From: Oceanospirillum beijerinckii DSM 7166
Lineage (GTDB): Bacteria; Pseudomonadota; Gammaproteobacteria; Pseudomonadales; Halomonadaceae
DNA length: 64,000 nt
NCBI RefSeq assembly: GCF_000422425.1
Contig: NZ_AULT01000012.1
Coordinates: 1 to 64,000, forward strand
Direction of reading: 5' to 3'
Shown here: positions 1-64,000 of the stretch, in pieces
Layout: each line of letters begins with the position of its first letter
How positions within the stretch are numbered: the first letter of the stretch is position 1
The notes under the pieces: model-generated
Database searches by the model: none
Told to the model about the DNA's origin: nothing
The model's input: only the letters and a program-made list of their open reading frames with translations
Made by a program: the position numbers and the translations under genes

Positions 1-226
1 CATAGAGGTAATAAGCCAAGTTTTCATGATAGACACCCGTTGCTTCCATCACGATTAGAATCTCTGATGCCTCTGACTTTGTTTGCCCTTTTAACCAAGC
101 TATCAGAGCTTTGTAATCTGTCGATACATTCTTGAAAACTTTGGTTTTAAACTTGCTTTTGTCGACATCACGCAGCCAGCAGCAGTCAAGTTTAGCTTTA
201 CTAATATCAATACCTATATAATGCAT
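1..226 (-). CDS. IS110-family transposase, N-terminal part (runs off the window)
   Basis: Reading leftwards from ATG at 226, the first 75 codons are open and the frame continues past base 1. The product begins MHYIGIDISKAKLD, which is the N-terminus of IS110-family DEDD transposases: the Asp in GIDISK is the first catalytic acid of the RuvC-like fold. The second acid is the Glu in the later VMEATG stretch (about residue 61). Only this first half of the catalytic domain is visible; the C-terminal domain carrying the serine nucleophile of the family lies outside. A GAGAG stretch just upstream of the ATG could act as ribosome binding site. Whether the element is intact cannot be judged. Confidence 0.85.
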   Translation of the reverse strand, partial: MHYIGIDISKAKLDCCWLRDVDKSKFKTKVFKNVSTDYKALIAWLKGQTKSEASEILIVMEATGVYHENLAYYLY

Positions 227-233
227 CTCTCAT

Positions 234-404
234 TTACCTTGTATATGCAGCATCACTGAAAACAGGTGCTTGGATACCATTCAATGTATGAGAACAATGA
301 GAGTCTGGGCGTTTATCTACATTACAGCGTCAAACACTAAGGTCGGAACCAACATCACCGGACTCTACAGGTCATCAAGGTAGCTAACCCTGATTTCCGG
401 AGAG
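234..404 (-). ncRNA. candidate IS110 bridge RNA region (leader of the transposase)
   Basis: About 170 bases between the presumed element edge and the transposase start contain no open frame. In IS110-group elements (IS621 is the studied case) this leader encodes the bridge RNA, whose two loops base-pair with target and donor DNA. Seen here: the right length and position, and a short GAGTC (301-305) / GACTC (361-365) pair that could close a stem-loop. I did not derive a full fold or identify guide loops, so the RNA call rests on family knowledge and position. Confidence 0.3.
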
Positions 405-498
405 ATACAAGGTTGGATAAGCGGAGCGCCATCCGACGCTTGTATCCTGATACATGATGATTGTCGGAAGGCGCCTACGGCTTTTCCGACCTACTTAT
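405..498. repeat. REP-type doublet, copy 1 (degenerate)
   Basis: This copy shares GGTTGGATAAGCG, GCGCCATCCGAC and the facing TGTCGGAAGGCGCC / CTTTTCCGACCTAC blocks with the copies near 18200, 40180, 45127 and 54998. Compared with them it lacks the outer GATAAGTTTCTTGATATC part on its left, and AACAA is missing from its right arm (CCTACTTAT instead of CCTACAACAACTTAT). The left loss coincides with the presumed edge of the insertion sequence. Confidence 0.75.
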
Positions 499-576
499 AA
501 TCAAAGATAACGAAATCTATCGATGAAAAAGCCTAAAAATTTCGGCTAGTTATCAGGGAATAACAAATTTCAGACA

Positions 577-609
577 CAAAAAAACCCGCAGGGCTAACCA
601 TACGGGTTT
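577..609 (-). terminator. terminator of deaD
   Basis: AAACCCG (582-588) pairs with CGGGTTT (603-609) around a 14-base loop. Read on the minus strand the hairpin is followed by a run of T (the A run at 578-584), 58 bases past the deaD stop codon. Confidence 0.75.
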
Positions 610-666
610 CTTTAAACGCTCTAAGAACAGAGCCGTTTAGCAGATCAAAGCTGAATCTCTAAAAGA

Positions 667-2559
667 TTACTCGCCCTGATTACCACGGTTCTCTCTTCTT
701 GGACGTGACTGGCCGTCATTGTTACGAGGACGACGATCACCACCGCGCTCGCCACGTGGGCGGTCACCGCGCGGACGATCTCCACGTGGAGCACCGCGAG
801 GGCGATCACCACGGGGAGCACCGCGAGGGCGATCACCACGGGGACGGCGTGGACGCTCTTCCGGCTCTGGGCCAGTATCCACGGAGATATTCATCTCAGA
901 CTGACGTACGCGAGTCTTCTGCAGATGCTTCATTACTTCATCAGGCATACCTTCCGGCAGCTCAACAGTACTGAACTGATCATACAGACGAATATTACCG
1001 ATATAGCGGCTTTCGATACCCGCTTCATTAGCAATAGCACCGACTACGTCACCCGGCTGCAGACCTTCATTGCGGCCTACCTCAATACGGTAACGTACGA
1101 AGTTCACACCTTCTGGACGCTCGCGACGCGGACGACGCTCACCACCACGCTCACCACCACGTTCACCGCCGCGCTCACCACGACGATCATCGCGTTCACG
1201 ACGTTCACGCTGAGGGCGTACTTCTTCTGGTGGCAGAATCAGAGGACGCTTAACCTGTGCTTTCCAGGCCAGTGTCGCTGCGATATCTTCCAGAGAGATC
1301 TCATTCTCTTCTGCCAACTCTTTAACCAGGTTGCGGAAGAAGTCCATGTCAGCACCGACATTGCCTACCATCTCAACCACACCGGTCTTGAACTGCTTAA
1401 CGCGCTGGTCAGCTACCATTTCACGGGTAGGCAGATCCATACGGGTAATCTGCTGACGGGTTGCACGCTCAATTGCTCGCAACATACCACGCTCACGCGG
1501 GGTTACGAACAGAATCGCATCACCAATACGACCAGCACGACCCGTACGGCCAATGCGGTGTACGTAAGCTTCTGTGTCGTAAGGAATATCGTAGTTGATT
1601 ACGTGAGTGATACGCTCAACATCCAGGCCTCGTGCCGCAACGTCAGTCGCAATTACGATATCCAGTTTACGTTGTTTCAGCTGATTAACCGCACGCTCAC
1701 GCAGTGCCTGGTTCATATCACCGTTCAATGCAGATGCACTGTAACCACGGGCTTCCAACTTCTCAGCCAGCTCAACGGTTGCCGTTTTGGTACGAACGAA
1801 AATAATCGCCGCATCAAAATCTTCCGTTTCCATAATACGGGTTAGCGCGTCCATCTTATGAACACCGCTTACCTGCCAGTAACGCTGGTTGATGGTGTCA
1901 ACAGTAGAGGTCTTAGCTGCAATACGGATCTCTTGCGCACCGTCCAGGTGACGACGGGCCACCTTACGGATCTCTTCCGGCATCGTCGCAGAGAAGAGTG
2001 CAACCTGACGCGGCTGTGGCACTTGCTCCAGGATCCAATCGACGTCATCGATGAAACCCATCTTCAGCATTTCATCTGCTTCATCCAGAACCACCGCCTG
2101 CATAGTGCGGGTGTCCAGAGAGTTACGACGCAGGTGATCCATGACACGACCTGGCGTACCCACGATAACCTGCGGGCCACGCTTCAACTGTTTCAGCTGC
2201 AGCGTCATGCTGTGACCGCCATAAATCGGCAGTACGTGGAAGCCTTTCATATCACGGGCATAACGCTGGAACGCTTCAGCAACCTGAATCGCCAGCTCAC
2301 GTGTCGGTGTCAGAACCAGCACCTGAGGGCTGTTCTTCTTCATATCAATACGGGCCAACAACGGTAAAGCAAACGATGCAGTTTTACCGGTACCCGTTTG
2401 AGCCTGACCTAGCAGACTCTTACCTTCCAACAGCACAGGAATACTGGCCGCCTGAATTGGGGAAGGAGTTTCATAACCAATTTCTTTTACACTGGAAACC
2501 AGTGCTTCGGGAAGACCCAACTCGTCAAAGCTGGGTACAACAGTCTCTTCTGATGACAT
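667..2559 (-). CDS. deaD: DEAD-box ATP-dependent RNA helicase DeaD/CsdA
   Basis: A 630-residue cytoplasmic RNA helicase that unwinds structured RNA, classically in ribosome assembly and mRNA decay at low temperature. Motifs in order: Q-motif region (about 12-40), Walker A-type AQTGTGKT (about 53-60), PTREL, DEAD (about 160), SAT (about 190), the helicase C-terminal domain with ARGLD and HRIGRTGR. A basic linker with GERG repeats follows (about 470-487), then the DeaD-type RNA-binding fold (RYRIEVGRNEGL to about 560). The last 60 residues are Arg/Gly-rich with repeated GDRPRGAPR units. Length and domain order fit full-length DeaD rather than the shorter SrmB or RhlE. It is monocistronic with its own terminator and a long non-coding region upstream. 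The start has an AGG about 10 bases upstream. Confidence 0.95.
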   Translation of the reverse strand: MSSEETVVPSFDELGLPEALVSSVKEIGYETPSPIQAASIPVLLEGKSLLGQAQTGTGKTASFALPLLARIDMKKNSPQVLVLTPTRELAIQVAEAFQRYARDMKGFHVLPIYGGHSMTLQLKQLKRGPQVIVGTPGRVMDHLRRNSLDTRTMQAVVLDEADEMLKMGFIDDVDWILEQVPQPRQVALFSATMPEEIRKVARRHLDGAQEIRIAAKTSTVDTINQRYWQVSGVHKMDALTRIMETEDFDAAIIFVRTKTATVELAEKLEARGYSASALNGDMNQALRERAVNQLKQRKLDIVIATDVAARGLDVERITHVINYDIPYDTEAYVHRIGRTGRAGRIGDAILFVTPRERGMLRAIERATRQQITRMDLPTREMVADQRVKQFKTGVVEMVGNVGADMDFFRNLVKELAEENEISLEDIAATLAWKAQVKRPLILPPEEVRPQRERRERDDRRGERGGERGGERGGERRPRRERPEGVNFVRYRIEVGRNEGLQPGDVVGAIANEAGIESRYIGNIRLYDQFSTVELPEGMPDEVMKHLQKTRVRQSEMNISVDTGPEPEERPRRPRGDRPRGAPRGDRPRGAPRGDRPRGDRPRGERGGDRRPRNNDGQSRPRRENRGNQGE

Positions 2560-3130
2560 TCAAGGATTACCTGAGTCGTAATACAAAAAACGGAACCCCT
2601 GGCATCTCATCCAAGCATACTGTCGCGGTATCAAAAACGCTCAATATCAAAATCTCGGGTTCCACTCGGCTTAGTTAAAAGCAAGCTTGTGACTAGCTTT
2701 AACATCACATATAGGCAGGTGATGCGCTGTGCGCAATCGGGCTGATCATCGACGTGATCAGAATGGAGAAAACAGCAGTCTCACCTTAAGGGGCACGCAT
2801 TGTGCCTGTAAACACCAGCAAAATCCAATTTTGTTTCGACTTTCTGCTGAAATCCGCCTAAATTTGCCCAAATTTCGCTTTAAGCTTAGTTGAAGCCGAC
2901 ATTTCTCGTGCTCTTTTATATCGTTTTGTCACAGTTTGGCCGCCCTCTTTCTAACATCAGCCTAATAAAATAGGTTTGAAAAAGGAGCTAAAGAAAGAGA
3001 TAAGTGTGCAAGGTTAAGAGTAAGGGAGTAATGGTAGAGACAAGGGAATGATCAGTTGCAGAGAAATAAGCTATTGGATAGCGGTCAATTGATAAATCAG
3101 CTAATAGGATAAAAGGTAAAGGTTATCGCT
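2560..3130. other. 571-base divergent intergenic region with hairpins (deaD leader side)
   Basis: No gene is visible. It must hold the promoters of deaD (leftward) and of the methyltransferase-like gene (rightward). Seen directly: a perfect inverted repeat CTGATCA-6-TGATCAG (2742-2761) and a GGCAC-5-GTGCC hairpin (2792-2806). In E. coli csdA/deaD has a long structured 5' leader, so these may belong to such a leader; that link is inference. I found no convincing -35/-10 pair. AAAGG about 10 bases before 3131 can serve the rightward gene. Confidence 0.5.
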
Positions 3131-4642
3131 GTGTACACCGACGCTTTTCAACAACTGGATCAACAGCTCACCGAACTACGCCACTTCTGGCAGTTCCAAC
3201 CTTTCCACCACAGCGAAATGCCCTGGCAGGACTGCTTTCCCATGGGCAATTACAGCACCTCCAAAGCTTCCCTTTCTTTGGCGCAAGCACTGCAGGAATT
3301 AGATCAAAACCAGTTAGAAGAGTTACAGCAGGATGTGCATAACTTAGCACGCTGGCTCACCCCCTGGATTCCACAGGCCGAAGCTCTGATTTCACTCACT
3401 GAACAAGGGGTTAACTCTGTTGATAACTTAACCACAAGGCAAATAGAAACTGAGCAGGATCAGTTAGTTCAGAAACAGCAGCCTGTGTTTAACTTATCCA
3501 CAACAACAAGACAAAATTCTTTCTCCGCTCAAGATGAATTACCAGCAGAATCAGCACAACTCAAACGTTTTGCACAGGGTATCCCCGGTCGAAAATGGCA
3601 ACAGATGCGCTATTTTGTCCGTCATCTACAGCCTTGGTTAGCTCAAGAGCAGAAACAGTCACAACAAGTAACAACCTCAGATCAATCAGTTAATAATTGC
3701 AGCGACAGTGACTGTAAGTGTGAACCAGAAAACACTCGCCATATTCTGGAATGGTGTGCCGGTAAAGGTCATCTGGGACGACTGATCGCCTACCAACAAC
3801 AAGAAAATCCAGAAGAGACAGCTTCACAAGATCACTATCAAATCACCAGTCTGGAGTGGCAACAGAAGCTCTGTCGGCAAGGTGAGCAGGAAGCTCATAA
3901 GTGGCAACTACAGCAAAGCTTTGTTCATGGTGATGCTTTTGATCAACAAGCTGGCGAGTTAATTCAGACCAATACCCACGCTGTTGCGCTGCATGCCTGT
4001 GGCGATCTCCACTGCCAGCTCATTCATCATGCCAGTCAAAGACAAGCCAGAAGCCTGTTGATCGCCCCTTGCTGCTATCATCTGATCCGCGCAGACAGCT
4101 ATAAGCCGCTGTCCCAACAAGCACGACAGTCCCAGATCCAACTCAGCAAGCAGGATTTGAAAATTCCCCTGCAGGAAACCGTGACCGGCGGTCAGCGTAT
4201 CGGTAATCTGCGTGATACCGAACTGCTGTGGCGAATGGCCTTTGATCAACTGCAAAAACAGCAGCTTAACAGCAACGACTATATGCCACTGCCCACCATT
4301 CCCAAGCACCTGCTAACTGGCGAGTTTAAAGACTTTATTGACTGGGCGATCAGCAATCGGAAGTTAGATCAGTGTATAAGTGTGGATATGGATGTAGATG
4401 TGAAAGCAGGTGTGGATAAACTCAATCTGGATAGTTATCTGGAGAAGGGCCAACAGCGAGTACAGCAAATCCGTCGTATGGAACTGGTTCAACACCTGTT
4501 CCGTCGTCCACTGGAACTCTGGCTGGTACTGGATCGTATGCTGAGACTGCAAGAAGCGGGGTTTCACGTGGAACTTACTGAGTTCTGTCAGAAAAATCTC
4601 ACGCCCAGGAATTTGTTGATCAAAGCTTATCGCAGCGATTAA
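3131..4642 (+). CDS. methyltransferase-like protein (Methyltransf_32/METTL25 type)
   Basis: A 503-residue soluble protein with no signal peptide. The central region carries an AdoMet-binding style motif, LEWCAGKGHLGRL (about 200-212). Further on are VALHACGDLH (about 285) and LIAPCCYHL (about 313), the pattern of the Methyltransf_32 group of putative RNA or protein methyltransferases. The substrate is unknown to me. The N-terminal third is rich in Gln and Leu, with a poorly conserved-looking insert around residues 95-140. Translation starts at GTG 3131; the first in-frame ATG would remove 28 residues including the start of the folded region, so GTG is preferred. The gene stands alone between deaD and a thioesterase gene. 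A parS-like site and an exact DnaA box (3494-3502) lie inside it. Confidence 0.7.
   Translation: MYTDAFQQLDQQLTELRHFWQFQPFHHSEMPWQDCFPMGNYSTSKASLSLAQALQELDQNQLEELQQDVHNLARWLTPWIPQAEALISLTEQGVNSVDNLTTRQIETEQDQLVQKQQPVFNLSTTTRQNSFSAQDELPAESAQLKRFAQGIPGRKWQQMRYFVRHLQPWLAQEQKQSQQVTTSDQSVNNCSDSDCKCEPENTRHILEWCAGKGHLGRLIAYQQQENPEETASQDHYQITSLEWQQKLCRQGEQEAHKWQLQQSFVHGDAFDQQAGELIQTNTHAVALHACGDLHCQLIHHASQRQARSLLIAPCCYHLIRADSYKPLSQQARQSQIQLSKQDLKIPLQETVTGGQRIGNLRDTELLWRMAFDQLQKQQLNSNDYMPLPTIPKHLLTGEFKDFIDWAISNRKLDQCISVDMDVDVKAGVDKLNLDSYLEKGQQRVQQIRRMELVQHLFRRPLELWLVLDRMLRLQEAGFHVELTEFCQKNLTPRNLLIKAYRSD
4560..4575. other. parS-like site 1 (imperfect)
   Basis: GGTTTCACGTGGAACT has the full 14-base core GTTTCACGTGGAAC of the ParB-binding parS palindrome; only the two outermost bases differ from TGTTTCACGTGGAACA. 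It lies inside the methyltransferase-like gene, about 7 kb from oriC, where parS sites are expected. Confidence 0.6.
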
Positions 4643-4765
4643 CTGAATCTGGCTCTTTGTGCATAACATACAGACAGAACCCGACGTTCACGTTCAATAA
4701 CAGCCAAACCAGCCCAAACCCCGTATTATCGCTTTGAACAACAAAAACAACAAAGTGAGTCAAAT

Positions 4766-5221
4766 ATGCAGCCTTTTGCCGAATTTTCACCCAAAAACCC
4801 TAACTATCAGCAGGAAGTCGAGCGAGTACTGACTGCAGCTCCCTTTATCCAGTTCCTAGGCCTGCAAGCCGACAAGATCGAACCGGGTTTGTGCTACACC
4901 AAACTAAAAGTCCGGGAAGACCTGCAACAGCAGGACGGCTTTGTTCATGCCGGTGTACAAGCCACCATCTGTGACCACACCGCAGGCACTGCCGGAGCCA
5001 CCCTGATCGCCGAAGGCAAAAAGGTGCTTACTGCCGAATTTAAGATCAACCTGCTCAGACCCGGCGCAGGCAAATATCTGGTGTGTAAATCAGCGGTACT
5101 TAAACCCGGTAATACCCTGATTATCGCTGAGTCTATGCTGTTTGCTTTACCAGAAGAGGATAGTGCAGAAGAAAAGTGGAACCTGATTGCTAAAGCGACT
5201 GTGACACTGGCTGTGGTTTAA
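4766..5221 (+). CDS. PaaI-type hotdog-fold thioesterase
   Basis: A 151-residue cytoplasmic protein with the hotdog-fold pattern: a helix with FIQFLGLQADKIEPG (about 27-41), then DGFVHAGVQATICDHTAG (about 57-74), the hotdog helix carrying the catalytic His/Asp region, and strands ending in a hydrophobic tail. Such enzymes hydrolyse acyl-CoA or aryl-acyl-CoA thioesters; the actual substrate cannot be read from sequence. The length is typical for the family. It follows the methyltransferase-like gene by 123 bases on the same strand and is not obviously co-transcribed with it. GTGAG upstream of the ATG at 4766 is a modest ribosome binding site. Confidence 0.85.
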   Translation: MQPFAEFSPKNPNYQQEVERVLTAAPFIQFLGLQADKIEPGLCYTKLKVREDLQQQDGFVHAGVQATICDHTAGTAGATLIAEGKKVLTAEFKINLLRPGAGKYLVCKSAVLKPGNTLIIAESMLFALPEEDSAEEKWNLIAKATVTLAVV

Positions 5222-5316
5222 ATAGCCATAATTTAACTACCCACCCAGAGATACAGGCAGCATCCCCGATAGCACTTATACTGCTAGCATCACCCTAAGT
5301 TTTTTATGGTTTGGAG

Positions 5317-6114
5317 ATGCCTGTATCGAAACGGCTTCGTCTGCCTTACATACTGCTAATCACTTGGCTTAGCCTCTTTACTGCAAGCTCACAGGCTGCT
5401 GATAAGTCAGTGGTACTTACTCTGGTAGCTGATCCCTATTGCCCCTATAACTGTGCTTACGACGCCATACAGCCTGGTTATGTAATTGACCTGGCGCGGA
5501 TGATTTTTGAGCCTGAGGGCTATCAGGTGCAGTATCAGATACTGCCGTGGTCACGGGCAGTCAATGAGGTCAGAGAAGGGAATTTCACAGCAGCCATTGG
5601 TGTCAGCCAACAAAATGGCAGGGGACTGATTTTACCGAAGCAATCTATCGGTATCGTAAACGATATCTTTATGGTTCACCGCTCTAGTCACTGGCAGTAT
5701 CAAGGGGTTCACTCTCTGAAGCAGATCCATTTAGGTTCTGTAGCCAGTTACGACTATGGTGATGAGCTCAATCGTTATCTGAAAGATCCGGCCAATCAAC
5801 ACAGGGGTCAGTCTCTGGTGGGTGATCAGGCGGTTGAGCGTAATCTTAGGATGCTGGCCCGTAAGCGTATTGATGCCTATATCGAAGATGCCAATGTCGG
5901 TTTTTATATGGCGGCAACCCTAGGGCTTGCAGGGCAGTTTAAGTCGGCAGGCTCAAAAGGAAAGTCTATGCCCATCTATCTGGGCTTTTCACCAAAACTT
6001 GGTCTATCACCGAAGCTCGCTCAGTTGTTTGATCGTCGCTTGCAGCAGCTGAGAGAAGAGGGCAAGTTGAAGCTATTACTGCGTCGCTATCATCTGGATG
6101 ATTGGATTGAATAG
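5317..6114 (+). CDS. periplasmic solute-binding protein, family 3 (amino-acid type)
   Basis: About 265 residues with a cleavable signal peptide (basic KRLRLP, hydrophobic stretch, SSQA before the mature start) followed by a type-II periplasmic binding fold: VLTLVADPYCPYN, PGYVIDLARMIFEPEGYQVQY and WSRAVNEVREGNF are characteristic of the SBP_bac_3 family. No permease or ATPase gene is adjacent, so it may be an orphan receptor-type binding protein rather than part of a local ABC transporter. The ligand is unknown; amino acid-like is the family default. Two starts are possible: TTG at 5311 or ATG at 5317. I give the ATG, though GGAG abuts it directly, so the TTG is not excluded. Confidence 0.8.
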   Translation: MPVSKRLRLPYILLITWLSLFTASSQAADKSVVLTLVADPYCPYNCAYDAIQPGYVIDLARMIFEPEGYQVQYQILPWSRAVNEVREGNFTAAIGVSQQNGRGLILPKQSIGIVNDIFMVHRSSHWQYQGVHSLKQIHLGSVASYDYGDELNRYLKDPANQHRGQSLVGDQAVERNLRMLARKRIDAYIEDANVGFYMAATLGLAGQFKSAGSKGKSMPIYLGFSPKLGLSPKLAQLFDRRLQQLREEGKLKLLLRRYHLDDWIE

Positions 6115-6240
6115 CTCTATTTATTAAATGGAGCTAGTTGAGACTTTTTATTTGCTCAACCAAACGCCTTGCTAGCAGTAGCCATCACATTAGTGACTGA
6201 AGCTCTGCTCTGCTGTAACGACAATAATCGGAGCTCTAAA

Positions 6241-6561
6241 ATGCATAAGTTTATCGGTCGCTGGCGTATTACTTGGATGGAGGTCTGGGATCAGGACTAC
6301 ATCGATTGCGAACAACCAGGCTATTTTGAGTTTACCGCTAATAACCAAGGTGAATTTGCTTTTGGCTATGTCGAGGGGCAATTGGATGTTCGCTATTCCA
6401 GTAGACAAAAAAGATTAGATTTCACGTGGGCTGGTTGTGATGAAATGGATGAATGTAGTGGCCGAGGTTTTTTTAAATTTTCAGATGACAACACAGGTGA
6501 AGGACAGATTTATTTTCACCTAGGGGAGGAGTCTGCGGTAAAAATTGAACGACTTTCCTAA
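6241..6561 (+). CDS. small acidic hypothetical protein
   Basis: A 106-residue protein I do not recognise by name. ATG 6241 has GGAG seven bases upstream; an upstream TTG in the same frame has no such signal. The sequence is rich in aromatic and acidic residues (GRWRITWMEVW, DEMDECSGRGFFKF) with alternating patterns that suggest an all-beta fold, and has no signal peptide or membrane segment. It contains three cysteines. It stands alone between the binding-protein gene and a bidirectional terminator, and no function can be inferred from the neighbours. Confidence 0.7.
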   Translation: MHKFIGRWRITWMEVWDQDYIDCEQPGYFEFTANNQGEFAFGYVEGQLDVRYSSRQKRLDFTWAGCDEMDECSGRGFFKFSDDNTGEGQIYFHLGEESAVKIERLS

Positions 6562-6594
6562 GAGCTATCGATCAAGAATAAGCTCCGACATAGA

Positions 6595-6625
6595 GCCTTC
6601 TCTCCAGCTAAAGAGAAGGCTTTTA
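6595..6625. terminator. bidirectional terminator between convergent genes
   Basis: A perfect 9-base stem, GCCTTCTCT (6595-6603) with AGAGAAGGC (6612-6620), loop of 8, then TTTTAT on the plus strand. It lies between the small hypothetical gene (plus) and mnmE (minus), so it probably serves the plus gene and possibly both. Confidence 0.8.
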
Positions 6626-6650
6626 TCTATATTTTTATACAGTACTGGTT

Positions 6651-8030
6651 TTACTTACCAATACAGAAAGAACCAAAGATCTTACCCAGCAGATCATCGG
6701 CACTTATCTGGCCGGTAATCTCGCCCAGGGCCTGTTGCGCCATACGCAGGTCTTCCGCCAGTAGCTCACCAGCCCCCATCGTCGTTAGCTGATAGTGACC
6801 GTTATTCAGGAATTCTTCCGCTTGGTTTAGCGCATCGATATGACGGCGGCGGGCACTGAAACCGCCTTCGGTGGTGCCGGTGTAACCCATCACCTCTTTC
6901 AGGTGCTGTTTTAAGTTATCCACACCATCACCGGATTTAGCGCAAAGACGAATCACCGGAGTGTTTGTGGATAAGTCAATTCCGGCGTTTTCGCCGCTCT
7001 GATCAATCTTATTGCGGATCACGCTGATACGGGTGCCTTTGGGTAACTGATCAACAAAGTCCGGCCAGATATCGTGAGGCTCGTTAGATTCCGTGCTGGT
7101 GCTATCGACCATCAGTAGAATCTTGTCCGCCTTGTTGATCTCATCCCAGGCACGTTGAACACCGATCTGTTCCACCTGATCCGGGGTTTCGCGCAGGCCT
7201 GCGGTATCAACAATATGCAGCGGCATACCGTCAATATGGATATGCTCACGCAGTACATCACGGGTGGTACCGGCGATATCGGTCACAATGGCACTATCAC
7301 GCCCAGATAGAGCATTAAGCAGGCTGGATTTACCCGCATTAGGCCGACCGGCAATTACTACAGTCATGCCTTCCTGCATCAGAGCACCTTGGCTGGCGCT
7401 GTCACGTACCAGGCTCAGTTCGCGCTGAATCGCTTCCAGATCGCCCATCACCTTACCGTCGGCCAGGAAGTCGATCTCTTCCTCAGGGAAGTCGATAGCG
7501 GCTTCTACGTAGATTCTGAGGTGGGTTAACTTATCCACAAGGCCATGAACCTTACTGGAGAATTCGCCCTGTAGGGAACGGATGGCATTACGGGCCGCTT
7601 GCTCGGAGACACTGTCGATCAGATCGGCGATGGCCTCCGCCTGCGCCAGATCCATCTTGTCATTCAGAAAGGCACGCTCGGAAAACTCACCGGGACGGGC
7701 CAGACGCACACCGCACTCCAAAACCCGTTTCAGTAGCAGGTCAATGATGACGGGGCCACCGTGGCCCTGCAGCTCCAGTACATCTTCACCGGTAAAGGAG
7801 TTCGGACCGGGAAAGTAAAGCGCGATACCTTCATCCAGTACCGCACCACAAGCCTGGCTACCCTGATCGTAAAACGGGCCGTAGTGAGCGTAGCGGGGCT
7901 GAGGTACCAGACCTAACAATTCCTGTGCCACAGCAGCGGCCTGAGGCCCAGAGACACGAACAATCCCCACACCACCTCGACCGGGCGGGGTGGCTTGTGC
8001 GGCTATGGTATCCAGATCGGCAGTGGCCAT
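6651..8030 (-). CDS. mnmE: tRNA modification GTPase MnmE (TrmE)
   Basis: A 459-residue cytoplasmic GTPase that with MnmG installs the 5-carboxymethylaminomethyl group on wobble uridine of several tRNAs. The N-terminal folate-binding domain (about 1-120) begins [19 protein letters not shown]. The G domain is inserted in the helical domain: [10 protein letters not shown] (P-loop, about 230), DIAGTTRD (G2), DTAG (G3), NKID (G4). The protein ends in the family signature FCIGK, whose Cys is required for modification. The length is standard. In many relatives mnmG, rsmG, parA and parB follow; here a terminator and unrelated genes come instead. Two exact DnaA boxes lie in the gene (6966-6974 and 7531-7539) and another just upstream (8068-8076). 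Confidence 0.97.
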
Positions 8031-8134
8031 GGCATCGTCCTCTCACAAATATCTAAAACAAACAGGGTGTGGATAAGTTATCAGGCAAGTGGCTGAGTCT
8101 GCTCACTTGCAAAACGCTTGTCTTCTATAAAAAC

Positions 8135-8158
8135 GCAAAAAGCCCCCGAAGGGGCTTT
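8135..8158 (-). terminator. terminator of the rpmH-rnpA-yidC transcript
   Basis: AAAGCCCC (8139-8146) pairs with GGGGCTTT (8151-8158) around CGAA (UUCG on the minus strand, a very stable tetraloop), followed on the minus strand by TTTTTGC. It lies just past the yidC stop and before mnmE. Confidence 0.85.
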
Positions 8159-8177
8159 CTGTTAACAGTCAGTGAAG

Positions 8178-9848
8178 TCAGGCTTTTTTGCCTGAATTTC
8201 CACCGCCGTTTTCGATCTGCTTGGTGATCACGTACTGCTGTGCAATGGACAGAATGTTGTTCACTACCCAGTACAGTACCAGACCCGCCGGGAACCACAG
8301 GAAGAACACAGTGAATACCACTGGCAGTGCCTTCATCAGTTTCGCCTGCATTGGATCTGGAGGCGTTGGGTTCAGCAGCTGCTGGATAAACATGGAAGCA
8401 CCCATGATGATCGGCAGTACAAAGTAAGGATCTTTCACCGACAGATCGGTGATCCACAGCATAAATGGCGCGTGGCGCAGTTCCACACTTTCCATCAGCA
8501 TCCAGTACAGGGCGATAAACACCGGCATCTGTACCAGAATCGGCAGACAGCCACCGATTGGATTGATCTTCTCTTTCTTGTACATCTCCATCATCGCCTG
8601 AGACATCTTCTGGCGATCATCGCCATGTTTCTCTTTCAGGCGCTGTAGCTCAGGACCGATACGGCGCATATTCGCCATGGAGCGGTACGCAGAAGCCGAC
8701 AGGTGGAAGAAGGCCGCTTTAACCATCACTGTCAGGATAATGATCGACCAACCCCAGTTACCCAGGAAGCCATGCAGCACATTCAGCATCCAGAACAGTG
8801 GTTGTGCGATAAACCACAGCCAACCGAAGTCGACTGTCAGCTCCAGGTTAGGTGCTGCTGCTTCCATGCGTTCCTGGATCTTAGGACCCACAAACAGGTT
8901 AGCGCTGATCTCAGCCTGAGTTCCCGGTTGAACCAGAGTCTCAGGGCTGGTGAAGCCAACAATGTTCTGATTACGGGAGTTAGTACGGGTGCTGTAGATC
9001 TGCTTTTCGTTCTGGTTTGGAATCCAGGCACTGACAAAGTAGTGCTGAATCATCGCAGCCCAACCACCGACAGTCTCACGACGGAAGTTCTTCTCTTGAA
9101 TATCATCAAAAGTGATCTTCTCGTAAGGTTCTTCAGTACTGGATACTGCAGTGCCCAGATAAGACTGCATACCCATACCTTCGCCTTGAGAAGGATCAGG
9201 CGTGTTATCACGCTTCAGCTGAGCAAAGAAGTAACCCTGCCAAACATCAGCACTGGCGTTATTAATCAGGTAACTGACTTTAACGTTGTAGCTGTCACGA
9301 GTGAAGGTGAAACGCTTGGTGATGCCAACGCCGTTGTCCTGGGTGTACACCAGATCCACATTCAGCTCGCTGCTGCCGTCTGCCAGTTGGTACAGGTTCT
9401 TCTCAACACGGTACAAAGGACGACCGTCTTTAGAAGCATCAGGACCATTGGCACCGGCCAGACCACTCTGCGCCACGTAAGTACGGTTTTTGTTCTGCTC
9501 TAACAGGACAAAAGGGACTTCTGGAGTATCCACGCGGAACGTGTGCTGTAGTAACGCAGCGTAAACGATATCACCGCCTTTCGGATCAATACGCAGATCC
9601 AGTACGTCGGTTTTTACTTCGATCAGGCTTTTGCTGACTACCGTGTTATCGGTTGGATCAACTTTGGCGCTGTTGCTTTGAGGAATATCATCACTGCTGG
9701 TGCCTGCTGTTGGTGCAGAGGAAGGCAACACATTCTGCGCGACAGGCGCAGCTTGCGTTTGTGGACCGTAGTCCTGATTCCACTGAACCACCATCAGATA
9801 GGAGACCAGTGCCAGTGAGACGATCAAAAATAAACGTTTCACGTCCAT
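8178..9848 (-). CDS. yidC: membrane protein insertase YidC
   Basis: A 556-residue inner-membrane insertase that works alone or with SecYEG. It has the Gram-negative layout: an N-terminal transmembrane helix (about 5-21, LFLIVSLALVSYLMVVQW), a large periplasmic beta domain (about 60-340), then the conserved core with five more membrane segments, including GWSIIILTVMVKAAFFHLSASAYRS (about 360) and PILVQMPVFIALYWMLMESVELR, whose positive groove binds substrates. The C-terminus is short and basic. It is preceded by rnpA on the same strand with about 200 bases between; yidD, usually squeezed in this gap and overlapping rnpA, is not there. Confidence 0.97.
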   Translation of the reverse strand: MDVKRLFLIVSLALVSYLMVVQWNQDYGPQTQAAPVAQNVLPSSAPTAGTSSDDIPQSNSAKVDPTDNTVVSKSLIEVKTDVLDLRIDPKGGDIVYAALLQHTFRVDTPEVPFVLLEQNKNRTYVAQSGLAGANGPDASKDGRPLYRVEKNLYQLADGSSELNVDLVYTQDNGVGITKRFTFTRDSYNVKVSYLINNASADVWQGYFFAQLKRDNTPDPSQGEGMGMQSYLGTAVSSTEEPYEKITFDDIQEKNFRRETVGGWAAMIQHYFVSAWIPNQNEKQIYSTRTNSRNQNIVGFTSPETLVQPGTQAEISANLFVGPKIQERMEAAAPNLELTVDFGWLWFIAQPLFWMLNVLHGFLGNWGWSIIILTVMVKAAFFHLSASAYRSMANMRRIGPELQRLKEKHGDDRQKMSQAMMEMYKKEKINPIGGCLPILVQMPVFIALYWMLMESVELRHAPFMLWITDLSVKDPYFVLPIIMGASMFIQQLLNPTPPDPMQAKLMKALPVVFTVFFLWFPAGLVLYWVVNNILSIAQQYVITKQIENGGGNSGKKA

Positions 9849-10047
9849 GGGTATGCTCTTACCGGATTCGTGTTAAAAAAGAACGGCTATTTTGAGCGTA
9901 GGCAGGTCTTGTGGCAACCCGTACCTTGGCTAAATAACCGATAAATACCCTTTTTTATCGCTTATATATTCAGTCCATATTCCTGTAGCCAGCAAAATGA
10001 ACATAAAGAATGCATTAGGAGAAGAAAAAGGTATCGCGTTAGACTTC

Positions 10048-10452
10048 TTATTTAGACTGAGATGACCGCGGTTTAGACTGTTTTTGGTCTGCTTTTTTGC
10101 GACTTAACTTCTCTAAACGCTTCCAGGCCAGAGCCAATTGTTCAGCGTATTCTTCAGAGCTGAGCTCGCTTAAGCCTTTTTGAGTCAACAGCACTACATC
10201 CATATCAGGCAATTTATGTTGATTCAGTCTGAAAGATTCACGGGTAAGACGGCGGATACGATTCCGATCCACAGCTCGACGAAGATTTTTTTTCGCCAGG
10301 ATCTGACCCAATCGAGGGTGATGCAGAGAATTAGGGCGGGCAAGAAGCAGAAAACGACGGCCGAAGACCTTGGTCTGGACGTCATCAAAAACGGAGCGGT
10401 AATCCCCAGCGGTCAGTAACCTAACCTGCCGGGGAAAGCCATAACTGGTCAT
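10048..10452 (-). CDS. rnpA: ribonuclease P protein component
   Basis: A 134-residue basic protein that binds RNase P RNA and helps position pre-tRNA 5' leaders. It carries the RNR motif as RAVDRNRIRRLTRESFR (about 60-76), the family signature, with GFPRQVRLLTAGDYRSVF at the N-terminus and a Lys/Ser-rich tail (KKADQKQSKPRSSQSK) that is likely disordered. It lies 21 bases downstream of rpmH and is co-transcribed with it, as in most bacteria. The length is within the family range. Confidence 0.96.
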   Translation of the reverse strand: MTSYGFPRQVRLLTAGDYRSVFDDVQTKVFGRRFLLLARPNSLHHPRLGQILAKKNLRRAVDRNRIRRLTRESFRLNQHKLPDMDVVLLTQKGLSELSSEEYAEQLALAWKRLEKLSRKKADQKQSKPRSSQSK

Positions 10453-10473
10453 TCAGCGAATGTTAACCAGAAA

Positions 10474-10608
10474 TTAGGCACTCAGACGAACACGACCACG
10501 AGCACGGCGACGCTGAATTACTTTGCGACCGTTCTTAGTAGCCATACGTGCACGGAAGCCGTGAGTACGCTTGCGTTTCAGAACGCTTGGTTGAAAAGTT
10601 CTTTTCAT
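10474..10608 (-). CDS. rpmH: 50S ribosomal protein L34
   Basis: A 44-residue, extremely basic ribosomal protein. Translation from ATG at 10608 gives [18 protein letters not shown] at the start and ends in RGRVRLSA, matching L34 end to end. It is first in the rpmH-rnpA-yidC transcript, reading away from oriC. A good sigma-70-like promoter lies about 70 bases upstream. Confidence 0.97.
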
Positions 10609-10678
10609 GACTGTTTTCCCACACTTTCACTTACAGAATTGGCGCAGAAAGTGCGCCTAGTCTTCGATCAGGGCGGGA

Positions 10679-10707
10679 ATTCTAGTGAATTACGCGCCAG
10701 ACTTCAA
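10679..10707 (-). promoter_or_regulatory. predicted sigma-70 promoter of rpmH
   Basis: On the minus strand TTGAAG (10707-10702) and TAGAAT (10684-10679) are separated by exactly 17 bases, placing the start site near 10672 and giving a 5' leader of about 64 bases before the rpmH ATG. It is located within the rpmH-proximal part of oriC, so initiation control and rpmH transcription may interfere. Confidence 0.6.
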
Positions 10708-11098
10708 ACCCTTCTTACAAAAAAACCTCCTGTGAATAAGTTTTTTGTATTTTTTGTCGCTCATAAGCAGGCTGTGGATGAAACACATTCACGTTTGTCT
10801 GGATTTGCGGTTGTCAGATTTATGCAGACGGTATGTCGTTTATCATCGAGGGCTGTGGGTAAATCCAGCCATCAGAGCTTACCCGGAATTGAATCATAAG
10901 AGTGGCCAGTTATACACAGGCCAGATCCCTGATTTGAATTGGAATCAGGCTGTAAACATATTGTTTAGCACAGTGACGACAGATATTAAACAAGCGTTAA
11001 ACATTCCAAATATTGCTGTTTTCCAACCCGATTCACTGATTCAGTGTGGGTTTGCATAAGCAGATCGTTTGAACAGAGATCAGACCTTTCGCACCCTG

Positions 11099-11164
11099 TC
11101 ACTTTTTCTTAATCAGAAAGAGAGCAACCAAAGTTATCACCACCGCCGTGATCAAAATCCACAT
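11099..11164 (-). CDS. possible 21-residue membrane microprotein inside oriC
   Basis: ATG at 11164 opens a 22-codon frame ending in TGA at 11099. It encodes a single strongly hydrophobic helix starting MWILITAVV and ending in three lysines. GGAGG stands four bases upstream of the ATG, as good a ribosome binding site as any in the window. The Lys tail would fix the C-terminus in the cytoplasm. I recognise no family. Supporting: the ribosome binding site, uninterrupted hydrophobicity, and a proper stop after the charged tail. Against: the size, and the location in an origin where sequence is constrained by DnaA binding. Its promoter would lie in the AT-rich element. Confidence 0.45.
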   Translation of the reverse strand: MWILITAVVITLVALFLIKKK

Positions 11165-11555
11165 AGTCCCTCCAATGAGTTATCCAAACAGAAGAATAAA
11201 AATAATAGGATATATATAAATAGAAAAGAGATAATTGATGTTATGTTATTTAGTGACGACTATTTCAGTGGATAACTGACTCTACCCCTTGGTATTACTG
11301 AGCTTTAGTACTGTATAAGTGCAGCGCTTTTTTGCGGGTATACTGTATTTCACCTGGTAGGCAGCTGTGGATAAAAAAGGTACTTGTCCACATGCCAATT
11401 TATCCCTTAATTTACTCCCCGTGCTCTTCAGGGGAAGGAGATGGTGTTATCCACAGGCAAATAATCATCTTTCTTGCTAAGAAAACCACTGTGGATGTGG
11501 ATAACCCCGCCACTAATCGATAAAATACGTCTTTGATTTTTTTCGGGGATACGCC

Positions 11556-13115
11556 GTGTCACTAACACTTTGGCAAAAATGCTTGGGTTTTTTGCAGGAT
11601 GAGCTGCCTTCGCAGCAATTCAATACCTGGATCCGGCCATTACAGGCTGAGGTGGAAGGACAGAGCCTGAAGCTACTGGCTCCAAACCGTTTTGTGCTGC
11701 AGTGGGTGTCCGATAAATATGTTGCACGTATCTCTGAACTGTTAACCGAGCTAAGCAATGGACAACCGCCACAGTTGATTCTGGAGATCGGTAGCAAAAG
11801 AACCGTATCCAACCCTCAGGTGATGTCTCGTCCTGCTCAAATGCCCCCAAATGTCATTGTGCGTACAACACCGCCCCGACCAGACTTTATTTCTGAACCT
11901 GCTGCAGAAGAGCATGGATTTGGGGGGGAGCCATCACGCAGCCATTCGGCTCAAGCAATGCAGCAACCAATGACAGGTTTTGCAGAATCGGATAGTTCTC
12001 AGCCTGCTATTATTGAAGCACCTGCGGTGATTACCTCATCCAAACACAGCGGTAAGCCTGAGCGTATGGTGCAGGTGGATGGGGCGCTGAAACATCAGAG
12101 TTCACTGAATCCCAACTTTACCTTTGAAACCTTTGTTGAGGGTAAATCGAACCAATTAGCCCGTGCTGCCTCGCGCCAGGTATCGGAAAACCCCGGTGGT
12201 GCTTATAACCCTCTGTTCCTTTATGGTGGTGTGGGTCTGGGTAAAACTCACCTGATGCATGCGGTGGGTAACTTCCTGGTCCAGCAGAACCCAAACGCTA
12301 AGGTGATGTATCTGCACTCCGAGCGTTTTGTTGCCGATATGGTGAAAGCGCTGCAACTGAATGCCATCAATGACTTTAAACGTCTGTATCGCAGTGTGGA
12401 TGCACTGCTGATCGATGATATTCAGTTTTTTGCCGGTAAAGAGCGTTCTCAGGAAGAGTTCTTCCATACCTTTAATGCTTTATTAGAGGGTGGGCAGCAG
12501 ATGATCCTGACCAGTGACCGTTATCCAAAAGAGATCAGCGGGATGGAAGAGCGCCTGAAATCACGCTTTGGCTGGGGCCTGACGGTGGCCATTGATCCAC
12601 CGGAGCTGGAAACCCGTGTGGCGATTTTGAAGAAGAAAGCAGATCAGGCCCGTGTGGCACTGCCTGATGATGCAGCATTCTTTATTGCCCAGAAGATCCG
12701 TTCCAATGTGCGGGAACTGGAAGGGGCGCTGAAAAAAGTGATTGCGGATTCTCATTTCCGTGGTCAACCAATTACTACTGATTTTATTCGTGAGTCCCTG
12801 CGTGATCTGTTTGCGGTGCAGGACAAACAAGTGGGCATAGATAATATCCAGCGCACCGTTGCTGAGTATTACAGCATCAAGGTGCCGGATCTGTTATCCA
12901 AGCGCCGCAGCCGTTCTGTTGCCCGGCCACGTCAGGTAGCCATGGCGTTAGCGAAGGAATTAACCAACCATAGCTTGCCGGAAATTGGCGATGCTTTTGG
13001 TGGCCGGGATCACACGACAGTCTTACATGCCTGCCGTAAGGTAAAAGAGCTGCAGGAAGAGAATGCGGAAATCCGTGAAGATTATAAAAATCTGCTGCGC
13101 GCATTAACCAGCTGA
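11556..13115 (+). CDS. dnaA: chromosomal replication initiator DnaA
   Basis: A 519-residue AAA+ initiator that binds DnaA boxes and melts oriC. Domain I (about 1-85) begins [17 protein letters not shown], where helicase and regulator contacts lie. A long variable linker (about 90-180) follows. The AAA+ core starts at [19 protein letters not shown], with Walker [11 protein letters not shown] (about 224) and Walker [13 protein letters not shown]. The C-terminal DNA-binding domain has the signature [14 protein letters not shown]. The start is GTG 11556 with GGGGAT about eight bases upstream. First gene of the dnaA-dnaN-recF-gyrB cluster, reading away from oriC; several DnaA boxes just upstream suggest autoregulation. 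Confidence 0.98.
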
Positions 13116-13213
13116 TTAATTAAAATATACTTTTATATCAAAGGGTTATATTTATTTCTGAGGCAATTAAAGCCTGAAGCCCGATATAAACGCTTTAATG
13201 GAAACAACTACCA

Positions 13214-14332
13214 ATGAAATTTTCTATCTCTCGGGAAGCCTTGCTGCGTCCTTTGCAATTGCTAAACGGTGTGGTTGAACGTCGTCAAACTCTGCCGGTT
13301 CTGTCGAATGTTTTGGTAGTGGCGGATCAACAGGGACTGTCATTAACCGGTACCGATCTGGAAGTGGAGATCGTTAGCCAGTTGTCGCTGGAGCCCGCTC
13401 AGGTTGAACAGCAGGGTTCCATTACGGTTCCGGCGAAAAAGCTGTTTGATATCTGTAAGTCATTGCCGGATCAAAGTCAGATTGATTTCACTATACAGGA
13501 TCATAAAGTCAGTATCCGTGCTGGCCGCAGTCGTTTCTCACTGGCGACTCTGCCTGCCGCTGAATTCCCGAAAGTGGAAGAGAGCCAACAGGATCTGAGC
13601 TTTGAGTTGACCCAAGGTCAGTTTAAACGTTTGATTGAGCGTACCGCCTTTGCCATGGCGCAACAGGATGTACGCTACTACCTGAACGGTATGCTGCTGG
13701 AACTCAGTCCCGGTATGTTGCGTAGCGTTGCAACGGATGGCCACCGCCTGGCAACTTGTGCCCTGGCATTGGATCATGGTGCGAACAGTAATATCCGTGC
13801 TATCGTGCCGCACAAGGGTATTCAGGGTCTGGCACGTCTGTTTGATGACAGTGACACACCCGTTCAAGTGGTGCTGGGCAGCAATCATATCCGTATCAAA
13901 ACCGGTGATTATATTTTCACCTCCAAACTGGTGGATGGTAAGTTCCCGGATTACGAGCGTGTGATTCCACGCAACGGTAATAAGATTATTGTGGCGGATC
14001 GTCAGGAGTTACGTGAAGTCCTCCACCGTGCATCAATTTTGTCGAATGAAAAATACCGTGGTGTACGTTTGATTCTGAGTGATGGCAATCTGCAGGTAAC
14101 CGCCAATAACCCAGAGCAGGAAGAAGCGGAAGAAAATATCGCGGTGAACTACAGCGGCGATTCTTTGGAAGTGGGCTTCAACGTCACTTATCTGTTAGAT
14201 GTGTTGGATGTACTGAATAATGAACTGATTCAGGTAACCGCATCCGATGCCAACAGCAGTGCTCTGGTGCAGGAGCACAGTACAGAAGGGGAGGATGATT
14301 CCCTGTACGTCGTTATGCCGATGCGTCTCTGA
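13214..14332 (+). CDS. dnaN: DNA polymerase III sliding clamp (beta subunit)
   Basis: A 372-residue ring clamp (as a dimer) that tethers polymerase III and other DNA enzymes. It begins MKFSISREALLRPLQLLNGVVERRQTLPVLSNVL, typical of beta clamps, has three repeated clamp folds, the conserved SVATDGHRLA (about 173-182), and ends in YVVMPMRL, the canonical C-terminus next to the hydrophobic cleft. It is a few residues longer than the E. coli protein. It lies 98 bases after dnaA and is followed by a strong hairpin before recF. Confidence 0.98.
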   Translation: MKFSISREALLRPLQLLNGVVERRQTLPVLSNVLVVADQQGLSLTGTDLEVEIVSQLSLEPAQVEQQGSITVPAKKLFDICKSLPDQSQIDFTIQDHKVSIRAGRSRFSLATLPAAEFPKVEESQQDLSFELTQGQFKRLIERTAFAMAQQDVRYYLNGMLLELSPGMLRSVATDGHRLATCALALDHGANSNIRAIVPHKGIQGLARLFDDSDTPVQVVLGSNHIRIKTGDYIFTSKLVDGKFPDYERVIPRNGNKIIVADRQELREVLHRASILSNEKYRGVRLILSDGNLQVTANNPEQEEAEENIAVNYSGDSLEVGFNVTYLLDVLDVLNNELIQVTASDANSSALVQEHSTEGEDDSLYVVMPMRL

Positions 14333-14357
14333 TTACTGTTTGAGCATTAATATATAG

Positions 14358-14439
14358 AACACCCGGTTTAACCTTTGCATGCCGACTAGTTACTCAATAG
14401 TCATCGCTGCATGTCAAAGGTTGGCCGGGTGTTTTGCGT
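14358..14439 (+). terminator. long hairpin between dnaN and recF (terminator or attenuator)
   Basis: AACACCCGG (14358-14366) pairs with CCGGGTGTT (14425-14433). Further inside, AACCTTTG (14370-14377) pairs with CAAAGGTT (14415-14422) and GCATG with CATGC-like bases, so the arms form one extended stem. The descending arm runs into TTTTGCGTTTT. It would reduce read-through from dnaA-dnaN into recF-gyrB, which may need a promoter of their own. Confidence 0.7.
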
Positions 14440-14468
14440 TTTAGTCCCGGGGAAACAATTTAACCGTT

Positions 14469-15569
14469 ATGACCATTCGCCGCCTCGACGTAAGTCGTTT
14501 CCGTAATCTGACTGGAGTCAGCCTTGAACCTGGGCCTGGAGTGAATCTATTAATTGGTGATAACGGTGCGGGTAAAACTTCCTTACTCGAAGCGATCTCT
14601 GTACTGTCTTCAGGGCGCTCCTTTCGGGCCAGTCGTACCCCAACCATTATTCAGTTTGAGCAAAATGCTTATACCCTGTTTGCGGAAGTCTTTAATCCAC
14701 TGGCTCAGTTCCAACCCATTGTACCCATAGGGATCTCTCGCAATCGGGATAGCGAGCAGCAGATTCGTATCTCAGGTCAGCAGGCCCGGTCGGCGGCACA
14801 GTTAGCTGAGTTATTACCTGTACAGGTGATCAACTCCGACTCTTTTCAGCTGTTGGAAGGCTCCCCCAAGGTACGCCGCCAGTTTATGGATTGGGGCGTG
14901 TTTCACGTGGAACATCGATTCTTCCCTGCGTGGCAGGCAGCGCAAAAGGCCTTGAAACAACGCAATAAGTTGCTGAAATATGGTAAAATATCTGCTTGTC
15001 AACAGCTGGATATCTGGGATCAGGCCCTCGCACGTTACGCAGAGGAGATCGATTACTATCGTGCTGATTATGTCTCCCAGCTGATACCTGAGTTTGAGTA
15101 TATGCTGGCAGAGTTGAAATTCACCCTGCCAATATCACTCAGTTACTATCGGGGTTGGGATCGGCAGACCGATTGCCTGAGGCTGTTACAGGATAGTCGG
15201 GTCAAAGATTTGGCTCAGGGATTTACCCAATCGGGGCCCCACAGGGCGGACCTGAGAATCAGAGTGAATAAACTGATGGCGGTGGATGTATTGTCCCGCG
15301 GTCAGCAGAAACTTGTGGTATGCGCGCTGTTACTGGCTCAGGGCAGACTGCTGCAGAGGTTAACTGGCAAGCAGTGTGTTTACCTGGTAGATGATCTACC
15401 GGCTGAGTTAGACAGTGAGCACCGCCAGTCTTTATGCCGGGTGCTGGAACAGATGCAGTGCCAGGTTTTTATTACCAGTGTGGAGCCAGATGCCTTGGCC
15501 AGCAATTGGTCGGCAGAAACGGAGCTTACGATGTTTCACGTGAAACATGGTGATATCCAGCAACAATAA
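14469..15569 (+). CDS. recF: DNA replication/repair protein RecF
   Basis: A 366-residue SMC-like ATPase that helps load RecA at gaps and forks (RecFOR pathway). It begins MTIRRLDVSRFRNLTG; Walker A is GDNGAGKTS (about 30-38). The ABC signature region is LSRGQQKLVV (about 278) and Walker B-type YLVDDLPAELD (about 307). The length is standard. Two parS-like palindromes lie within it (14899-14914 and 15532-15547); the second encodes part of the C-terminal MFHVKH, so the extreme C-terminus is shaped by a chromosome-segregation site. It is 35 bases from gyrB. Confidence 0.96.
   Translation: MTIRRLDVSRFRNLTGVSLEPGPGVNLLIGDNGAGKTSLLEAISVLSSGRSFRASRTPTIIQFEQNAYTLFAEVFNPLAQFQPIVPIGISRNRDSEQQIRISGQQARSAAQLAELLPVQVINSDSFQLLEGSPKVRRQFMDWGVFHVEHRFFPAWQAAQKALKQRNKLLKYGKISACQQLDIWDQALARYAEEIDYYRADYVSQLIPEFEYMLAELKFTLPISLSYYRGWDRQTDCLRLLQDSRVKDLAQGFTQSGPHRADLRIRVNKLMAVDVLSRGQQKLVVCALLLAQGRLLQRLTGKQCVYLVDDLPAELDSEHRQSLCRVLEQMQCQVFITSVEPDALASNWSAETELTMFHVKHGDIQQQ
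14899..14914. other. parS site 2
   Basis: TGTTTCACGTGGAACA matches the ParB-binding palindrome at every position but one half-site base (T opposite G), which is allowed because both TTTCAC and TTCCAC half-sites occur in bacteria. It lies within recF, about 3.5 kb from the centre of oriC. Confidence 0.8.
15532..15547. other. parS site 3 (perfect)
   Basis: TGTTTCACGTGAAACA is the exact 16-base perfect palindrome known as the consensus parS, bound by ParB to nucleate the partition complex. It is located in the last codons of recF. Confidence 0.92.
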
Positions 15570-15591
15570 TTAAGCCCACGGGTTGTGATGA

Positions 15592-18024
<2,433 letters not shown>

Positions 18025-18075
18025 TTGCCACTGCATTGGTGACTAAAAAAGCGCTAAACAGCTCAAGCGAGCCAT

Positions 18076-18105
18076 AAAAAAGCAGCCCATCGAGGCTGCT
18101 TTTTT
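18076..18105 (+). terminator. gyrB terminator
   Basis: GCAGCC (18082-18087) pairs with GGCTGC (18094-18099) around CATCGA, flanked by six A on the left and six T on the right, so it can act in both directions. It lies 50 bases past gyrB. Confidence 0.88.
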
Positions 18106-18199
18106 GTTTCTACTCTTTGAATGCGGCTTCTTTCTGAGAGCTGGTTTGAGCCTATAAATTCTACATCGAGCAGGATCCAAGAGGGAGGAAAAGAGACTA

Positions 18200-18338
18200 A
18201 TACCGATCCAGATAAGTTGTTGTAGGTCGGAAAAGCCGCAAGGCGCCTTCCGACAATTATCGGGTATCGGAGTCAGTGTCGGATGGCGCTTCGCTTATCC
18301 AACCTACTCGATATCAAGAAACTTATCGAGAGTGGTAT
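18200..18338. repeat. REP-type doublet, copy 2
   Basis: A 139-base element with outer inverted ends ATACC...GATAAGTT and AACTTATC...GGTAT. It encloses two facing REP-like units: GGTCGGAAAAGCC/GGCGCCTTCCGACA and TGTCGGATGGCGC/GCTTATCCAACC. It matches copy 4 in the same orientation. It lies between the convergent gyrB and gmhB. Confidence 0.9.
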
Positions 18339-18353
18339 AAGTTTTGGGCAAGG

Positions 18354-18908
18354 TTAGCCTTGTTTATCCTGCTCTAGTAACCAATCGACAAACTCGGCCA
18401 GCTCAGAAACGATCATCGCATTTTCCAGCCCTTCATTGGCTGCCAGGGTTTTCTCACCCTTACCGGTTCGGACCAGTACGGCTTTACAACCCCGGGCTTC
18501 ACCAGCCTGTAGATCACGCAAGCTATCACCGACCATATAAGCGCCGGACAGGTCTTCTAACTGGAGTTCCTGTTTGATCTGATCAATGAGTCCAGGTAGT
18601 GGCTTACGGCAGTCACAACCGGCATCAGGACGGTGAGGGCAGTGTTTGATGGTGGCAAAGCGACCGCCTTCAGCTTCAACCAGTTGCACCATTTTATTGT
18701 GCATATCATCCAGATCTTGCTGGCTGAAATAGCCGCGACCTAAGCCGGATTGGTTGGTTGCGACCGCGATCTGATAACCCGCTTTATACAGGCGGGCAAT
18801 GGCGGTGATGCTGTTGGTGATAGGAATCCACTCATCGGCGTTTTTTACAAAGGCATCGGAGTCCAGGTTGATAACGCCATCACGATCTAAAATGACCAGT
18901 TTATTCAT
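18354..18908 (-). CDS. gmhB: D-glycero-beta-D-manno-heptose 1,7-bisphosphate 7-phosphatase
   Basis: A 184-residue HAD-superfamily phosphatase that removes the 7-phosphate in ADP-heptose synthesis for the LPS inner core. Motif I is LDRDGVIN (about 6-13) with the nucleophilic Asp. Motif II (ATNQSG, about 51) and the zinc loop CPHRPDAGCDCRKP (about 92-105) with its conserved Cys/His set are present, and motif III/IV is VGDSLRDL. The length is standard. It lies downstream of glyS in the same direction, separated by a terminator; heptose supply fits the LPS genes a few kilobases away. Confidence 0.93.
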   Translation of the reverse strand: MNKLVILDRDGVINLDSDAFVKNADEWIPITNSITAIARLYKAGYQIAVATNQSGLGRGYFSQQDLDDMHNKMVQLVEAEGGRFATIKHCPHRPDAGCDCRKPLPGLIDQIKQELQLEDLSGAYMVGDSLRDLQAGEARGCKAVLVRTGKGEKTLAANEGLENAMIVSELAEFVDWLLEQDKQG

Positions 18909-18959
18909 TGGGCTGCTAAGGAGTTGTTGGGGGTGATAAGTATTGGGTTCAGGTATAAA

Positions 18960-18987
18960 AAAAGAGCCGTAAAAATACGGCTCTTTT
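18960..18987. terminator. terminator after glyS (symmetrical)
   Basis: AAAAGAGCCGTA (18960-18971) pairs with TACGGCTCTTTT (18976-18987) around AAAA. The minus-strand reading ends in a T run. It sits between glyS and gmhB on the minus strand, so gmhB may depend on read-through or a promoter near 18930. Confidence 0.85.
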
Positions 18988-19052
18988 ATGCATACAGCAA
19001 GTACTAATTGTAGCCTTGCTGAGACTTTATGGTGACAGTCTGTAATCGAGGA

Positions 19053-21125
19053 TTACTGCTGCAGTTGGGCGATATCCGCCACTTCCATAAAGAGGTTGCT
19101 CAGCGAGGCTAGCAGAGACAGACGGTTGTTTTTAACCGCTTCATCATCGGCCATTACCATGACGTGATCGAAGAAGTTATCCACCGCTTCACGCAGGCTT
19201 GCCAGGCTGTTCAGTGCTGCTTGGTAGCCTGCTGCTGCAAACAGAGGTGCCAGTTCAGCTTGCTTCGCCGCAACCTGTTCTGCCAGTACCTTCTCAGCCT
19301 CTTCAGACAGCAGTGCGCTATCAACCTGAGCATCACCCTGGTAGTTCTGCTTCGCCAGGATATTGCTGACACGTTTGTTCGCTGCGGCCAGTGCTTCTGC
19401 TTCAGCCAGCTTGCTGAAGTTGGCTACTGCCTGAACACGGCGATCAAAGTCATAAGCGTTGCTAACCGGACGGGCACGTACCGACAGGAAAACTTCTGCT
19501 GCGATACCTTCCGCCTGGTACCAGGCACGGAAACGATCCAGCATATAGTTCAGGACATCATCAGCCAGGCCTTCCGCTTTAGGCAGATCACCGTGCTGTG
19601 CGATGCTCAGTTCGATCAGATCTTTCAGGTCCACATCCAGCTGTTTGTGTACCAGAATGCTCAGGATACCGATGGTGGCACGACGCAGGGCAAACGGGTC
19701 TTTATCACCAGTGGGACGTTGGCCAATACCGAAGATACCCACCAGGGTATCCAGACGATCAGCAATCGCCAGCGCCATACCGGTTTGAGTTTGCGGCAGT
19801 TCATCACCGGCGAAACGAGGCATATACTGCTCGTTCAGAGACTGAGCTACTTCGCTGTCTTCGCCATCATTCTGGGCGTAGTGTGCTCCCATAATGCCTT
19901 GCAGATCGGTGAACTCCAGTACCATTTCGGAGACCAGATCACATTTGGACAGATCCGCTGCGCGAGCCGCTTTAGTTTTATCGCCACCAATCTGGTCGGC
20001 AATAAACTGAGCGATCTGACTGACACGTTGTGATTTGTCGTAGATGCTGCCCAGCTGTTTCTGGAAGGTGACGGTTTTCAGTGCTTCGATACGATCCGCC
20101 AAAGGCTTCTTCTTATCGGTTTCAAAAAAGAATGCCGCATCGGCCAGACGTGGACGAATCACTTTTTCATTACCGTAAATCACCTGGCTTGGGTCTTTAC
20201 TGATAATGTTGCAGATGGTGATAAAGTTCGGCTTCAGGTTGCCGTCTTTGTCCACCAGGTGGAAATACTTCTGGTGCTCTTTCATGGACGAGATCAGACA
20301 CGCAGACGGTACTTCCAGGAAGCGCTCCTCAAAGGAACCGGTCAGAGCCACAGGCCACTCAACCAGACCGTTTACTTCGTCCAGCAGGTCTTCGTCGATC
20401 TCTGCGATAGCACCCAGTTTCTCTGCTTCTGCTTCAACCTGGGCACGAATGGTTTCGCGACGCTGTTCCATATCCACCAGTACGTAGGCACTTTCCAGCG
20501 CAGAGACGTAATCGGCACTGGAGGCCAGTTCGATCGCTTCGTTGTGGTGGAAACGGTGACCCATAGTGGTACGGCCGGACTTCAGTCCCAGCACTTCTGC
20601 TTCAACCACTTCGTTGCCAAACAGCATCACCAGCCACTGTACCGGGCGGGAGAATTCGATACGGCTCGCACCCCAACGCATACGCTTAGGCACAGGCAGC
20701 TGACTGATGGACTTGTTTACCAGTTCCGGCAGCAGCTCAGCGGTTTGAGTACCCTTCTGTACACTGTTAAATACCAGCCAGGTACCCTTAGGGGTTTCCA
20801 TCTTTTCCAGCTCATCGAAGGCGATACCACAAGAGCGGGCAAAACCTTCAGCGGCTTTGGTTGGCTTACCGTCGGCATCCAGTGCCGCTTGCAATGCCGG
20901 ACCTCGGCGTTGTACTTCACGATCCGGTTGAGCAACGGCCAGGTCTTTTACCTGTACTGCCAAACGACGAGGAGAGGCCAGGGCTTTGACTTCGCCAAAA
21001 GGTACATCCGCTTTTTCCAGACCGGCGCGAATACCTTCAGCAAAGGCATCAGACAGGCGCTTCAGTGCGGTGGGTGGCAGCTCTTCGGTACCCAGTTCAA
21101 CTAAAAAATCACGTACTTCAGACAT
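19053..21125 (-). CDS. glyS: glycine--tRNA ligase beta subunit
   Basis: A 690-residue beta subunit of the alpha2-beta2 bacterial glycyl-tRNA synthetase; it provides tRNA recognition. It starts MSEVRDFLVELGTEELPP, the family N-terminus, followed by the B3/4-like region, the HD-like domain and a C-terminal anticodon-binding domain. The frame is open a further 36 codons upstream but that part reads through glyQ. ATG 21125 has AAGAGGAAGAGG upstream inside the end of glyQ and is the correct start. It lies one base after the glyQ stop codon, so the two are translationally coupled. Confidence 0.97.
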   Translation of the reverse strand: MSEVRDFLVELGTEELPPTALKRLSDAFAEGIRAGLEKADVPFGEVKALASPRRLAVQVKDLAVAQPDREVQRRGPALQAALDADGKPTKAAEGFARSCGIAFDELEKMETPKGTWLVFNSVQKGTQTAELLPELVNKSISQLPVPKRMRWGASRIEFSRPVQWLVMLFGNEVVEAEVLGLKSGRTTMGHRFHHNEAIELASSADYVSALESAYVLVDMEQRRETIRAQVEAEAEKLGAIAEIDEDLLDEVNGLVEWPVALTGSFEERFLEVPSACLISSMKEHQKYFHLVDKDGNLKPNFITICNIISKDPSQVIYGNEKVIRPRLADAAFFFETDKKKPLADRIEALKTVTFQKQLGSIYDKSQRVSQIAQFIADQIGGDKTKAARAADLSKCDLVSEMVLEFTDLQGIMGAHYAQNDGEDSEVAQSLNEQYMPRFAGDELPQTQTGMALAIADRLDTLVGIFGIGQRPTGDKDPFALRRATIGILSILVHKQLDVDLKDLIELSIAQHGDLPKAEGLADDVLNYMLDRFRAWYQAEGIAAEVFLSVRARPVSNAYDFDRRVQAVANFSKLAEAEALAAANKRVSNILAKQNYQGDAQVDSALLSEEAEKVLAEQVAAKQAELAPLFAAAGYQAALNSLASLREAVDNFFDHVMVMADDEAVKNNRLSLLASLSNLFMEVADIAQLQQ

Positions 21126-21126
21126 C

Positions 21127-22086
21127 TTATGCCTCTTCCTCTTTGAACTGAGCCATGACTTCTTCCCGGATGGAGTCTTCTGCCAGCGGGAAGCCCAGAG
21201 CCATACGGGCGTTAAAGTAAGCGTGTGCCACATCTCGGGCCATGGTACGAACGCGCAGAATATAGCGCTGACGTTCGGTCACCGAGATAGCATGGCGGGC
21301 ATCCAGCAGGTTAAAGGTGTGGGATGCTTTCAGTACCTGCTCATAGGCAGGCAGTGGCAGTGGGGTTTCCAGAGCCAGTAACTTCTGACACTCCGACTCG
21401 TGATGGTCGAAGTTTTTGAACAGCATAGGGACGTCAGCGTGTTCAAAGTTATAGGTCGATTGCTCCACCTCGTTCTGGTGGAATACATCACGGTAGGTGA
21501 CCGGTTTACCATCAGGACCAATAGTCCAAACCAGATCGTACACACTGTCTACACCCTGGATGTACATGGCGATACGCTCCAGGCCGTAAGTGATCTCACC
21601 AGTTACTGGGTAGCATTCAATACCACCGGCTTGCTGGAAGTAGGTGAACTGAGTCACTTCCATACCGTTCAGCCATACTTCCCAACCCAAACCCCAGGCA
21701 CCCAGCGTTGGGGATTCCCAGTTGTCTTCTACAAAGCGGACGTCATGCTCCAGAGTATCGATACCCATGGCGTGCAGAGAGCCCAGGTACAGCTCCTGCA
21801 GGTTCGACGGGGAAGGCTTCATTACGACCTGGAACTGGTAGTAGTGTTGCAGGCGGTTCGGGTTTTCACCGTAACGACCGTCGGTCGGTCGACGGGAAGG
21901 CTGCACATAAGCGGCATTCCAGGTCTCAGGGCCAATGGAACGCAGGAAGGTGGCGGTGTGGAAAGTACCTGCGCCCACTTCCATATCCAGTGGCTGCAGG
22001 ACTACACAGCCCTGATCCGCCCAGTATTGTTGAAGGGCCAGAATCAGGCCCTGAAAAGTTTTTACATCGGGTGTCGATTGGTTCAT
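21127..22086 (-). CDS. glyQ: glycine--tRNA ligase alpha subunit
   Basis: A 319-residue class II synthetase catalytic subunit that activates glycine. It carries [33 protein letters not shown]-type N-terminal sequence (motif 1 region), [22 protein letters not shown] (motif 2, about 62-83) and GLERIAMY (motif 3, about 158), all standard, with a C-terminal helical part. First gene of the glyQ-glyS transcript; its promoter lies in the 400-base intergenic region to the right. Confidence 0.97.
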
Positions 22087-22489
22087 CTCAGTTAGCCACC
22101 ATCATGAGCTAATGAATTCGTATAGCAGCCAAAAAAAGTTGTTCTGATCCAGTCAACGAATGATTGAAACGCTGACTGAAACAGACCGAAAGACTTTTGT
22201 TTCGCTGTGGATAAACGAACAAGTATACCCGCTGGATAGGGCAGTATGTAGGGGGCTAAAGCGGGAAATTTGTCTTTTTTGTCAGGAAATTAACTAAAGT
22301 GGAAGATATCTGGCAGGGAAGACGCTATCTGGAAATTAAATTGATAAATGCCGGGTTGCCGAAAGGGGGAATAAGATCGTGAAACAGGATCTGCTCCCCT
22401 GGCTACTGTTTTGCCCCATGGACTCAGGCTCAGAACATTAAAAAGGGTTATCCGGGCAAGTTAGGTTTTGAATACCCTCGCGTTCTATT
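22087..22489. other. 403-base intergenic region between glyQ and kdkA
   Basis: No gene is seen. It should contain the glyQ promoter and leader (right to left) and the 3' end of the kdkA transcript. An exact DnaA box TGTGGATAA is at 22206-22214. Near 22442-22480 the minus strand has GGGTAT facing ATAACCC before TTTTTA, a weak imperfect hairpin that may terminate kdkA. I see no T-box-like or other riboswitch structure. Confidence 0.4.
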
Positions 22490-23272
22490 TCAGTCGCTTT
22501 CTGTTTTGGATAAAAGAAGATGATAGCTCTGGTAGAGCTGTTGCCACAGTGTGAGTAATTGTCCGGATAGCTGTTCCTGTCTGATGAGCTTTAGAATAGA
22601 ACGTTGCAGGCGTTGGATATTGTTTTGTTGCCACTGGGTTTGTTTTGGGTCATCCAGTTGGCAACGATCAAAATCGATTACCCATACCTGACCGGTAGTA
22701 CCGATCAGAATATTATTGGCATTAAGATCACTATGATTCAGGCCAAAGCGGTGGAAGCATGCCAGAGTGTGCCCCACGTTTTGCCAAACTACAGTCAGGT
22801 CGGCATCCTTATCATGCTTCCCAGGAGATAGATAGTTGGCAAACGGCTGGCTATTGGGCAAGCGTTCGGTAATCAGATCTGCTTGATAAAACAGGCCCTG
22901 TTGCTGAATATGAGCGGCAATTGGACGAGGCACAGGTAACCCTTGCTCAAACAGGGTACAGGTCAGTTTAAACTCCTGCCATGGACGGGAGTTTTCAAGG
23001 CCCGTAAAAAGATAGCGATCCTTAATTAATCGAGCGATTAGTCCGCCGCGACGATAATGGCGCAACACCAGCTCAGGGACTGTAGCGACAGTTGTGCAAA
23101 AATCGCCCCTGGGTTGAATAAAAATGGCTTGGCCCCGGCCGCCGGAGGGCTCACTAATCTGCCCTTTATCCTGCCACCAGGTTTGTTCAAACCAGTGTTC
23201 ATTGATTTGTGGGATCTGCTGCGCATCATATAGAATATGGTGCCTATTTTTGGAATAAAGCTGAATTTCCAT
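22490..23272 (-). CDS. kdkA: 3-deoxy-D-manno-octulosonic acid (Kdo) kinase
   Basis: A 260-residue kinase of the RIO/protein-kinase-like fold that phosphorylates the Kdo of the LPS inner core at the inner membrane. The catalytic loop is HRFGLNHSDLNANNILI (about 165-181; Asp and Asn of the HxDLxxxN pattern), and the metal-binding DFDRCQL follows (about 190). An upstream Lys region lies around GGLIARLIKDRYLF. The start is ATG 23272 with AGAGG seven bases upstream; the frame stays open further upstream but that stretch is antisense to the next gene. Its start codon shares two bases with the start codon of the divergent heptosyltransferase gene. Confidence 0.87.
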   Translation of the reverse strand: MEIQLYSKNRHHILYDAQQIPQINEHWFEQTWWQDKGQISEPSGGRGQAIFIQPRGDFCTTVATVPELVLRHYRRGGLIARLIKDRYLFTGLENSRPWQEFKLTCTLFEQGLPVPRPIAAHIQQQGLFYQADLITERLPNSQPFANYLSPGKHDKDADLTVVWQNVGHTLACFHRFGLNHSDLNANNILIGTTGQVWVIDFDRCQLDDPKQTQWQQNNIQRLQRSILKLIRQEQLSGQLLTLWQQLYQSYHLLLSKTESD

Positions 23273-24374
23273 GACACTGCCTCTGACTGCCCCACCAAAA
23301 CATATCTGTCTGTTACGGTTATCCGCTTTGGGTGACGTCAGTAATGTGGTTCCTGTTGTGCTGGCTATACAAAAAGCCTGGCCTGAGACACGCATTACCT
23401 GGATTACCGGTAAGGCAGAGCATAGTCTACTGAAGGGGCTGTCTGGGGTCGAGTTTGTCGTGTATGACAAAAAAACAGGCCTTAAAGGCATGCGGGAATT
23501 ATGGCAATCCTTAAAAGACACTGAGTTTGATCTGTTGCTGCATATGCAAGCCGCTTTGCGGGCTTCGCTGCTGTCGATAGGGATTAAAGCCAAAATCAAA
23601 TTAGGCTTTGATCGTGATCGGGCAAAGGATTGGCAATGGCTGTTTACCAGCCATAAGATCACTGCGCGAAAAAACAGTCATGTCGTGGAAGGTTTTTACG
23701 ATTTTCTGCACGCTTTAGGGATTGCGCCCGAAAGCCCGCAGCAGTTGCAGTGGCTGCTTCCGGTATCCGAGCAAGCGCGGCAGGAAGCGACAGAGAAATG
23801 TGACTTTGAGCGTTATGTACTGATCTCTCCCTGTTCCAGTCAGCGGGCACGAAACTTTCGTAACTGGACCGTTGAGGGGTATGTCGCTGTGGTGCGTCAC
23901 CTGTATCAGCACTATGGCATTAAGGCGGTCATTACGGGTGGCAATCGTGATATTGAGCATCAGTACGCTCGGGATATTGCTGAACAGGCAGGTACACCTG
24001 TACTGAATTTGGTGGCTAATACCTCATTACAGGGACTGATCGTGTTGATTGAGCGGGCTCAGTTGGTCATCGCACCAGACTCAGGCCCTGTGCATTTTGC
24101 TAATGCCGTGAATACACCGGTGATTGGCCTCTTTGCCACATCCAATGTGCATCGAACCGGTCCCTATTTATGGCAGGACTGGGTAGTAAACAAATATCCT
24201 CAGGCAACGGCTCAGTTTATGAACAAAACAGTAGCTGAGCTGAGTTGGGGGCAACGGGTGCGCCATCCCCATGCGATGGATGTGATCAAAACTGAAGAGG
24301 TATTGGCTCAGATTGATCGACTGTTACAACACAGTGCCTTTACCGATACAGGACGAAAAGTTACTGTGTCCTGA
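23271..24374 (+). CDS. GT9-family LPS heptosyltransferase (OpsX-like)
   Basis: A 367-residue glycosyltransferase of family 9 that transfers L-glycero-D-manno-heptose from its ADP-sugar to the Kdo-lipid A acceptor. Visible: the N-terminal Rossmann start ICLLRLSALGDVSNVVPV (about 12-29), VVYDKKTGLKGM (about 62), the C-terminal donor-binding part with LVIAPDSGPVHFANAV (about 261) and the GLFATSNVHRTGPY stretch. It resembles OpsX-type enzymes from memory more than WaaF; I leave the symbol open. ATG 23271 is the only sensible start. It reads with waaA 31 bases downstream, while kdkA diverges from the same start point. Confidence 0.85.
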   Translation: MTLPLTAPPKHICLLRLSALGDVSNVVPVVLAIQKAWPETRITWITGKAEHSLLKGLSGVEFVVYDKKTGLKGMRELWQSLKDTEFDLLLHMQAALRASLLSIGIKAKIKLGFDRDRAKDWQWLFTSHKITARKNSHVVEGFYDFLHALGIAPESPQQLQWLLPVSEQARQEATEKCDFERYVLISPCSSQRARNFRNWTVEGYVAVVRHLYQHYGIKAVITGGNRDIEHQYARDIAEQAGTPVLNLVANTSLQGLIVLIERAQLVIAPDSGPVHFANAVNTPVIGLFATSNVHRTGPYLWQDWVVNKYPQATAQFMNKTVAELSWGQRVRHPHAMDVIKTEEVLAQIDRLLQHSAFTDTGRKVTVS

Positions 24375-24405
24375 TCACGCTTTTAACAGTTTTAATGAGA
24401 TATTC

Positions 24406-25707
24406 ATGAAGTTGAATCGAGGTTTATATAGCACCTTACTGACATTGTTCTCGCCCTACTTTTTATGGAAAGTCAGTAAGGAAACGACTGAACAGAACTC
24501 TTTCTCCGAGCGCCTGGGTTATACCCCTAATCTGCCGATTAAGCCGGTGATTTGGCTGCATGCTGCTTCTGTTGGGGAGGTGATTGCGGCAACGCCTCTG
24601 ATTCGTAAGTTACAGAAAGAGTATGAAAGTCATCTGATATTAGTGACAACCATGACTGCGACTGGTGCGCGCCAGGCTCGTAAGGTGTTACAGGGTAATG
24701 GTGCTCATTTGCTGTTACCTCTGGATCTACCCTGGGTCGCTTCTCGTTTTCTGGACAGAATCAAGCCGGAAGTGGTGATTTTTATGGAAACCGAGTTGTG
24801 GCCTAACCTGATCCATGGTTGTCACCAGCGTGAAATTCCTTTTGTGATTGCCAATGGTCGTTTGTCAGATAAGTCGCTACGCAGTTATCGCAAGTTAAGC
24901 AAGGTAACACAGGAAGTGTTGAAAGACGTATCTGTCATTGCCGCCAAATCGGATAAGGATGCCCATGGCTTTGTTGAGTTGGGTGCACCGGCGGATAAGG
25001 TGGTGGTTACCGGCAGTATTAAGTTTGATGTGGTCCCTGAGGTGGGTTTGCAGAGTAAAGCTGATTTCTTCCGGGAGGAGAGCTTTGCCTCACGCCCTGT
25101 TTGGGTTGCAGGCAGCACCCATCCCGGTGAAGACGAACGTTTACTGGCCGCTCATAAAGAGGTACTGGAACAACTGCCTGATGCGGTTTTAATTCTGGTT
25201 CCCCGTCACCCTCAACGTTTTGATGCTGTTGCACAATTGTTGGACGACCAGGGCTGGGAGTATGTGCGTCGCACCAGTAACGATGAGTTTGGTGAAGAGC
25301 ACAGTGTTTACCTGGCAGATACCATGGGTGAACTGATGCTGATGTATGCTACTTCTGATGTGGCCTTTGTTGCAGGTAGTATTAAGCCGGTAGGCGGTCA
25401 TAACCTACTGGAGCCAGCATGCTTGAAAAAGCCTGTATTATCAGGTGGTTATCTGTTTAATTTTAATGATGTCGCGGAGATGTTCGATCAGAACAACGCC
25501 TTGTCCCGATGCACAGAGGTAAATGAAATTTCTACCAAAGTCATCGAGCTGTTACAAGACCCCGAATATCGTAAAGAGATGGGGCAGAAAGCGTACCAGG
25601 TGGTTGAAAAGAATCGTGGTGCACTGGAACGTCAGTTCCGCTTGATTGAGAAAAGCTTACAGGAATCCAAGCAGGCGAAAGATGAGCAAACTGTCGGCGA
25701 GCACTAA
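24406..25707 (+). CDS. waaA: 3-deoxy-D-manno-octulosonic acid transferase
   Basis: A 433-residue inner-membrane-associated GT30 enzyme that adds Kdo to lipid IV-A, the first step of core assembly. A short N-terminal hydrophobic segment (about 7-20, LYSTLLTLFSPYFLW) anchors it. Then come the family motifs IWLHAASVGEVIAATPLI (about 46-63; Glu of SVGE is the catalytic base), ETELWPN (about 128) and VAGSIKPVGGHNLLEPA (about 324) in the donor-binding domain. ATG 24406 gives this canonical N-terminus; an upstream in-frame ATG overlaps the preceding gene and is rejected. It overlaps the following acyltransferase gene by 26 bases. Confidence 0.96.
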   Translation: MKLNRGLYSTLLTLFSPYFLWKVSKETTEQNSFSERLGYTPNLPIKPVIWLHAASVGEVIAATPLIRKLQKEYESHLILVTTMTATGARQARKVLQGNGAHLLLPLDLPWVASRFLDRIKPEVVIFMETELWPNLIHGCHQREIPFVIANGRLSDKSLRSYRKLSKVTQEVLKDVSVIAAKSDKDAHGFVELGAPADKVVVTGSIKFDVVPEVGLQSKADFFREESFASRPVWVAGSTHPGEDERLLAAHKEVLEQLPDAVLILVPRHPQRFDAVAQLLDDQGWEYVRRTSNDEFGEEHSVYLADTMGELMLMYATSDVAFVAGSIKPVGGHNLLEPACLKKPVLSGGYLFNFNDVAEMFDQNNALSRCTEVNEISTKVIELLQDPEYRKEMGQKAYQVVEKNRGALERQFRLIEKSLQESKQAKDEQTVGEH

Positions 25708-26605
25708 ATTTAAAAACTGGGCCATCGTACGCCTGTTAACGTTTTGCAGTCGTCAACCACTGCCGAGATTACATCGCTGGGGGCGTTGGTTAGGGTGGGC
25801 GATCTACAAAAGTAATGGCCGCAATGTGGCAGTGACACGCACTAATATCGGCCTGTGTTACCCTCATTTATCAGCCGAACAGCAAGAGCAGCAAGTTAAA
25901 GCGAGTATCTGCCAGACCGCAACGATGGCACTGGAGCTGGGTTGGAGTTGGATGATTCCTTTTGAAGACCTGATTGCATCCACCCGTGAAGTACATGGTC
26001 AGGAGTACCTGGAAAGCGCTAAGTCGGAAGGCAAGGGCGTGATTATCCTGGGACCGCATCTGGGTAACTGGGAAGTGTTTGGTCTTTTTTTAAGCCATCA
26101 CTACGAGATGACCGCCATGTATGCTGTACCTAAGCTGGAAGTGATGGATCAGATTATCACTAATGGTCGTAGCCGTTCCGGTATGCTCATGGTGCCTGCG
26201 AACATGAAAGGTGTTGCTAAGCTACTGAAGCAGCTACAGAAAGGTGAATTGGTTGGTAATTTGCCAGACCAGGAACCAGATGAGCTATCCGGTGGTGTTT
26301 TTGCTCCCTTTATGGGAATCGATGCTTTTTCACCTAAGCTGGTGACACGTTTGATCAGTAAAACCGGCGCCAGAGTTGTTGCTGGCTTTGCCCGCCGGTT
26401 ACCCGATGGACAGGGTTTTGATATTCACTTTATTCCAGCCGATGAGGCTGTTTATGACAGTGATGATATAACGGCGGTAGCCGGTGTGAACCGCATGGTT
26501 GAGGCTTTGGTTGAAATTGCTCCAGAGCAGTACCAGTGGGAGTATAAGCGCTTTAAGCGTCGTCCTGAGGGGCAGCCGAAGATCTATAAGAAAGGGGGCG
26601 GATAG
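25682..26605 (+). CDS. lipid A secondary acyltransferase, LpxL/HtrB family
   Basis: A 307-residue inner-membrane acyltransferase that adds a secondary acyl chain to Kdo2-lipid IV-A. It starts MSKLSASTKFKNWAIVRLLTF with an N-terminal membrane-associated stretch. The catalytic H-x4-E motif is in LGPHLGNWE (about 127-135), followed by NLPDQEPD and the C-terminal EYKRFKRRPEG typical of the family. Whether it is the LpxL or the LpxM role cannot be decided here. ATG 25682 is preferred over an in-frame start 36 bases upstream because AGG lies eight bases before it. It is coupled to waaA by a 26-base overlap and ends the core-lipid A transcript. Confidence 0.9.
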   Translation: MSKLSASTKFKNWAIVRLLTFCSRQPLPRLHRWGRWLGWAIYKSNGRNVAVTRTNIGLCYPHLSAEQQEQQVKASICQTATMALELGWSWMIPFEDLIASTREVHGQEYLESAKSEGKGVIILGPHLGNWEVFGLFLSHHYEMTAMYAVPKLEVMDQIITNGRSRSGMLMVPANMKGVAKLLKQLQKGELVGNLPDQEPDELSGGVFAPFMGIDAFSPKLVTRLISKTGARVVAGFARRLPDGQGFDIHFIPADEAVYDSDDITAVAGVNRMVEALVEIAPEQYQWEYKRFKRRPEGQPKIYKKGGG

Positions 26606-26709
26606 CCAGCTGATCTCTTGCCAGCATGGGGGGCATAGTGTCTTAAAAAGCAGAAAGCCAAAATAAATGGGGAAGGATCAGCTTGCCCGTTTCTTCTGTA
26701 TTTTGCTTA

Positions 26710-27756
26710 CTATTCATGAACTCCGCCGGAGGACTGGCCATGATGTAACATATAGCAGCAGTTACGGCCGTTATTTTTTGCCCGGTACAAGGCGTCATCT
26801 GCCACCTGAATCACATCATCCAGAGTCAGGTCTGAGTTTAACTGGGACTGGGCAATACCTGCCGAAATAGTAATCGCCGATAGCTTTTCATTGGTGCGTC
26901 GGTTGATCCAACATACATTACTGATGGCACAACGAATTTTTTCTGCGATTTGATAGGCACTCTGCAGATCCGTGTCTGGAAGAACGACAATAAATTCTTC
27001 ACCACCAAAACGCACTGCTAAATCGGTGCCTCGAATATGTTTGGTGATAACGGATCCGGTGTTACTTAGAACCCGGTCACCAAAGGGGTGGCCATAGGTA
27101 TCGTTAATCGATTTAAACTTATCCAGATCAAAAACGATAATCGAGTACAGGCTCTCTTCCAGTGGAACACCGGATGCGTTGGCGTATTCTTCCAGTTTTG
27201 TGCGTAGGCCTGCCCGGTTCAGTAATCCTGTCAGATCGTCAAACATAGCAGCCTTAGCGACCTGGTGTAGTTGTCGCTGAAGTTGCTCTGACTCCTGCTC
27301 CGCTTTTTGTAAGCGTTGGGACAGCTTTTCCTGAGAGTTCCGCATGGAATCGGTGGACTTTTTCAACAGCCCCACCAGCATCTGAATATTAGTCTCCTGC
27401 TGAGAGTCATCCAGTTTCATTGAAGCGGCATTCAGCGTTTTAATATAAGAGACGTTATCTAAGTGGGATTTTTCTACAACCGAATACACTTCTGTGAGCA
27501 GAGTCTGCAGAGCGGGGTAGATGGTTTCGTTGTTATAATCAGGCTGCTGAATAAACTCACTGAAAATCTGCTGGGTAAAGGTTTCGTTCAGTTTGCCATG
27601 CTTTTTCAGATGGCTATTGATCGCTGAACTGAGCTTTGCTGAGTGTTTCTGCAGATGAGCAAAAGCGACCGAATAATTGGTCGGATTAGGAGACAGGTTA
27701 TTCTCTGTCAGAAAGTGTTCAATTTTTCTATAAATCGCGTGTGTTTGCTCAGACAT
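26710..27756 (-). CDS. diguanylate cyclase (GGDEF domain)
   Basis: A 348-residue soluble protein that makes cyclic di-GMP from two GTP. The N-terminal half (about 1-165) is helical with a coiled coil near 130-170 (QERLSQRLQKAEQESEQLQRQL-like) and no recognised sensor domain. The C-terminal GGDEF domain starts at FDDLTGLLNRAGL (about 172). It has DLDKFKSINDTYGHPFGD and an intact active site RFGGEEF (about 253-259). The RGTD five residues upstream is a textbook RxxD inhibitory site, so product inhibition is expected. No membrane segment is seen. The start at ATG 27756 sits downstream of a 380-base intergenic stretch; the gene is alone. Confidence 0.9.
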   Translation of the reverse strand: MSEQTHAIYRKIEHFLTENNLSPNPTNYSVAFAHLQKHSAKLSSAINSHLKKHGKLNETFTQQIFSEFIQQPDYNNETIYPALQTLLTEVYSVVEKSHLDNVSYIKTLNAASMKLDDSQQETNIQMLVGLLKKSTDSMRNSQEKLSQRLQKAEQESEQLQRQLHQVAKAAMFDDLTGLLNRAGLRTKLEEYANASGVPLEESLYSIIVFDLDKFKSINDTYGHPFGDRVLSNTGSVITKHIRGTDLAVRFGGEEFIVVLPDTDLQSAYQIAEKIRCAISNVCWINRRTNEKLSAITISAGIAQSQLNSDLTLDDVIQVADDALYRAKNNGRNCCYMLHHGQSSGGVHE

Positions 27757-28074
27757 ACCAATCAGTTCGGATTATTCAGCTTCGTTATTATAGTGGCTGT
27801 GGGTTTACAGGGGCGTCCATCCCTGTTAGTTGTCTCGGCCAGCGACTGCAGTGGAAAATAACTTACGTATTACTTTGGCATTATAGAGGAGCTGACCCAA
27901 GTCGCCACCCGGTGCGTATTATGAGAAGGGTAAGAAAGTTAGCCAAGTACTATTTTGGCTAAGGGGCTACTTTTATATTGCTGTAAATAATCCATAGCTT
28001 AACTGATTGAAAATAAAGGTCGCTGTGGCTTTACGCGACGCTTTATAACTTTGTGTCAGGCTGAATACTTTTAA
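27757..28074. other. intergenic region upstream of the diguanylate cyclase gene
   Basis: About 320 bases with no gene visible. It should carry the leftward promoter of the cyclase gene and lies just past the trkH terminator. I saw no repeat or clear operator. Confidence 0.4.
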
Positions 28075-28103
28075 TAAAAAAGAGGCAAAAGATTTGCCCC
28101 TTT
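28075..28103 (-). terminator. terminator of the def-fmt-rsmB-trkA-trkH transcript
   Basis: On the minus strand AGGGGCAAA pairs with TTTGCCTCT (one G-U) around a three-base loop and runs into TTTTTTATT, 37 bases past the trkH stop. Confidence 0.75.
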
Positions 28104-28140
28104 CTTGCCCTTGCTTACATTTAAACGGTGGTTCAGGGTA

Positions 28141-29589
28141 TTAGCGCCGCCAGAACATAGGCGTAAACAATACCAGTAGGGTAAAGATCTCCAAACGACC
28201 CAGCAGCATGGCGATAATCAAAATCCACTTGGCGACATCGGGGATATTACCGTAGTGAGAAGCCACCTCTCCCAAGCCAGGTCCCAGGTTATTCAGTGCC
28301 GAGCCTACGGCTGACCAAGCGGTAACCTGGTCCAGGCCGGTCGCCAGCAGGCCAATCAACATGACAACAAACAGCATCAGATAGACTGAGAAGAACCCCC
28401 AGACAGCCTCAATAACCCGATCCGGTACACTGCGACCGCCCAGCTTGACCGGAATAATAGCGCTAGGGTGGACCAGACGTTTAATCTCACGAATACCCTG
28501 TTTCAGAATTAACAGGATACGCACCACCTTCATACCACCACCGGTGGAACCGGCACAGCCACCGACAAAGGCGGCCAGGAACAGAGTGAAGGGCAGTACG
28601 CTGGGCCATTGGGAAAAGTCAGCGACCCCAAAGCCTGTCGTAGTGGCGACCGAAACGACTTCAAACAGGCCGTGACGCAGTGACTGATCAGCAGAGTAGG
28701 TTTCAGTTGCCCACAAGACAATAAAGGTCGTCAGGACGGTGATGCCCAGCAGGAAAAAGAAAAAGCGGAACTCAGGATCAAACAGATAATGTTTCAGTGA
28801 GCGTTCACGCCAGGCGATAAAGTGCAGGGAGTAGTTCACCGCTGAGATCAGCATAAAGACGATACAGATGCCTTCAATCACTGCGCTATCAAAGTAGCCC
28901 ATACTGGCATCGTGGGTGGAGAAGCCACCAATAGCTACCGTCGCAAAGCTATGGCTGATGGCATCAAACAGCGTCATACCCGCCAGCCAGTATGCACCGG
29001 CACAGGCTACGGTCAGACTCAGATAGATATACCAAAGCGCCTTGGCGGTCTCGGTAATCCGTGGGGTGAGCTTATTGTCTTTGACCGGTCCCGGTGTTTC
29101 GGCACGATAGAGCTGCATACCACCAATGCCGAGCATTGGCAGAATGGCTACTGCCAATACGATGATACCCATCCCCCCCAGCCACTGGAGTAACTGACGG
29201 TAGAAGAGTACGGACTCCGGCAGGAAATCGAGCCCGGTAATCACAGTAGCCCCTGTAGTACTCAGGCCGGATACCGACTCAAATACCGCATCGGTGAAGC
29301 TCAGTCCTGGGTGTTCGGCCAGGTACAGGGGCACAGCTCCGAAGAGGCCCAGTACGGTCCAGAAGAGTACCACCACCAGGAAACCATCCCGGGTTCTCAA
29401 CTCCTTGCGCACGTTACGCACGGGAAGCCAGGCAAAAAAGCCGGTGAAAAAGGTAATGGCCATACCGCTGACAAAAGCGTTATGGGCGCCATCCTTGTAG
29501 AGCGCTGAAATGAGCATCGAGGGCATCATGGTGATACTGAACAGCATCAGCAGAATCCCCAGAATCCTCATCGTCGTGACTATATTCAT
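28141..29589 (-). CDS. trkH: potassium uptake protein TrkH
   Basis: A 482-residue inner-membrane K+ channel-like translocating subunit of the Trk system, made of four repeated M1-P-M2 units. Selectivity-filter-like turns are visible in LSTTGATVITG (about 110), FATVAIGGFSTHD (about 216), VATTTGFGVADF (about 314) and LNNLGPGLGEV (about 431). Multiple long hydrophobic segments span the whole length, and the protein ends just after LLVLFTPMFWRR. It is adjacent to trkA, its cytosolic gating subunit, 24 bases upstream on the same strand. Its length and layout match TrkH/TrkG, not KtrB. Confidence 0.96.
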   Translation of the reverse strand: MNIVTTMRILGILLMLFSITMMPSMLISALYKDGAHNAFVSGMAITFFTGFFAWLPVRNVRKELRTRDGFLVVVLFWTVLGLFGAVPLYLAEHPGLSFTDAVFESVSGLSTTGATVITGLDFLPESVLFYRQLLQWLGGMGIIVLAVAILPMLGIGGMQLYRAETPGPVKDNKLTPRITETAKALWYIYLSLTVACAGAYWLAGMTLFDAISHSFATVAIGGFSTHDASMGYFDSAVIEGICIVFMLISAVNYSLHFIAWRERSLKHYLFDPEFRFFFFLLGITVLTTFIVLWATETYSADQSLRHGLFEVVSVATTTGFGVADFSQWPSVLPFTLFLAAFVGGCAGSTGGGMKVVRILLILKQGIREIKRLVHPSAIIPVKLGGRSVPDRVIEAVWGFFSVYLMLFVVMLIGLLATGLDQVTAWSAVGSALNNLGPGLGEVASHYGNIPDVAKWILIIAMLLGRLEIFTLLVLFTPMFWRR

Positions 29590-29613
29590 ATCGGTTTGAT
29601 TCTGAATTCAGGG

Positions 29614-30987
29614 TTAGAAGAAGGTCAGACCCACCTGGAACAGGCGCTCCACTTCACGAATCTTGCGTTTGTCCACCAGGAACATAATAACGTGGTCATC
29701 TTGCTGCACCACGACATCATCGTGGGCGATGATCACCTCGCCATTACGTACGATGGCACCAATGGTGGTACCGTCAGGCAGATCAATCTCTTCAATGGCT
29801 TTCCCTACCACTTTTGAGCTGCGTTCATCACCGTGGGCGATAGCCTCAATGGCTTCCGCCGCACCGCGACGCAGGGAGTGTACGTTAACAATATCACCGC
29901 GACGTACGTGGGTGAGCAGGCTGCCGATGGTAGCCATCTGTGGGGAAACCGCGATATCGATTTCGCCACCCTGCACCAGATCCACATAAGCGGCGTTATT
30001 GATCAGGGTAAGCACTTTGTTAGCCCCCAGACGTTTGGCCAGCATGGAGGACATGATGTTGACTTCATCATCGTTGGTCAGGGCACAGAAGATATCCACT
30101 TCGTCGATATTTTCTTCTACCAACAGATCTTTATTGGTGGCGCTGCCGTGTAGCACTATGGTGCGGTCCAGCTTTTCGGACAGGTTCTGGCAGCGGGGCA
30201 GGCCGTATTCGATAATCTTGACCTGGTACTCATGTTCGAGCGCTTCTGCCAAACGCTCACCGATATTACCGCCACCGGCGATCATAATGCGTTTGTATTG
30301 GTGATCGACCTTACGCAGTTCACTCATCACCGCCTTAATATTGTGGCGGGCAGCGATAAAGAACACCTCATCATCGGCTTCAATCACCGTATCCCCTTGT
30401 GGAATGATGGGGCGATTGCGACGGTAAATAGCGGCAACTCGGGTGTCGACATTGGGCATATGCTGGCGCAGATAGCCCAGTTCCTGACCCACTAAAGGAC
30501 CGCCGTAATAAGCCCGAACCGCCACCAGCTGAGCAGCACCTCCGGCAAAATCCATCACCTGGAGTGCGCCTGGGTATTGAATCAGGCGTTTAACGTGATT
30601 GGTGACGACCTGTTCCGGACTGATAATCACATCAATAGGAATCGCTTCGGCACCAAACAGACCTTTACGGCCTGAGTAAGCGTTGGAACGTACACGGGCG
30701 ATCTTAGTCGGGGTGCGGAACATGGTGAAGGCGATCTGACAGGCGATCATATTGACTTCATCACTGTTGGTGACGGCGATCAGCATATCGCAGTCCTCGC
30801 CACCAGCCTGGCGCAGTACATTGGGGTAGGAGCCTTTTCCCTGCACCGTTCGGATATCAAAACGGTTTTGGAGCTCCCTTAACCGAGCACCATTGGTGTC
30901 AACGACGGTGATGTCGTTCTCTTCAATGGCCAGATTCTCGGCCAGGGTGCCGCCTACCTGGCCTGCACCCAGAATAATAATTTTCAT
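29614..30987 (-). CDS. trkA: Trk system K+ channel regulatory subunit TrkA
   Basis: A 457-residue cytosolic gating protein with two RCK (KTN) halves, each with an NAD-binding Rossmann motif: [17 protein letters not shown] (1-19) and [17 protein letters not shown] (about 233-249), each followed by a TrkA_C subdomain. The two-lobe architecture is diagnostic. It controls K+ flux through TrkH in response to nucleotides. It follows rsmB in the transcript by 89 bases, keeping the def-fmt-rsmB-trkA order known in gammaproteobacteria. Confidence 0.97.
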
Positions 30988-31076
30988 CGCTTACTCTCAG
31001 TCCGCTGTTTAATGGCGTTACTCAGGTTTTTGCTTTGTTATTCAAGCTATTGCGCGGTATTAGATGGGCTTATTCT

Positions 31077-32381
31077 TTACGCCGGTTTTTCCAATACGGC
31101 GTAAAAGAAGCCATCGTGGCCCTGGGGCTGTGGCAATAACTGCTGGCCAAAACCGGTATCCAGCCCATAAGGGGCATTCACCGGGCCAATCAAACGTGCG
31201 TCCGATTGTGTCAGGAAGGTTTCAATATTCCTTGCATTTTCCATGGCTAAAACCGAGCAGGTAGCATAAACCAAGATTCCACCGGGTTTAAGCGTTTTCC
31301 ATAGCAGTTGCAGCATAGATTGCTGTAGCTCAGCCAAAGCCGGAATATCGGTTTTACGGCGTAGCCATTTGATATCGGGGTGACGACGGATGACTCCTGT
31401 GGCCGAGCAGGGCGCATCCAGCAGAATACGATCAAACTGCTGACCATCCCACCAGTTGTCCAGTTGGGTGATATCGGAGCAGTGCAGCTCGGCACTTAAC
31501 TGCAGGCGCTGGAAGTTTTCTTCCACCCGTTTCAGGCGATTGGCTTCACTGTCGACGGCAACCACGGACAGGCTGGGCTCACGCTCCAGCATATGGGCGG
31601 TCTTTCCGCCCGGTGCAGCACAGGCATCCAGTACCCGTTGGCCCGGTTGCAGCTGTAGCAGATCGGCGGCTAACTGAGCCGCTTCGTCCTGCACGCTGAT
31701 CATGCCCTGGTCAAAACCCGGCAGACGAGTGACGTCGGTGGCTTTTTCCAGACGAATACCATCAGGGGCAAAGTCGCAGGCGACGGCTGCGATCTCTGCC
31801 TCAGCCAGTTTTGTCAGATAGTCATCACGACGGCTTTGACTGTGATTCACCCGTAGGATCATCGGCGGATGTTGGTTATTGGCCTCAACGGCGGCTTGCC
31901 ACTGCTCCGGCCAATCCTGCTGCAGCTGTTGCAGTAACCAGTTAGGGTGAGCCAGGCAAGCGGCTTCAGAGCGTTGCAGTTGTGCGATCAGCGCCTCTTC
32001 TTCCCGCTGGAAGCGACGCAAACAACCGTTGATCAGCCCCTTAGCCCAATCTTTTTTCAGCAGCTTAGCGCCCGCCACGGTTTCATTGATTGCTGCATGG
32101 GTAGGAATACGGGTATAGATCAGCTGGTACAGTCCCAGTAACAGCAGCAGATCAACATCTCTGTCTTTGGCTTTAAAAGGTTTGCTGACCAGTTGATTAC
32201 GAATACCTTCCAAACGGGTCAGCCAGCGTAGGGTGCCAAAACACAGCTCCTGCAGTAAACCACGATCTTTTTCTGCCACCTGTTCCTGTTGAAAGGGCAG
32301 GGCTCCGGACAGGGATTCCTGCTGCTTGACCACAGGTAGCAGGGCTTTTACTGCGGCGACTCGCACATTGGGACGTGCCAT
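31077..32381 (-). CDS. rsmB: 16S rRNA (cytosine-967-C5)-methyltransferase
   Basis: A 434-residue RNA methyltransferase that makes m5C967 in 16S rRNA. The N-terminal NusB-like RNA-binding domain runs from 1 to about 140 (VRVAAVKALLPVV, LLLLLGLYQLIYTRIP). The Rossmann methyltransferase domain has VLDACAAPGGKTAHML (AdoMet, about 250), the catalytic cysteines in DAPCSATGVIRRHPDIKW (about 318) and VYATCSV (about 371). The start is ATG 32381, 15 bases after the fmt stop, so the two are co-transcribed. Confidence 0.96.
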   Translation of the reverse strand: MARPNVRVAAVKALLPVVKQQESLSGALPFQQEQVAEKDRGLLQELCFGTLRWLTRLEGIRNQLVSKPFKAKDRDVDLLLLLGLYQLIYTRIPTHAAINETVAGAKLLKKDWAKGLINGCLRRFQREEEALIAQLQRSEAACLAHPNWLLQQLQQDWPEQWQAAVEANNQHPPMILRVNHSQSRRDDYLTKLAEAEIAAVACDFAPDGIRLEKATDVTRLPGFDQGMISVQDEAAQLAADLLQLQPGQRVLDACAAPGGKTAHMLEREPSLSVVAVDSEANRLKRVEENFQRLQLSAELHCSDITQLDNWWDGQQFDRILLDAPCSATGVIRRHPDIKWLRRKTDIPALAELQQSMLQLLWKTLKPGGILVYATCSVLAMENARNIETFLTQSDARLIGPVNAPYGLDTGFGQQLLPQPQGHDGFFYAVLEKPA

Positions 32382-32396
32382 ATCTGCTGTATACTC

Positions 32397-33353
32397 CTAT
32401 TGACCCAGCTGGGTTTCACCAGGCACAAACAGCTGCTTGCCTGAGTTCAGAATATCGGTGATGGATAGGGCTTTTTTGCCCGGCAGTTGAAGAGTGGATA
32501 TACGCAGTGCGCCCTCACCACAGGCGATCAAAAGGCCGGTTTTATCGGCGCTGATCACAGTACCTGGTGCCAGGTTGTGCTCAGTGGCTTCTGCTTTGGC
32601 ATGCCAGATACGCAGCGTCGCGTCATCCAGCAGCGTCCAGGCGACAGGCCAGGGGTTAAAGGCACGCACGGTACGATCCAGCTCAATGGCGGGTTTGGAC
32701 CAATCCAGTTCGCCTTCCGCTTTGCTCAGTTTTTCGGCGTAGTTGGCCATGCTATCGTCCTGCACCTCTGCCGTCAGTGTACCTGCGGCCAGACCGTCCA
32801 CCGCTTCTTTCAAGGCATCGCCGCCCTGCTGGGCCAGCTTATCGTGCAGACTTTGCGCAGTATCATCCGCTTCAATGGGCAGATAGGTTTTCAGCAGCAT
32901 AGGACCGGTATCCAGGCCTGCTTCCATCTGCATAATGGTAACGCCGGTTTCCTGATCACCCAGGTGAATAGCCCTTTGAATCGGTGCCGCACCACGCCAA
33001 CGTGGCAGCAGAGAGCCGTGCACATTGATACAGCCCAGGCGTGGGGTGTCCAGCACTATCTGAGGCAGAATCAGGCCGTAAGCCACTACCACCATCAGAT
33101 CGGCATTTAGTGCCGCCAGCTCTTTCTGCGCGTCTTCATCACGCAGGGTCAGCGGCTGATAGACAGGGATATCCTGTTCCAGCGCCAGGGATTTCACCGG
33201 ACTCGGGGTCAGTTTGCGGCCACGGCCCGCTGGGCGATCCGGTTGAGTATAAACGGCAATCACTTCATGGGAGGTATCGAGCAGGGCTTGCAGGGAGTGG
33301 ACGGCAAAATCCGGCGTACCGGCAAAGATAATACGCAGAGGCTGGGCAGACAT
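32397..33353 (-). CDS. fmt: methionyl-tRNA formyltransferase
   Basis: A 318-residue cytosolic enzyme that formylates initiator Met-tRNA with 10-formyl-tetrahydrofolate. The N-terminal part begins [19 protein letters not shown]. The folate-binding and catalytic motif is in [21 protein letters not shown] (about 107-127; Asn, His and the later Asp of LDTGPML), and the C-terminal OB-fold domain has [10 protein letters not shown]. The length is standard. It sits between def and rsmB. Confidence 0.97.
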
Positions 33354-33416
33354 AAGGGCTCCAAAACGAGTTCAGGCCAGCACGGGCTGGCCTGAAAAAT
33401 AACTTATAACGAACAA

Positions 33417-33932
33417 TCAGGCCTGACGGGCCTGTTCACGCTGACGTTTTTCCATCAGCTTGCGCACGCGATTACGCTTCATGGTCGACAGATAATCCAC
33501 AAACAGCTTGCCATCCAGGTGATCACATTCGTGCTGAATACAGTGGGCCAGCAGACCATCGGCTTCCAGTTCATACGGGTTGCCGTCACGATCCAGTGCT
33601 GTCAGTTGTACACGCAGGTGGCGTTTCACATCGGCGTAGTATTCCGGCACAGACAGGCAGCCTTCCTGCATCATCTCGGAGTCATCATCCAGCGGTGTGT
33701 ATTCCGGATTGATCATCACGTACGGTTGATCATTATTTTCGGACACATCCATCACAATAATACGTTGATGAATATTCACCTGAGTGGCGGCCAGACCAAT
33801 TCCTTTGGCGTGATACATGGTTTCAAGCATGTTCTCAACGATGTTACGGATTTCGTCGTTCACCTCTTCTACGGGTTTGGCAACCGTGCGTAGACGAGCA
33901 TCAGGAAATTCAAGGATTTGATACAGTGCCAT
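33417..33932 (-). CDS. def: peptide deformylase
   Basis: A 171-residue Fe/Zn hydrolase that removes the N-formyl group from nascent proteins. All three motifs are present: GIGLAATQV (about 45), EGCLSVP (about 89, metal-ligand Cys) and [11 protein letters not shown] (about 133, the HExxH ligands). The correct start is ATG 33932 ([15 protein letters not shown]); the frame is open upstream but carries no family sequence. First gene of the def-fmt-rsmB-trkA-trkH transcript. It diverges from the next gene across 158 bases that must hold both promoters. Confidence 0.97.
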
Positions 33933-34090
33933 GCTAAGCCTTTCAAGTGATATAAACTGAGGATTGAACCCAGAATACTGTGTTCTGATCAATTTGACTG
34001 ATATTGTAGGGGGCTGGTTCCCCTTGGGCAATCCTAATCGCCCCTATCATCAGCCTTTCAGCCCGACTACTTACAGGGGAGTTTGTCGTT

Positions 34091-34987
34091 ATGGGTCTTT
34101 TCCGGCGTGGTGTGATCGTTAAATGCCTCTCGTGGCGGTCATTGTGGCGGTCATTTTTTACTACTCTTTGCATCACTGTAACTGCCCAGGCTTCAGAGCC
34201 TATTCAACAGGCTGAAGCTGGTGCTGTAATTAAACTTTCACCCAGTATACGTATTAAAAACTATCGACAGGCGGTGCCTGGTTTGCCTATGCAGAGAATA
34301 GCCTCTTTTATTGAGCGCCATCAGGTTTTTACCGAGGAGCAACTGGAAAACAGTGGCTATATTTTAAGCTTGGAAGATAACCGCATTGTGGCAGGTCTGA
34401 ATGACCGGGTGTATGTGCGTGGTGCAGGTTATTCCGCTGTGGGTAGCCGCTATCTGCTCTATCGGCAGGAAAAGGCTTATCAGTCCAGGCTATTTCATCC
34501 GAATCAGCCTAATCGGATGCTGGGTTATGAGATGCGCTATATCGGTACTCTGGAGCTGGAAAGCCAGGATAACGATATAGCGACTATGCGGGTGGTCAAG
34601 AGTAAGGAAGAGGTGAGAGCAAAGGATATTGTTACCTTGCAAGATCTGGGGGTAACCCCGGCTATTTTCTACCCTAATGCACCGAGTCGACGGGTTCAGG
34701 GTGAGATTATCTCCATGCTGGAGGGGATTGGTTTTGGTGGTTTGTATTCTGTCGTCGCGATCAACCTGGGAGAGGATCACCTGCTCTCGCCGGGTAATGT
34801 GCTGACGATCTCAACTCAGCGTGAACAAGCCAAAGATGCCCGCAATAGTGAGCAAGTCGCACTGCCACTGGAAGAAACTGGATATCTGATGGTTTTCAGA
34901 ACGTTTCCACAAGTGAGTTATGCCCTGGTTATGGAAGCAAGTAAGCCGATTAAAGTAGGGGATTTATTGACCGTGCCGGATTTATAG
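34091..34987 (+). CDS. secreted envelope protein, LysM-protein relative lacking the LysM domain
   Basis: A 298-residue exported protein: a basic start, a hydrophobic segment (about 18-32) and AQA at the signal cleavage site. From memory the region IKLSPSIRIKNYRQAVPGLPMQRIASF onward corresponds to the part after the LysM domain in the LysM protein encoded next to dprA in Pseudomonas. Later pieces also match: DNRIVAGLNDRVYVRGAG, RMLGYEMRYIGTLELE. No LysM sequence (a roughly 45-residue GDTLWxIA-type module) is seen between the signal peptide and this region. The function is presumably linked to peptidoglycan, by inference only. AGGGGAG lies ten bases before the ATG. It is followed by dprA. Confidence 0.7.
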   Translation: MGLFRRGVIVKCLSWRSLWRSFFTTLCITVTAQASEPIQQAEAGAVIKLSPSIRIKNYRQAVPGLPMQRIASFIERHQVFTEEQLENSGYILSLEDNRIVAGLNDRVYVRGAGYSAVGSRYLLYRQEKAYQSRLFHPNQPNRMLGYEMRYIGTLELESQDNDIATMRVVKSKEEVRAKDIVTLQDLGVTPAIFYPNAPSRRVQGEIISMLEGIGFGGLYSVVAINLGEDHLLSPGNVLTISTQREQAKDARNSEQVALPLEETGYLMVFRTFPQVSYALVMEASKPIKVGDLLTVPDL

Positions 34988-35134
34988 TCGTTCTATATTG
35001 ATAATATTACGTAATTACTTTTATTCGAATCGATACGAAACTCACCTTATTTAACTGAAGTAAGTTTCAGATAGGTCGATACCAAGGGATAAAATAAATG
35101 CAAATGGAGCAATAAACACCAAGGAGTTGAGGTT

Positions 35135-36511
35135 ATGTCTGACAGGGATATGCATCATGCGCTGGCTTTTCTGGCGTTATCGCAATTAAAGGGCTTTGGT
35201 CCGGCACGCTTAAATCTTTTGCTGCAACAGTGTGAACCGGACGGTGATGATTTCTATGCCGACTGCTTGCGCTATCTACCGCAGATCCCTGGCTTAAATG
35301 CTCAACAGGTGCAGTTGTGCTGTCAGCGTATCCATAACCCTTTTCATGGGGAGTGGAAAGAAAGAGATCAACTGCTACATTGGTTGGCTTATGATCAACA
35401 TCAGGTTTTAACTCTAGGGCATGCAGATTATCCTGAGTTACTACAGCAGATCGCTGATCCTCCCTTGATGCTTTATCTGGCCGGTAATGCTGAGTTATTA
35501 CATCAGCCTCAACTCGCGATTGTGGGTAGCCGCAAGCCTACTATCGAGGGTTTTAATGATGCCCGTCGTTTTGCCGGGGCTTTATCGGAACTGGGCTGGT
35601 GTATTACCAGTGGTCTGGCCGAAGGCATTGATGCCGCCGCTCATCAGGGCTGTTTACAGGCCAATGGTAAAACGTTGGCGGTATTGGGTACGGGTATCGA
35701 TAGAGTTTATCCTCGCAGTAATCAGCCGTTGTATGAACAGATCTACCATCGGGGATTGCTGATCAGTGAGTTTCCTCTGGGGACAGCACCCAGAGGCCAC
35801 AACTTCCCTAAACGTAATCGTATTGTGGCCGGATTAAGCGTCGGCGTTTTGGTGGTGGAAGCAGCCCTAAAAAGCGGTTCTCTGATCAGTGCCCGCCTGG
35901 CCTGTGAATCGGGACGAGAGGTGTTTGCCATACCGGGCTCTATCCATCAGGCGCAATATAAAGGCTGTCATCAGTTGATCAAACAGGGAGCCAAACTGAC
36001 GGAAACGATTCAGGATATTCACGAAGAGCTGGCACACTGGTTACAGCTGCCGGAGAGTTATTCATCATCTTCGTTTGGATTGACTACCGATAGCAGCCAT
36101 TTCTCCTCTAACGGTCTTCTATCTGCTAAGGACTCTTTACCCGCTGTAGGCGCTTTTTCCACAGCTAAGAACCAACAAGCAGTGGCCTCAAACCAAAGCC
36201 TGGAACTATTTACTGGGCATTCACACTCTGCTGATCCGTCGTCGAGCAATATGGCTTCGACCCCTGACGCTTATAATCCTAATCTCACTGCAGTGGCTAT
36301 AAAGCAGAAAGCTCCGTCAGTGCCTAAATTTGATAACCCTCAGCAGGAACAGCTCTGGCAGGCGATAGCACAGGGGGCAGGTAATTTGGATGCTTTAGTA
36401 ATGGCGACAGGGTTTAATACCGGTGAGATCTCACAAAACTTACTGATGCTTGAGCTATCGGGTCGCGTGGTGCAAGAAGCCGGTATCTATCGAGTGAATC
36501 TATCGGTTTGA
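35135..36511 (+). CDS. dprA: DNA-processing protein DprA (Smf)
   Basis: A 458-residue protein that binds incoming single-stranded DNA and loads RecA during natural transformation. Order: a helical N-terminal region (1-85) with helix-hairpin-helix-like LKGFGPARLNLLL; the Rossmann DNA-binding core with VGSRKPTIEGFNDARRFAGAL (about 129), SGLAEGIDAAAHQG (about 164) and FPKRNRIVAGLS (about 229). A Ser-rich low-complexity linker follows (about 308-390), then a winged-helix C-terminus (about 395-458, LDALVMATGFNTGEISQNLLMLEL). The linker makes it longer than the common 360-380 residues. AAGGAG precedes the start. Finding dprA does not by itself show competence. Confidence 0.95.
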   Translation: MSDRDMHHALAFLALSQLKGFGPARLNLLLQQCEPDGDDFYADCLRYLPQIPGLNAQQVQLCCQRIHNPFHGEWKERDQLLHWLAYDQHQVLTLGHADYPELLQQIADPPLMLYLAGNAELLHQPQLAIVGSRKPTIEGFNDARRFAGALSELGWCITSGLAEGIDAAAHQGCLQANGKTLAVLGTGIDRVYPRSNQPLYEQIYHRGLLISEFPLGTAPRGHNFPKRNRIVAGLSVGVLVVEAALKSGSLISARLACESGREVFAIPGSIHQAQYKGCHQLIKQGAKLTETIQDIHEELAHWLQLPESYSSSSFGLTTDSSHFSSNGLLSAKDSLPAVGAFSTAKNQQAVASNQSLELFTGHSHSADPSSSNMASTPDAYNPNLTAVAIKQKAPSVPKFDNPQQEQLWQAIAQGAGNLDALVMATGFNTGEISQNLLMLELSGRVVQEAGIYRVNLSV

Positions 36512-36814
36512 TTATTCTATGATTGGTAATCATAGTTCCATCATTGATTGGCCTTGCTTAAAACACAGTACGCAATCAAACCGTTTAGCTATCAGAGTGA
36601 TGCTGGGGAACCTTTTTAGTTCCACCTTATCTTACCCAAGCCCAACACACGGTTTGAGCCTGGACGTTCTATAAGATTGGCAGTGCTTGCATCTTAATGA
36701 CGGCTTAGCTAGTGTGCCGGGGCGAAACTACTCTACCAGTATGCATGGGAACGTATGCTGATTAGTCGGGTCAGGATGGTGTGAAGCTGTACAAGTTTTA
36801 AGTGAGTCATCAAG
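36512..36814. other. 303-base intergenic region between dprA and tsaC
   Basis: No gene is seen. Right after dprA a hairpin CTATGATT (36517-36524) / AATCATAG (36528-36535) is present but without a T run, so it is at best a weak terminator. A small GGAAC / GTTCC hairpin follows near 36607-36623. The remainder has no repeat or evident promoter that I can defend. Confidence 0.4.
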
Positions 36815-37387
36815 ATGTCTGCAAGTTCCAATACTGTTATTTCTACTAACGTAAACGAGGCCGTTGAGGTATTACAGCAAGGGGGCGTGATTGCATACCC
36901 CACGGAAGCGGTTTGGGGTGTGGGTTGTGATCCAACCAATACCGCAGCGTTAGAGAAGTTGATGGCTCTGAAGGCCCGGGACCCTAATAAAGGTGTGATT
37001 CTAATTGCGGCCAGTGTGGCGCAGGTGCAGCCGCTGATGGAAGCGATTACTCCAGAACAGCAGGCGATGCTGGATGAAACCTGGCCGGGACCCAACACCT
37101 GGTTAGTGCCTCCTTCAGAACAGGTACATCCCTTGGTAAAAGGCCAGCACCCGTTGGTAGCCGTGCGAGTGACCGATCACCCCTTGGTTAAACAACTGTG
37201 TCAGGCATTTGGCGGTGCGATAGTATCCACTTCGGCCAATCCTGCAGGTGAACCACCTGCGATGTCAGAGCAGGATATTGTGAGTTATTTCCCCGCTCAA
37301 TTGGATTTTGTGTTGTCCGGTGAACTGGGCGGTGCCAAGCAGCCCAGCCGTATTCGTAACTTGTTGACCGGTGAAACCCTAAGATAA
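36815..37387 (+). CDS. tsaC: threonylcarbamoyl-AMP synthase (YrdC/Sua5 family)
   Basis: A 190-residue enzyme of the t6A pathway that makes threonylcarbamoyl-AMP from Thr, bicarbonate and ATP for tRNA A37 modification. It has the family sequence GGVIAYPTEAVWGVGCDP (about 28-45), KARDPNKGVILIAAS (about 58), PGPNTWLVP and the C-terminal IVSTSANPAGEPPA (about 137), near the nucleotide-binding cleft. Its length is that of the short, single-domain TsaC form without the Sua5 domain. It lies between dprA and hemF as in related genomes. Confidence 0.95.
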   Translation: MSASSNTVISTNVNEAVEVLQQGGVIAYPTEAVWGVGCDPTNTAALEKLMALKARDPNKGVILIAASVAQVQPLMEAITPEQQAMLDETWPGPNTWLVPPSEQVHPLVKGQHPLVAVRVTDHPLVKQLCQAFGGAIVSTSANPAGEPPAMSEQDIVSYFPAQLDFVLSGELGGAKQPSRIRNLLTGETLR

Positions 37388-37510
37388 ATATTACCGTCCT
37401 ATTTCTTATCGTCAGTCCCTTGCTCCATTTAACCCATCTTGCGTAATCCAGCCCGATAATCTGCCCTGTTAAAATAACGGGGCATTGTCAGCATCCGGCA
37501 GACCCCCTAG

Positions 37511-38455
<945 letters not shown>

Positions 38456-38506
38456 TCGGGTTACTTTAAGAGAACGCTTTAATAAACAACGGGAGCAAAT
38501 GCTGAC

Positions 38507-39235
38507 ATGGCTCGACTACAAATCGCCTATATTATGGACCCGCTGTGTGGCTGGTGTTATGCCGCAGCGCCGATTATCGATCAGCTACGTGCCGAGCACG
38601 GCGATCAGTTGCAGTGGCAGGTGTATCTGGGCGGCTTAATGCCGGAATCCCGTATTCTGGGGCCGCGTTTTCGTGATCATATCCTGACCGCATGCCATCG
38701 TATTGAGACGCTGACCGGTCAGCCGTTTGGTGCGGGTTTTACCGCTCTTATCCAAGACCCGGATAGCGCGTTGGACTCCCGTCCTGCCAGTATTGCCATT
38801 CGTGAGCTGATTCTGCAGGGCGATATGGAAAAGACCCTGGACTATATCAAGCGTTTGCAGAGCCACCATTATCGTGACGGTTTAACCCTGACCGAGCCGG
38901 ATATTCTATTGGGTGCGGCAGAAGGTCTGCTGGGTGATACCGAGAATCTGAAGTTCCTGCTGGAAACACCGGCCACCTGGGATAAAGAAACCGAAGCCCT
39001 GTTCCTGCAGGGACGTAATATGCTGACGGCAGCGGAAGGACAAGGTTTCCCAACACTGGCGATCAAGTACCGTGGTCGTTATCAGAAACTGGGTCATGAG
39101 ATGTATTACGATCACCCGGATCAGCTGGTTACCGAACTGGCCGCTGTGGTTGCTGAAGTGGCTGCTCAGCCTGAGCCTAAAGAAGGGCCTGAGTTGAAAG
39201 AGCCGGTAGAAGCGAAAGCACAGCCCGCGCAATAA
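38507..39235 (+). CDS. DsbA-family (FrnE-like) thioredoxin-fold protein
   Basis: A 242-residue cytoplasmic protein, with no signal peptide. The CGWC redox pair is at the start of the first helix (DPLCGWCYAA, about 11-20), within a thioredoxin fold with a helical insert. The overall pattern (LQIAYIMDPLCGWCYAAAPII, GGLMPES) is that of FrnE/DsbA-family oxidoreductases acting on unknown partners. The C-terminal 25 residues are a Lys/Glu/Pro-rich tail. It lies between hemF and aroE and is probably co-transcribed; no functional link to heme or shikimate follows from that. Confidence 0.85.
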   Translation: MARLQIAYIMDPLCGWCYAAAPIIDQLRAEHGDQLQWQVYLGGLMPESRILGPRFRDHILTACHRIETLTGQPFGAGFTALIQDPDSALDSRPASIAIRELILQGDMEKTLDYIKRLQSHHYRDGLTLTEPDILLGAAEGLLGDTENLKFLLETPATWDKETEALFLQGRNMLTAAEGQGFPTLAIKYRGRYQKLGHEMYYDHPDQLVTELAAVVAEVAAQPEPKEGPELKEPVEAKAQPAQ

Positions 39236-39326
39236 TCGCCAGCAGTCAGAGTAAACAGATAATAATTAAGCTGCCCGGCAAGCGTAAATAACAGAACCAG
39301 ATAACAGGATAAAAACAGGACACCCT

Positions 39327-40157
39327 ATGACTGACCGTTACGCTGTCTTTGGCAATCCTATTGCCCACAGTAAATCACCTCAGATCCATACGGCATTTGC
39401 TCAGCAGACCGAGCAGGATCTAAGTTACGAAGCGCTATTGGCTCCGGTGGATGCTTTTTCCGAAAGCTTTAATGAATTTCTGCAACGGCAGGGCAAAGGA
39501 GCCAATATTACCGTACCTTTTAAGCAGGATGCCTATGAACGTGCGGAGTCGTTAACCCCTCGTGCGCAGCGTGCCGGTGCGGTCAATACCCTTTGGCAGG
39601 ATGAACAGGGTGTGGTTCATGGTGATACCACAGATGGCGTCGGTTTAGTGCGTGACCTGACGCAAAATCAGCAGTTGGATCTCAAGGGTAAACGTATCCT
39701 GATTCTGGGTGCTGGTGGCGCGGTACGGGGTGTCATTGAACCGATTCTGGCGGAGCAACCGGCACAGTTAGTGATCGCCAATCGTACCGTGAGCAAAGCG
39801 GAACAGCTGGCCGAACTATTTGCAGACTTTGGCGCGATTTCCAGCTGTGGTTTTGCCGATCTGGCAGGTCAGCAGTTTGATGTGGTAGTGAATGGCACTG
39901 CAGCCAGTCTGGCAGGTGATTTACCACCGCTGCCTGATGATCTGCTGGCAGAAGGTGCGGCTTGCTACGATATGATGTACAGCAAAGAGATCACCGTCTT
40001 TAACCAGTGGGCACTGGATCATGGTGCGGTCAAAGCCATTGATGGTTTAGGTATGTTGGTGGAACAGGCGGCAGAATCTTTTAATATCTGGCGTGGTGTG
40101 CAACCAAAAACCGATCAGGTGATGGCTCAGCTGCGTGAGGCATTGAATCAGAGCTGA
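39327..40157 (+). CDS. aroE: shikimate dehydrogenase (NADP+)
   Basis: A 276-residue enzyme of aromatic amino-acid synthesis that reduces 3-dehydroshikimate. It shows [12 protein letters not shown] (about 10-21; Ser-x-Ser substrate site), [14 protein letters not shown] (about 58-71, catalytic Lys and following Asp), [10 protein letters not shown] (about 102), the NADP motif [10 protein letters not shown] (about 127-136), [11 protein letters not shown], and the C-terminal [13 protein letters not shown]. The length is standard. It is followed by a REP doublet and a very strong hairpin terminator. Confidence 0.97.
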
Positions 40158-40179
40158 TTGCTTGCTGATATTGGTTCTA

Positions 40180-40315
40180 ATACCACTCCTGATAAATTTA
40201 TTGATACCAGAGTAAGTAGGTTGATAAGCGAAGCGCCATCCGATATTGGCTCTGGAAGACTGTCGGAAGGCGCCTGGCGGCTTTTCCAACCTACAACAAC
40301 TTATCGGGTTTGGTA
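40180..40315. repeat. REP-type doublet, copy 3
   Basis: A 136-base element in the opposite orientation to copies 2 and 4. It reads ATACC...GATAAATTTATTGATA, GGTTGATAAGCG/GCGCCATCCGAT, TGTCGGAAGGCGCC/CTTTTCCAACCTAC, AACAACTTATC and GGTAT. It lies between aroE and its terminator. Confidence 0.9.
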
Positions 40316-40344
40316 TGAGTATAAAATATCGCTGATTAAGACAA

Positions 40345-40390
40345 ACAAAAACGCCGAAGAGGGATATAAAGCCCTCTTCGGCGTTTTTGT
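40345..40390. terminator. strong bidirectional terminator between aroE and the minus-strand genes
   Basis: A perfect 19-base stem (40345-40363 with 40372-40390) around an eight-base loop, core ACGCCGAAGAGGG / CCCTCTTCGGCGT, flanked by A and T runs. It separates convergent transcription units. Confidence 0.92.
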
Positions 40391-40420
40391 GGCTATCAGG
40401 TTTGAGTGTAGTTTTGCCAT

Positions 40421-40705
40421 CTACTGGCTGCGTTTATACAGTCCTACCATACAAACCAGTAGACCGAGCATCGATAAGATCATACCCGAGTTCACCAGCA
40501 GCGGATGGCGCTCAGAGAAGGCAACAAAGATGGTTTTGCCTTCAATACATTCACCTGTGCGGTAATCAAAGCCCAGACTTTGTGTCATACAGGCCTGAGC
40601 TGCACTGATTTCAGACCAATAGGCGGACATCATTGCCAGAGAAGGAATGATCATTAAAGCCAGGCCCGCCAATACCCAGGGATTACGAATAGAAAAATTC
40701 AACAC
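40421..40705 (-). CDS. small two-helix membrane protein, unknown
   Basis: A 94-residue protein with two hydrophobic helices (about 11-28, VLAGLALMIIPSLAMMSA; about 70-89, SGMILSMLGLLVCMVGLY). Between them is a loop of about 40 residues, probably periplasmic, holding two cysteines (QACMTQSLGFDYRTGEC) that could form a disulfide. I do not recognise the family. It starts 23 bases after the M48 protease gene on the same strand and is therefore probably co-transcribed with it. Confidence 0.65.
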   Translation of the reverse strand: MLNFSIRNPWVLAGLALMIIPSLAMMSAYWSEISAAQACMTQSLGFDYRTGECIEGKTIFVAFSERHPLLVNSGMILSMLGLLVCMVGLYKRSQ

Positions 40706-40728
40706 GACTAATCTCTATCCTCCTACCC

Positions 40729-41550
40729 TTAGGCTTTACAGTTTGGTTTGCGGCCTTCGGCCTGAGCCTGTTGATACATAGGCATCGCTTTCGAAAAGCG
40801 TTTTTGCAGATCTTTGATCCGGCGTTCGTTGGATGGGTGTGTCGACATGAACTCTGGTGGCGCTTTGCCACCACTGGCTTTGGCCATATTCTGCCACAGA
40901 GACACGGATTCCTGTGGATCAAAACCGGCTTTAGCCATCAGATCCAGTCCCATAATATCGGCTTCACTTTCCTGTATACGGCCAAAAGGCATTACTACGC
41001 CATACTGAGCCCCAATGCCTAGCAGACCGAAGATCTGTTGCTTGTGTTCAATATCGCCACTGACCTGATAAGCCGCAGCCAGGGCCGCTTGGGTAAGAGA
41101 GGAGGTCGAGATACGTTCATTGCCGTGTTCTGCCAGTACGTGGGCCAGTTCGTGACCAATCACTGCCGCCAGTTGGTGTTGGTTTTCGGCTACGTTCAGC
41201 AGGCCAGTATAAACCCCCACCTTACCACCGGGCAGTGCAAAGGCATTGACCTGTTCCGAGTCGAAGACTACGACTTCCCAGGCATCAATACCGTATTTTT
41301 CCGGGACCTGAGCAATCACCTTATCGGCTACACAGGTAACATAACTGTTTGTTACTTTATTCTTACTGATTGGCGTGTCATCTTTCATCTGTGTAAAAGA
41401 TGCGACACCCATCTGATTGATCTCATCACTGGGGAACAGTTTCAGCTGGCTCCGTCCCGTGGGAGAAGTGCTACAACCCGCAATCACTACAGCCGTCAGG
41501 CCAATCAGCAAAGTTGCTTTGATCCGTTTTTTCTGTGCTGCTGCCAACAT
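40729..41550 (-). CDS. M48-family metalloprotease lipoprotein (LoiP-like)
   Basis: A 273-residue envelope zinc protease. The signal has a lipobox (VVIAGC, Cys about 20), so the mature protein is lipid-anchored, probably in the outer membrane. The catalytic motif HELAHVLAEHG (HExxH) lies at about residue 133-143, with the downstream Glu ligand in QESEADIMGLDLMAKAGFDP (about 202). A final HPSNERRIKDL follows. This matches LoiP/YggG-type proteases that act in envelope quality control. ATG 41550 (MLAAAQKKRIK) gives a proper lipoprotein signal; a longer in-frame start 42 codons upstream spoils it. Its neighbour spy encodes a periplasmic chaperone, consistent with envelope stress. Confidence 0.88.
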   Translation of the reverse strand: MLAAAQKKRIKATLLIGLTAVVIAGCSTSPTGRSQLKLFPSDEINQMGVASFTQMKDDTPISKNKVTNSYVTCVADKVIAQVPEKYGIDAWEVVVFDSEQVNAFALPGGKVGVYTGLLNVAENQHQLAAVIGHELAHVLAEHGNERISTSSLTQAALAAAYQVSGDIEHKQQIFGLLGIGAQYGVVMPFGRIQESEADIMGLDLMAKAGFDPQESVSLWQNMAKASGGKAPPEFMSTHPSNERRIKDLQKRFSKAMPMYQQAQAEGRKPNCKA

Positions 41551-41674
41551 AAGCAAAACCTGTGTTAACTGATATAAAGTGTCCAATACAGTTATTATCG
41601 CCAATCGGAGTATAAAGTTCAGCCTCTTCAGGGAGATTTGCAGGTTAAGACGGATGATATCTGGCAATTTGTAC

Positions 41675-41699
41675 AAAAAAGCACCGCCGTGAGCGGTGC
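41675..41699 (-). terminator. terminator of the spy-like gene
   Basis: GCACCGC (41681-41687) pairs with GCGGTGC (41693-41699) around CGTGA; on the minus strand it runs into TTTTTT. It separates spy from the M48 protease gene. Confidence 0.85.
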
Positions 41700-41769
41700 C
41701 GAAAGTAAGGTGAATAGCCTTACAGGTAGGAATGATCCTGAGAATGTCTGGCTGGATAACCCTGGTCGT

Positions 41770-42222
41770 TTATTGCAGACGCTGACGCAGCTTATTTTTC
41801 TGTTCATCGGTCAGCACCTGTATCACTTCCTGCAATGCGGGCAATTTGTCTTTAAAGCCCTGCTGCATATTGTTGATGTTTTGATCAACCAAAGTACTCA
41901 GTTCATCGGTGTTAGCGCCATCTAATAGAGCAAGCATAAATTGTGCCCTGTTCTCTTCCATATGCTCACGATGACCGGACTTATCGCCACGGTATTTTTC
42001 CATAATGTCGCGGATTTTATTGCGTTGGCTGCGGCTCAGATCCAGACCTTTAAACAACTCCCTGTCCATCATCATACCGCCAGGGTGACCATGACCCTGC
42101 TGCATATGAGCAGGTTTATTCTTCCAGCCACCGTGTTCGCCGTCACAGGCCAGGGCCCATGCTGAGCCCGTCATCAGGATTGCTGTAATACCACTGGCTA
42201 ACAATTTTTTCTTCAGGCTCAT
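41770..42222 (-). CDS. Spy/CpxP-family periplasmic chaperone
   Basis: A 150-residue periplasmic protein with a signal peptide ending at about residue 23 (SAWALA). The mature start is rich in His and Met (GHGHPGGMMMDRE), which may bind metal. The two LTxxQ-like repeats that define the family are visible as LDLSRSQRNKIRDIM (about 65-79) and LTDEQKNKLRQRL (about 137-149). Such proteins are helical ATP-independent chaperones that also modulate envelope sensors. ATG 42222 with GGGAG eight bases upstream is the correct start. The upstream region has a CpxR-like box and a TATACT element. Confidence 0.85.
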   Translation of the reverse strand: MSLKKKLLASGITAILMTGSAWALACDGEHGGWKNKPAHMQQGHGHPGGMMMDRELFKGLDLSRSQRNKIRDIMEKYRGDKSGHREHMEENRAQFMLALLDGANTDELSTLVDQNINNMQQGFKDKLPALQEVIQVLTDEQKNKLRQRLQ

Positions 42223-42255
42223 GATATTTACTCCCGTTGTTCGTTTGATGAGACC

Positions 42256-42310
42256 AGTATAGGAATTGGCCTGCAAAGTGTGTGTCAGCGGGGTGTAAAG
42301 GGAGTGTAAA
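42256..42310 (-). promoter_or_regulatory. putative CpxR box and -10 element upstream of spy-like gene
   Basis: GTAAA-6-GTAAA (42295-42310, plus strand) fits the CpxR consensus GTAAA(N4-8)GTAAA. On the minus strand TATACT (42261-42256) is a good -10 element, placing the box centre about 50 bases upstream of the likely start site, a normal activator position. No good -35 is seen, as expected of an activated promoter. The direct proof would be a local cpxRA, which is not in this window. Confidence 0.5.
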
Positions 42311-42326
42311 GCAGCCTCCAGCCTAA

Positions 42327-42908
42327 TTAATAATCTTCAGTGATATGTTGGTCTTTCAGTTTGACGTAGTTACCAGCGGTATAGGTAAAGAAGCTCAGCT
42401 CTTTTTCAGTTAGCTTACGTTTCTGTTCCACTGGACGACCGACATACAAATAACCTGCTTCCAGGGTTTTACCCGGTGGCACCAGGCTACCGGCACCGAT
42501 AATGATATCGTCTTCAACGACAGCACCGTCCATGACCATAGTGCCCATACCCACTAAAACACGGCTGCCAATGGTACAGCCATGCAGCATCGCCTGATGG
42601 CCGATGGTGACATCATCACCAATCGTCAGTGGGAAGCCGTCCGGGTTAAAAGGCCCCGCATGAGTGATATGCAGCACAGAGCCATCCTGTACGCTGGTAC
42701 GGGCACCGATACGAATACGGTGCATATCGCCACGAATCACCGTGAGCGGCCATACAGAGCAATCATCACCCATAACCACATCACCCAGCACGACGGCAGA
42801 AGGGTCGACAAACACCCGCTCACCCAGTTGTGGTTCCATACCCTGAAAACTACGGATGGCGTTTTTATTACCAGACAACGGTTGTTTCGATGATGATTGT
42901 TCTGACAT
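42327..42908 (-). CDS. gamma-class carbonic anhydrase-like protein (YrdA/CaiE family)
   Basis: A 193-residue left-handed beta-helix protein built of hexapeptide repeats (VVLGDVVMGDDCSVW, IGARTSVQDGSVLHI, IGDDVTIGHQAMLHGCTIG). His residues at GHQAMLHG and the upstream HITHAG match the zinc ligands of gamma carbonic anhydrases. The function is generally unproven for the YrdA group. The N-terminal 20 residues are a variable Ser/Lys-rich extension. It is followed by spy with a promoter between. ATG 42908 is the only good start. Confidence 0.88.
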   Translation of the reverse strand: MSEQSSSKQPLSGNKNAIRSFQGMEPQLGERVFVDPSAVVLGDVVMGDDCSVWPLTVIRGDMHRIRIGARTSVQDGSVLHITHAGPFNPDGFPLTIGDDVTIGHQAMLHGCTIGSRVLVGMGTMVMDGAVVEDDIIIGAGSLVPPGKTLEAGYLYVGRPVEQKRKLTEKELSFFTYTAGNYVKLKDQHITEDY

Positions 42909-43072
42909 AGCTTCCTCGGTGACTTCTCTGCTGTAACGGCTAACTTGATCTTATACCTTAACGTTAATGTCAGGATTATAGCGGGCAAAAACTGGAATTT
43001 CTGCGCAACAGCCCCATATTAAAAAGCAATTGGAATAAAAACTTACGTTAAAGACAGCAAAAGGGCCGTTCA

Positions 43073-45112
43073 ATGAGTAACCCATTACTGGAAAGTCATA
43101 CCCTGCCACCTTTCAGCCAGATTAAACCAGAGATGATCGAACCCGCTCTGGATCAGCTTCTGGCCGAAAACCGCGCCAGCATTGAGCAGCTCCAGCAGCA
43201 GGATCAACCGACCTGGGATTCTCTGGTGCAGGCATTAAGCGAGCAGGAAGATCGCCTGTCTCAGATGTGGTCACCTGTGAGTCATATGAACTCAGTAGTC
43301 AACAGCGACGCGCTGCGTGAAGCCTATAATGCGTGTCTGCCTAAGTTGTCTCAATACGGTACTGAGATCGGTCAGAACGAAGCTCTGTGCAACAGCTACA
43401 AGGCACTGAAAGATAGCCCGGCCTTTGCGGAACTGAATACGGCACAGCAGAAAGCGATCACTAATACGCTACGTGATTTCCACCTGTCTGGTATTGATCT
43501 GCCCGCAGAGAAAAAAGCCCGTTACGGTGAGTTAAAACAGCGTCTGTCTGAGATCTGTAATAAGTTTGCAGAAAACGTGATGGACGCCACTCAGGGCTGG
43601 CACAAACATATTACAGATGAAGCTGAGCTGGCGGGCCTGCCAGATAGTGCTAAAGGCCTGCTGAAACAGTTAGCGGCGCAGAAAGAGCTGGATGGTTGGG
43701 TGATTACTCTGGACTTCCCATCCTTCCACCCGGTGATGACCTACGCTGAAAAACGTGAGCTGCGTGAAGAGATCTATACCGCGTTTGTTACTCGTGCTTC
43801 TGATCAGGGTCCTAATGCCGGTGAGTGGGACAACACCCCGGTCATGGATGAGATTTTGGCACTGCGTTATGAGCTGGCCCAACTGTTGGGTTTTAGTAGT
43901 TATGCGCAATATTCTATCGAAACCAAAATGGCTTCCAGCACGGATGAGGTACTGGGCTTTTTAAATGATCTGGCGGATCGTTCTGTTGCTCAGGCCAGAG
44001 AAGAGTTTGCCGAGCTGCAAGCCTATGCCAAAAAAGAGTTTGGTGCGGAAGATCTGAAAGCCTGGGATGTGGGTTACTACAGCGAAAAACTGCGTCAGCA
44101 GCGTTACGCTATCTCTCAGGAAGAGCTGCGCCCTTACTTCCCGGCCCCTAAAGTGATTGCCGGTATGTTTGAGGTGGTCAATCGCCTGTACGGCATCACC
44201 TTTGAAGAGGTAACTGATCAGGTTGATCGCTGGCATCCTGATGCGAAATATTTCCTGGTCAAGCGTGACGGTGAACAGATCGCCGGTTTCTATCTGGATC
44301 TGTACGCCCGTGAAAATAAACGTGGCGGAGCCTGGATGGATGATTGCCGCGTGCGTCGTCGTAAGGCCGATGGCGAACTGCAACTGCCTGTCGCTTATCT
44401 GGTATGTAACTTCTCTGCACCAGTGGGTGATCAACCGGCACTGCTGACCCACGATGAAGTGACTACACTGTTCCACGAGTTTGGCCATGGTCTGCACCAT
44501 ATGATGACTAAGGTGGAAGTAGCAGATGTGTCCGGTATCAATGGTGTTGCCTGGGATGCGGTTGAGCTGCCAAGCCAGTTTATGGAGAACTTCTGTTACG
44601 AGAAGGAAGGCCTGGATCTGATCGCCTCTCATGTGGATTCTGGCGAAGGCCTGCCACAGGAGATGCTGGAAAAACTGCAAGCAGCGAAAAACTTCCAATC
44701 CGCCATGATGATGGTGCGTCAGCTGGAGTTTGCGCTGTTTGATTTCCGTCTGCACCACGAATACACCCCGGATTGGGATTCCAGTGTGCAGGGTATCCTG
44801 AACGAAGTCCGTGCTCAGGTTGCAGTACTGCCACCTGTTGAGTTTAACCGCTTCCAGCATAGCTTCAGTCATATTTTTGCCGGTGGTTATGCGGCGGGTT
44901 ACTACAGCTACAAGTGGGCCGAAGTGCTGTCCGCAGATGCCTTCTCCCGTTTTGAGGAAGAGGGGATCTTCAACGCTGATACGGGTCGTGCCTTCCTGGA
45001 GAATATTCTGGAGATGGGTGGTTCCAAGGAGCCCGCTGAGCTGTTTAAAGCGTTCCGTGGCCGTGAACCTCAGGTGGACGCACTGCTGCGCCATAGTGGC
45101 ATTAAAGGTTAA
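43073..45112 (+). CDS. prlC: oligopeptidase A
   Basis: A 679-residue cytosolic M3-family zinc metallopeptidase that degrades signal peptides and small oligopeptides. The catalytic motif is HEFGHGLHHM (about 467-476), the zinc-binding HExxH; the third ligand Glu lies in the following DAVELPSQFMENF (about 492-504). The N-terminal part begins NPLLESHTLPPFSQIKPEMIEPAL, typical of the family. The length is standard. It stands alone, followed by a REP doublet, a terminator and yheV. SD-like AAAGGGC lies before the ATG. Confidence 0.96.
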   Translation: MSNPLLESHTLPPFSQIKPEMIEPALDQLLAENRASIEQLQQQDQPTWDSLVQALSEQEDRLSQMWSPVSHMNSVVNSDALREAYNACLPKLSQYGTEIGQNEALCNSYKALKDSPAFAELNTAQQKAITNTLRDFHLSGIDLPAEKKARYGELKQRLSEICNKFAENVMDATQGWHKHITDEAELAGLPDSAKGLLKQLAAQKELDGWVITLDFPSFHPVMTYAEKRELREEIYTAFVTRASDQGPNAGEWDNTPVMDEILALRYELAQLLGFSSYAQYSIETKMASSTDEVLGFLNDLADRSVAQAREEFAELQAYAKKEFGAEDLKAWDVGYYSEKLRQQRYAISQEELRPYFPAPKVIAGMFEVVNRLYGITFEEVTDQVDRWHPDAKYFLVKRDGEQIAGFYLDLYARENKRGGAWMDDCRVRRRKADGELQLPVAYLVCNFSAPVGDQPALLTHDEVTTLFHEFGHGLHHMMTKVEVADVSGINGVAWDAVELPSQFMENFCYEKEGLDLIASHVDSGEGLPQEMLEKLQAAKNFQSAMMMVRQLEFALFDFRLHHEYTPDWDSSVQGILNEVRAQVAVLPPVEFNRFQHSFSHIFAGGYAAGYYSYKWAEVLSADAFSRFEEEGIFNADTGRAFLENILEMGGSKEPAELFKAFRGREPQVDALLRHSGIKG

Positions 45113-45126
45113 TGAAAGGAAAGGTT

Positions 45127-45266
45127 ATACCAAACAAGATAAGTTGTTGTAGGTTGGAAAAGCCGCAAGGCGCCTTCCGACAATCATCAGATACCGGAGT
45201 CAATGTCGGATGGCGCTTCGCTTATCCAACCGACTCAGATATCAAGAAACTTATCGTGAATGGTAT
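45127..45266. repeat. REP-type doublet, copy 4 (best preserved)
   Basis: A 140-base element with ATACC...AGATAAGTT at the left and AACTTATC...GGTAT at the right. Inside are GTAGGTTGGAAAAGCC/GGCGCCTTCCGACA and TGTCGGATGGCGC/GCTTATCCAACC. It lies after prlC. Confidence 0.92.
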
Positions 45267-45332
45267 TAGTGAAAGGCTGGTGCGTTAGCATACTTAGTTA
45301 ACACCTACTTGCCTTACGACCTATCCCTAACT

Positions 45333-45367
45333 GACAGTATCCGGTTTTTACCGGATACTGTCGTTTT
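45333..45367 (+). terminator. terminator upstream of yheV (prlC side)
   Basis: GACAGTATCCGG (45333-45344) pairs perfectly with CCGGATACTGTC (45351-45362), followed by GTTTT. It lies 220 bases past prlC and just before the YheV gene. Confidence 0.85.
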
Positions 45368-45437
45368 AATGCTTGTCTAATTTATGGACAAGCCAAAGAA
45401 GACAGATAAGCAGGCTTCAAGCCTGACCGAGATAACC

Positions 45438-45680
45438 ATGACTGTGATTAAGCGCTTTATCGCCGGAGCGGTATGCCCCCGCTGTGGTGAGATGGACAAA
45501 CTGAAAGCCTGGACGGAAGACGAAACTCAATACCGTGAATGTGTCGCCTGTGACTTTACCGATGAGATGTCACTGGTGATTGAACCAGAAGTGGATGAAT
45601 TGGCCACACGGGTGAATCAGACTCAACCTGATCCAAGAGACGAGATTCAGGTGGTTAAGCTGATGGATCCAAAGGCTTAA
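45438..45680 (+). CDS. yheV: YheV-family zinc-ribbon protein
   Basis: About 80 residues starting MTVIKRFIAGAVCPRCGEMDKL. CPRC and the later CVAC form a four-cysteine zinc ribbon, followed by an acidic tail. This matches the E. coli YheV type (IRKRFIAGAKCP), whose function is unknown to me. ATG 45438 is preferred over an in-frame ATG at 45384 because the homology starts there. It lies between the prlC terminator and the relBE pair. Confidence 0.8.
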   Translation: MTVIKRFIAGAVCPRCGEMDKLKAWTEDETQYRECVACDFTDEMSLVIEPEVDELATRVNQTQPDPRDEIQVVKLMDPKA

Positions 45681-45722
45681 TCCTTGAGAGTGGATTGATT
45701 AGCGCTGCTAGACACTTGATGA

Positions 45723-46002
45723 CTAATGGCGCTTGTAAATCTCTTTTCGATGACCAGCCTTTAAGACAAGAATAGTCATAACATTATCTTGTAGTTCGCA
45801 GATCACACGAAAATCTCCAATGCGATAACGCCATAGCTCGGATAGATTTCCCTTTAGCGCTTTTCCTGTTTTTCTTGGGTTATCGCCCTCTGCGGCTCGT
45901 GATTTTAGATAAGAGATAATACGCTTAGCATCCTCTTTGCCCATTTTTTTGAGCTGTTTTTTTTGCGGTATCGGATATTTCAATCGTCCAGGCCAAGCTC
46001 AT
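45723..46002 (-). pseudogene. relE: RelE-type toxin, frameshifted in an A8 tract
   Basis: Read from ATG 46002 (inside the antitoxin gene) the frame gives MSLAWTIEISDTAKK, the standard N-terminus of a RelE toxin. It then leaves frame at a run of eight A on the minus strand (45957-45964). With seven A it would continue QLKKMGKEDAKRIISYL... to the end of a complete RelE fold (DFRVICELQD, VLKAGHRKEIYKRH, stop at 45723), 92 residues in all. Without correction the downstream part is open only from a TTG at 45983, which yields a nonsensical N-terminus. RelE cuts ribosome-bound mRNA. Readings: inactivating mutation, slippage-controlled expression, or a sequencing error. Confidence 0.8.
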
Positions 46003-46207
46003 GTTCAACATCCTTGAGTGAATGAGTCTTTTCTTCACCTCTACGAATCCGTTGTAGAGTTTCTTCAGCCAGATAAATTTCTTCTAACTCATCAAAGTGG
46101 TCTTCGATTAGTTTTCTTAAATAGAATGATTTAGAGCGCCCGGTGATCTCAGCTAAATGAGTCAGTCTATTCTCAATATCGTTATTCAGGCGGATGCTAG
46201 TTGGCAT
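45980..46207 (-). CDS. relB: RelB-type antitoxin (ribbon-helix-helix)
   Basis: A 75-residue antitoxin. The N-terminal ribbon-helix-helix is MPTSIRLNNDIENRLTHLAEITGRSKSFYLRKLIEDH (1-37 region, strand plus two helices). An extended acidic tail EEKTHSLKDVEHELGLDD follows; in this family it wraps the toxin. It precedes and overlaps the toxin gene by 23 bases. Expected to bind its own promoter just to the right (46208-46260), where short imperfect repeats of TGTATTCAC/GTATGCAGTGTA type lie. Confidence 0.85.
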   Translation of the reverse strand: MPTSIRLNNDIENRLTHLAEITGRSKSFYLRKLIEDHFDELEEIYLAEETLQRIRRGEEKTHSLKDVEHELGLDD

Positions 46208-46267
46208 GTTGTGGACCTTTGCGGTACTTTTGTATTCACTGTATGCAGTGTATTACAGCGAGCGATG

Positions 46268-46969
46268 CTAACCAAGTTCGAAAGTAATTGGCATGTGATC
46301 ACTGCTATCTATCCAGTGGTCATATTGTCCTACAGCCAAGGAGCTAACTTTCTCTTCAAGACGACGTGATAGAAACACGTAATCAATGTGATAGGGTTTC
46401 TCTGCTTTTCTTTGCAGAAATAAGGTTGGCCGGGTTTCCTGGCTCTGTTGTTCTTGGAACCAGTCATGGTACAGGCTGTTAATTCCAAGTGAGGCTAATT
46501 GGTTTACGACATCCGAGTGATTCCACCAGCGATCCCATTCATCCCACCTTGAGTTACTATTGAAATCACCAGCAATTATCACTGGCTCCCGTGCCATTTT
46601 TGGCCAGTGTTCCTGCAAGAACTTCCAGAACTGACCAATATAACGAAAGTTGGGTGAGTTGGCCTGCCGTGTCCAAACGGCGACTAGATTAAAGCTGTCG
46701 TTGATGCGGACAGGAAGGAAGAGTTCCAGGGTACCTGATGGCCAGGAAAGGTATTGGATTTCAATATCTTCTTGGGCGAAAATTGCTATCCCTTTATTTT
46801 TGGTTGGTCCTTTCCAAATATAGTTTGCAGCCCACTGTTGGTAGGCTGAGTGTTTTGTTCGTTCAGGATCTTCACATTCTTGAATGATATAAATATCAGC
46901 GTTTAGCTCGTTAAGTTTATCGAGTTTCTTCCTGAGTGCGCCATTACAGTTCCATGTAACTATCTTCAT
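46268..46969 (-). CDS. endonuclease/exonuclease/phosphatase-fold protein
   Basis: A 233-residue DNase I-like (EEP) hydrolase. The family residues are in order: VTWNCNG (Asn, about 4-10), IIQECED (Glu ligand, about 28-34), GDFNS (about 134-138), HIDYVF (about 189-194) and SDHMPI (His, about 223). It has no signal peptide, so it is cytoplasmic. The substrate could be DNA, RNA or a phospholipid headgroup; nothing here decides. It is alone between thrB and relB. Its base composition looks lower in GC than its neighbours, which may indicate recent acquisition together with the relBE pair. Confidence 0.85.
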   Translation of the reverse strand: MKIVTWNCNGALRKKLDKLNELNADIYIIQECEDPERTKHSAYQQWAANYIWKGPTKNKGIAIFAQEDIEIQYLSWPSGTLELFLPVRINDSFNLVAVWTRQANSPNFRYIGQFWKFLQEHWPKMAREPVIIAGDFNSNSRWDEWDRWWNHSDVVNQLASLGINSLYHDWFQEQQSQETRPTLFLQRKAEKPYHIDYVFLSRRLEEKVSSLAVGQYDHWIDSSDHMPITFELG

Positions 46970-46995
46970 ATATCATCTATCATCCGTTTATAGGC

Positions 46996-47958
46996 TTACC
47001 AACCGGCTTGCTTCACTCGATTCAGCAGAATCAATTTATAGTGTTCCGGGTCTTTAAAACCGTGATCATGCTCTTCCTCTTCGGCCAGGTGTTTGGCTAT
47101 CAGACGGGAGATCCAGTAACGCAGGGCGCAGGCTCGCAGATAACTCGGCAGGGCATGACGTTCATCAGCGGTCAGTGGGCGTACGGACTCATAAGCTTCC
47201 AGTAGCGCTTGCTGCAGTTCCATATCTGGCTCGTGGCCGTCTTGGCAGCTCCAATCATTCAGTACCACAGACAGGTCATACAGCAGGTGCCCGTTACAAC
47301 CGTTGTAGAAGTCGATTACACCGCTTAGTTTATCGCCCTGATAGAAGGTGTTATCGCGAAACAGGTCGCCATGCAGAATGCCTTCTGGCAGATTCGGGCA
47401 CTCTTCCAACAGATCGGCAAAGTGGCTGATCTCCCGCTGCATTAGTTGCTGATCCATTTCGTCCAGCAGAGGTAACAGATCTGGAGCGACACGCTTCATC
47501 CAATCAATGGTGCGCAGATTGGGTTTATGCAGATCAAAGTTCTGGGCCGTAACATGCATCTGCGCCAGCCAGTTACCGATCGCTTTAGCCTGTTCAATAT
47601 TGGGTTGTTCAGGATGAGTACCGATCAGGCAGGGAAACAGCAGGGCGGGTTTATCAGATAGAGTATGTAGATATTCGCCCTGATTATTCGCTATCGGTGC
47701 GGCAACGGTACAGAAGCCTTTATCTCGCAATTGTGTCAGCAGAGCAACAAAGTAACCGAGATCACTGTGATCACCCTGTTCAAACAGCGTCAGGATATAG
47801 TTTTCACTATCGGCACCGTTTTGCCCTGTATAGCTAATGCGATAGGTGGTGTTTTCGGTACCACCCATCAAACCCTGCAGCTGGTAGTCTGTTCCCAGAT
47901 TGTAGCCTTGCAAAAAAGAATTTAATTCAGTTTCAGAAACCTTGGTATAAACGGCCAT
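46996..47958 (-). CDS. thrB: homoserine kinase, type II (APH-like)
   Basis: A 320-residue kinase that phosphorylates homoserine in threonine synthesis. It belongs to the aminoglycoside-phosphotransferase-like form found in Pseudomonas-type genomes, not the GHMP form of enteric bacteria. Motifs: LMGGTENTTYRI (about 29), the catalytic loop ILHGDLFRDNTFY (about 193-205) and the metal-binding VIDFYNG (about 213-219). The length is standard. In relatives it is next to a DUF2782 gene and polA, exactly as here. Confidence 0.93.
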   Translation of the reverse strand: MAVYTKVSETELNSFLQGYNLGTDYQLQGLMGGTENTTYRISYTGQNGADSENYILTLFEQGDHSDLGYFVALLTQLRDKGFCTVAAPIANNQGEYLHTLSDKPALLFPCLIGTHPEQPNIEQAKAIGNWLAQMHVTAQNFDLHKPNLRTIDWMKRVAPDLLPLLDEMDQQLMQREISHFADLLEECPNLPEGILHGDLFRDNTFYQGDKLSGVIDFYNGCNGHLLYDLSVVLNDWSCQDGHEPDMELQQALLEAYESVRPLTADERHALPSYLRACALRYWISRLIAKHLAEEEEHDHGFKDPEHYKLILLNRVKQAGW

Positions 47959-48108
47959 AAATCACCTGAGGAACGGACAAAAAATATAACAACTGTTGAA
48001 CTGGCAGAATATATGACTTATAGCTTCCGAGGAAGTGGTTGGTTCGACAAATCTGCCTATACAGTAAGGTTATCTAAGTGTGGTGTGTTAGTGATAAGGG
48101 TTCCTCTG

Positions 48109-48387
48109 TTACCAACGCAGTAGCACCCATTCAGGAATTAGAAAGGATTTTCGTTTGCTGTCGTGACGAACATAGTTACCATCGCCGTTCACATCGACCA
48201 GATAGTATTCCGGGCCCACCTTGGGTTTGACTTTAATGGCGTACAGGATGCCATTTACCCGATACTCGTACAGCGTCCGGTCACCGCCATCGCGAATGGT
48301 GATTTCCGGTTCCGGCTGCTGTCCCTCTGCATGAGCTTGTACTGTCGGCAGTGCCAATAACAGGCTGAAAAAAACTGCGCGTAACAT
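48109..48387 (-). CDS. DUF2782 periplasmic protein
   Basis: A 92-residue protein with an N-terminal signal peptide (hydrophobic core about 4-14, then VQAHAEG), followed by a small beta domain (EITIRDGGDRTLYEYRVNGILYAIKVKPKVGPEYYLVD). This fits the DUF2782 family, typically found beside polA and thrB in Pseudomonas-like genomes. The function is unknown. It has its own start at ATG 48387, divergent from polA across 141 bases. Confidence 0.85.
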   Translation of the reverse strand: MLRAVFFSLLLALPTVQAHAEGQQPEPEITIRDGGDRTLYEYRVNGILYAIKVKPKVGPEYYLVDVNGDGNYVRHDSKRKSFLIPEWVLLRW

Positions 48388-48528
48388 GGTTTAAATCCTT
48401 GTCAGACCTTTGGTCTGAATGCCGTGTGTGTTTTATCATGAAGCCAAAAGAAGATAACAGCAGACAGATCAAGCATTAACGGCTGTTATTTCCTCTCTAT
48501 TATAACCGAATTGAGTTGATATCCTGCT

Positions 48529-51321
48529 ATGAATGACACTGCCCAAGCTCCCTTGGTTCTGGTCGATGGTTCTTCTTACCTCTACCGTGCTTTTCATGCC
48601 CTGCCACCACTGGTGACCTCCAAGGGGCAACCCAGTGGTGCGATTAAGGGTGTACTGAATATGCTGAAAAGCTTGCTGAAACAGTATCCTGAAGCACCGG
48701 TTGTGGTGGTGTTTGATGCCAAGGGTAAAACTTTCCGTGATGATATGTTTCCTGAGTACAAGGCTCAGCGTCCACCGATGCCAGATGACCTGCGTGCTCA
48801 AATCGAGCCTTTGCATCAGGCGATCCGGGCAATGGGACTGCCATTGCTATGCGTAGAAGGTGTGGAAGCCGATGATGTGATTGGTACTCTGGCACAACAG
48901 GGTGAAGCGGCGGGGCGCTCGGTGGTGGTGTCCACCGGTGATAAAGATATGGCCCAGCTGGTGACAGAGAAAGTCACGTTGGTGAATACCATGACCGATA
49001 CCGTGATGGATATCCCTGGTGTTAAGGATAAGTTTGGTATCGGCCCTGAGTTGATTATCGACTTCCTGGCCCTGATGGGGGATAAGGTGGATAACATACC
49101 GGGTGTTCCAGGTGTGGGTGAAAAGACGGCACTGGCACTGTTGCAGGGTATCGGTGGTCTGGATGCTATCTATGCGGATCTGGATCAGATCGCACCGCTG
49201 GGTTTCCGGGGCTCTAAAACCCTGGATAAGAAGATGGCCGAGCACAAAGAGATGGCTTACCTCTCCTATGAGCTGGCCACCATCAAGTGTGATGTTGAGC
49301 TGGATGTAACCATCGACGATCTGGTGCTGGCGCCTCAGGATACCGATACGCTGAAAGCGATGTATGCCGAGCTGGAGTTTAAAACCTGGCTGAATGCCCT
49401 GAATCGTGCGGAAAGCCAGTCCGATAAGGTGGCCGAGGACAGCGCCACGGCCGCAGAGGTTGAACAGATTGCGGAAGAGGCTTCAGAGGAACCTGTGATT
49501 GCCGGTGAGTATGATACGGTACTGACCGAAGCTGAATTTAATGCCTGGCTGGAGCAGCTTAAAGCCGCTGATCAGTTTGCCTTTGATACCGAAACCACCA
49601 GTCTGGACTATATGCAGGCGGAGATTGTGGGGGTGTCCTTTGCCGTTGAAGCCGGTAAAGCGGCCTATGTACCGGTCGCCCACGATTATATGGGCGCGCC
49701 GGAGCAGCTGGATCGGGATTGGGTGCTGGCACAACTGAAACCGCTATTGGAAGATCCGGCAAAAGGCAAGATCGGTCAGCATCTGAAATACGATATCAAT
49801 GTACTGGCTAACTACGGTATCGAACTGCAAGGCGTGGCCAGCGATACCATGCTGGCATCTTATGTGCTGAACTCGACAGCCACCCGTCACGATATGGACA
49901 GCCTGTCCAGTAAGTATCTGGGCCATACTACGATCAGTTTTGAACAGATTGCGGGTAAGGGTGCTAAGCAGTTGACCTTTAACCAGATCGAAATGGAACA
50001 AGCATCGCCTTATGCTGCAGAAGATGCGGATATCACCCTGCGTCTGCATCAAAAGCTATTGCCTATGGTGGCAAAAGAGGGACGCTTACCTGAGTTGTTG
50101 AGCGATATTGAACTGCCTTTAGTGCCGGTGCTGTCCCGTATTGAGCGCAATGGTGCCAAGGTGGATGTGAACAAGCTGGGCGCACAAAGTCAGCAGATGA
50201 GCGAACGTCTGGTGGAGCTGGAACGTGATGCCTTTGAGCTGGCCGGTAAAGAGTTTAACCTGAGTTCTACTAAACAGCTGGGTGAGATTCTGTACGACCA
50301 GATGCAGCTGCCGGTACTGAAGAAAACCCCTAAGGGCAAACCGTCGACTGCGGAAGCTGTGTTGCAGGAGTTGGCGTTGGATTACCCGTTGCCTAAGCTG
50401 ATTATGGAGCACCGCAGTTTAAGCAAGCTGAAGTCCACCTATACCGATAAACTGCCGCAGATGATCAATCCGAAAACCGGGCGTATTCATACCTCTTATC
50501 ATCAGGCGGTAACAGCGACAGGTCGTTTGTCGTCCAGTGATCCTAACCTGCAGAATATTCCGATTCGTACCGAAGAGGGCCGTCGTATCCGTCAGGCCTT
50601 TGTGGCAGAAGAGGGCTTCAGCATCGTTGCGGCGGATTATTCCCAGATTGAGCTGCGCATTATGGCGCACCTATCTGGCGATAAAGGCTTATTGGAGGCT
50701 TTCCAGAATGATCAGGATGTACACAGAGCAACTGCTGCAGAAGTTTTTGGTTGCTCGCCAGAAGATGTCACATCTGATCAGCGTCGTAGCGCCAAGGCGA
50801 TTAACTTTGGTTTGATCTACGGTATGTCCGCCTTTGGTCTGGCCAAGCAGCTGCATATTGAGAATAAACAGGCCCAGATCTACATCGAGCGTTATTTTGA
50901 GCGCTACCCTGGAGTGGCCCGTTATATGGACTCCATTCGGGAAAGTGCAAAAGAACAGGGTTATGTGGAAACCCTGTTTGGCCGCCGTCTTTATCTGCCG
51001 GAAATTAATGCCCGTAACGGCGCTATGCGCAAGGCTGCTGAGCGTACCGCCATTAATGCTCCGATGCAGGGGGCTGCAGCGGATATTATCAAGCGCGCCA
51101 TGATTGCTGTGGATCAATGGCTGCAGGCTGGTGAAGATGAAGCCTGCAAAAATGTCCGTATGATTATGCAGGTACACGATGAACTGGTGTTTGAAGTGCC
51201 GACCGGGCAGGTTGAAGCCTTTAAAGCGGCACTGAAGCCTTATATGGAGCATGCTGCTGAGCTGGATGTACCGTTACTGGTAGAAGCGGATTCTGGTGAA
51301 AACTGGGACCAAGCGCACTAA
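48529..51321 (+). CDS. polA: DNA polymerase I
   Basis: A 930-residue repair and primer-removal polymerase. The 5'-3' exonuclease domain (1-290) has [17 protein letters not shown] and [18 protein letters not shown]. The 3'-5' exonuclease domain (about 325-515) retains the acidic FDTETTSLD and [13 protein letters not shown]-like residues, so proofreading is likely active. The polymerase domain has motif A DYSQIELR (about 705), motif [20 protein letters not shown] (about 754) and motif [10 protein letters not shown] (about 882). The length is standard. A 14-base tandem repeat begins at its stop codon. Confidence 0.97.
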
Positions 51322-51386
51322 GTTTTCCGTACTAAGTTTTCCGTACTAAGTTTTCCGTACAAAGTCTTCCGCACTAAGTCTTCAAA
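51317..51386 (+). repeat. 14-base tandem repeat, five units, at the polA stop
   Basis: ACTAAGTTTTCCGT is present three times exactly (51317-51330, 51331-51344, 51345-51358) and twice altered (51359-51372, 51373-51386). The first unit contains the polA stop codon TAA (51319-51321), so the gain or loss of a unit cannot change the protein. The stretch from here to 51450 holds nothing else that I recognise. Confidence 0.95.
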
Positions 51387-51458
51387 GGTGACTGAAATCA
51401 TCGGTGATTAAACTTGTTGATTGAGGTTTTTCTTTCTAGCCTCATTGATAGGGTTCAG

Positions 51459-51490
51459 GCCTGTAATGCTATCGTGTTACGGGCTTTTTT
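51459..51490 (+). terminator. polA terminator
   Basis: GCCTGTAA (51459-51466) pairs with TTACGGGC (51477-51484, one G-U), then six T. The rest of the intergenic sequence to 51648 holds nothing I recognise. Confidence 0.8.
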
Positions 51491-51648
51491 GTGCCCGATA
51501 AAGCCGGATTAAGACTAGGGGCATTCATTTATAGCGGCAGAGTGTGTTAAAACATTCACAGTAATAATAATCATAAGAATAGAAAGCGTACCTGCGGATT
51601 GAAAAATATCAGACGCTATTTATCGCGCAGGGACGCTAAGGCTCCGAT

Positions 51649-54354
51649 ATGTTAAACAGACTGTCTTTACGTAAAAAACTGTTAGTCATTCCCGCACTGG
51701 GATTTCTACTGACAGGACTGGTCATTATCCTGATGTTAAGTCTGCTGAATCGTCAGCATCAGTTCACCGGGCAAGTGGTTAAATATGACCTGGGCAATAT
51801 TCAGCATTACACCTCATTGTTATCCGATCTTTCCCGCAATCATGTGGCGATCCATGATCTTCTGGCGCGTAAACAGCAGCTCTCAGCCGTTGATCTGCAA
51901 GAGCTGGGTAGAGCCCGTATAGCGGTCGTACAGCAGATCTACTCCAGCCTCAGCGATCAATTTGATCAAAACAGAGCGTACAGTGATTTAACCATTGATG
52001 AACCGCTGGAACAGTTAAAAGGCAGTCTGAGTCGCTATATTAATGCACTGGAGCAGGCTTTCCTGCCCGATTTACTGCGACAAAGTGATACGCAACGACT
52101 GCAGGAGGCCAATCAGCATTTGGCGGTCAGTCATAAACACTTTATTGGCTTATTGGAACAGATGGGGCGTCTGATCCAGGATGAGAGTGACCAACAGCTG
52201 AAAGGACTGGAGGAGCATATCCGCCTGGTGACACTATCTGTTGCTATCCTGTTGATTTTTCTGATTGCTTACAGCTTTCGCCAGTCCAGTGATCTGTCTA
52301 AACAGTTGCATGACATGATCGATGTGATGAACCAGCTGGCGCGGGGTGAGCTTAAACTGCGCAGAAAGCGTGAGGACTATGGCAGCCATGAGCTGGAGCA
52401 GATGTCGGAAGCGATTGATAGCTTTCACGCCAGTCTGCGCTCATTGGAACGTACGCAAAATAAGGTAGAAGAGAAGAATCAGCAGTTGAATCAGGAAGTG
52501 CGTCATAAAGAAGCGGCTGAAGCTGAGCTGACCCATGCACTGGATGCTCTGCAGATCGCCAATGATGAGCTGGAACATAGGGTCGCAGAGCGAACAGAAG
52601 AGTTAGCGCAGCGTAACAGTGAGCTGGTGCAGGAAGTGGAGCAGAGAAAGCATGCACAGCAGCAACTGCAGCTGTTTAAGATGGCGGTACACAATACCAG
52701 TGAGGCGGTGATCATTACCGATGCTCAGGCCAAAATTCTGGAAGTAAACCCAGCGTATTGCCAGATCACCGGTTTTCAACGAGAGGAAGTGCTGGGTAAA
52801 AATCCTAATATTACCCGTTCGAATCGCCATGATGCTCGTTTCTATCAAACCATGTGGCGCAGTCTGTCCAGCAAAGGGCACTGGAGTGGTGAGATATGGG
52901 ACCGGCGAAAAAGTGGCGAAGTGTTCCCCAAATGGTTAACCATTAATGCTGTCTACGGTTCTCAGGATGAGCATACCTATTATATTGGTGTGTTTATGGA
53001 TATCAGTGATATGAAGCAGACGGAGCGACAGCTGGAGCAGTTGGCTTACTATGATGTGCTCACGCAGTTACCTAATCGCATTCTGTTCCAGGATCGTCTG
53101 GAGCAGGAAGTGAAAACCTGTGCCAGTGAAAACAGTCGTTTTGGTGTGCTTTATATCGATCTGGATCGCTTCAAATACGTTAATGATACCTTGGGACATG
53201 CGATTGGTGATCAGCTACTGGTTGAAGTGGCCCAGCGGATTAAACTGTGTTTGCGGGAACCCGATACGGTGGCCCGTATCAGTGGTGATGAATTTACCGC
53301 GATTATTCGTAGTGTGCATGAACCTCAGGATCTGGAAGTCGTTGCCGGTAAGATTATCCATGCCATTGAACAGCCCGTAGTGATTGATGAGCGTGAAATC
53401 TATGTGGGCTGTAGTATCGGCATCAGCCTATACCCGGAACATGGTGCCACTAGTGAAACCCTGAAAAAGCATGCGGATATAGCGATGTACCGGGCTAAGG
53501 AGTCCGGACGAGGGCGCTATCAGCTGTTTGATTATCAGATGAGTGCCGTCAATGTGGATCGTATGGCATTGACCGGCCAGTTAAAGCAGGCCATTGCCCA
53601 GCGGGAATTTATTCTGCACTTCCAACCTATTGTTGATATTCCAACGCGCACAATTGCTGCAGTGGAAGCCTTAATACGCTGGCAGCCTGAGCCGGATCGC
53701 ATTGTTTATCCCGGTGATTTTATAGAACATGCAGAAGAAACCGGCTTAATCCATGAGATCGGTGATTGGGTGCTGGAGTCGGCTTGCCAGCAGGGAGCAG
53801 AATGGAATCGTCAGTTGGAACATCCGGTGGCGATTGCTGTGAATCTGTCTGCGGTTCAGTTTGAAAACCCTGATCTGGCTCAGCATATTGATCGGGTGTT
53901 ACAACACAGCGGTTTAAAGCCAGAGTTGCTGCATGTGGAGATTACTGAAACGACGGTAATGAAACACCCTGAACTAACCGAGCGGCTTTTGCATGAGATC
54001 TCTGCCCTGGGGGTGGGTATCTCCATTGATGATTTTGGTGCTGGCTATTCTTCTCTGAGTTATCTGATGCGTTTTACTGCCAATAAACTCAAGATTGATC
54101 GTGCTTTTACCCAGCAACTGACCGAGCGCCGTAGCGATCAGATTATCCCCACGGCAATTATCAATTTGGGTCATAGTTTAAATCTGCAGACCGTTGCGGA
54201 AGGCGTCGAAACGGCGTTTCAGCTGAAAATGTTAGAAGACAAGGGGTGTCACTATGCCCAGGGCTATCTGTTCAGTAAACCGGTTGCCGTACCGCAGGCA
54301 TTTGAGATGCTTCAGCAGCATACTTTAATTGAACAGACCGCTGCCATTGAATGA
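51649..54354 (+). CDS. membrane PAS-GGDEF-EAL protein (cyclic di-GMP turnover)
   Basis: A 901-residue inner-membrane sensor-effector. Transmembrane helix 1 (about 10-30) and helix 2 (about 189-207) frame a helical periplasmic sensor domain, followed by a HAMP-like linker and a coiled coil (about 265-335). The PAS domain spans about 338-450. The GGDEF domain (about 465-625) has SGDEF instead of GGDEF at about 544; SGDEF variants exist among active cyclases, so activity is open. The EAL domain (about 640-890) is complete by sight: EALIRW (about 673), FQPIVD, NLSAVQF, EITET, DDFGAGYSSLSYL, ILGHS-like and EGVET. Phosphodiesterase activity is therefore likely. The gene stands alone. Confidence 0.92.
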   Translation: MLNRLSLRKKLLVIPALGFLLTGLVIILMLSLLNRQHQFTGQVVKYDLGNIQHYTSLLSDLSRNHVAIHDLLARKQQLSAVDLQELGRARIAVVQQIYSSLSDQFDQNRAYSDLTIDEPLEQLKGSLSRYINALEQAFLPDLLRQSDTQRLQEANQHLAVSHKHFIGLLEQMGRLIQDESDQQLKGLEEHIRLVTLSVAILLIFLIAYSFRQSSDLSKQLHDMIDVMNQLARGELKLRRKREDYGSHELEQMSEAIDSFHASLRSLERTQNKVEEKNQQLNQEVRHKEAAEAELTHALDALQIANDELEHRVAERTEELAQRNSELVQEVEQRKHAQQQLQLFKMAVHNTSEAVIITDAQAKILEVNPAYCQITGFQREEVLGKNPNITRSNRHDARFYQTMWRSLSSKGHWSGEIWDRRKSGEVFPKWLTINAVYGSQDEHTYYIGVFMDISDMKQTERQLEQLAYYDVLTQLPNRILFQDRLEQEVKTCASENSRFGVLYIDLDRFKYVNDTLGHAIGDQLLVEVAQRIKLCLREPDTVARISGDEFTAIIRSVHEPQDLEVVAGKIIHAIEQPVVIDEREIYVGCSIGISLYPEHGATSETLKKHADIAMYRAKESGRGRYQLFDYQMSAVNVDRMALTGQLKQAIAQREFILHFQPIVDIPTRTIAAVEALIRWQPEPDRIVYPGDFIEHAEETGLIHEIGDWVLESACQQGAEWNRQLEHPVAIAVNLSAVQFENPDLAQHIDRVLQHSGLKPELLHVEITETTVMKHPELTERLLHEISALGVGISIDDFGAGYSSLSYLMRFTANKLKIDRAFTQQLTERRSDQIIPTAIINLGHSLNLQTVAEGVETAFQLKMLEDKGCHYAQGYLFSKPVAVPQAFEMLQQHTLIEQTAAIE

Positions 54355-54431
54355 GGCCAGGGTAGACAGTCTTCGATATTTAAGGCGAGGGAATGGAATT
54401 TTTTCCCCACAATAAGAGTCATAACGACAGA

Positions 54432-54475
54432 GCAGAGTATACTCTGCCGGTCACTATCAGAGGATCATCTGATAG
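54432..54475. promoter_or_regulatory. two palindromes upstream of the amphipathic protein gene
   Basis: A perfect 16-base palindrome GCAGAGTATACTCTGC (54432-54447) is followed six bases on by an inverted repeat CTATCAGA-6-TCTGATAG (54454-54475). The first could be a dimer operator, the second an operator or leader hairpin. No regulator is adjacent. Confidence 0.5.
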
Positions 54476-54539
54476 AACCTGTGACGAATCAGTTTCACGG
54501 GAAGGTGTGCAATCGTGGGTAACAGAAGCAGGTAATACG

Positions 54540-54935
54540 ATGCTAAAGAAAATGATGTGTTTGCTATTTGTAGGTTTATTCAGTGTGCAGGCACAGGCTG
54601 TGGATGGTGCCGCAGTGAAAGAAAAAGCGGAAGCGCTACTGGATGAATCGGCTGAAGTGGTGTCGGAGGCTGCCAGTGAAGTCGGTGCTTCGGTATCGGA
54701 AGCCGCAGGGCAGTTGGGAGAGAAAGCCTCTGAAGCCATGGGTGGTGTCGGTGATGATCTGAAACAACTGGGCAGCAAATTATGGTCTGCGGGTAAGGAT
54801 GCGGCAGAAGTGGCGAAAGATGAGCTACAAAATGCGAAAGAGTATCTGGAAAAGAAAGCTGAAGAACGCGAGCAGCAGAGTGAAGAGCAGCAGAAGCAGC
54901 AAGAGAAAGCCAGTAGCAACACAGTGGCTATCTAA
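54540..54935 (+). CDS. secreted Ala/Glu/Lys-rich amphipathic-helix protein
   Basis: A 131-residue protein with a clear signal peptide (MLKKMMCLLFVGLFSVQAQA). The mature part is almost entirely Ala, Glu, Lys, Ser, Gln and Val in long amphipathic helices with near-11-residue periodicity (for example EKAEALLDESAEVV, SEAASEVGASVSEAAG, EKASEAMGGVGDDL, KDAAEVAKDEL). It ends in a Glu/Gln-rich tail. It resembles LEA-like or apolipoprotein-like helical repeats in character; no family is recognised. The start is ATG 54540 with AGG about eight bases upstream; an earlier in-frame ATG (54393) would destroy the signal peptide. A perfect terminator follows. Confidence 0.75.
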   Translation: MLKKMMCLLFVGLFSVQAQAVDGAAVKEKAEALLDESAEVVSEAASEVGASVSEAAGQLGEKASEAMGGVGDDLKQLGSKLWSAGKDAAEVAKDELQNAKEYLEKKAEEREQQSEEQQKQQEKASSNTVAI

Positions 54936-54965
54936 GCTGACACTCAATATTTAATACCGTTTGCA

Positions 54966-54997
54966 GGGCATAAGTGAGTTACCACTTATGCCCTTTT
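54966..54997 (+). terminator. terminator of the amphipathic protein gene
   Basis: GGGCATAAGTG (54966-54976) pairs perfectly with CACTTATGCCC (54983-54993) around AGTTAC, followed by TTTT. Confidence 0.85.
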
Positions 54998-55135
54998 ATA
55001 ACATTCCCGATAAGTTTCTTGATATCAGAGTAGGTTGGATAAGCGAAGCGCCATCCGACATTTGCTTCGATCTGGTTATTGCCGGAAGGTGCCTTGCGGC
55101 TTGTTCGACCTGCAACAACTTATCTTGTTTGGTGT
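54998..55135. repeat. REP-type doublet, copy 5
   Basis: A 138-base element in the orientation of copy 3: ATAACATTCCCGATAAGTTTCTTGATATCAGAG-like left end, GTTGGATAAGCG/GCGCCATCCGACA, GCCGGAAGGTGCC and CAACAACTTATC, then GGTGT. Slightly diverged in both ends. It lies downstream of the amphipathic protein's terminator, between convergent genes (next is speA, minus). Confidence 0.88.
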
Positions 55136-55203
55136 TAGCGTTGAGCTTTATCTTTTTGCCAAGGTGCGCAAGGGGCTACCTTTTAGCCTCCAGCCTCCAG
55201 CCC

Positions 55204-57114
55204 TTATTCTTCCAGATAGGTATAACCGGCCAGGCCCGCTTCCAGCTCTTGAATAAAGGCCGCTTGCTCCTCTTCGCTCAGATCACTGGCGGCCAACTGT
55301 TTCTGGTAGCCTTGCAGCAGTTTATCCTGATCATAGTTCACGTATTCCAGTACCTTGGCAACCGTGTCACCCTTGATGATCTGATTGATCTGCACCTGGC
55401 CGGATTCATCCAGTGTGATATCGACAGAGTCAGTATCGCCAAACAGGTTATGCAGGTCGCCCAGAATCTCCTGATAGGCTCCGACCAGGAAAACACCCAG
55501 CAGACGCTGTTCACCTTCCGGCCAGGCTGGCAGCGGCAGGGTTGTTTCCAGGCCCTGTCCATCAACATAGCGGTCAATACGGCCATCGGAGTCACAGGTG
55601 ATATCCTGAATCACGCCGCGGCGCAGCGGTGGCTGATGCAGTTGGGACAGCGGCAGAATCGGGAAGATCTGTTCAATACCCCATACATCCGGGATCGACT
55701 GGAACAGGGAGAAGTTGGCAAACAGCTTATCGGCCAGCTTCTCGTTCAGCTCATCCAGAATCTCCCGGTGCGCCCGGTTACGGGTGTTCAGTTGGTTACG
55801 CAGTTGGGCACAGGTTGATGTATACAGACGCTCTGCCAGGGAGCGCTGACTCAGATTCAGAATACCCAGGGTATACATATCCTGCGCTTCCGACATGCAC
55901 TGCACCACATCGTGATAACTTTCCACCAATGAGCGCTCATCTGCGCCTTGTTTAACCAGCTGATGGACGCGCCACAGCTCCTGAATAACGGACGCTTCAT
56001 CATCATCGATCTGATCCGGTGCTGACGTATCCGGGGATTCGATATCGATAATATCGGTAATCAGTACCGCATGGTGGGCGGTGATGGCCCGGCCAGACTC
56101 TGTAATCAGATGCGGATGGGGCAGATCATGGTTCAGACAGACTTCATTCAGCGCTTGCACAACGTTCTTGGCGTACTCTTCCATACTGTAGTTAATGGAA
56201 CAGATGCTGCGTGAGCGGGTGCCTTCGTAATCCACTCCCAGTCCACCACCCACATCTACAAAGCGCACATTCGCACCCAGTTGACACAGTTCATGATAGA
56301 AACGACCACACTCTTTCAGGCCGCGCTGAATGTCACGGATATTGGCGATCTGAGAGCCCAGGTGGAAATGCAGCAGCTGTAGGCTATCCAGCGCATTCGC
56401 CTGCTCCAGTTTCTCTACCAGCCACAGGATCTGAGTGGCCGACAGACCAAACTTAGACTTCTCGCCCCCGGTGTTCTGCCAGTTGCCCTTACCGATAGAG
56501 GACAGACGCGCACGCACGCCCAGGCGTGGTTTCACACCGATTTTCTGACTCTCTTCCAGTACCAGGTTCAGCTCGTTCATCTTTTCAATCACGATAAAGA
56601 CACGGTGCCCCAGTTTCTCTCCCATCAGAGCCAGACGGACGTATTCACGGTCCTTATAGCCATTGCAGACAATCACGGAGTCCCGTTGGCCGACCTGAGC
56701 CAATACGGCCAGCAGTTCGGGCTTACTACCCGCTTCCAGACCGACTCGGTTTTTGGAACGGGCCGAGGTGTTCAGAATCTCTTCCACCACGCGGCGCTGC
56801 TGGTTCACCTTAATGGGATAAACCGCAGTATAGCCACCCTGATAGTCCTGCTCCTGCATGGCGTGATCAAAGGCATGGCACAACCGATTCACCCTGTGAT
56901 GCAGAATGTCGGTAAAACGTACCAATACCGGCAACGACAGGCCTTGTTGCTGTTGTAACATCTGACACAGTTCGGTCAGATCAACGGCAGACGCCGGTTG
57001 TGCAGGGCTTGGACGTACGGTTACCCGGCCTCTTGGGTTCACACCAAAGTAATCACTGCCCCAGTGGCCAATGTTGTAGGTGCGGAACGCATCATCAAGG
57101 CTCCAATCGGTCAT
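55204..57114 (-). CDS. speA: biosynthetic arginine decarboxylase
   Basis: A 636-residue PLP enzyme that converts arginine to agmatine, the first step of putrescine synthesis. It has the fold III alanine-racemase-like barrel with PLP lysine in YPIKVNQQRRVVEEI (about 97-111), GLEAGSKPELLAVL, HFHLGSQIANIRDIQRG (about 257) and the C-terminal beta domain. ATG 57114 (MTDWSLDDAFRTYNIGHWGSDYFG) is the canonical start, with GGGGA eight bases upstream; ATG 57123 or an earlier in-frame start is less well placed. It works with speE nearby, though speB or aguA/B and speD are not in the window. Confidence 0.95.
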   Translation of the reverse strand: MTDWSLDDAFRTYNIGHWGSDYFGVNPRGRVTVRPSPAQPASAVDLTELCQMLQQQQGLSLPVLVRFTDILHHRVNRLCHAFDHAMQEQDYQGGYTAVYPIKVNQQRRVVEEILNTSARSKNRVGLEAGSKPELLAVLAQVGQRDSVIVCNGYKDREYVRLALMGEKLGHRVFIVIEKMNELNLVLEESQKIGVKPRLGVRARLSSIGKGNWQNTGGEKSKFGLSATQILWLVEKLEQANALDSLQLLHFHLGSQIANIRDIQRGLKECGRFYHELCQLGANVRFVDVGGGLGVDYEGTRSRSICSINYSMEEYAKNVVQALNEVCLNHDLPHPHLITESGRAITAHHAVLITDIIDIESPDTSAPDQIDDDEASVIQELWRVHQLVKQGADERSLVESYHDVVQCMSEAQDMYTLGILNLSQRSLAERLYTSTCAQLRNQLNTRNRAHREILDELNEKLADKLFANFSLFQSIPDVWGIEQIFPILPLSQLHQPPLRRGVIQDITCDSDGRIDRYVDGQGLETTLPLPAWPEGEQRLLGVFLVGAYQEILGDLHNLFGDTDSVDITLDESGQVQINQIIKGDTVAKVLEYVNYDQDKLLQGYQKQLAASDLSEEEQAAFIQELEAGLAGYTYLEE

Positions 57115-57377
57115 TTTTATCATCCCCAATTCAGTAAGGCATAAAACGCGCATTATGTATTCATCAGACAGCGATGAAAAGCATTCTGCTCAATCTGTGC
57201 CCAATTCAGAAAAATTCATGATTATCGCTAATCACTTGACCATACTTTAACTATCCATGCCATATAGCCACTGTCTGTTCAGTACAGTTTAGTCAGGGAA
57301 ATGGGGTCTTATTGAGCACTAGAGACGTTTAATCGGTGACTTGCGGATAGAGCTAACGGTATTCGGGAGGATAAATT

Positions 57378-58475
57378 ATGCGTTCTTTAATGATAGCCGT
57401 TGCTGTATTTACACTGACAGCCTGTGCGTCCCGCTATGAACAGGCGCAGTTACCACCAGAGCCTGAGTCTACCGAACTGGAGAAAGCCGAAGTGCGCTCC
57501 AGCCAGAATATGAAAGACCTGATCGGTTTGGCCGAGTCCGGTAATCGTCAGGCGATGATGAGCCTGGCGCAGTTTTATGATCAGCGGATGAAACAGAAAG
57601 GCGGTGAAGCCCTCTCCCTGATGTGGCTGCGTAAAGCCGCAGATTCCGGTTTGGCGGATGCCATGTATGAGATGGCCAAGATGCATGACTTTGGTGACGG
57701 TATTCCCGAAGACAATGATCGGGCGATTTTCTGGTATCACAAAGCCGCTGAGCTGGGCCATGTTTCCTCAATGGTCAATCTTGGTGTCATTTATGATACC
57801 GGTGAAGGTGTTGAAGAAGACAACGCAAAAGCCCGTGCTTTTTACCTCAGTGCAGCACAACAGAAAGACTCTGATGCCCAATACAATCTGGGCCTGATGT
57901 ATGAAAACGGTGAAGGCATTGAGCAGGACTACAAGCAGGCGGTGAATTGGTATCAGCTGGCCGCCAATCAGGGGGATCTGAATGCCATGGTTAATCTGGG
58001 GCGTCTGTACCATCTGGGTCAAGGCGTGGACCAGAGTGAACAACAGGCCCGTTACTGGTTCCTGAGAGCCGCAAAAGCCGGTGAGCCCAGTGCTCAGTTT
58101 AATCTGGCCGGTATCTATATGAGTCCGCAAGCGCAAGCGCCTGATTTTGAACAGGCCGCACGCTGGTATCGTCAGGCAGCCCATGGTGGTATTCGTCCGG
58201 CGATGTGGCAGCTGGCCAATATGTATCGTGTTGGATATGGCGTGAAAAAAGACAGCCGTCAAGCGTTTCGCTGGACTCATAAAGCCGCTTATTCCGGTAT
58301 GGTTCCGGCGCAGTATCAGCTGGGTTTGATGTTTCTGCAGGGTGAAGGCACGCCTGTGAGTTTTAAACTGGGCATGCACTGGATCACTGTCGCTGCCCGC
58401 CAGGGGTATCCGCAGGCTCAGGCTTATGTCAGAGCGATTATGCAGGACCAGCAGGCGCAACCGATACAGATGTAG
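57378..58475 (+). CDS. Sel1-repeat (TPR-like) lipoprotein
   Basis: A 365-residue lipoprotein: signal with lipobox LTAC (Cys about 15). It carries about eight Sel1-like repeats of roughly 36 residues (ADAMYEMAKMHDFGDGIPED, SSMVNLGVIYDTGEGVEED, DAQYNLGLMYENGEGIEQD, NAMVNLGRLYHLGQGVDQS and so on), forming a solenoid scaffold for protein binding. The ligand is unknown. GGAGG lies before ATG 57378. It diverges from speA across 260 bases and is followed by a terminator, so it is monocistronic. Confidence 0.88.
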   Translation: MRSLMIAVAVFTLTACASRYEQAQLPPEPESTELEKAEVRSSQNMKDLIGLAESGNRQAMMSLAQFYDQRMKQKGGEALSLMWLRKAADSGLADAMYEMAKMHDFGDGIPEDNDRAIFWYHKAAELGHVSSMVNLGVIYDTGEGVEEDNAKARAFYLSAAQQKDSDAQYNLGLMYENGEGIEQDYKQAVNWYQLAANQGDLNAMVNLGRLYHLGQGVDQSEQQARYWFLRAAKAGEPSAQFNLAGIYMSPQAQAPDFEQAARWYRQAAHGGIRPAMWQLANMYRVGYGVKKDSRQAFRWTHKAAYSGMVPAQYQLGLMFLQGEGTPVSFKLGMHWITVAARQGYPQAQAYVRAIMQDQQAQPIQM

Positions 58476-58520
58476 TGTGCTGCTTCCATTCGGGTCTTGC
58501 CTCTCTTTAAGTTTGGGCTT

Positions 58521-58566
58521 AAGTCGTTAATTTTTTCAGCGTTTGGGAAAAGTTAACGACTTTTTT
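58521..58566 (+). terminator. terminator of the Sel1 lipoprotein gene
   Basis: AAGTCGTTAA (58521-58530) pairs with TTAACGACTT (58553-58562) around a 22-base loop and ends in a T run (58561-58566). Confidence 0.75.
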
Positions 58567-58668
58567 AATGTATCCTGTTAAAAAGCACTTTGTTTCGGGC
58601 ATAACATTCAGTATCGTTGCGCCCCTTCAAATTCTTTGCCTTTTTACACCCTTTGTTTTGAGGTCATC

Positions 58669-59529
58669 ATGAGCGAACAACTGGATAACAGCTGGTTTAC
58701 CGAAGTATTTTCTTCCTGTGGCTCTGCCTTTTCCATGAAGGTAAAAGCCAAGCTGCATGAGGAGCAAAGCCCTTATCAGAAACTGGAAATCTATGAGACA
58801 GAAACCTACGGTAATCTGATGGTTATTGATGGTTGTGTCATGCTGACGGATCGTGACAATTTCCTATATCACGAGATGATGTCTCACCCGGCACTGTTCA
58901 CGCACCCTGATCCTAAGCGTGTGGTGATTATCGGTGGCGGTGACTGCGGTACGCTGCGTGAAGTACTGAAGCACCCAGGTGTTGAAAAAGTAACCCAGAT
59001 CGATATCGATAAGTTGGTAACCGATCTGTCAGAGAAATACTTTCCTGCCCTGTGTGACAGCAACGATGATCCGCGTGCGGAGCTGCTGTTTGAGGATGGC
59101 GTGAAGTGGGTTGACGATTGTCCTGAAGAAAGCATCGATCTGATTATCGTAGATTCCACCGACCCTGTTGGTCCGGCTGAAGGTCTGTTTAAAGTAGACT
59201 TCTTCAAGCGTTGTTTCCGAATTCTGAAGCAAGGCGGCATTATGGTGCAGCAGTCTGAATCACCGCTGTACCATACCAATAGCATTATCCGTGACCTACA
59301 CACTGATATGCAGGCAGCGGGTTTCTCAACCACGGCTACCCTGCCTTTCCCTCAGCCGGTTTACCCATCAGGCTGGTGGAGCTGCACCATGGCCGGTAAA
59401 GGTACAGATGTGAAAAGCTTCCGTAGTGATGAAGCGGAAGGTAAAGGCTTTGAGACCGAATACTACACGGCGGATATCCACCGTGGCGCTTTAAGCCTGC
59501 CACCGTTTATGAAAAAAGTACTGGGCTAA
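58669..59529 (+). CDS. speE: spermidine synthase (polyamine aminopropyltransferase)
   Basis: A 286-residue enzyme that transfers aminopropyl from decarboxylated AdoMet to putrescine. It shows the typical YQKLEIYETETYGNLMVIDG (about 33-52), FLYHEMMSHPALFTHPDPKRVVIIGGGDCGTLREVLKH (GGGD dcAdoMet site, about 84-91 and following) and IIVDSTDPVGPAEGLF (about 159, catalytic Asp of the gate-keeping loop). ATG 58669 has GAGG six bases upstream and matches the family start; an in-frame ATG 33 bases before is unlikely. The length is standard. It has its own terminator. Confidence 0.96.
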   Translation: MSEQLDNSWFTEVFSSCGSAFSMKVKAKLHEEQSPYQKLEIYETETYGNLMVIDGCVMLTDRDNFLYHEMMSHPALFTHPDPKRVVIIGGGDCGTLREVLKHPGVEKVTQIDIDKLVTDLSEKYFPALCDSNDDPRAELLFEDGVKWVDDCPEESIDLIIVDSTDPVGPAEGLFKVDFFKRCFRILKQGGIMVQQSESPLYHTNSIIRDLHTDMQAAGFSTTATLPFPQPVYPSGWWSCTMAGKGTDVKSFRSDEAEGKGFETEYYTADIHRGALSLPPFMKKVLG

Positions 59530-59587
59530 TCGCCTGTATTGGAATATCAGCTGACAGCCTGATGTTCCTCCCTGCCTTTTCAGTCAT

Positions 59588-59626
59588 AAAAATAGCCCCT
59601 GGCGTTTTGTCAGGGGCTATTTTTTT
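59588..59626 (+). terminator. speE terminator
   Basis: AAAAATAGCCCCTG (59588-59601) pairs perfectly with CAGGGGCTATTTTT (59611-59624); T run on the right and A run on the left. Confidence 0.9.
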
Positions 59627-59682
59627 GTCGCCAGAGGTTTCGGATAATAAGTGCAGATGCTTGAGGGAATAACAGGCTTCCT

Positions 59683-60729
59683 TCAGGAGCGGCTGTGTAA
59701 TTCTGTTTGTGGTTTGAGCTGTTGTATCATGCCGACAATCGCTTTGAGCTGTTGATTATCGCGGGTATAAAAGCGGTCTTTCTCATAACCCCACCAATCC
59801 CAACAGCCCTGTGGATTAGGCAGGCTCTTTTTCGCCTGTGGATAGAGTAATACGATGCGGTTGGTATCGGCCCAGCGATTAAAGCCGCTGTGCTGGAAAA
59901 AACTATTACCAATCACTTCAGCACTTTGACTGCAGCCGTGCAGTACCACATGCAGCTGGCACTCCTCTTCACCACTCTTACAAGCCTGCGGCAGATAGAG
60001 ATAACCCCGGTCCAGCATGCCTTTACCTTCATAGAAGTCACTTTGCCCAAATTCGATCATGTCACCTTCCGGCTGATTGCTTGGGGCGTTGAGCTTGCCA
60101 TACAGCACTCTGAGTGCCTCCCCTGCCCCATCAAAATGGCAGTTTTGCAGGTGGTTGCCATCTTCAACACCGCACTCAGTATTGGTTAACAGGGTTGGAA
60201 AGGCATGGCCGGCCTGAGGTAAGCCAGTAATTCGTATATTGTAAGAAGCGACCAGTTTTTGATAGAAACCGATCAGGCTTTCAGTGATTTCAGGCTTTAC
60301 CACCTGATCTTTTTGACCATAGAAGATATACACAGGGTCATCGACCAGTAGAGCGGGGTCGCCAATCAAGCGCTTACGGCTGGCTCGGTGCAACATGGCC
60401 ATACGTTCATCTAAGCTGGCAATAGGAAATTGGGTCTGCATACAGGACATCAATGCGTGGCTCAGCCCTTTCATGGCACAGCCCCAAGGGCCGGCAGAAA
60501 AGATAGCAGCCCCTTCAATCAGTTCGGGGTATGCCAGATGCAACTGGTTTGCCAGATAACCGCCCGATGAAAAACCGGAAACGGTGACCCTGGGATGATC
60601 GAGGCTGGGGAGGGAAGGAAGCCGGGAATAATGCGTATCCGGCTCACTGGAACTACAAGCTGTCAGTAGAAGCAGGCTCAATAGGAAAAAAATAACAAAA
60701 ATAAATGGTGTTGATTGGCGACAGTGCAT
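59683..60729 (-). CDS. PHB-depolymerase-like esterase lipoprotein
   Basis: A 348-residue alpha/beta-hydrolase of the LpqC/poly(3-hydroxybutyrate) depolymerase type. The N-terminus has a lipoprotein signal (FFLLSLLLLTAC, lipobox Cys about 25). The nucleophile elbow is GFSSGGYLANQ (Ser about 54). The catalytic His is likely in the PQAGHAFP stretch (about 172-179), and FYGQKDQVV (about 136-144) is a candidate for the acid residue. The C-terminal half has VLHGCSQSAEVIG (about 259), which looks like a second oxyanion-type motif of the family. The substrate is uncertain: PHB, other polyesters or feruloyl-type esters. It is on its own transcript with a DnaA-box cluster about 240 bases upstream. Confidence 0.85.
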   Translation of the reverse strand: MHCRQSTPFIFVIFFLLSLLLLTACSSSEPDTHYSRLPSLPSLDHPRVTVSGFSSGGYLANQLHLAYPELIEGAAIFSAGPWGCAMKGLSHALMSCMQTQFPIASLDERMAMLHRASRKRLIGDPALLVDDPVYIFYGQKDQVVKPEITESLIGFYQKLVASYNIRITGLPQAGHAFPTLLTNTECGVEDGNHLQNCHFDGAGEALRVLYGKLNAPSNQPEGDMIEFGQSDFYEGKGMLDRGYLYLPQACKSGEEECQLHVVLHGCSQSAEVIGNSFFQHSGFNRWADTNRIVLLYPQAKKSLPNPQGCWDWWGYEKDRFYTRDNQQLKAIVGMIQQLKPQTELHSRS

Positions 60730-60771
60730 GTCTAAACCTGGGCTGAAGGGTATGACGCTAAAGATAACGAA

Positions 60772-60791
60772 AATAGGCTAAAAAGCCTATT
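60772..60791. other. hairpin in the upstream region of the esterase gene
   Basis: AATAGGCT (60772-60779) pairs with AGCCTATT (60784-60791) around AAAA; another AATAGGCT follows at about 60803. On the minus strand it is followed by TTCG and a short T-rich stretch. It could be the terminator of the kinase/HD-GYP transcript or a leader structure of the esterase. Confidence 0.4.
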
Positions 60792-60967
60792 AAGCCTTAT
60801 GCTAATAGGCTGAGTTAAGGGAATCTGCTACCTATCTTGAGGTAGTTCTCCAACTCTTTTCTTTATCTGAACATGACTAAAAAGTGGACCTCTTTTACCC
60901 CGGAAAGAGCATCTGTATTTGCACCTTTTCCCAGAGGGCTGTGGTCAGAATATGGCGCTATCAGTTG

Positions 60968-61022
60968 TTATCCACAATTTTTATCCACGAGCTACCCATG
61001 GTTAACCACAAAGTTATCCACA
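60968..61022 (+). other. cluster of four DnaA boxes
   Basis: Four boxes in 55 bases, all in the same orientation: TTATCCACA (60968-60976), TTATCCACG (60981-60989), TTAACCACA (61002-61010) and TTATCCACA (61014-61022). A fifth, weaker TTATCCATA lies inside the next gene at 61086-61094. The cluster fills the intergenic space just past the HD-GYP gene stop and upstream of the esterase gene. The known functional analogues are datA-like DnaA-titration or ADP/ATP-reloading sites; a role in esterase-gene control is also possible. Confidence 0.8.
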
Positions 61023-61032
61023 GGTGAAGGGG

Positions 61033-62100
61033 TTATGTCCCAGGTTCTTTGTGGGTATCACGGATCATCAGAATTTCTGTCAGGTTATCCATAAAAGCAT
61101 CCACTAATGCCGGATCAAAGTGCTTGCCTTTGTTTTCCTGAAGCAGGTTCAGTGCATCTTCTACCGGCCAGGCTTTCTTGTAAGGTCGTTCAGAGGTTAG
61201 AGCATCAAATACATCGGCGATGGCACATATACGGCCGACCAGCGGAATTTCATCCCCTTTCAGGCCATTAGGATAACCACTGCCATCCCACTTTTCATGG
61301 TGAGTCAGGGCAATGTCCCGCGCCATTTTTAGCAGCTCGGATTCAGCACCTTCCAGAATATCTGCTCCAATCTGAGCATGACTCTGCATGATCTCCCATT
61401 CATCCGGTTCAAACTTACCGGGTTTAAGTAGGATATGATCGGGAATACCGATTTTGCCGATATCGTGCATCGGGCTGGCGTTCAGCAACAGATCGCACTC
61501 GGATTCACTCATTCCCATCACCTCGCCCAGAAGACGGGAGATTTTGCTCATACGCACAATATGCAGGCCGGTTTCATTATCCCGATATTCTGCGGCACGA
61601 CCCAGTCGGCGTACCACTTGCAGACGGGTTTCATTCAGCTCTGCGGTACGCTCCTGAACTTTATGCTCCAGAGACTCATTTAATCGCTCTAATGCTTCGC
61701 GGTAGAGCTTACTTTCCAGCAGGTTGCTGACCCGATGTAGCAGCTCGTTACGTTCAAACGGTTTGGTAACATAGTCTCGGGCGCCCAGTTCCAGCGCTTG
61801 CGTACGAAACTCCTGAGCACTCTGAGCTGTCAGAACCAGCACCTGAGGTGTACTGCCAAAGCGTTCTGTTAATGCCTTCATGACGGCAAAGCCATCCATA
61901 TAAGGCATATTAAGATCCAGCAAAATCAGATCATAGTGATGTAACTCAAACAGATCGCAGACCAGACGGGGGTCCATGGTTGACTGAATACGCTCGTATC
62001 CTGCTTTGGCCAACGTACGTTCCAGCAGTTTTACATTGACTGGTTCATCATCAACTATCAGAAGCTTAGCGTTATATATGCTTATCTCGGATGCCGTCAT
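61033..62100 (-). CDS. response regulator with HD-GYP phosphodiesterase domain
   Basis: A 355-residue RpfG-type protein. The receiver domain (about 12-130) has the acidic pair DDE, phospho-acceptor Asp in LILLDLNMPYMDG (about 60) and Lys in YVTKPFER. A coiled-coil linker follows, then the HD-GYP domain (about 165-350) with HDIGKIGIPD (about 214), HHEKWDGSGYPNGLKGDEIPLVGRI (about 266) and the ADVFDAL element; all metal ligands appear present. It degrades c-di-GMP to GMP. The start codon overlaps the stop of the upstream histidine kinase by one base (TAATG), so the two are translated as a pair and are almost certainly cognate. Confidence 0.93.
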   Translation of the reverse strand: MTASEISIYNAKLLIVDDEPVNVKLLERTLAKAGYERIQSTMDPRLVCDLFELHHYDLILLDLNMPYMDGFAVMKALTERFGSTPQVLVLTAQSAQEFRTQALELGARDYVTKPFERNELLHRVSNLLESKLYREALERLNESLEHKVQERTAELNETRLQVVRRLGRAAEYRDNETGLHIVRMSKISRLLGEVMGMSESECDLLLNASPMHDIGKIGIPDHILLKPGKFEPDEWEIMQSHAQIGADILEGAESELLKMARDIALTHHEKWDGSGYPNGLKGDEIPLVGRICAIADVFDALTSERPYKKAWPVEDALNLLQENKGKHFDPALVDAFMDNLTEILMIRDTHKEPGT

Positions 62101-64000
62101 TAATTCTGTCCTGTTTGTGCCTGATTGGCATCGGGTAGCCAGCTATCCAGGCGATCAAGGAATGGCTGGACCTCTATCGGTTTACTGATACATTCAGCGA
62201 AGCCTGCTTCGACACCCAGTATTGTGGCCTCTATCGATGTATCGGCCAAAATTGCGAACACTGGAATATCGTCTACTACTAAGTGCTCTCGCTGTTTTAT
62301 TGCTGCCAGGAGGTCAAAGCGCCCCATGTCAGGAATACTGACCCCTAACAATACCAGATCTGGCTGTTGTTTGCTGATCATCGTCAGCCCTTCCCCAGCA
62401 GATACCGCATGCAGCAGTTGTATCTCTGGGCGTAGCTGAAAAATCTGCTGTAGCTGTTTAAAGTCGTTGTTGCTGTCTTCAATATAAAGAACAGTATATA
62501 GATTAGCTTGTTCCTGTTGATCCTGGTAATAAGGAATATCCAGCCAGAAGGTACTACCCTGGCCTTCCTGACTGACAAAACCCAGTTCACCACCCATGTT
62601 GTGTGCCAGTTTTTGGCTGATGACCAGGCCAATTCCTGTGCCCTCAATGTTTAAGGCTTCTGCACCCAGGCGGTGAAAAGGTTGGAAAATATCCCCTAGC
62701 TTGTCTTCTGCAATGCCTAAACCAGAGTCTTGAACTGAAATGCGAATCATCGATTCACCGGAGCGTGTGATATCCAGCTTAATATCACCACCATCTCGGT
62801 TGTATTTCACCGCATTGGATAATAGATTCAGCAGAATCTGTTTAACGCGCATACGATCAGCAAAAGCCGCTAAGTTCTGGTTTTTCTGTTCAGTGTAGAG
62901 GATAGTAATCTGACGACTATCGGCCTGGGTCTGGGTTAATGTCAGGCACTCATGCAGTATTTCCTGAAGTGATACCCTCTCCAGTGCAAGATCAACCCGG
63001 CCTGCTTCAATTTTAGCCAGGTCGAGCACTTCATTAATCAGTTCCAGCAGATGACGTCCGGCATTAACGATTTCATTAACGTTTTCCAGCTGGGTTTCAT
63101 CCAACTCTTCCAGTTCGAGTAACTGAGCAAACCCTAAAATCGCATTCAGGGGCGTTCTTAGCTCATGACTCATACTGGAGAGAAATTGGGATTTTGCCAC
63201 ATTGGCCCGCTCTGCTTCCTCTTTAGCGGTAATCAACGCATGTTCAGTCTGACGCCGGTTAATACCCAGAGCGATCACATTACACAGTCGATAGAGCAGT
63301 TTCTCATCTTCTTCATTATGACTATCAAAGGCCCGCATGCTTAGCACCGCTGCACCAATGAGTTCGTTGTCCAGAGTCAGGGGGATAAGAATATGGCTAT
63401 GAGCGGGTACCTGATTACAGTGGCGGCAGCTCAAGAGTGTTTGACTGGTTTTTTCTTCTGCCAGTTTTTCCAATGCGCTGTGCAGGTCAGGGTGATTAGC
63501 CAGGTTACTGTCACTGACAATATTTAGTTTGGCTAAAGCGCGCCATTGTCCATCGGGCTTTTGAGGAGCCAGGTGCACCGAGGCGATAGACATCAACCAA
63601 GGCAAGGACTCAAGAATAAGCTCCAATGCCCGGTGTAGATAGTGGCGAACAGAGCTGCCCTGTAAGGTCAGTTGGAAGAGTTGACCAATGAGTTGTTCCT
63701 GAGCGGCTGCCCGACGAATTTCAGCCTGTTGAGCCTTGATCTCACTGAGATCAACAAAAGCACCAACATAATGAGTGGTTTCACCAAAATCATTTTTTAC
63801 TGCCGTGATTGTGAGCCACTCTGGATAAATTTCTCCATTCTTACGTTTATTCCAGATTTCACCATCCCAGCGTCCCAGCTGATTGATTGACTGCCACAGC
63901 TCCCGGTAAAACTGTTGATTTTGCCGGCCAGAATGCAGCACCTGGAAGGTTTTGCCAGCAATCTCATCAGGGCTGTAGCCTGTAATCTCACAGAAGGCGG
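62100..64000 (-). CDS. hybrid histidine kinase (PAS-GAF?-HisKA-HATPase-receiver), N-terminus off the window
   Basis: At least 633 residues, still open at base 64000. Seen in order: the C-terminal half of a PAS domain (FCEITGYSPDEIAGK, then WDGEIWNKRKNGEIYPEWL); a GAF-like region (SLPWLMSIASVHLAP ... HSHILIPLTLDNELIGAAVLSM); a coiled coil; HisKA with phospho-acceptor His in SSMSHELRTPLNAILGF; HATPase with N-box LLSNAVKYN, G1 DSGLGIAEDKL and G2 GTGIGLVI. It ends in a receiver domain (from about 62502 to the stop) whose phospho-acceptor position is Gly (LLGVSIPD, codon 62343-62345) while the acidic pair and the Lys remain. It overlaps the HD-GYP regulator by one base. Confidence 0.9.
   Translation of the reverse strand, partial: AFCEITGYSPDEIAGKTFQVLHSGRQNQQFYRELWQSINQLGRWDGEIWNKRKNGEIYPEWLTITAVKNDFGETTHYVGAFVDLSEIKAQQAEIRRAAAQEQLIGQLFQLTLQGSSVRHYLHRALELILESLPWLMSIASVHLAPQKPDGQWRALAKLNIVSDSNLANHPDLHSALEKLAEEKTSQTLLSCRHCNQVPAHSHILIPLTLDNELIGAAVLSMRAFDSHNEEDEKLLYRLCNVIALGINRRQTEHALITAKEEAERANVAKSQFLSSMSHELRTPLNAILGFAQLLELEELDETQLENVNEIVNAGRHLLELINEVLDLAKIEAGRVDLALERVSLQEILHECLTLTQTQADSRQITILYTEQKNQNLAAFADRMRVKQILLNLLSNAVKYNRDGGDIKLDITRSGESMIRISVQDSGLGIAEDKLGDIFQPFHRLGAEALNIEGTGIGLVISQKLAHNMGGELGFVSQEGQGSTFWLDIPYYQDQQEQANLYTVLYIEDSNNDFKQLQQIFQLRPEIQLLHAVSAGEGLTMISKQQPDLVLLGVSIPDMGRFDLLAAIKQREHLVVDDIPVFAILADTSIEATILGVEAGFAECISKPIEVQPFLDRLDSWLPDANQAQTGQN

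What the first reader, a model, noticed from the sequence alone, without database searches (positions are those of the whole stretch)
60968..61022. Tight cluster of four same-direction DnaA boxes 50 kb from oriC
Two exact TTATCCACA and two near matches lie in 55 bases with 12-21-base spacings, in a non-coding gap. Such clusters outside oriC in other bacteria are DnaA-titration (datA) or reactivation (DARS) sites. No such site is established for this lineage as far as I know. It could alternatively make the esterase gene DnaA-responsive.
Basis: partly seen in the sequence, partly recalled or inferred. Interest (0 to 1): 0.65.

Follow-up and report, generated by a model that had tools for sequence, protein, structure and literature searches.

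The report
Conserved DnaA-binding array outside the origin
A short, conserved row of four docking sites for the protein that starts DNA copying sits outside the replication origin in Oceanospirillum bacteria; it probably helps control when the chromosome is copied, but this has not been tested.

Summary
Window 60968-61022 holds four same-strand DnaA boxes (two exact, two with one mismatch; starts 13, 21 and 12 bp apart) in a 303-bp gap between a response-regulator gene (receiver plus HD domain) and an esterase gene. None of 200 shuffled windows gave even two exact same-strand boxes within 60 bp.

The genus is Oceanospirillum. All six genomes of the genus that could be searched keep the array in the same gap, with box2-21-box3-12-box4 fixed. 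In an even draw of 390 genomes of the order, only this genome has the geometry.

It is not DARS: inverted box I is absent in 6 of 6, whereas 20 of 24 sites found the same way in other genera have it. It does not meet the datA definition: no IHF-like site at a shared position. Box3-box4 does resemble a box pair of E. coli datA.

Best reading: an IHF-independent, head-to-tail DnaA-binding array acting as an initiator sink near the origin. Main rival: DnaA control of transcription between the flanking genes. Neither DnaA binding nor function was tested. In one species the array lies elsewhere, still with the same genes.

The parts
60968..60976 (+). DnaA box 1, TTATCCACA (exact). A good box also in G002; degenerate in the other four species.
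60981..60989 (+). DnaA box 2, TTATCCACG; TTAYCCAC kept in 6 of 6 species.
61002..61010 (+). DnaA box 3, weak (TTAACCACA); TTARCMACA in 6 of 6 species, 21 bp after box 2.
61014..61022 (+). DnaA box 4, TTATCCACA (exact); exact and followed by GG in 6 of 6 species, 12 bp after box 3.
61033..62100 (-). Response regulator with receiver and HD (HD_5) domains; frame broken in the O. maris and O. linum assemblies, where the array is kept.
59683..60729 (-). Esterase (Pfam Esterase_PHB), next gene downstream.
60786..60801 (.). CCTATTNNGCCTTATG motif 56 bp from the esterase start codon; probable esterase promoter or operator region, also conserved.

Best explanation
The array is a DnaA-binding site outside oriC that loads DnaA as a head-to-tail row. 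The strong box 4 anchors DnaA and recruits it to weak box 3, 12 bp away, then to boxes 2 and 1. Because it usually lies near the origin it is copied early, and so adds binding sites for ATP-DnaA just after initiation and damps re-initiation. It would work like datA and the Bacillus and Streptomyces DnaA-box clusters, but without the IHF site that defines datA. Shown here: the boxes, their fixed register, conservation in six species, lack of shared IHF, Fis and inverted-box features, and a position 42-49 kb from dnaA in the three species where it can be measured. Inferred: DnaA binding, oligomer formation and any effect on initiation.
For: Register box2-21-box3-12-box4 identical in 6 of 6 species; 0 of 200 shuffles; no second three-box match in the genome. 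Over the 44-bp core, identity exceeds the best 44-bp match in the neighbouring upstream stretch in 13 of 15 species pairs. All boxes face one way, as in the DnaA rows of E. coli oriC (PMC10380432, passages). Box3-box4 resembles a datA pair of E. coli. 42.3, 45.5 and 49.4 kb from dnaA in G003, G004 and G000. The array is intact in the two assemblies whose regulator frame is broken. Deleting six DnaA-box clusters in B. subtilis caused early initiation (PMC5295017, passages).
Against: No DnaA binding data. In O. multiglobuliferum (G005) the array is not on the 104.8 kb of contig downstream of dnaA but on another contig, with the same two genes, so gene linkage is kept better than position. The core is not the best-conserved stretch in 2 of 15 pairs: one tie, and G000/G005 0.68 against 0.80 elsewhere. 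Box 1 is degenerate in 4 of 6. [quoted passage not shown] subtilis.
Confidence: 0.5

Rival explanations
1. The array controls transcription: DnaA bound just past the regulator gene blocks or modulates read-through into the esterase gene, or acts on the esterase promoter, tying this unit to DnaA level.
For: The array is in the same regulator-esterase gap in 6 of 6 species and kept that neighbourhood where it moved (G005). The esterase frame is open in all six. That a DnaA-DnaA box complex can block RNA polymerase is known to me only from titles in a reference list (Schaefer and Messer, in PMC10950094).
Against: Distance from the array to the esterase motif varies from 42 to 166 bp in the five species where the motif was found, while the motif lies 36-57 bp from the esterase start in four of the five (146 bp in G003, start codon uncertain). 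The regulator frame is broken in two assemblies, array kept.
Confidence: 0.27
2. It is a true datA: IHF bends the DNA and DnaA on the array is driven to hydrolyse ATP.
For: Near-match of box3-box4 to a datA pair, CTTAACAACAGAGTTATCCACAGG against CTTGTAAACAGAGTTATCCACAGC; near the origin in most species.
Against: No IHF consensus with at most 1 mismatch at a shared position within 400 bp in 6 species, while the same scan found the datA site perfectly and a site at -84 in 13 of 19 DARS-like loci of other genera. It also missed sites at 2 of 6 DARS-A loci and at the 3 DARS-B loci, so absence is not proof.
Confidence: 0.13
3. Chance or neutral leftover in a genome rich in DnaA boxes.
For: 141 exact boxes in the genome against 31 for the reversed control.
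Against: 0 of 200 shuffles; register fixed in six species.
Confidence: 0.05
4. It is a DARS, a DnaA-reactivating site.
For: It shares the 12-bp weak-strong pair of the DARS core.
Against: No inverted box I at +14 in 6 of 6 (3-5 mismatches); the genus has better DARS-like cores at two other places.
Confidence: 0.02

Closest known systems
DnaA-box clusters outside oriC in Bacillus subtilis and Streptomyces coelicolor
   Same: Several DnaA boxes in a non-coding place outside oriC; no IHF or Fis site seen; near the origin in most species.
   Different: Only four boxes, all in one direction, one such site found per genome; no binding or deletion data.
E. coli datA
   Same: Weak-strong head-to-tail pair 12 bp apart with nearly the same letters; usually close to oriC.
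   Different: No shared IHF site; boxes 13 and 21 bp apart on one side, a coding sequence on the other; DnaA-ATP hydrolysis not tested.
DARS1 and DARS2
   Same: The 12-bp pair (boxes III and II).
   Different: Inverted box I missing; no shared Fis or IHF site.
oriC
   Same: The 21-12 head-to-tail geometry occurs on loci with dnaA or dnaN in 51 of 117 matches; box1-13-box2 resembles the pair upstream of mnmG in this genus.
   Different: GC skew switches elsewhere; no AT-rich unwinding element was noticed by eye next to the array.

Membership tests
DnaA-box cluster outside oriC (general) | Several DnaA boxes, more than chance, outside oriC | tested here: met
DnaA-box cluster outside oriC (general) | Conserved in relatives | tested here: met
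   6 of 6 Oceanospirillum genomes; not found outside the genus in 390 genomes of the order
DnaA-box cluster outside oriC (general) | Binds DnaA and restrains initiation in vivo | not testable with these tools
   needs ChIP-seq and a deletion strain
datA (DDAH) | IHF-binding site at a set distance from the essential boxes | tested here: not met
   no IHF-like site at a shared position in six species; consensus scan, can miss weak sites
datA (DDAH) | Weak-strong head-to-tail box pair | tested here: met
   the naming of the datA pair as boxes 7 and 2 is my reading
datA (DDAH) | Stimulates DnaA-ATP hydrolysis | not testable with these tools
   biochemistry needed
DARS | Box I head-to-head with box II at fixed spacing | tested here: not met
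   0 of 6 at the array; 20 of 24 sites in other genera
DARS2 | Fis and IHF sites beside the core | tested here: not met
   Fis consensus at no shared position at the array, but at -78 in 8 of 9 DARS-like loci of the genus; IHF
oriC | Box cluster at the GC-skew switch | tested here: not met
   the switch lies next to dnaA in the window and in G003 and G004, 42-49 kb away

The most novel reading that the evidence does not exclude
Oceanospirillum has evolved its own DnaA-sequestering or DnaA-inactivating locus that needs no IHF: a one-way array joining an oriC-like 13-bp box pair to a datA-like 12-bp pair. With the two DARS-like loci found in the same genus it would complete a DnaA control set built from other parts than in E. 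coli.
Probability: 0.3. Interest if true: 0.65.

Novelty: new member of a known kind. Interest (0 to 1): 0.5.

Why it matters
Loci outside oriC that restrain DnaA are established in few bacteria, and whether they need IHF is open. A compact, genus-wide array, beside two DARS-like loci in the same genus, would let the datA/DARS logic be tested outside the enterobacteria by removing about 57 bp.

Tried and rejected
DARS was rejected on geometry. The DARS-like site that other genera carry beside gltA was looked for next to gltA in Oceanospirillum and not found in 6 of 6; the genus has DARS-like cores at two other places. Strict datA was not met for lack of a shared IHF-like site. Two more distant regulator homologues at 57-60% identity in G007 and one in G028 lack the array. 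Comparing the neighbours of the 12-bp pair in relatives with those of E. coli datA, DARS1 and DARS2 gave no match. A tail-to-tail palindrome on G000:C6 was looked at as a DARS candidate and has the wrong orientation. My notes call the array the only conserved block of the gap; one search shows that this is too strong, because the esterase motif region is conserved too, and the claim is not made here. Which box orientation stops RNA polymerase was sought in papers and not answered.

Full report
Observation. The gap 60730-61032 lies between an esterase gene (Pfam Esterase_PHB) and a response regulator with an HD_5 domain, both on the - strand. In the window no other same-strand group of three boxes exists, and 0 of 200 dinucleotide shuffles gave even two exact same-strand boxes within 60 bp. 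Exact boxes are over-represented in the whole genome, 141 against 31 for the reversed pattern, but a relaxed three-box same-strand pattern matches only here in G000.

Conservation. The window's genome is G000, a 5.33-Mb draft of 99 contigs. A DNA search with the gap hit the array in three of these five (G001, G002, G004), hit only the esterase motif region in G005, and missed G003. Anchoring on the regulator protein showed the array in the same gap in all five. The core reads TTAYCCAC N13 TTARCMACA RAS TTATCCACAGG in 6 of 6. Box 1 is exact only in G000 and G002; elsewhere its place reads ATATCGACA, TTATTGACA, GTGTTCACA or GTAATGACA, and in G005 it is 2 bp nearer. Over the 44-bp core, identity is 0.68-0.84 in 15 species pairs. 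It is above the best 44-bp match in the neighbouring upstream stretch in 13 pairs, equal in one (G001/G003, 0.84) and below in one (G000/G005, 0.68 against 0.80). In species with a short gap that stretch includes esterase coding sequence, and in all it includes the motif region, so the array is one of two conserved blocks. The regulator frame is broken in two assemblies (in-frame TGA in O. maris, a frame change in O. linum), which may be assembly errors; the array is intact in both.

Spread. The 42-bp geometry occurs in 1 of 390 genomes drawn evenly from the order, the one being G000; no other Oceanospirillum genome was in that draw. Of these 117, 51 carry dnaA or dnaN on the fetched stretch, and 5 carry both flanking genes of this finding: the five Oceanospirillum records. 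So the spacing is one that DnaA arrays adopt repeatedly, often in origins.

Position. The array is 49.4 kb downstream of the dnaA start in G000, 42.3 kb in G003 and 45.5 kb in G004. In G001 and G002 dnaA and the array lie 30-31 kb and 5-10 kb from the ends of different contigs, compatible with the same place but not shown. In G005 the array is on another contig and so not within the 104.8 kb downstream of dnaA. oriC itself is not settled. GC skew changes sign at about 10-12 kb in the window, at about 558 kb in G004 and 198 kb in G003, each next to dnaA. But upstream of mnmG, 9.6-11.6 kb beyond dnaA in the four relatives with both on one contig, a 13-bp box pair followed by AT-rich DNA is present in 6 of 6 (two of the six with one variant box). 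From there the array is 54-56 kb away in G003 and G004.

What it is not. E. coli DARS1, read from MG1655, has box III, 12 bp, box II, 14 bp, inverted box I, as reviews state (PMC5742627 and PMC10380432, passages). A search of 38 relatives for the 12-bp pair matched 29 genomes. Of the 30 loci fetched, 24 are outside Oceanospirillum, and 20 of these have inverted box I at +14 with at most 2 mismatches; the six Oceanospirillum loci have 3-5 mismatches there. Fourteen of the 24 lie beside gltX and 12 of those also beside gltA. I gave 19 of the 24 to the IHF scan, leaving out L160, L165, L169, L186 and L189, of which L186 later proved DARS-like. An IHF consensus with at most 1 mismatch lies at -84 in 13 of the 19, at +89/+90 in 4 of 6 DARS-A loci, in none of 3 DARS-B loci at a shared place, and perfectly in E. 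coli datA; at the array no two species share one. The Fis consensus (as given in PMC4585315) sits at -78 in 8 of 9 DARS-like loci of Oceanospirillum and at no shared position at the array.

What it resembles. Box3-box4 reads CTTAACAACAGAGTTATCCACAGG in O. sediminis and CTTAACAACAGAGTTATCCACAGG in O. maris, against CTTGTAAACAGAGTTATCCACAGC in E. coli datA. That this datA pair is boxes 7 and 2 is my reading. Box1-box2 in G000, TTATCCACAATTTTTATCCACG, resembles the pair upstream of mnmG, TTATCCACAAAATTTATCCACA. So the array is built of modules seen at known DnaA platforms, all facing one way; head-to-tail boxes favour rows of ATP-DnaA (PMC10380432, passages).

Mechanism and rivals. I commit, at 0.5, to a head-to-tail DnaA-binding array acting as a sink, near the origin in most species. 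Clusters in B. subtilis and S. coelicolor are described as repressing untimely initiation (PMC5742627, passages), although another review calls their role in B. subtilis not significant after reporting early initiation when six are removed (PMC5295017, passages). The main rival, at 0.27, is control of transcription between regulator and esterase, because linkage to these genes is complete and survives the move in G005. Against it, the array lies 42-166 bp from the esterase motif in the five species where the motif was found, while the motif is 36-57 bp from the esterase start in four of the five. Strict datA gets 0.13, chance 0.05, DARS 0.02.

Literature. Searches with Oceanospirillum plus DnaA, and with Oceanospirillum, replication origin and DnaA box (two of three terms), listed no paper on DnaA-controlling loci in this genus; the first gave one unrelated genome paper, and of the second only 8 of 228 were listed. 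Only open-licence papers are held. DARS2 with its IHF and Fis sites is reported as conserved in gamma-proteobacteria related to E. coli (PMC4245941, passages), so the DARS-like loci noted here extend a known kind.

Noticed in passing
G000:C5:42876-42898 (L196, L229); L199-L203: DARS-like core A (box III -12- box II -14- inverted box I) in 6 of 6 Oceanospirillum genomes, with a Fis consensus at -78 in 5 of 6.
   Followed up: partly
G000:C41:25669 (L235); L230, L231, L234, L239: DARS-like core B in 5 of 6 Oceanospirillum genomes, not seen in G005; shares the AAAAARTRNNCAATYTRAG element upstream.
   Followed up: partly
L162-L164, L166-L168, L170-L172, L174, L181-L184: A DARS-like site beside gltX (14 loci) and mostly also gltA (12 of them) in other genera of the family, many with an IHF consensus at -84.
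   Followed up: partly
L146 (G000:C7) 494-714; L155-L159: Box pair 13 bp apart next to AT-rich DNA upstream of mnmG in all six species: a possible oriC or part of one, while GC skew points to dnaA.
   Followed up: partly
L147 (G000:C6) 1360-1382: Perfect tail-to-tail DnaA-box palindrome TGTGGATAACTGGGTTATCCACA in a gap after a stop codon.
   Followed up: no
L169 (G019:C1:1235129): Another genus of the family has a separate group of head-to-tail near-boxes about 64 kb from dnaA, on the upstream side.
   Followed up: no
window 3494-8076: Six exact DnaA boxes on both strands within 4.6 kb, in or near open reading frames including mnmE, on the far side of dnaA from the array.
   Followed up: no
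L032, L061, L092, L108, L112, L117: Limosilactobacillus genomes share a recurring three-box element of the same geometry with no dnaA or dnaN hit on the fetched stretch; perhaps a conserved cluster outside oriC there too.
   Followed up: no
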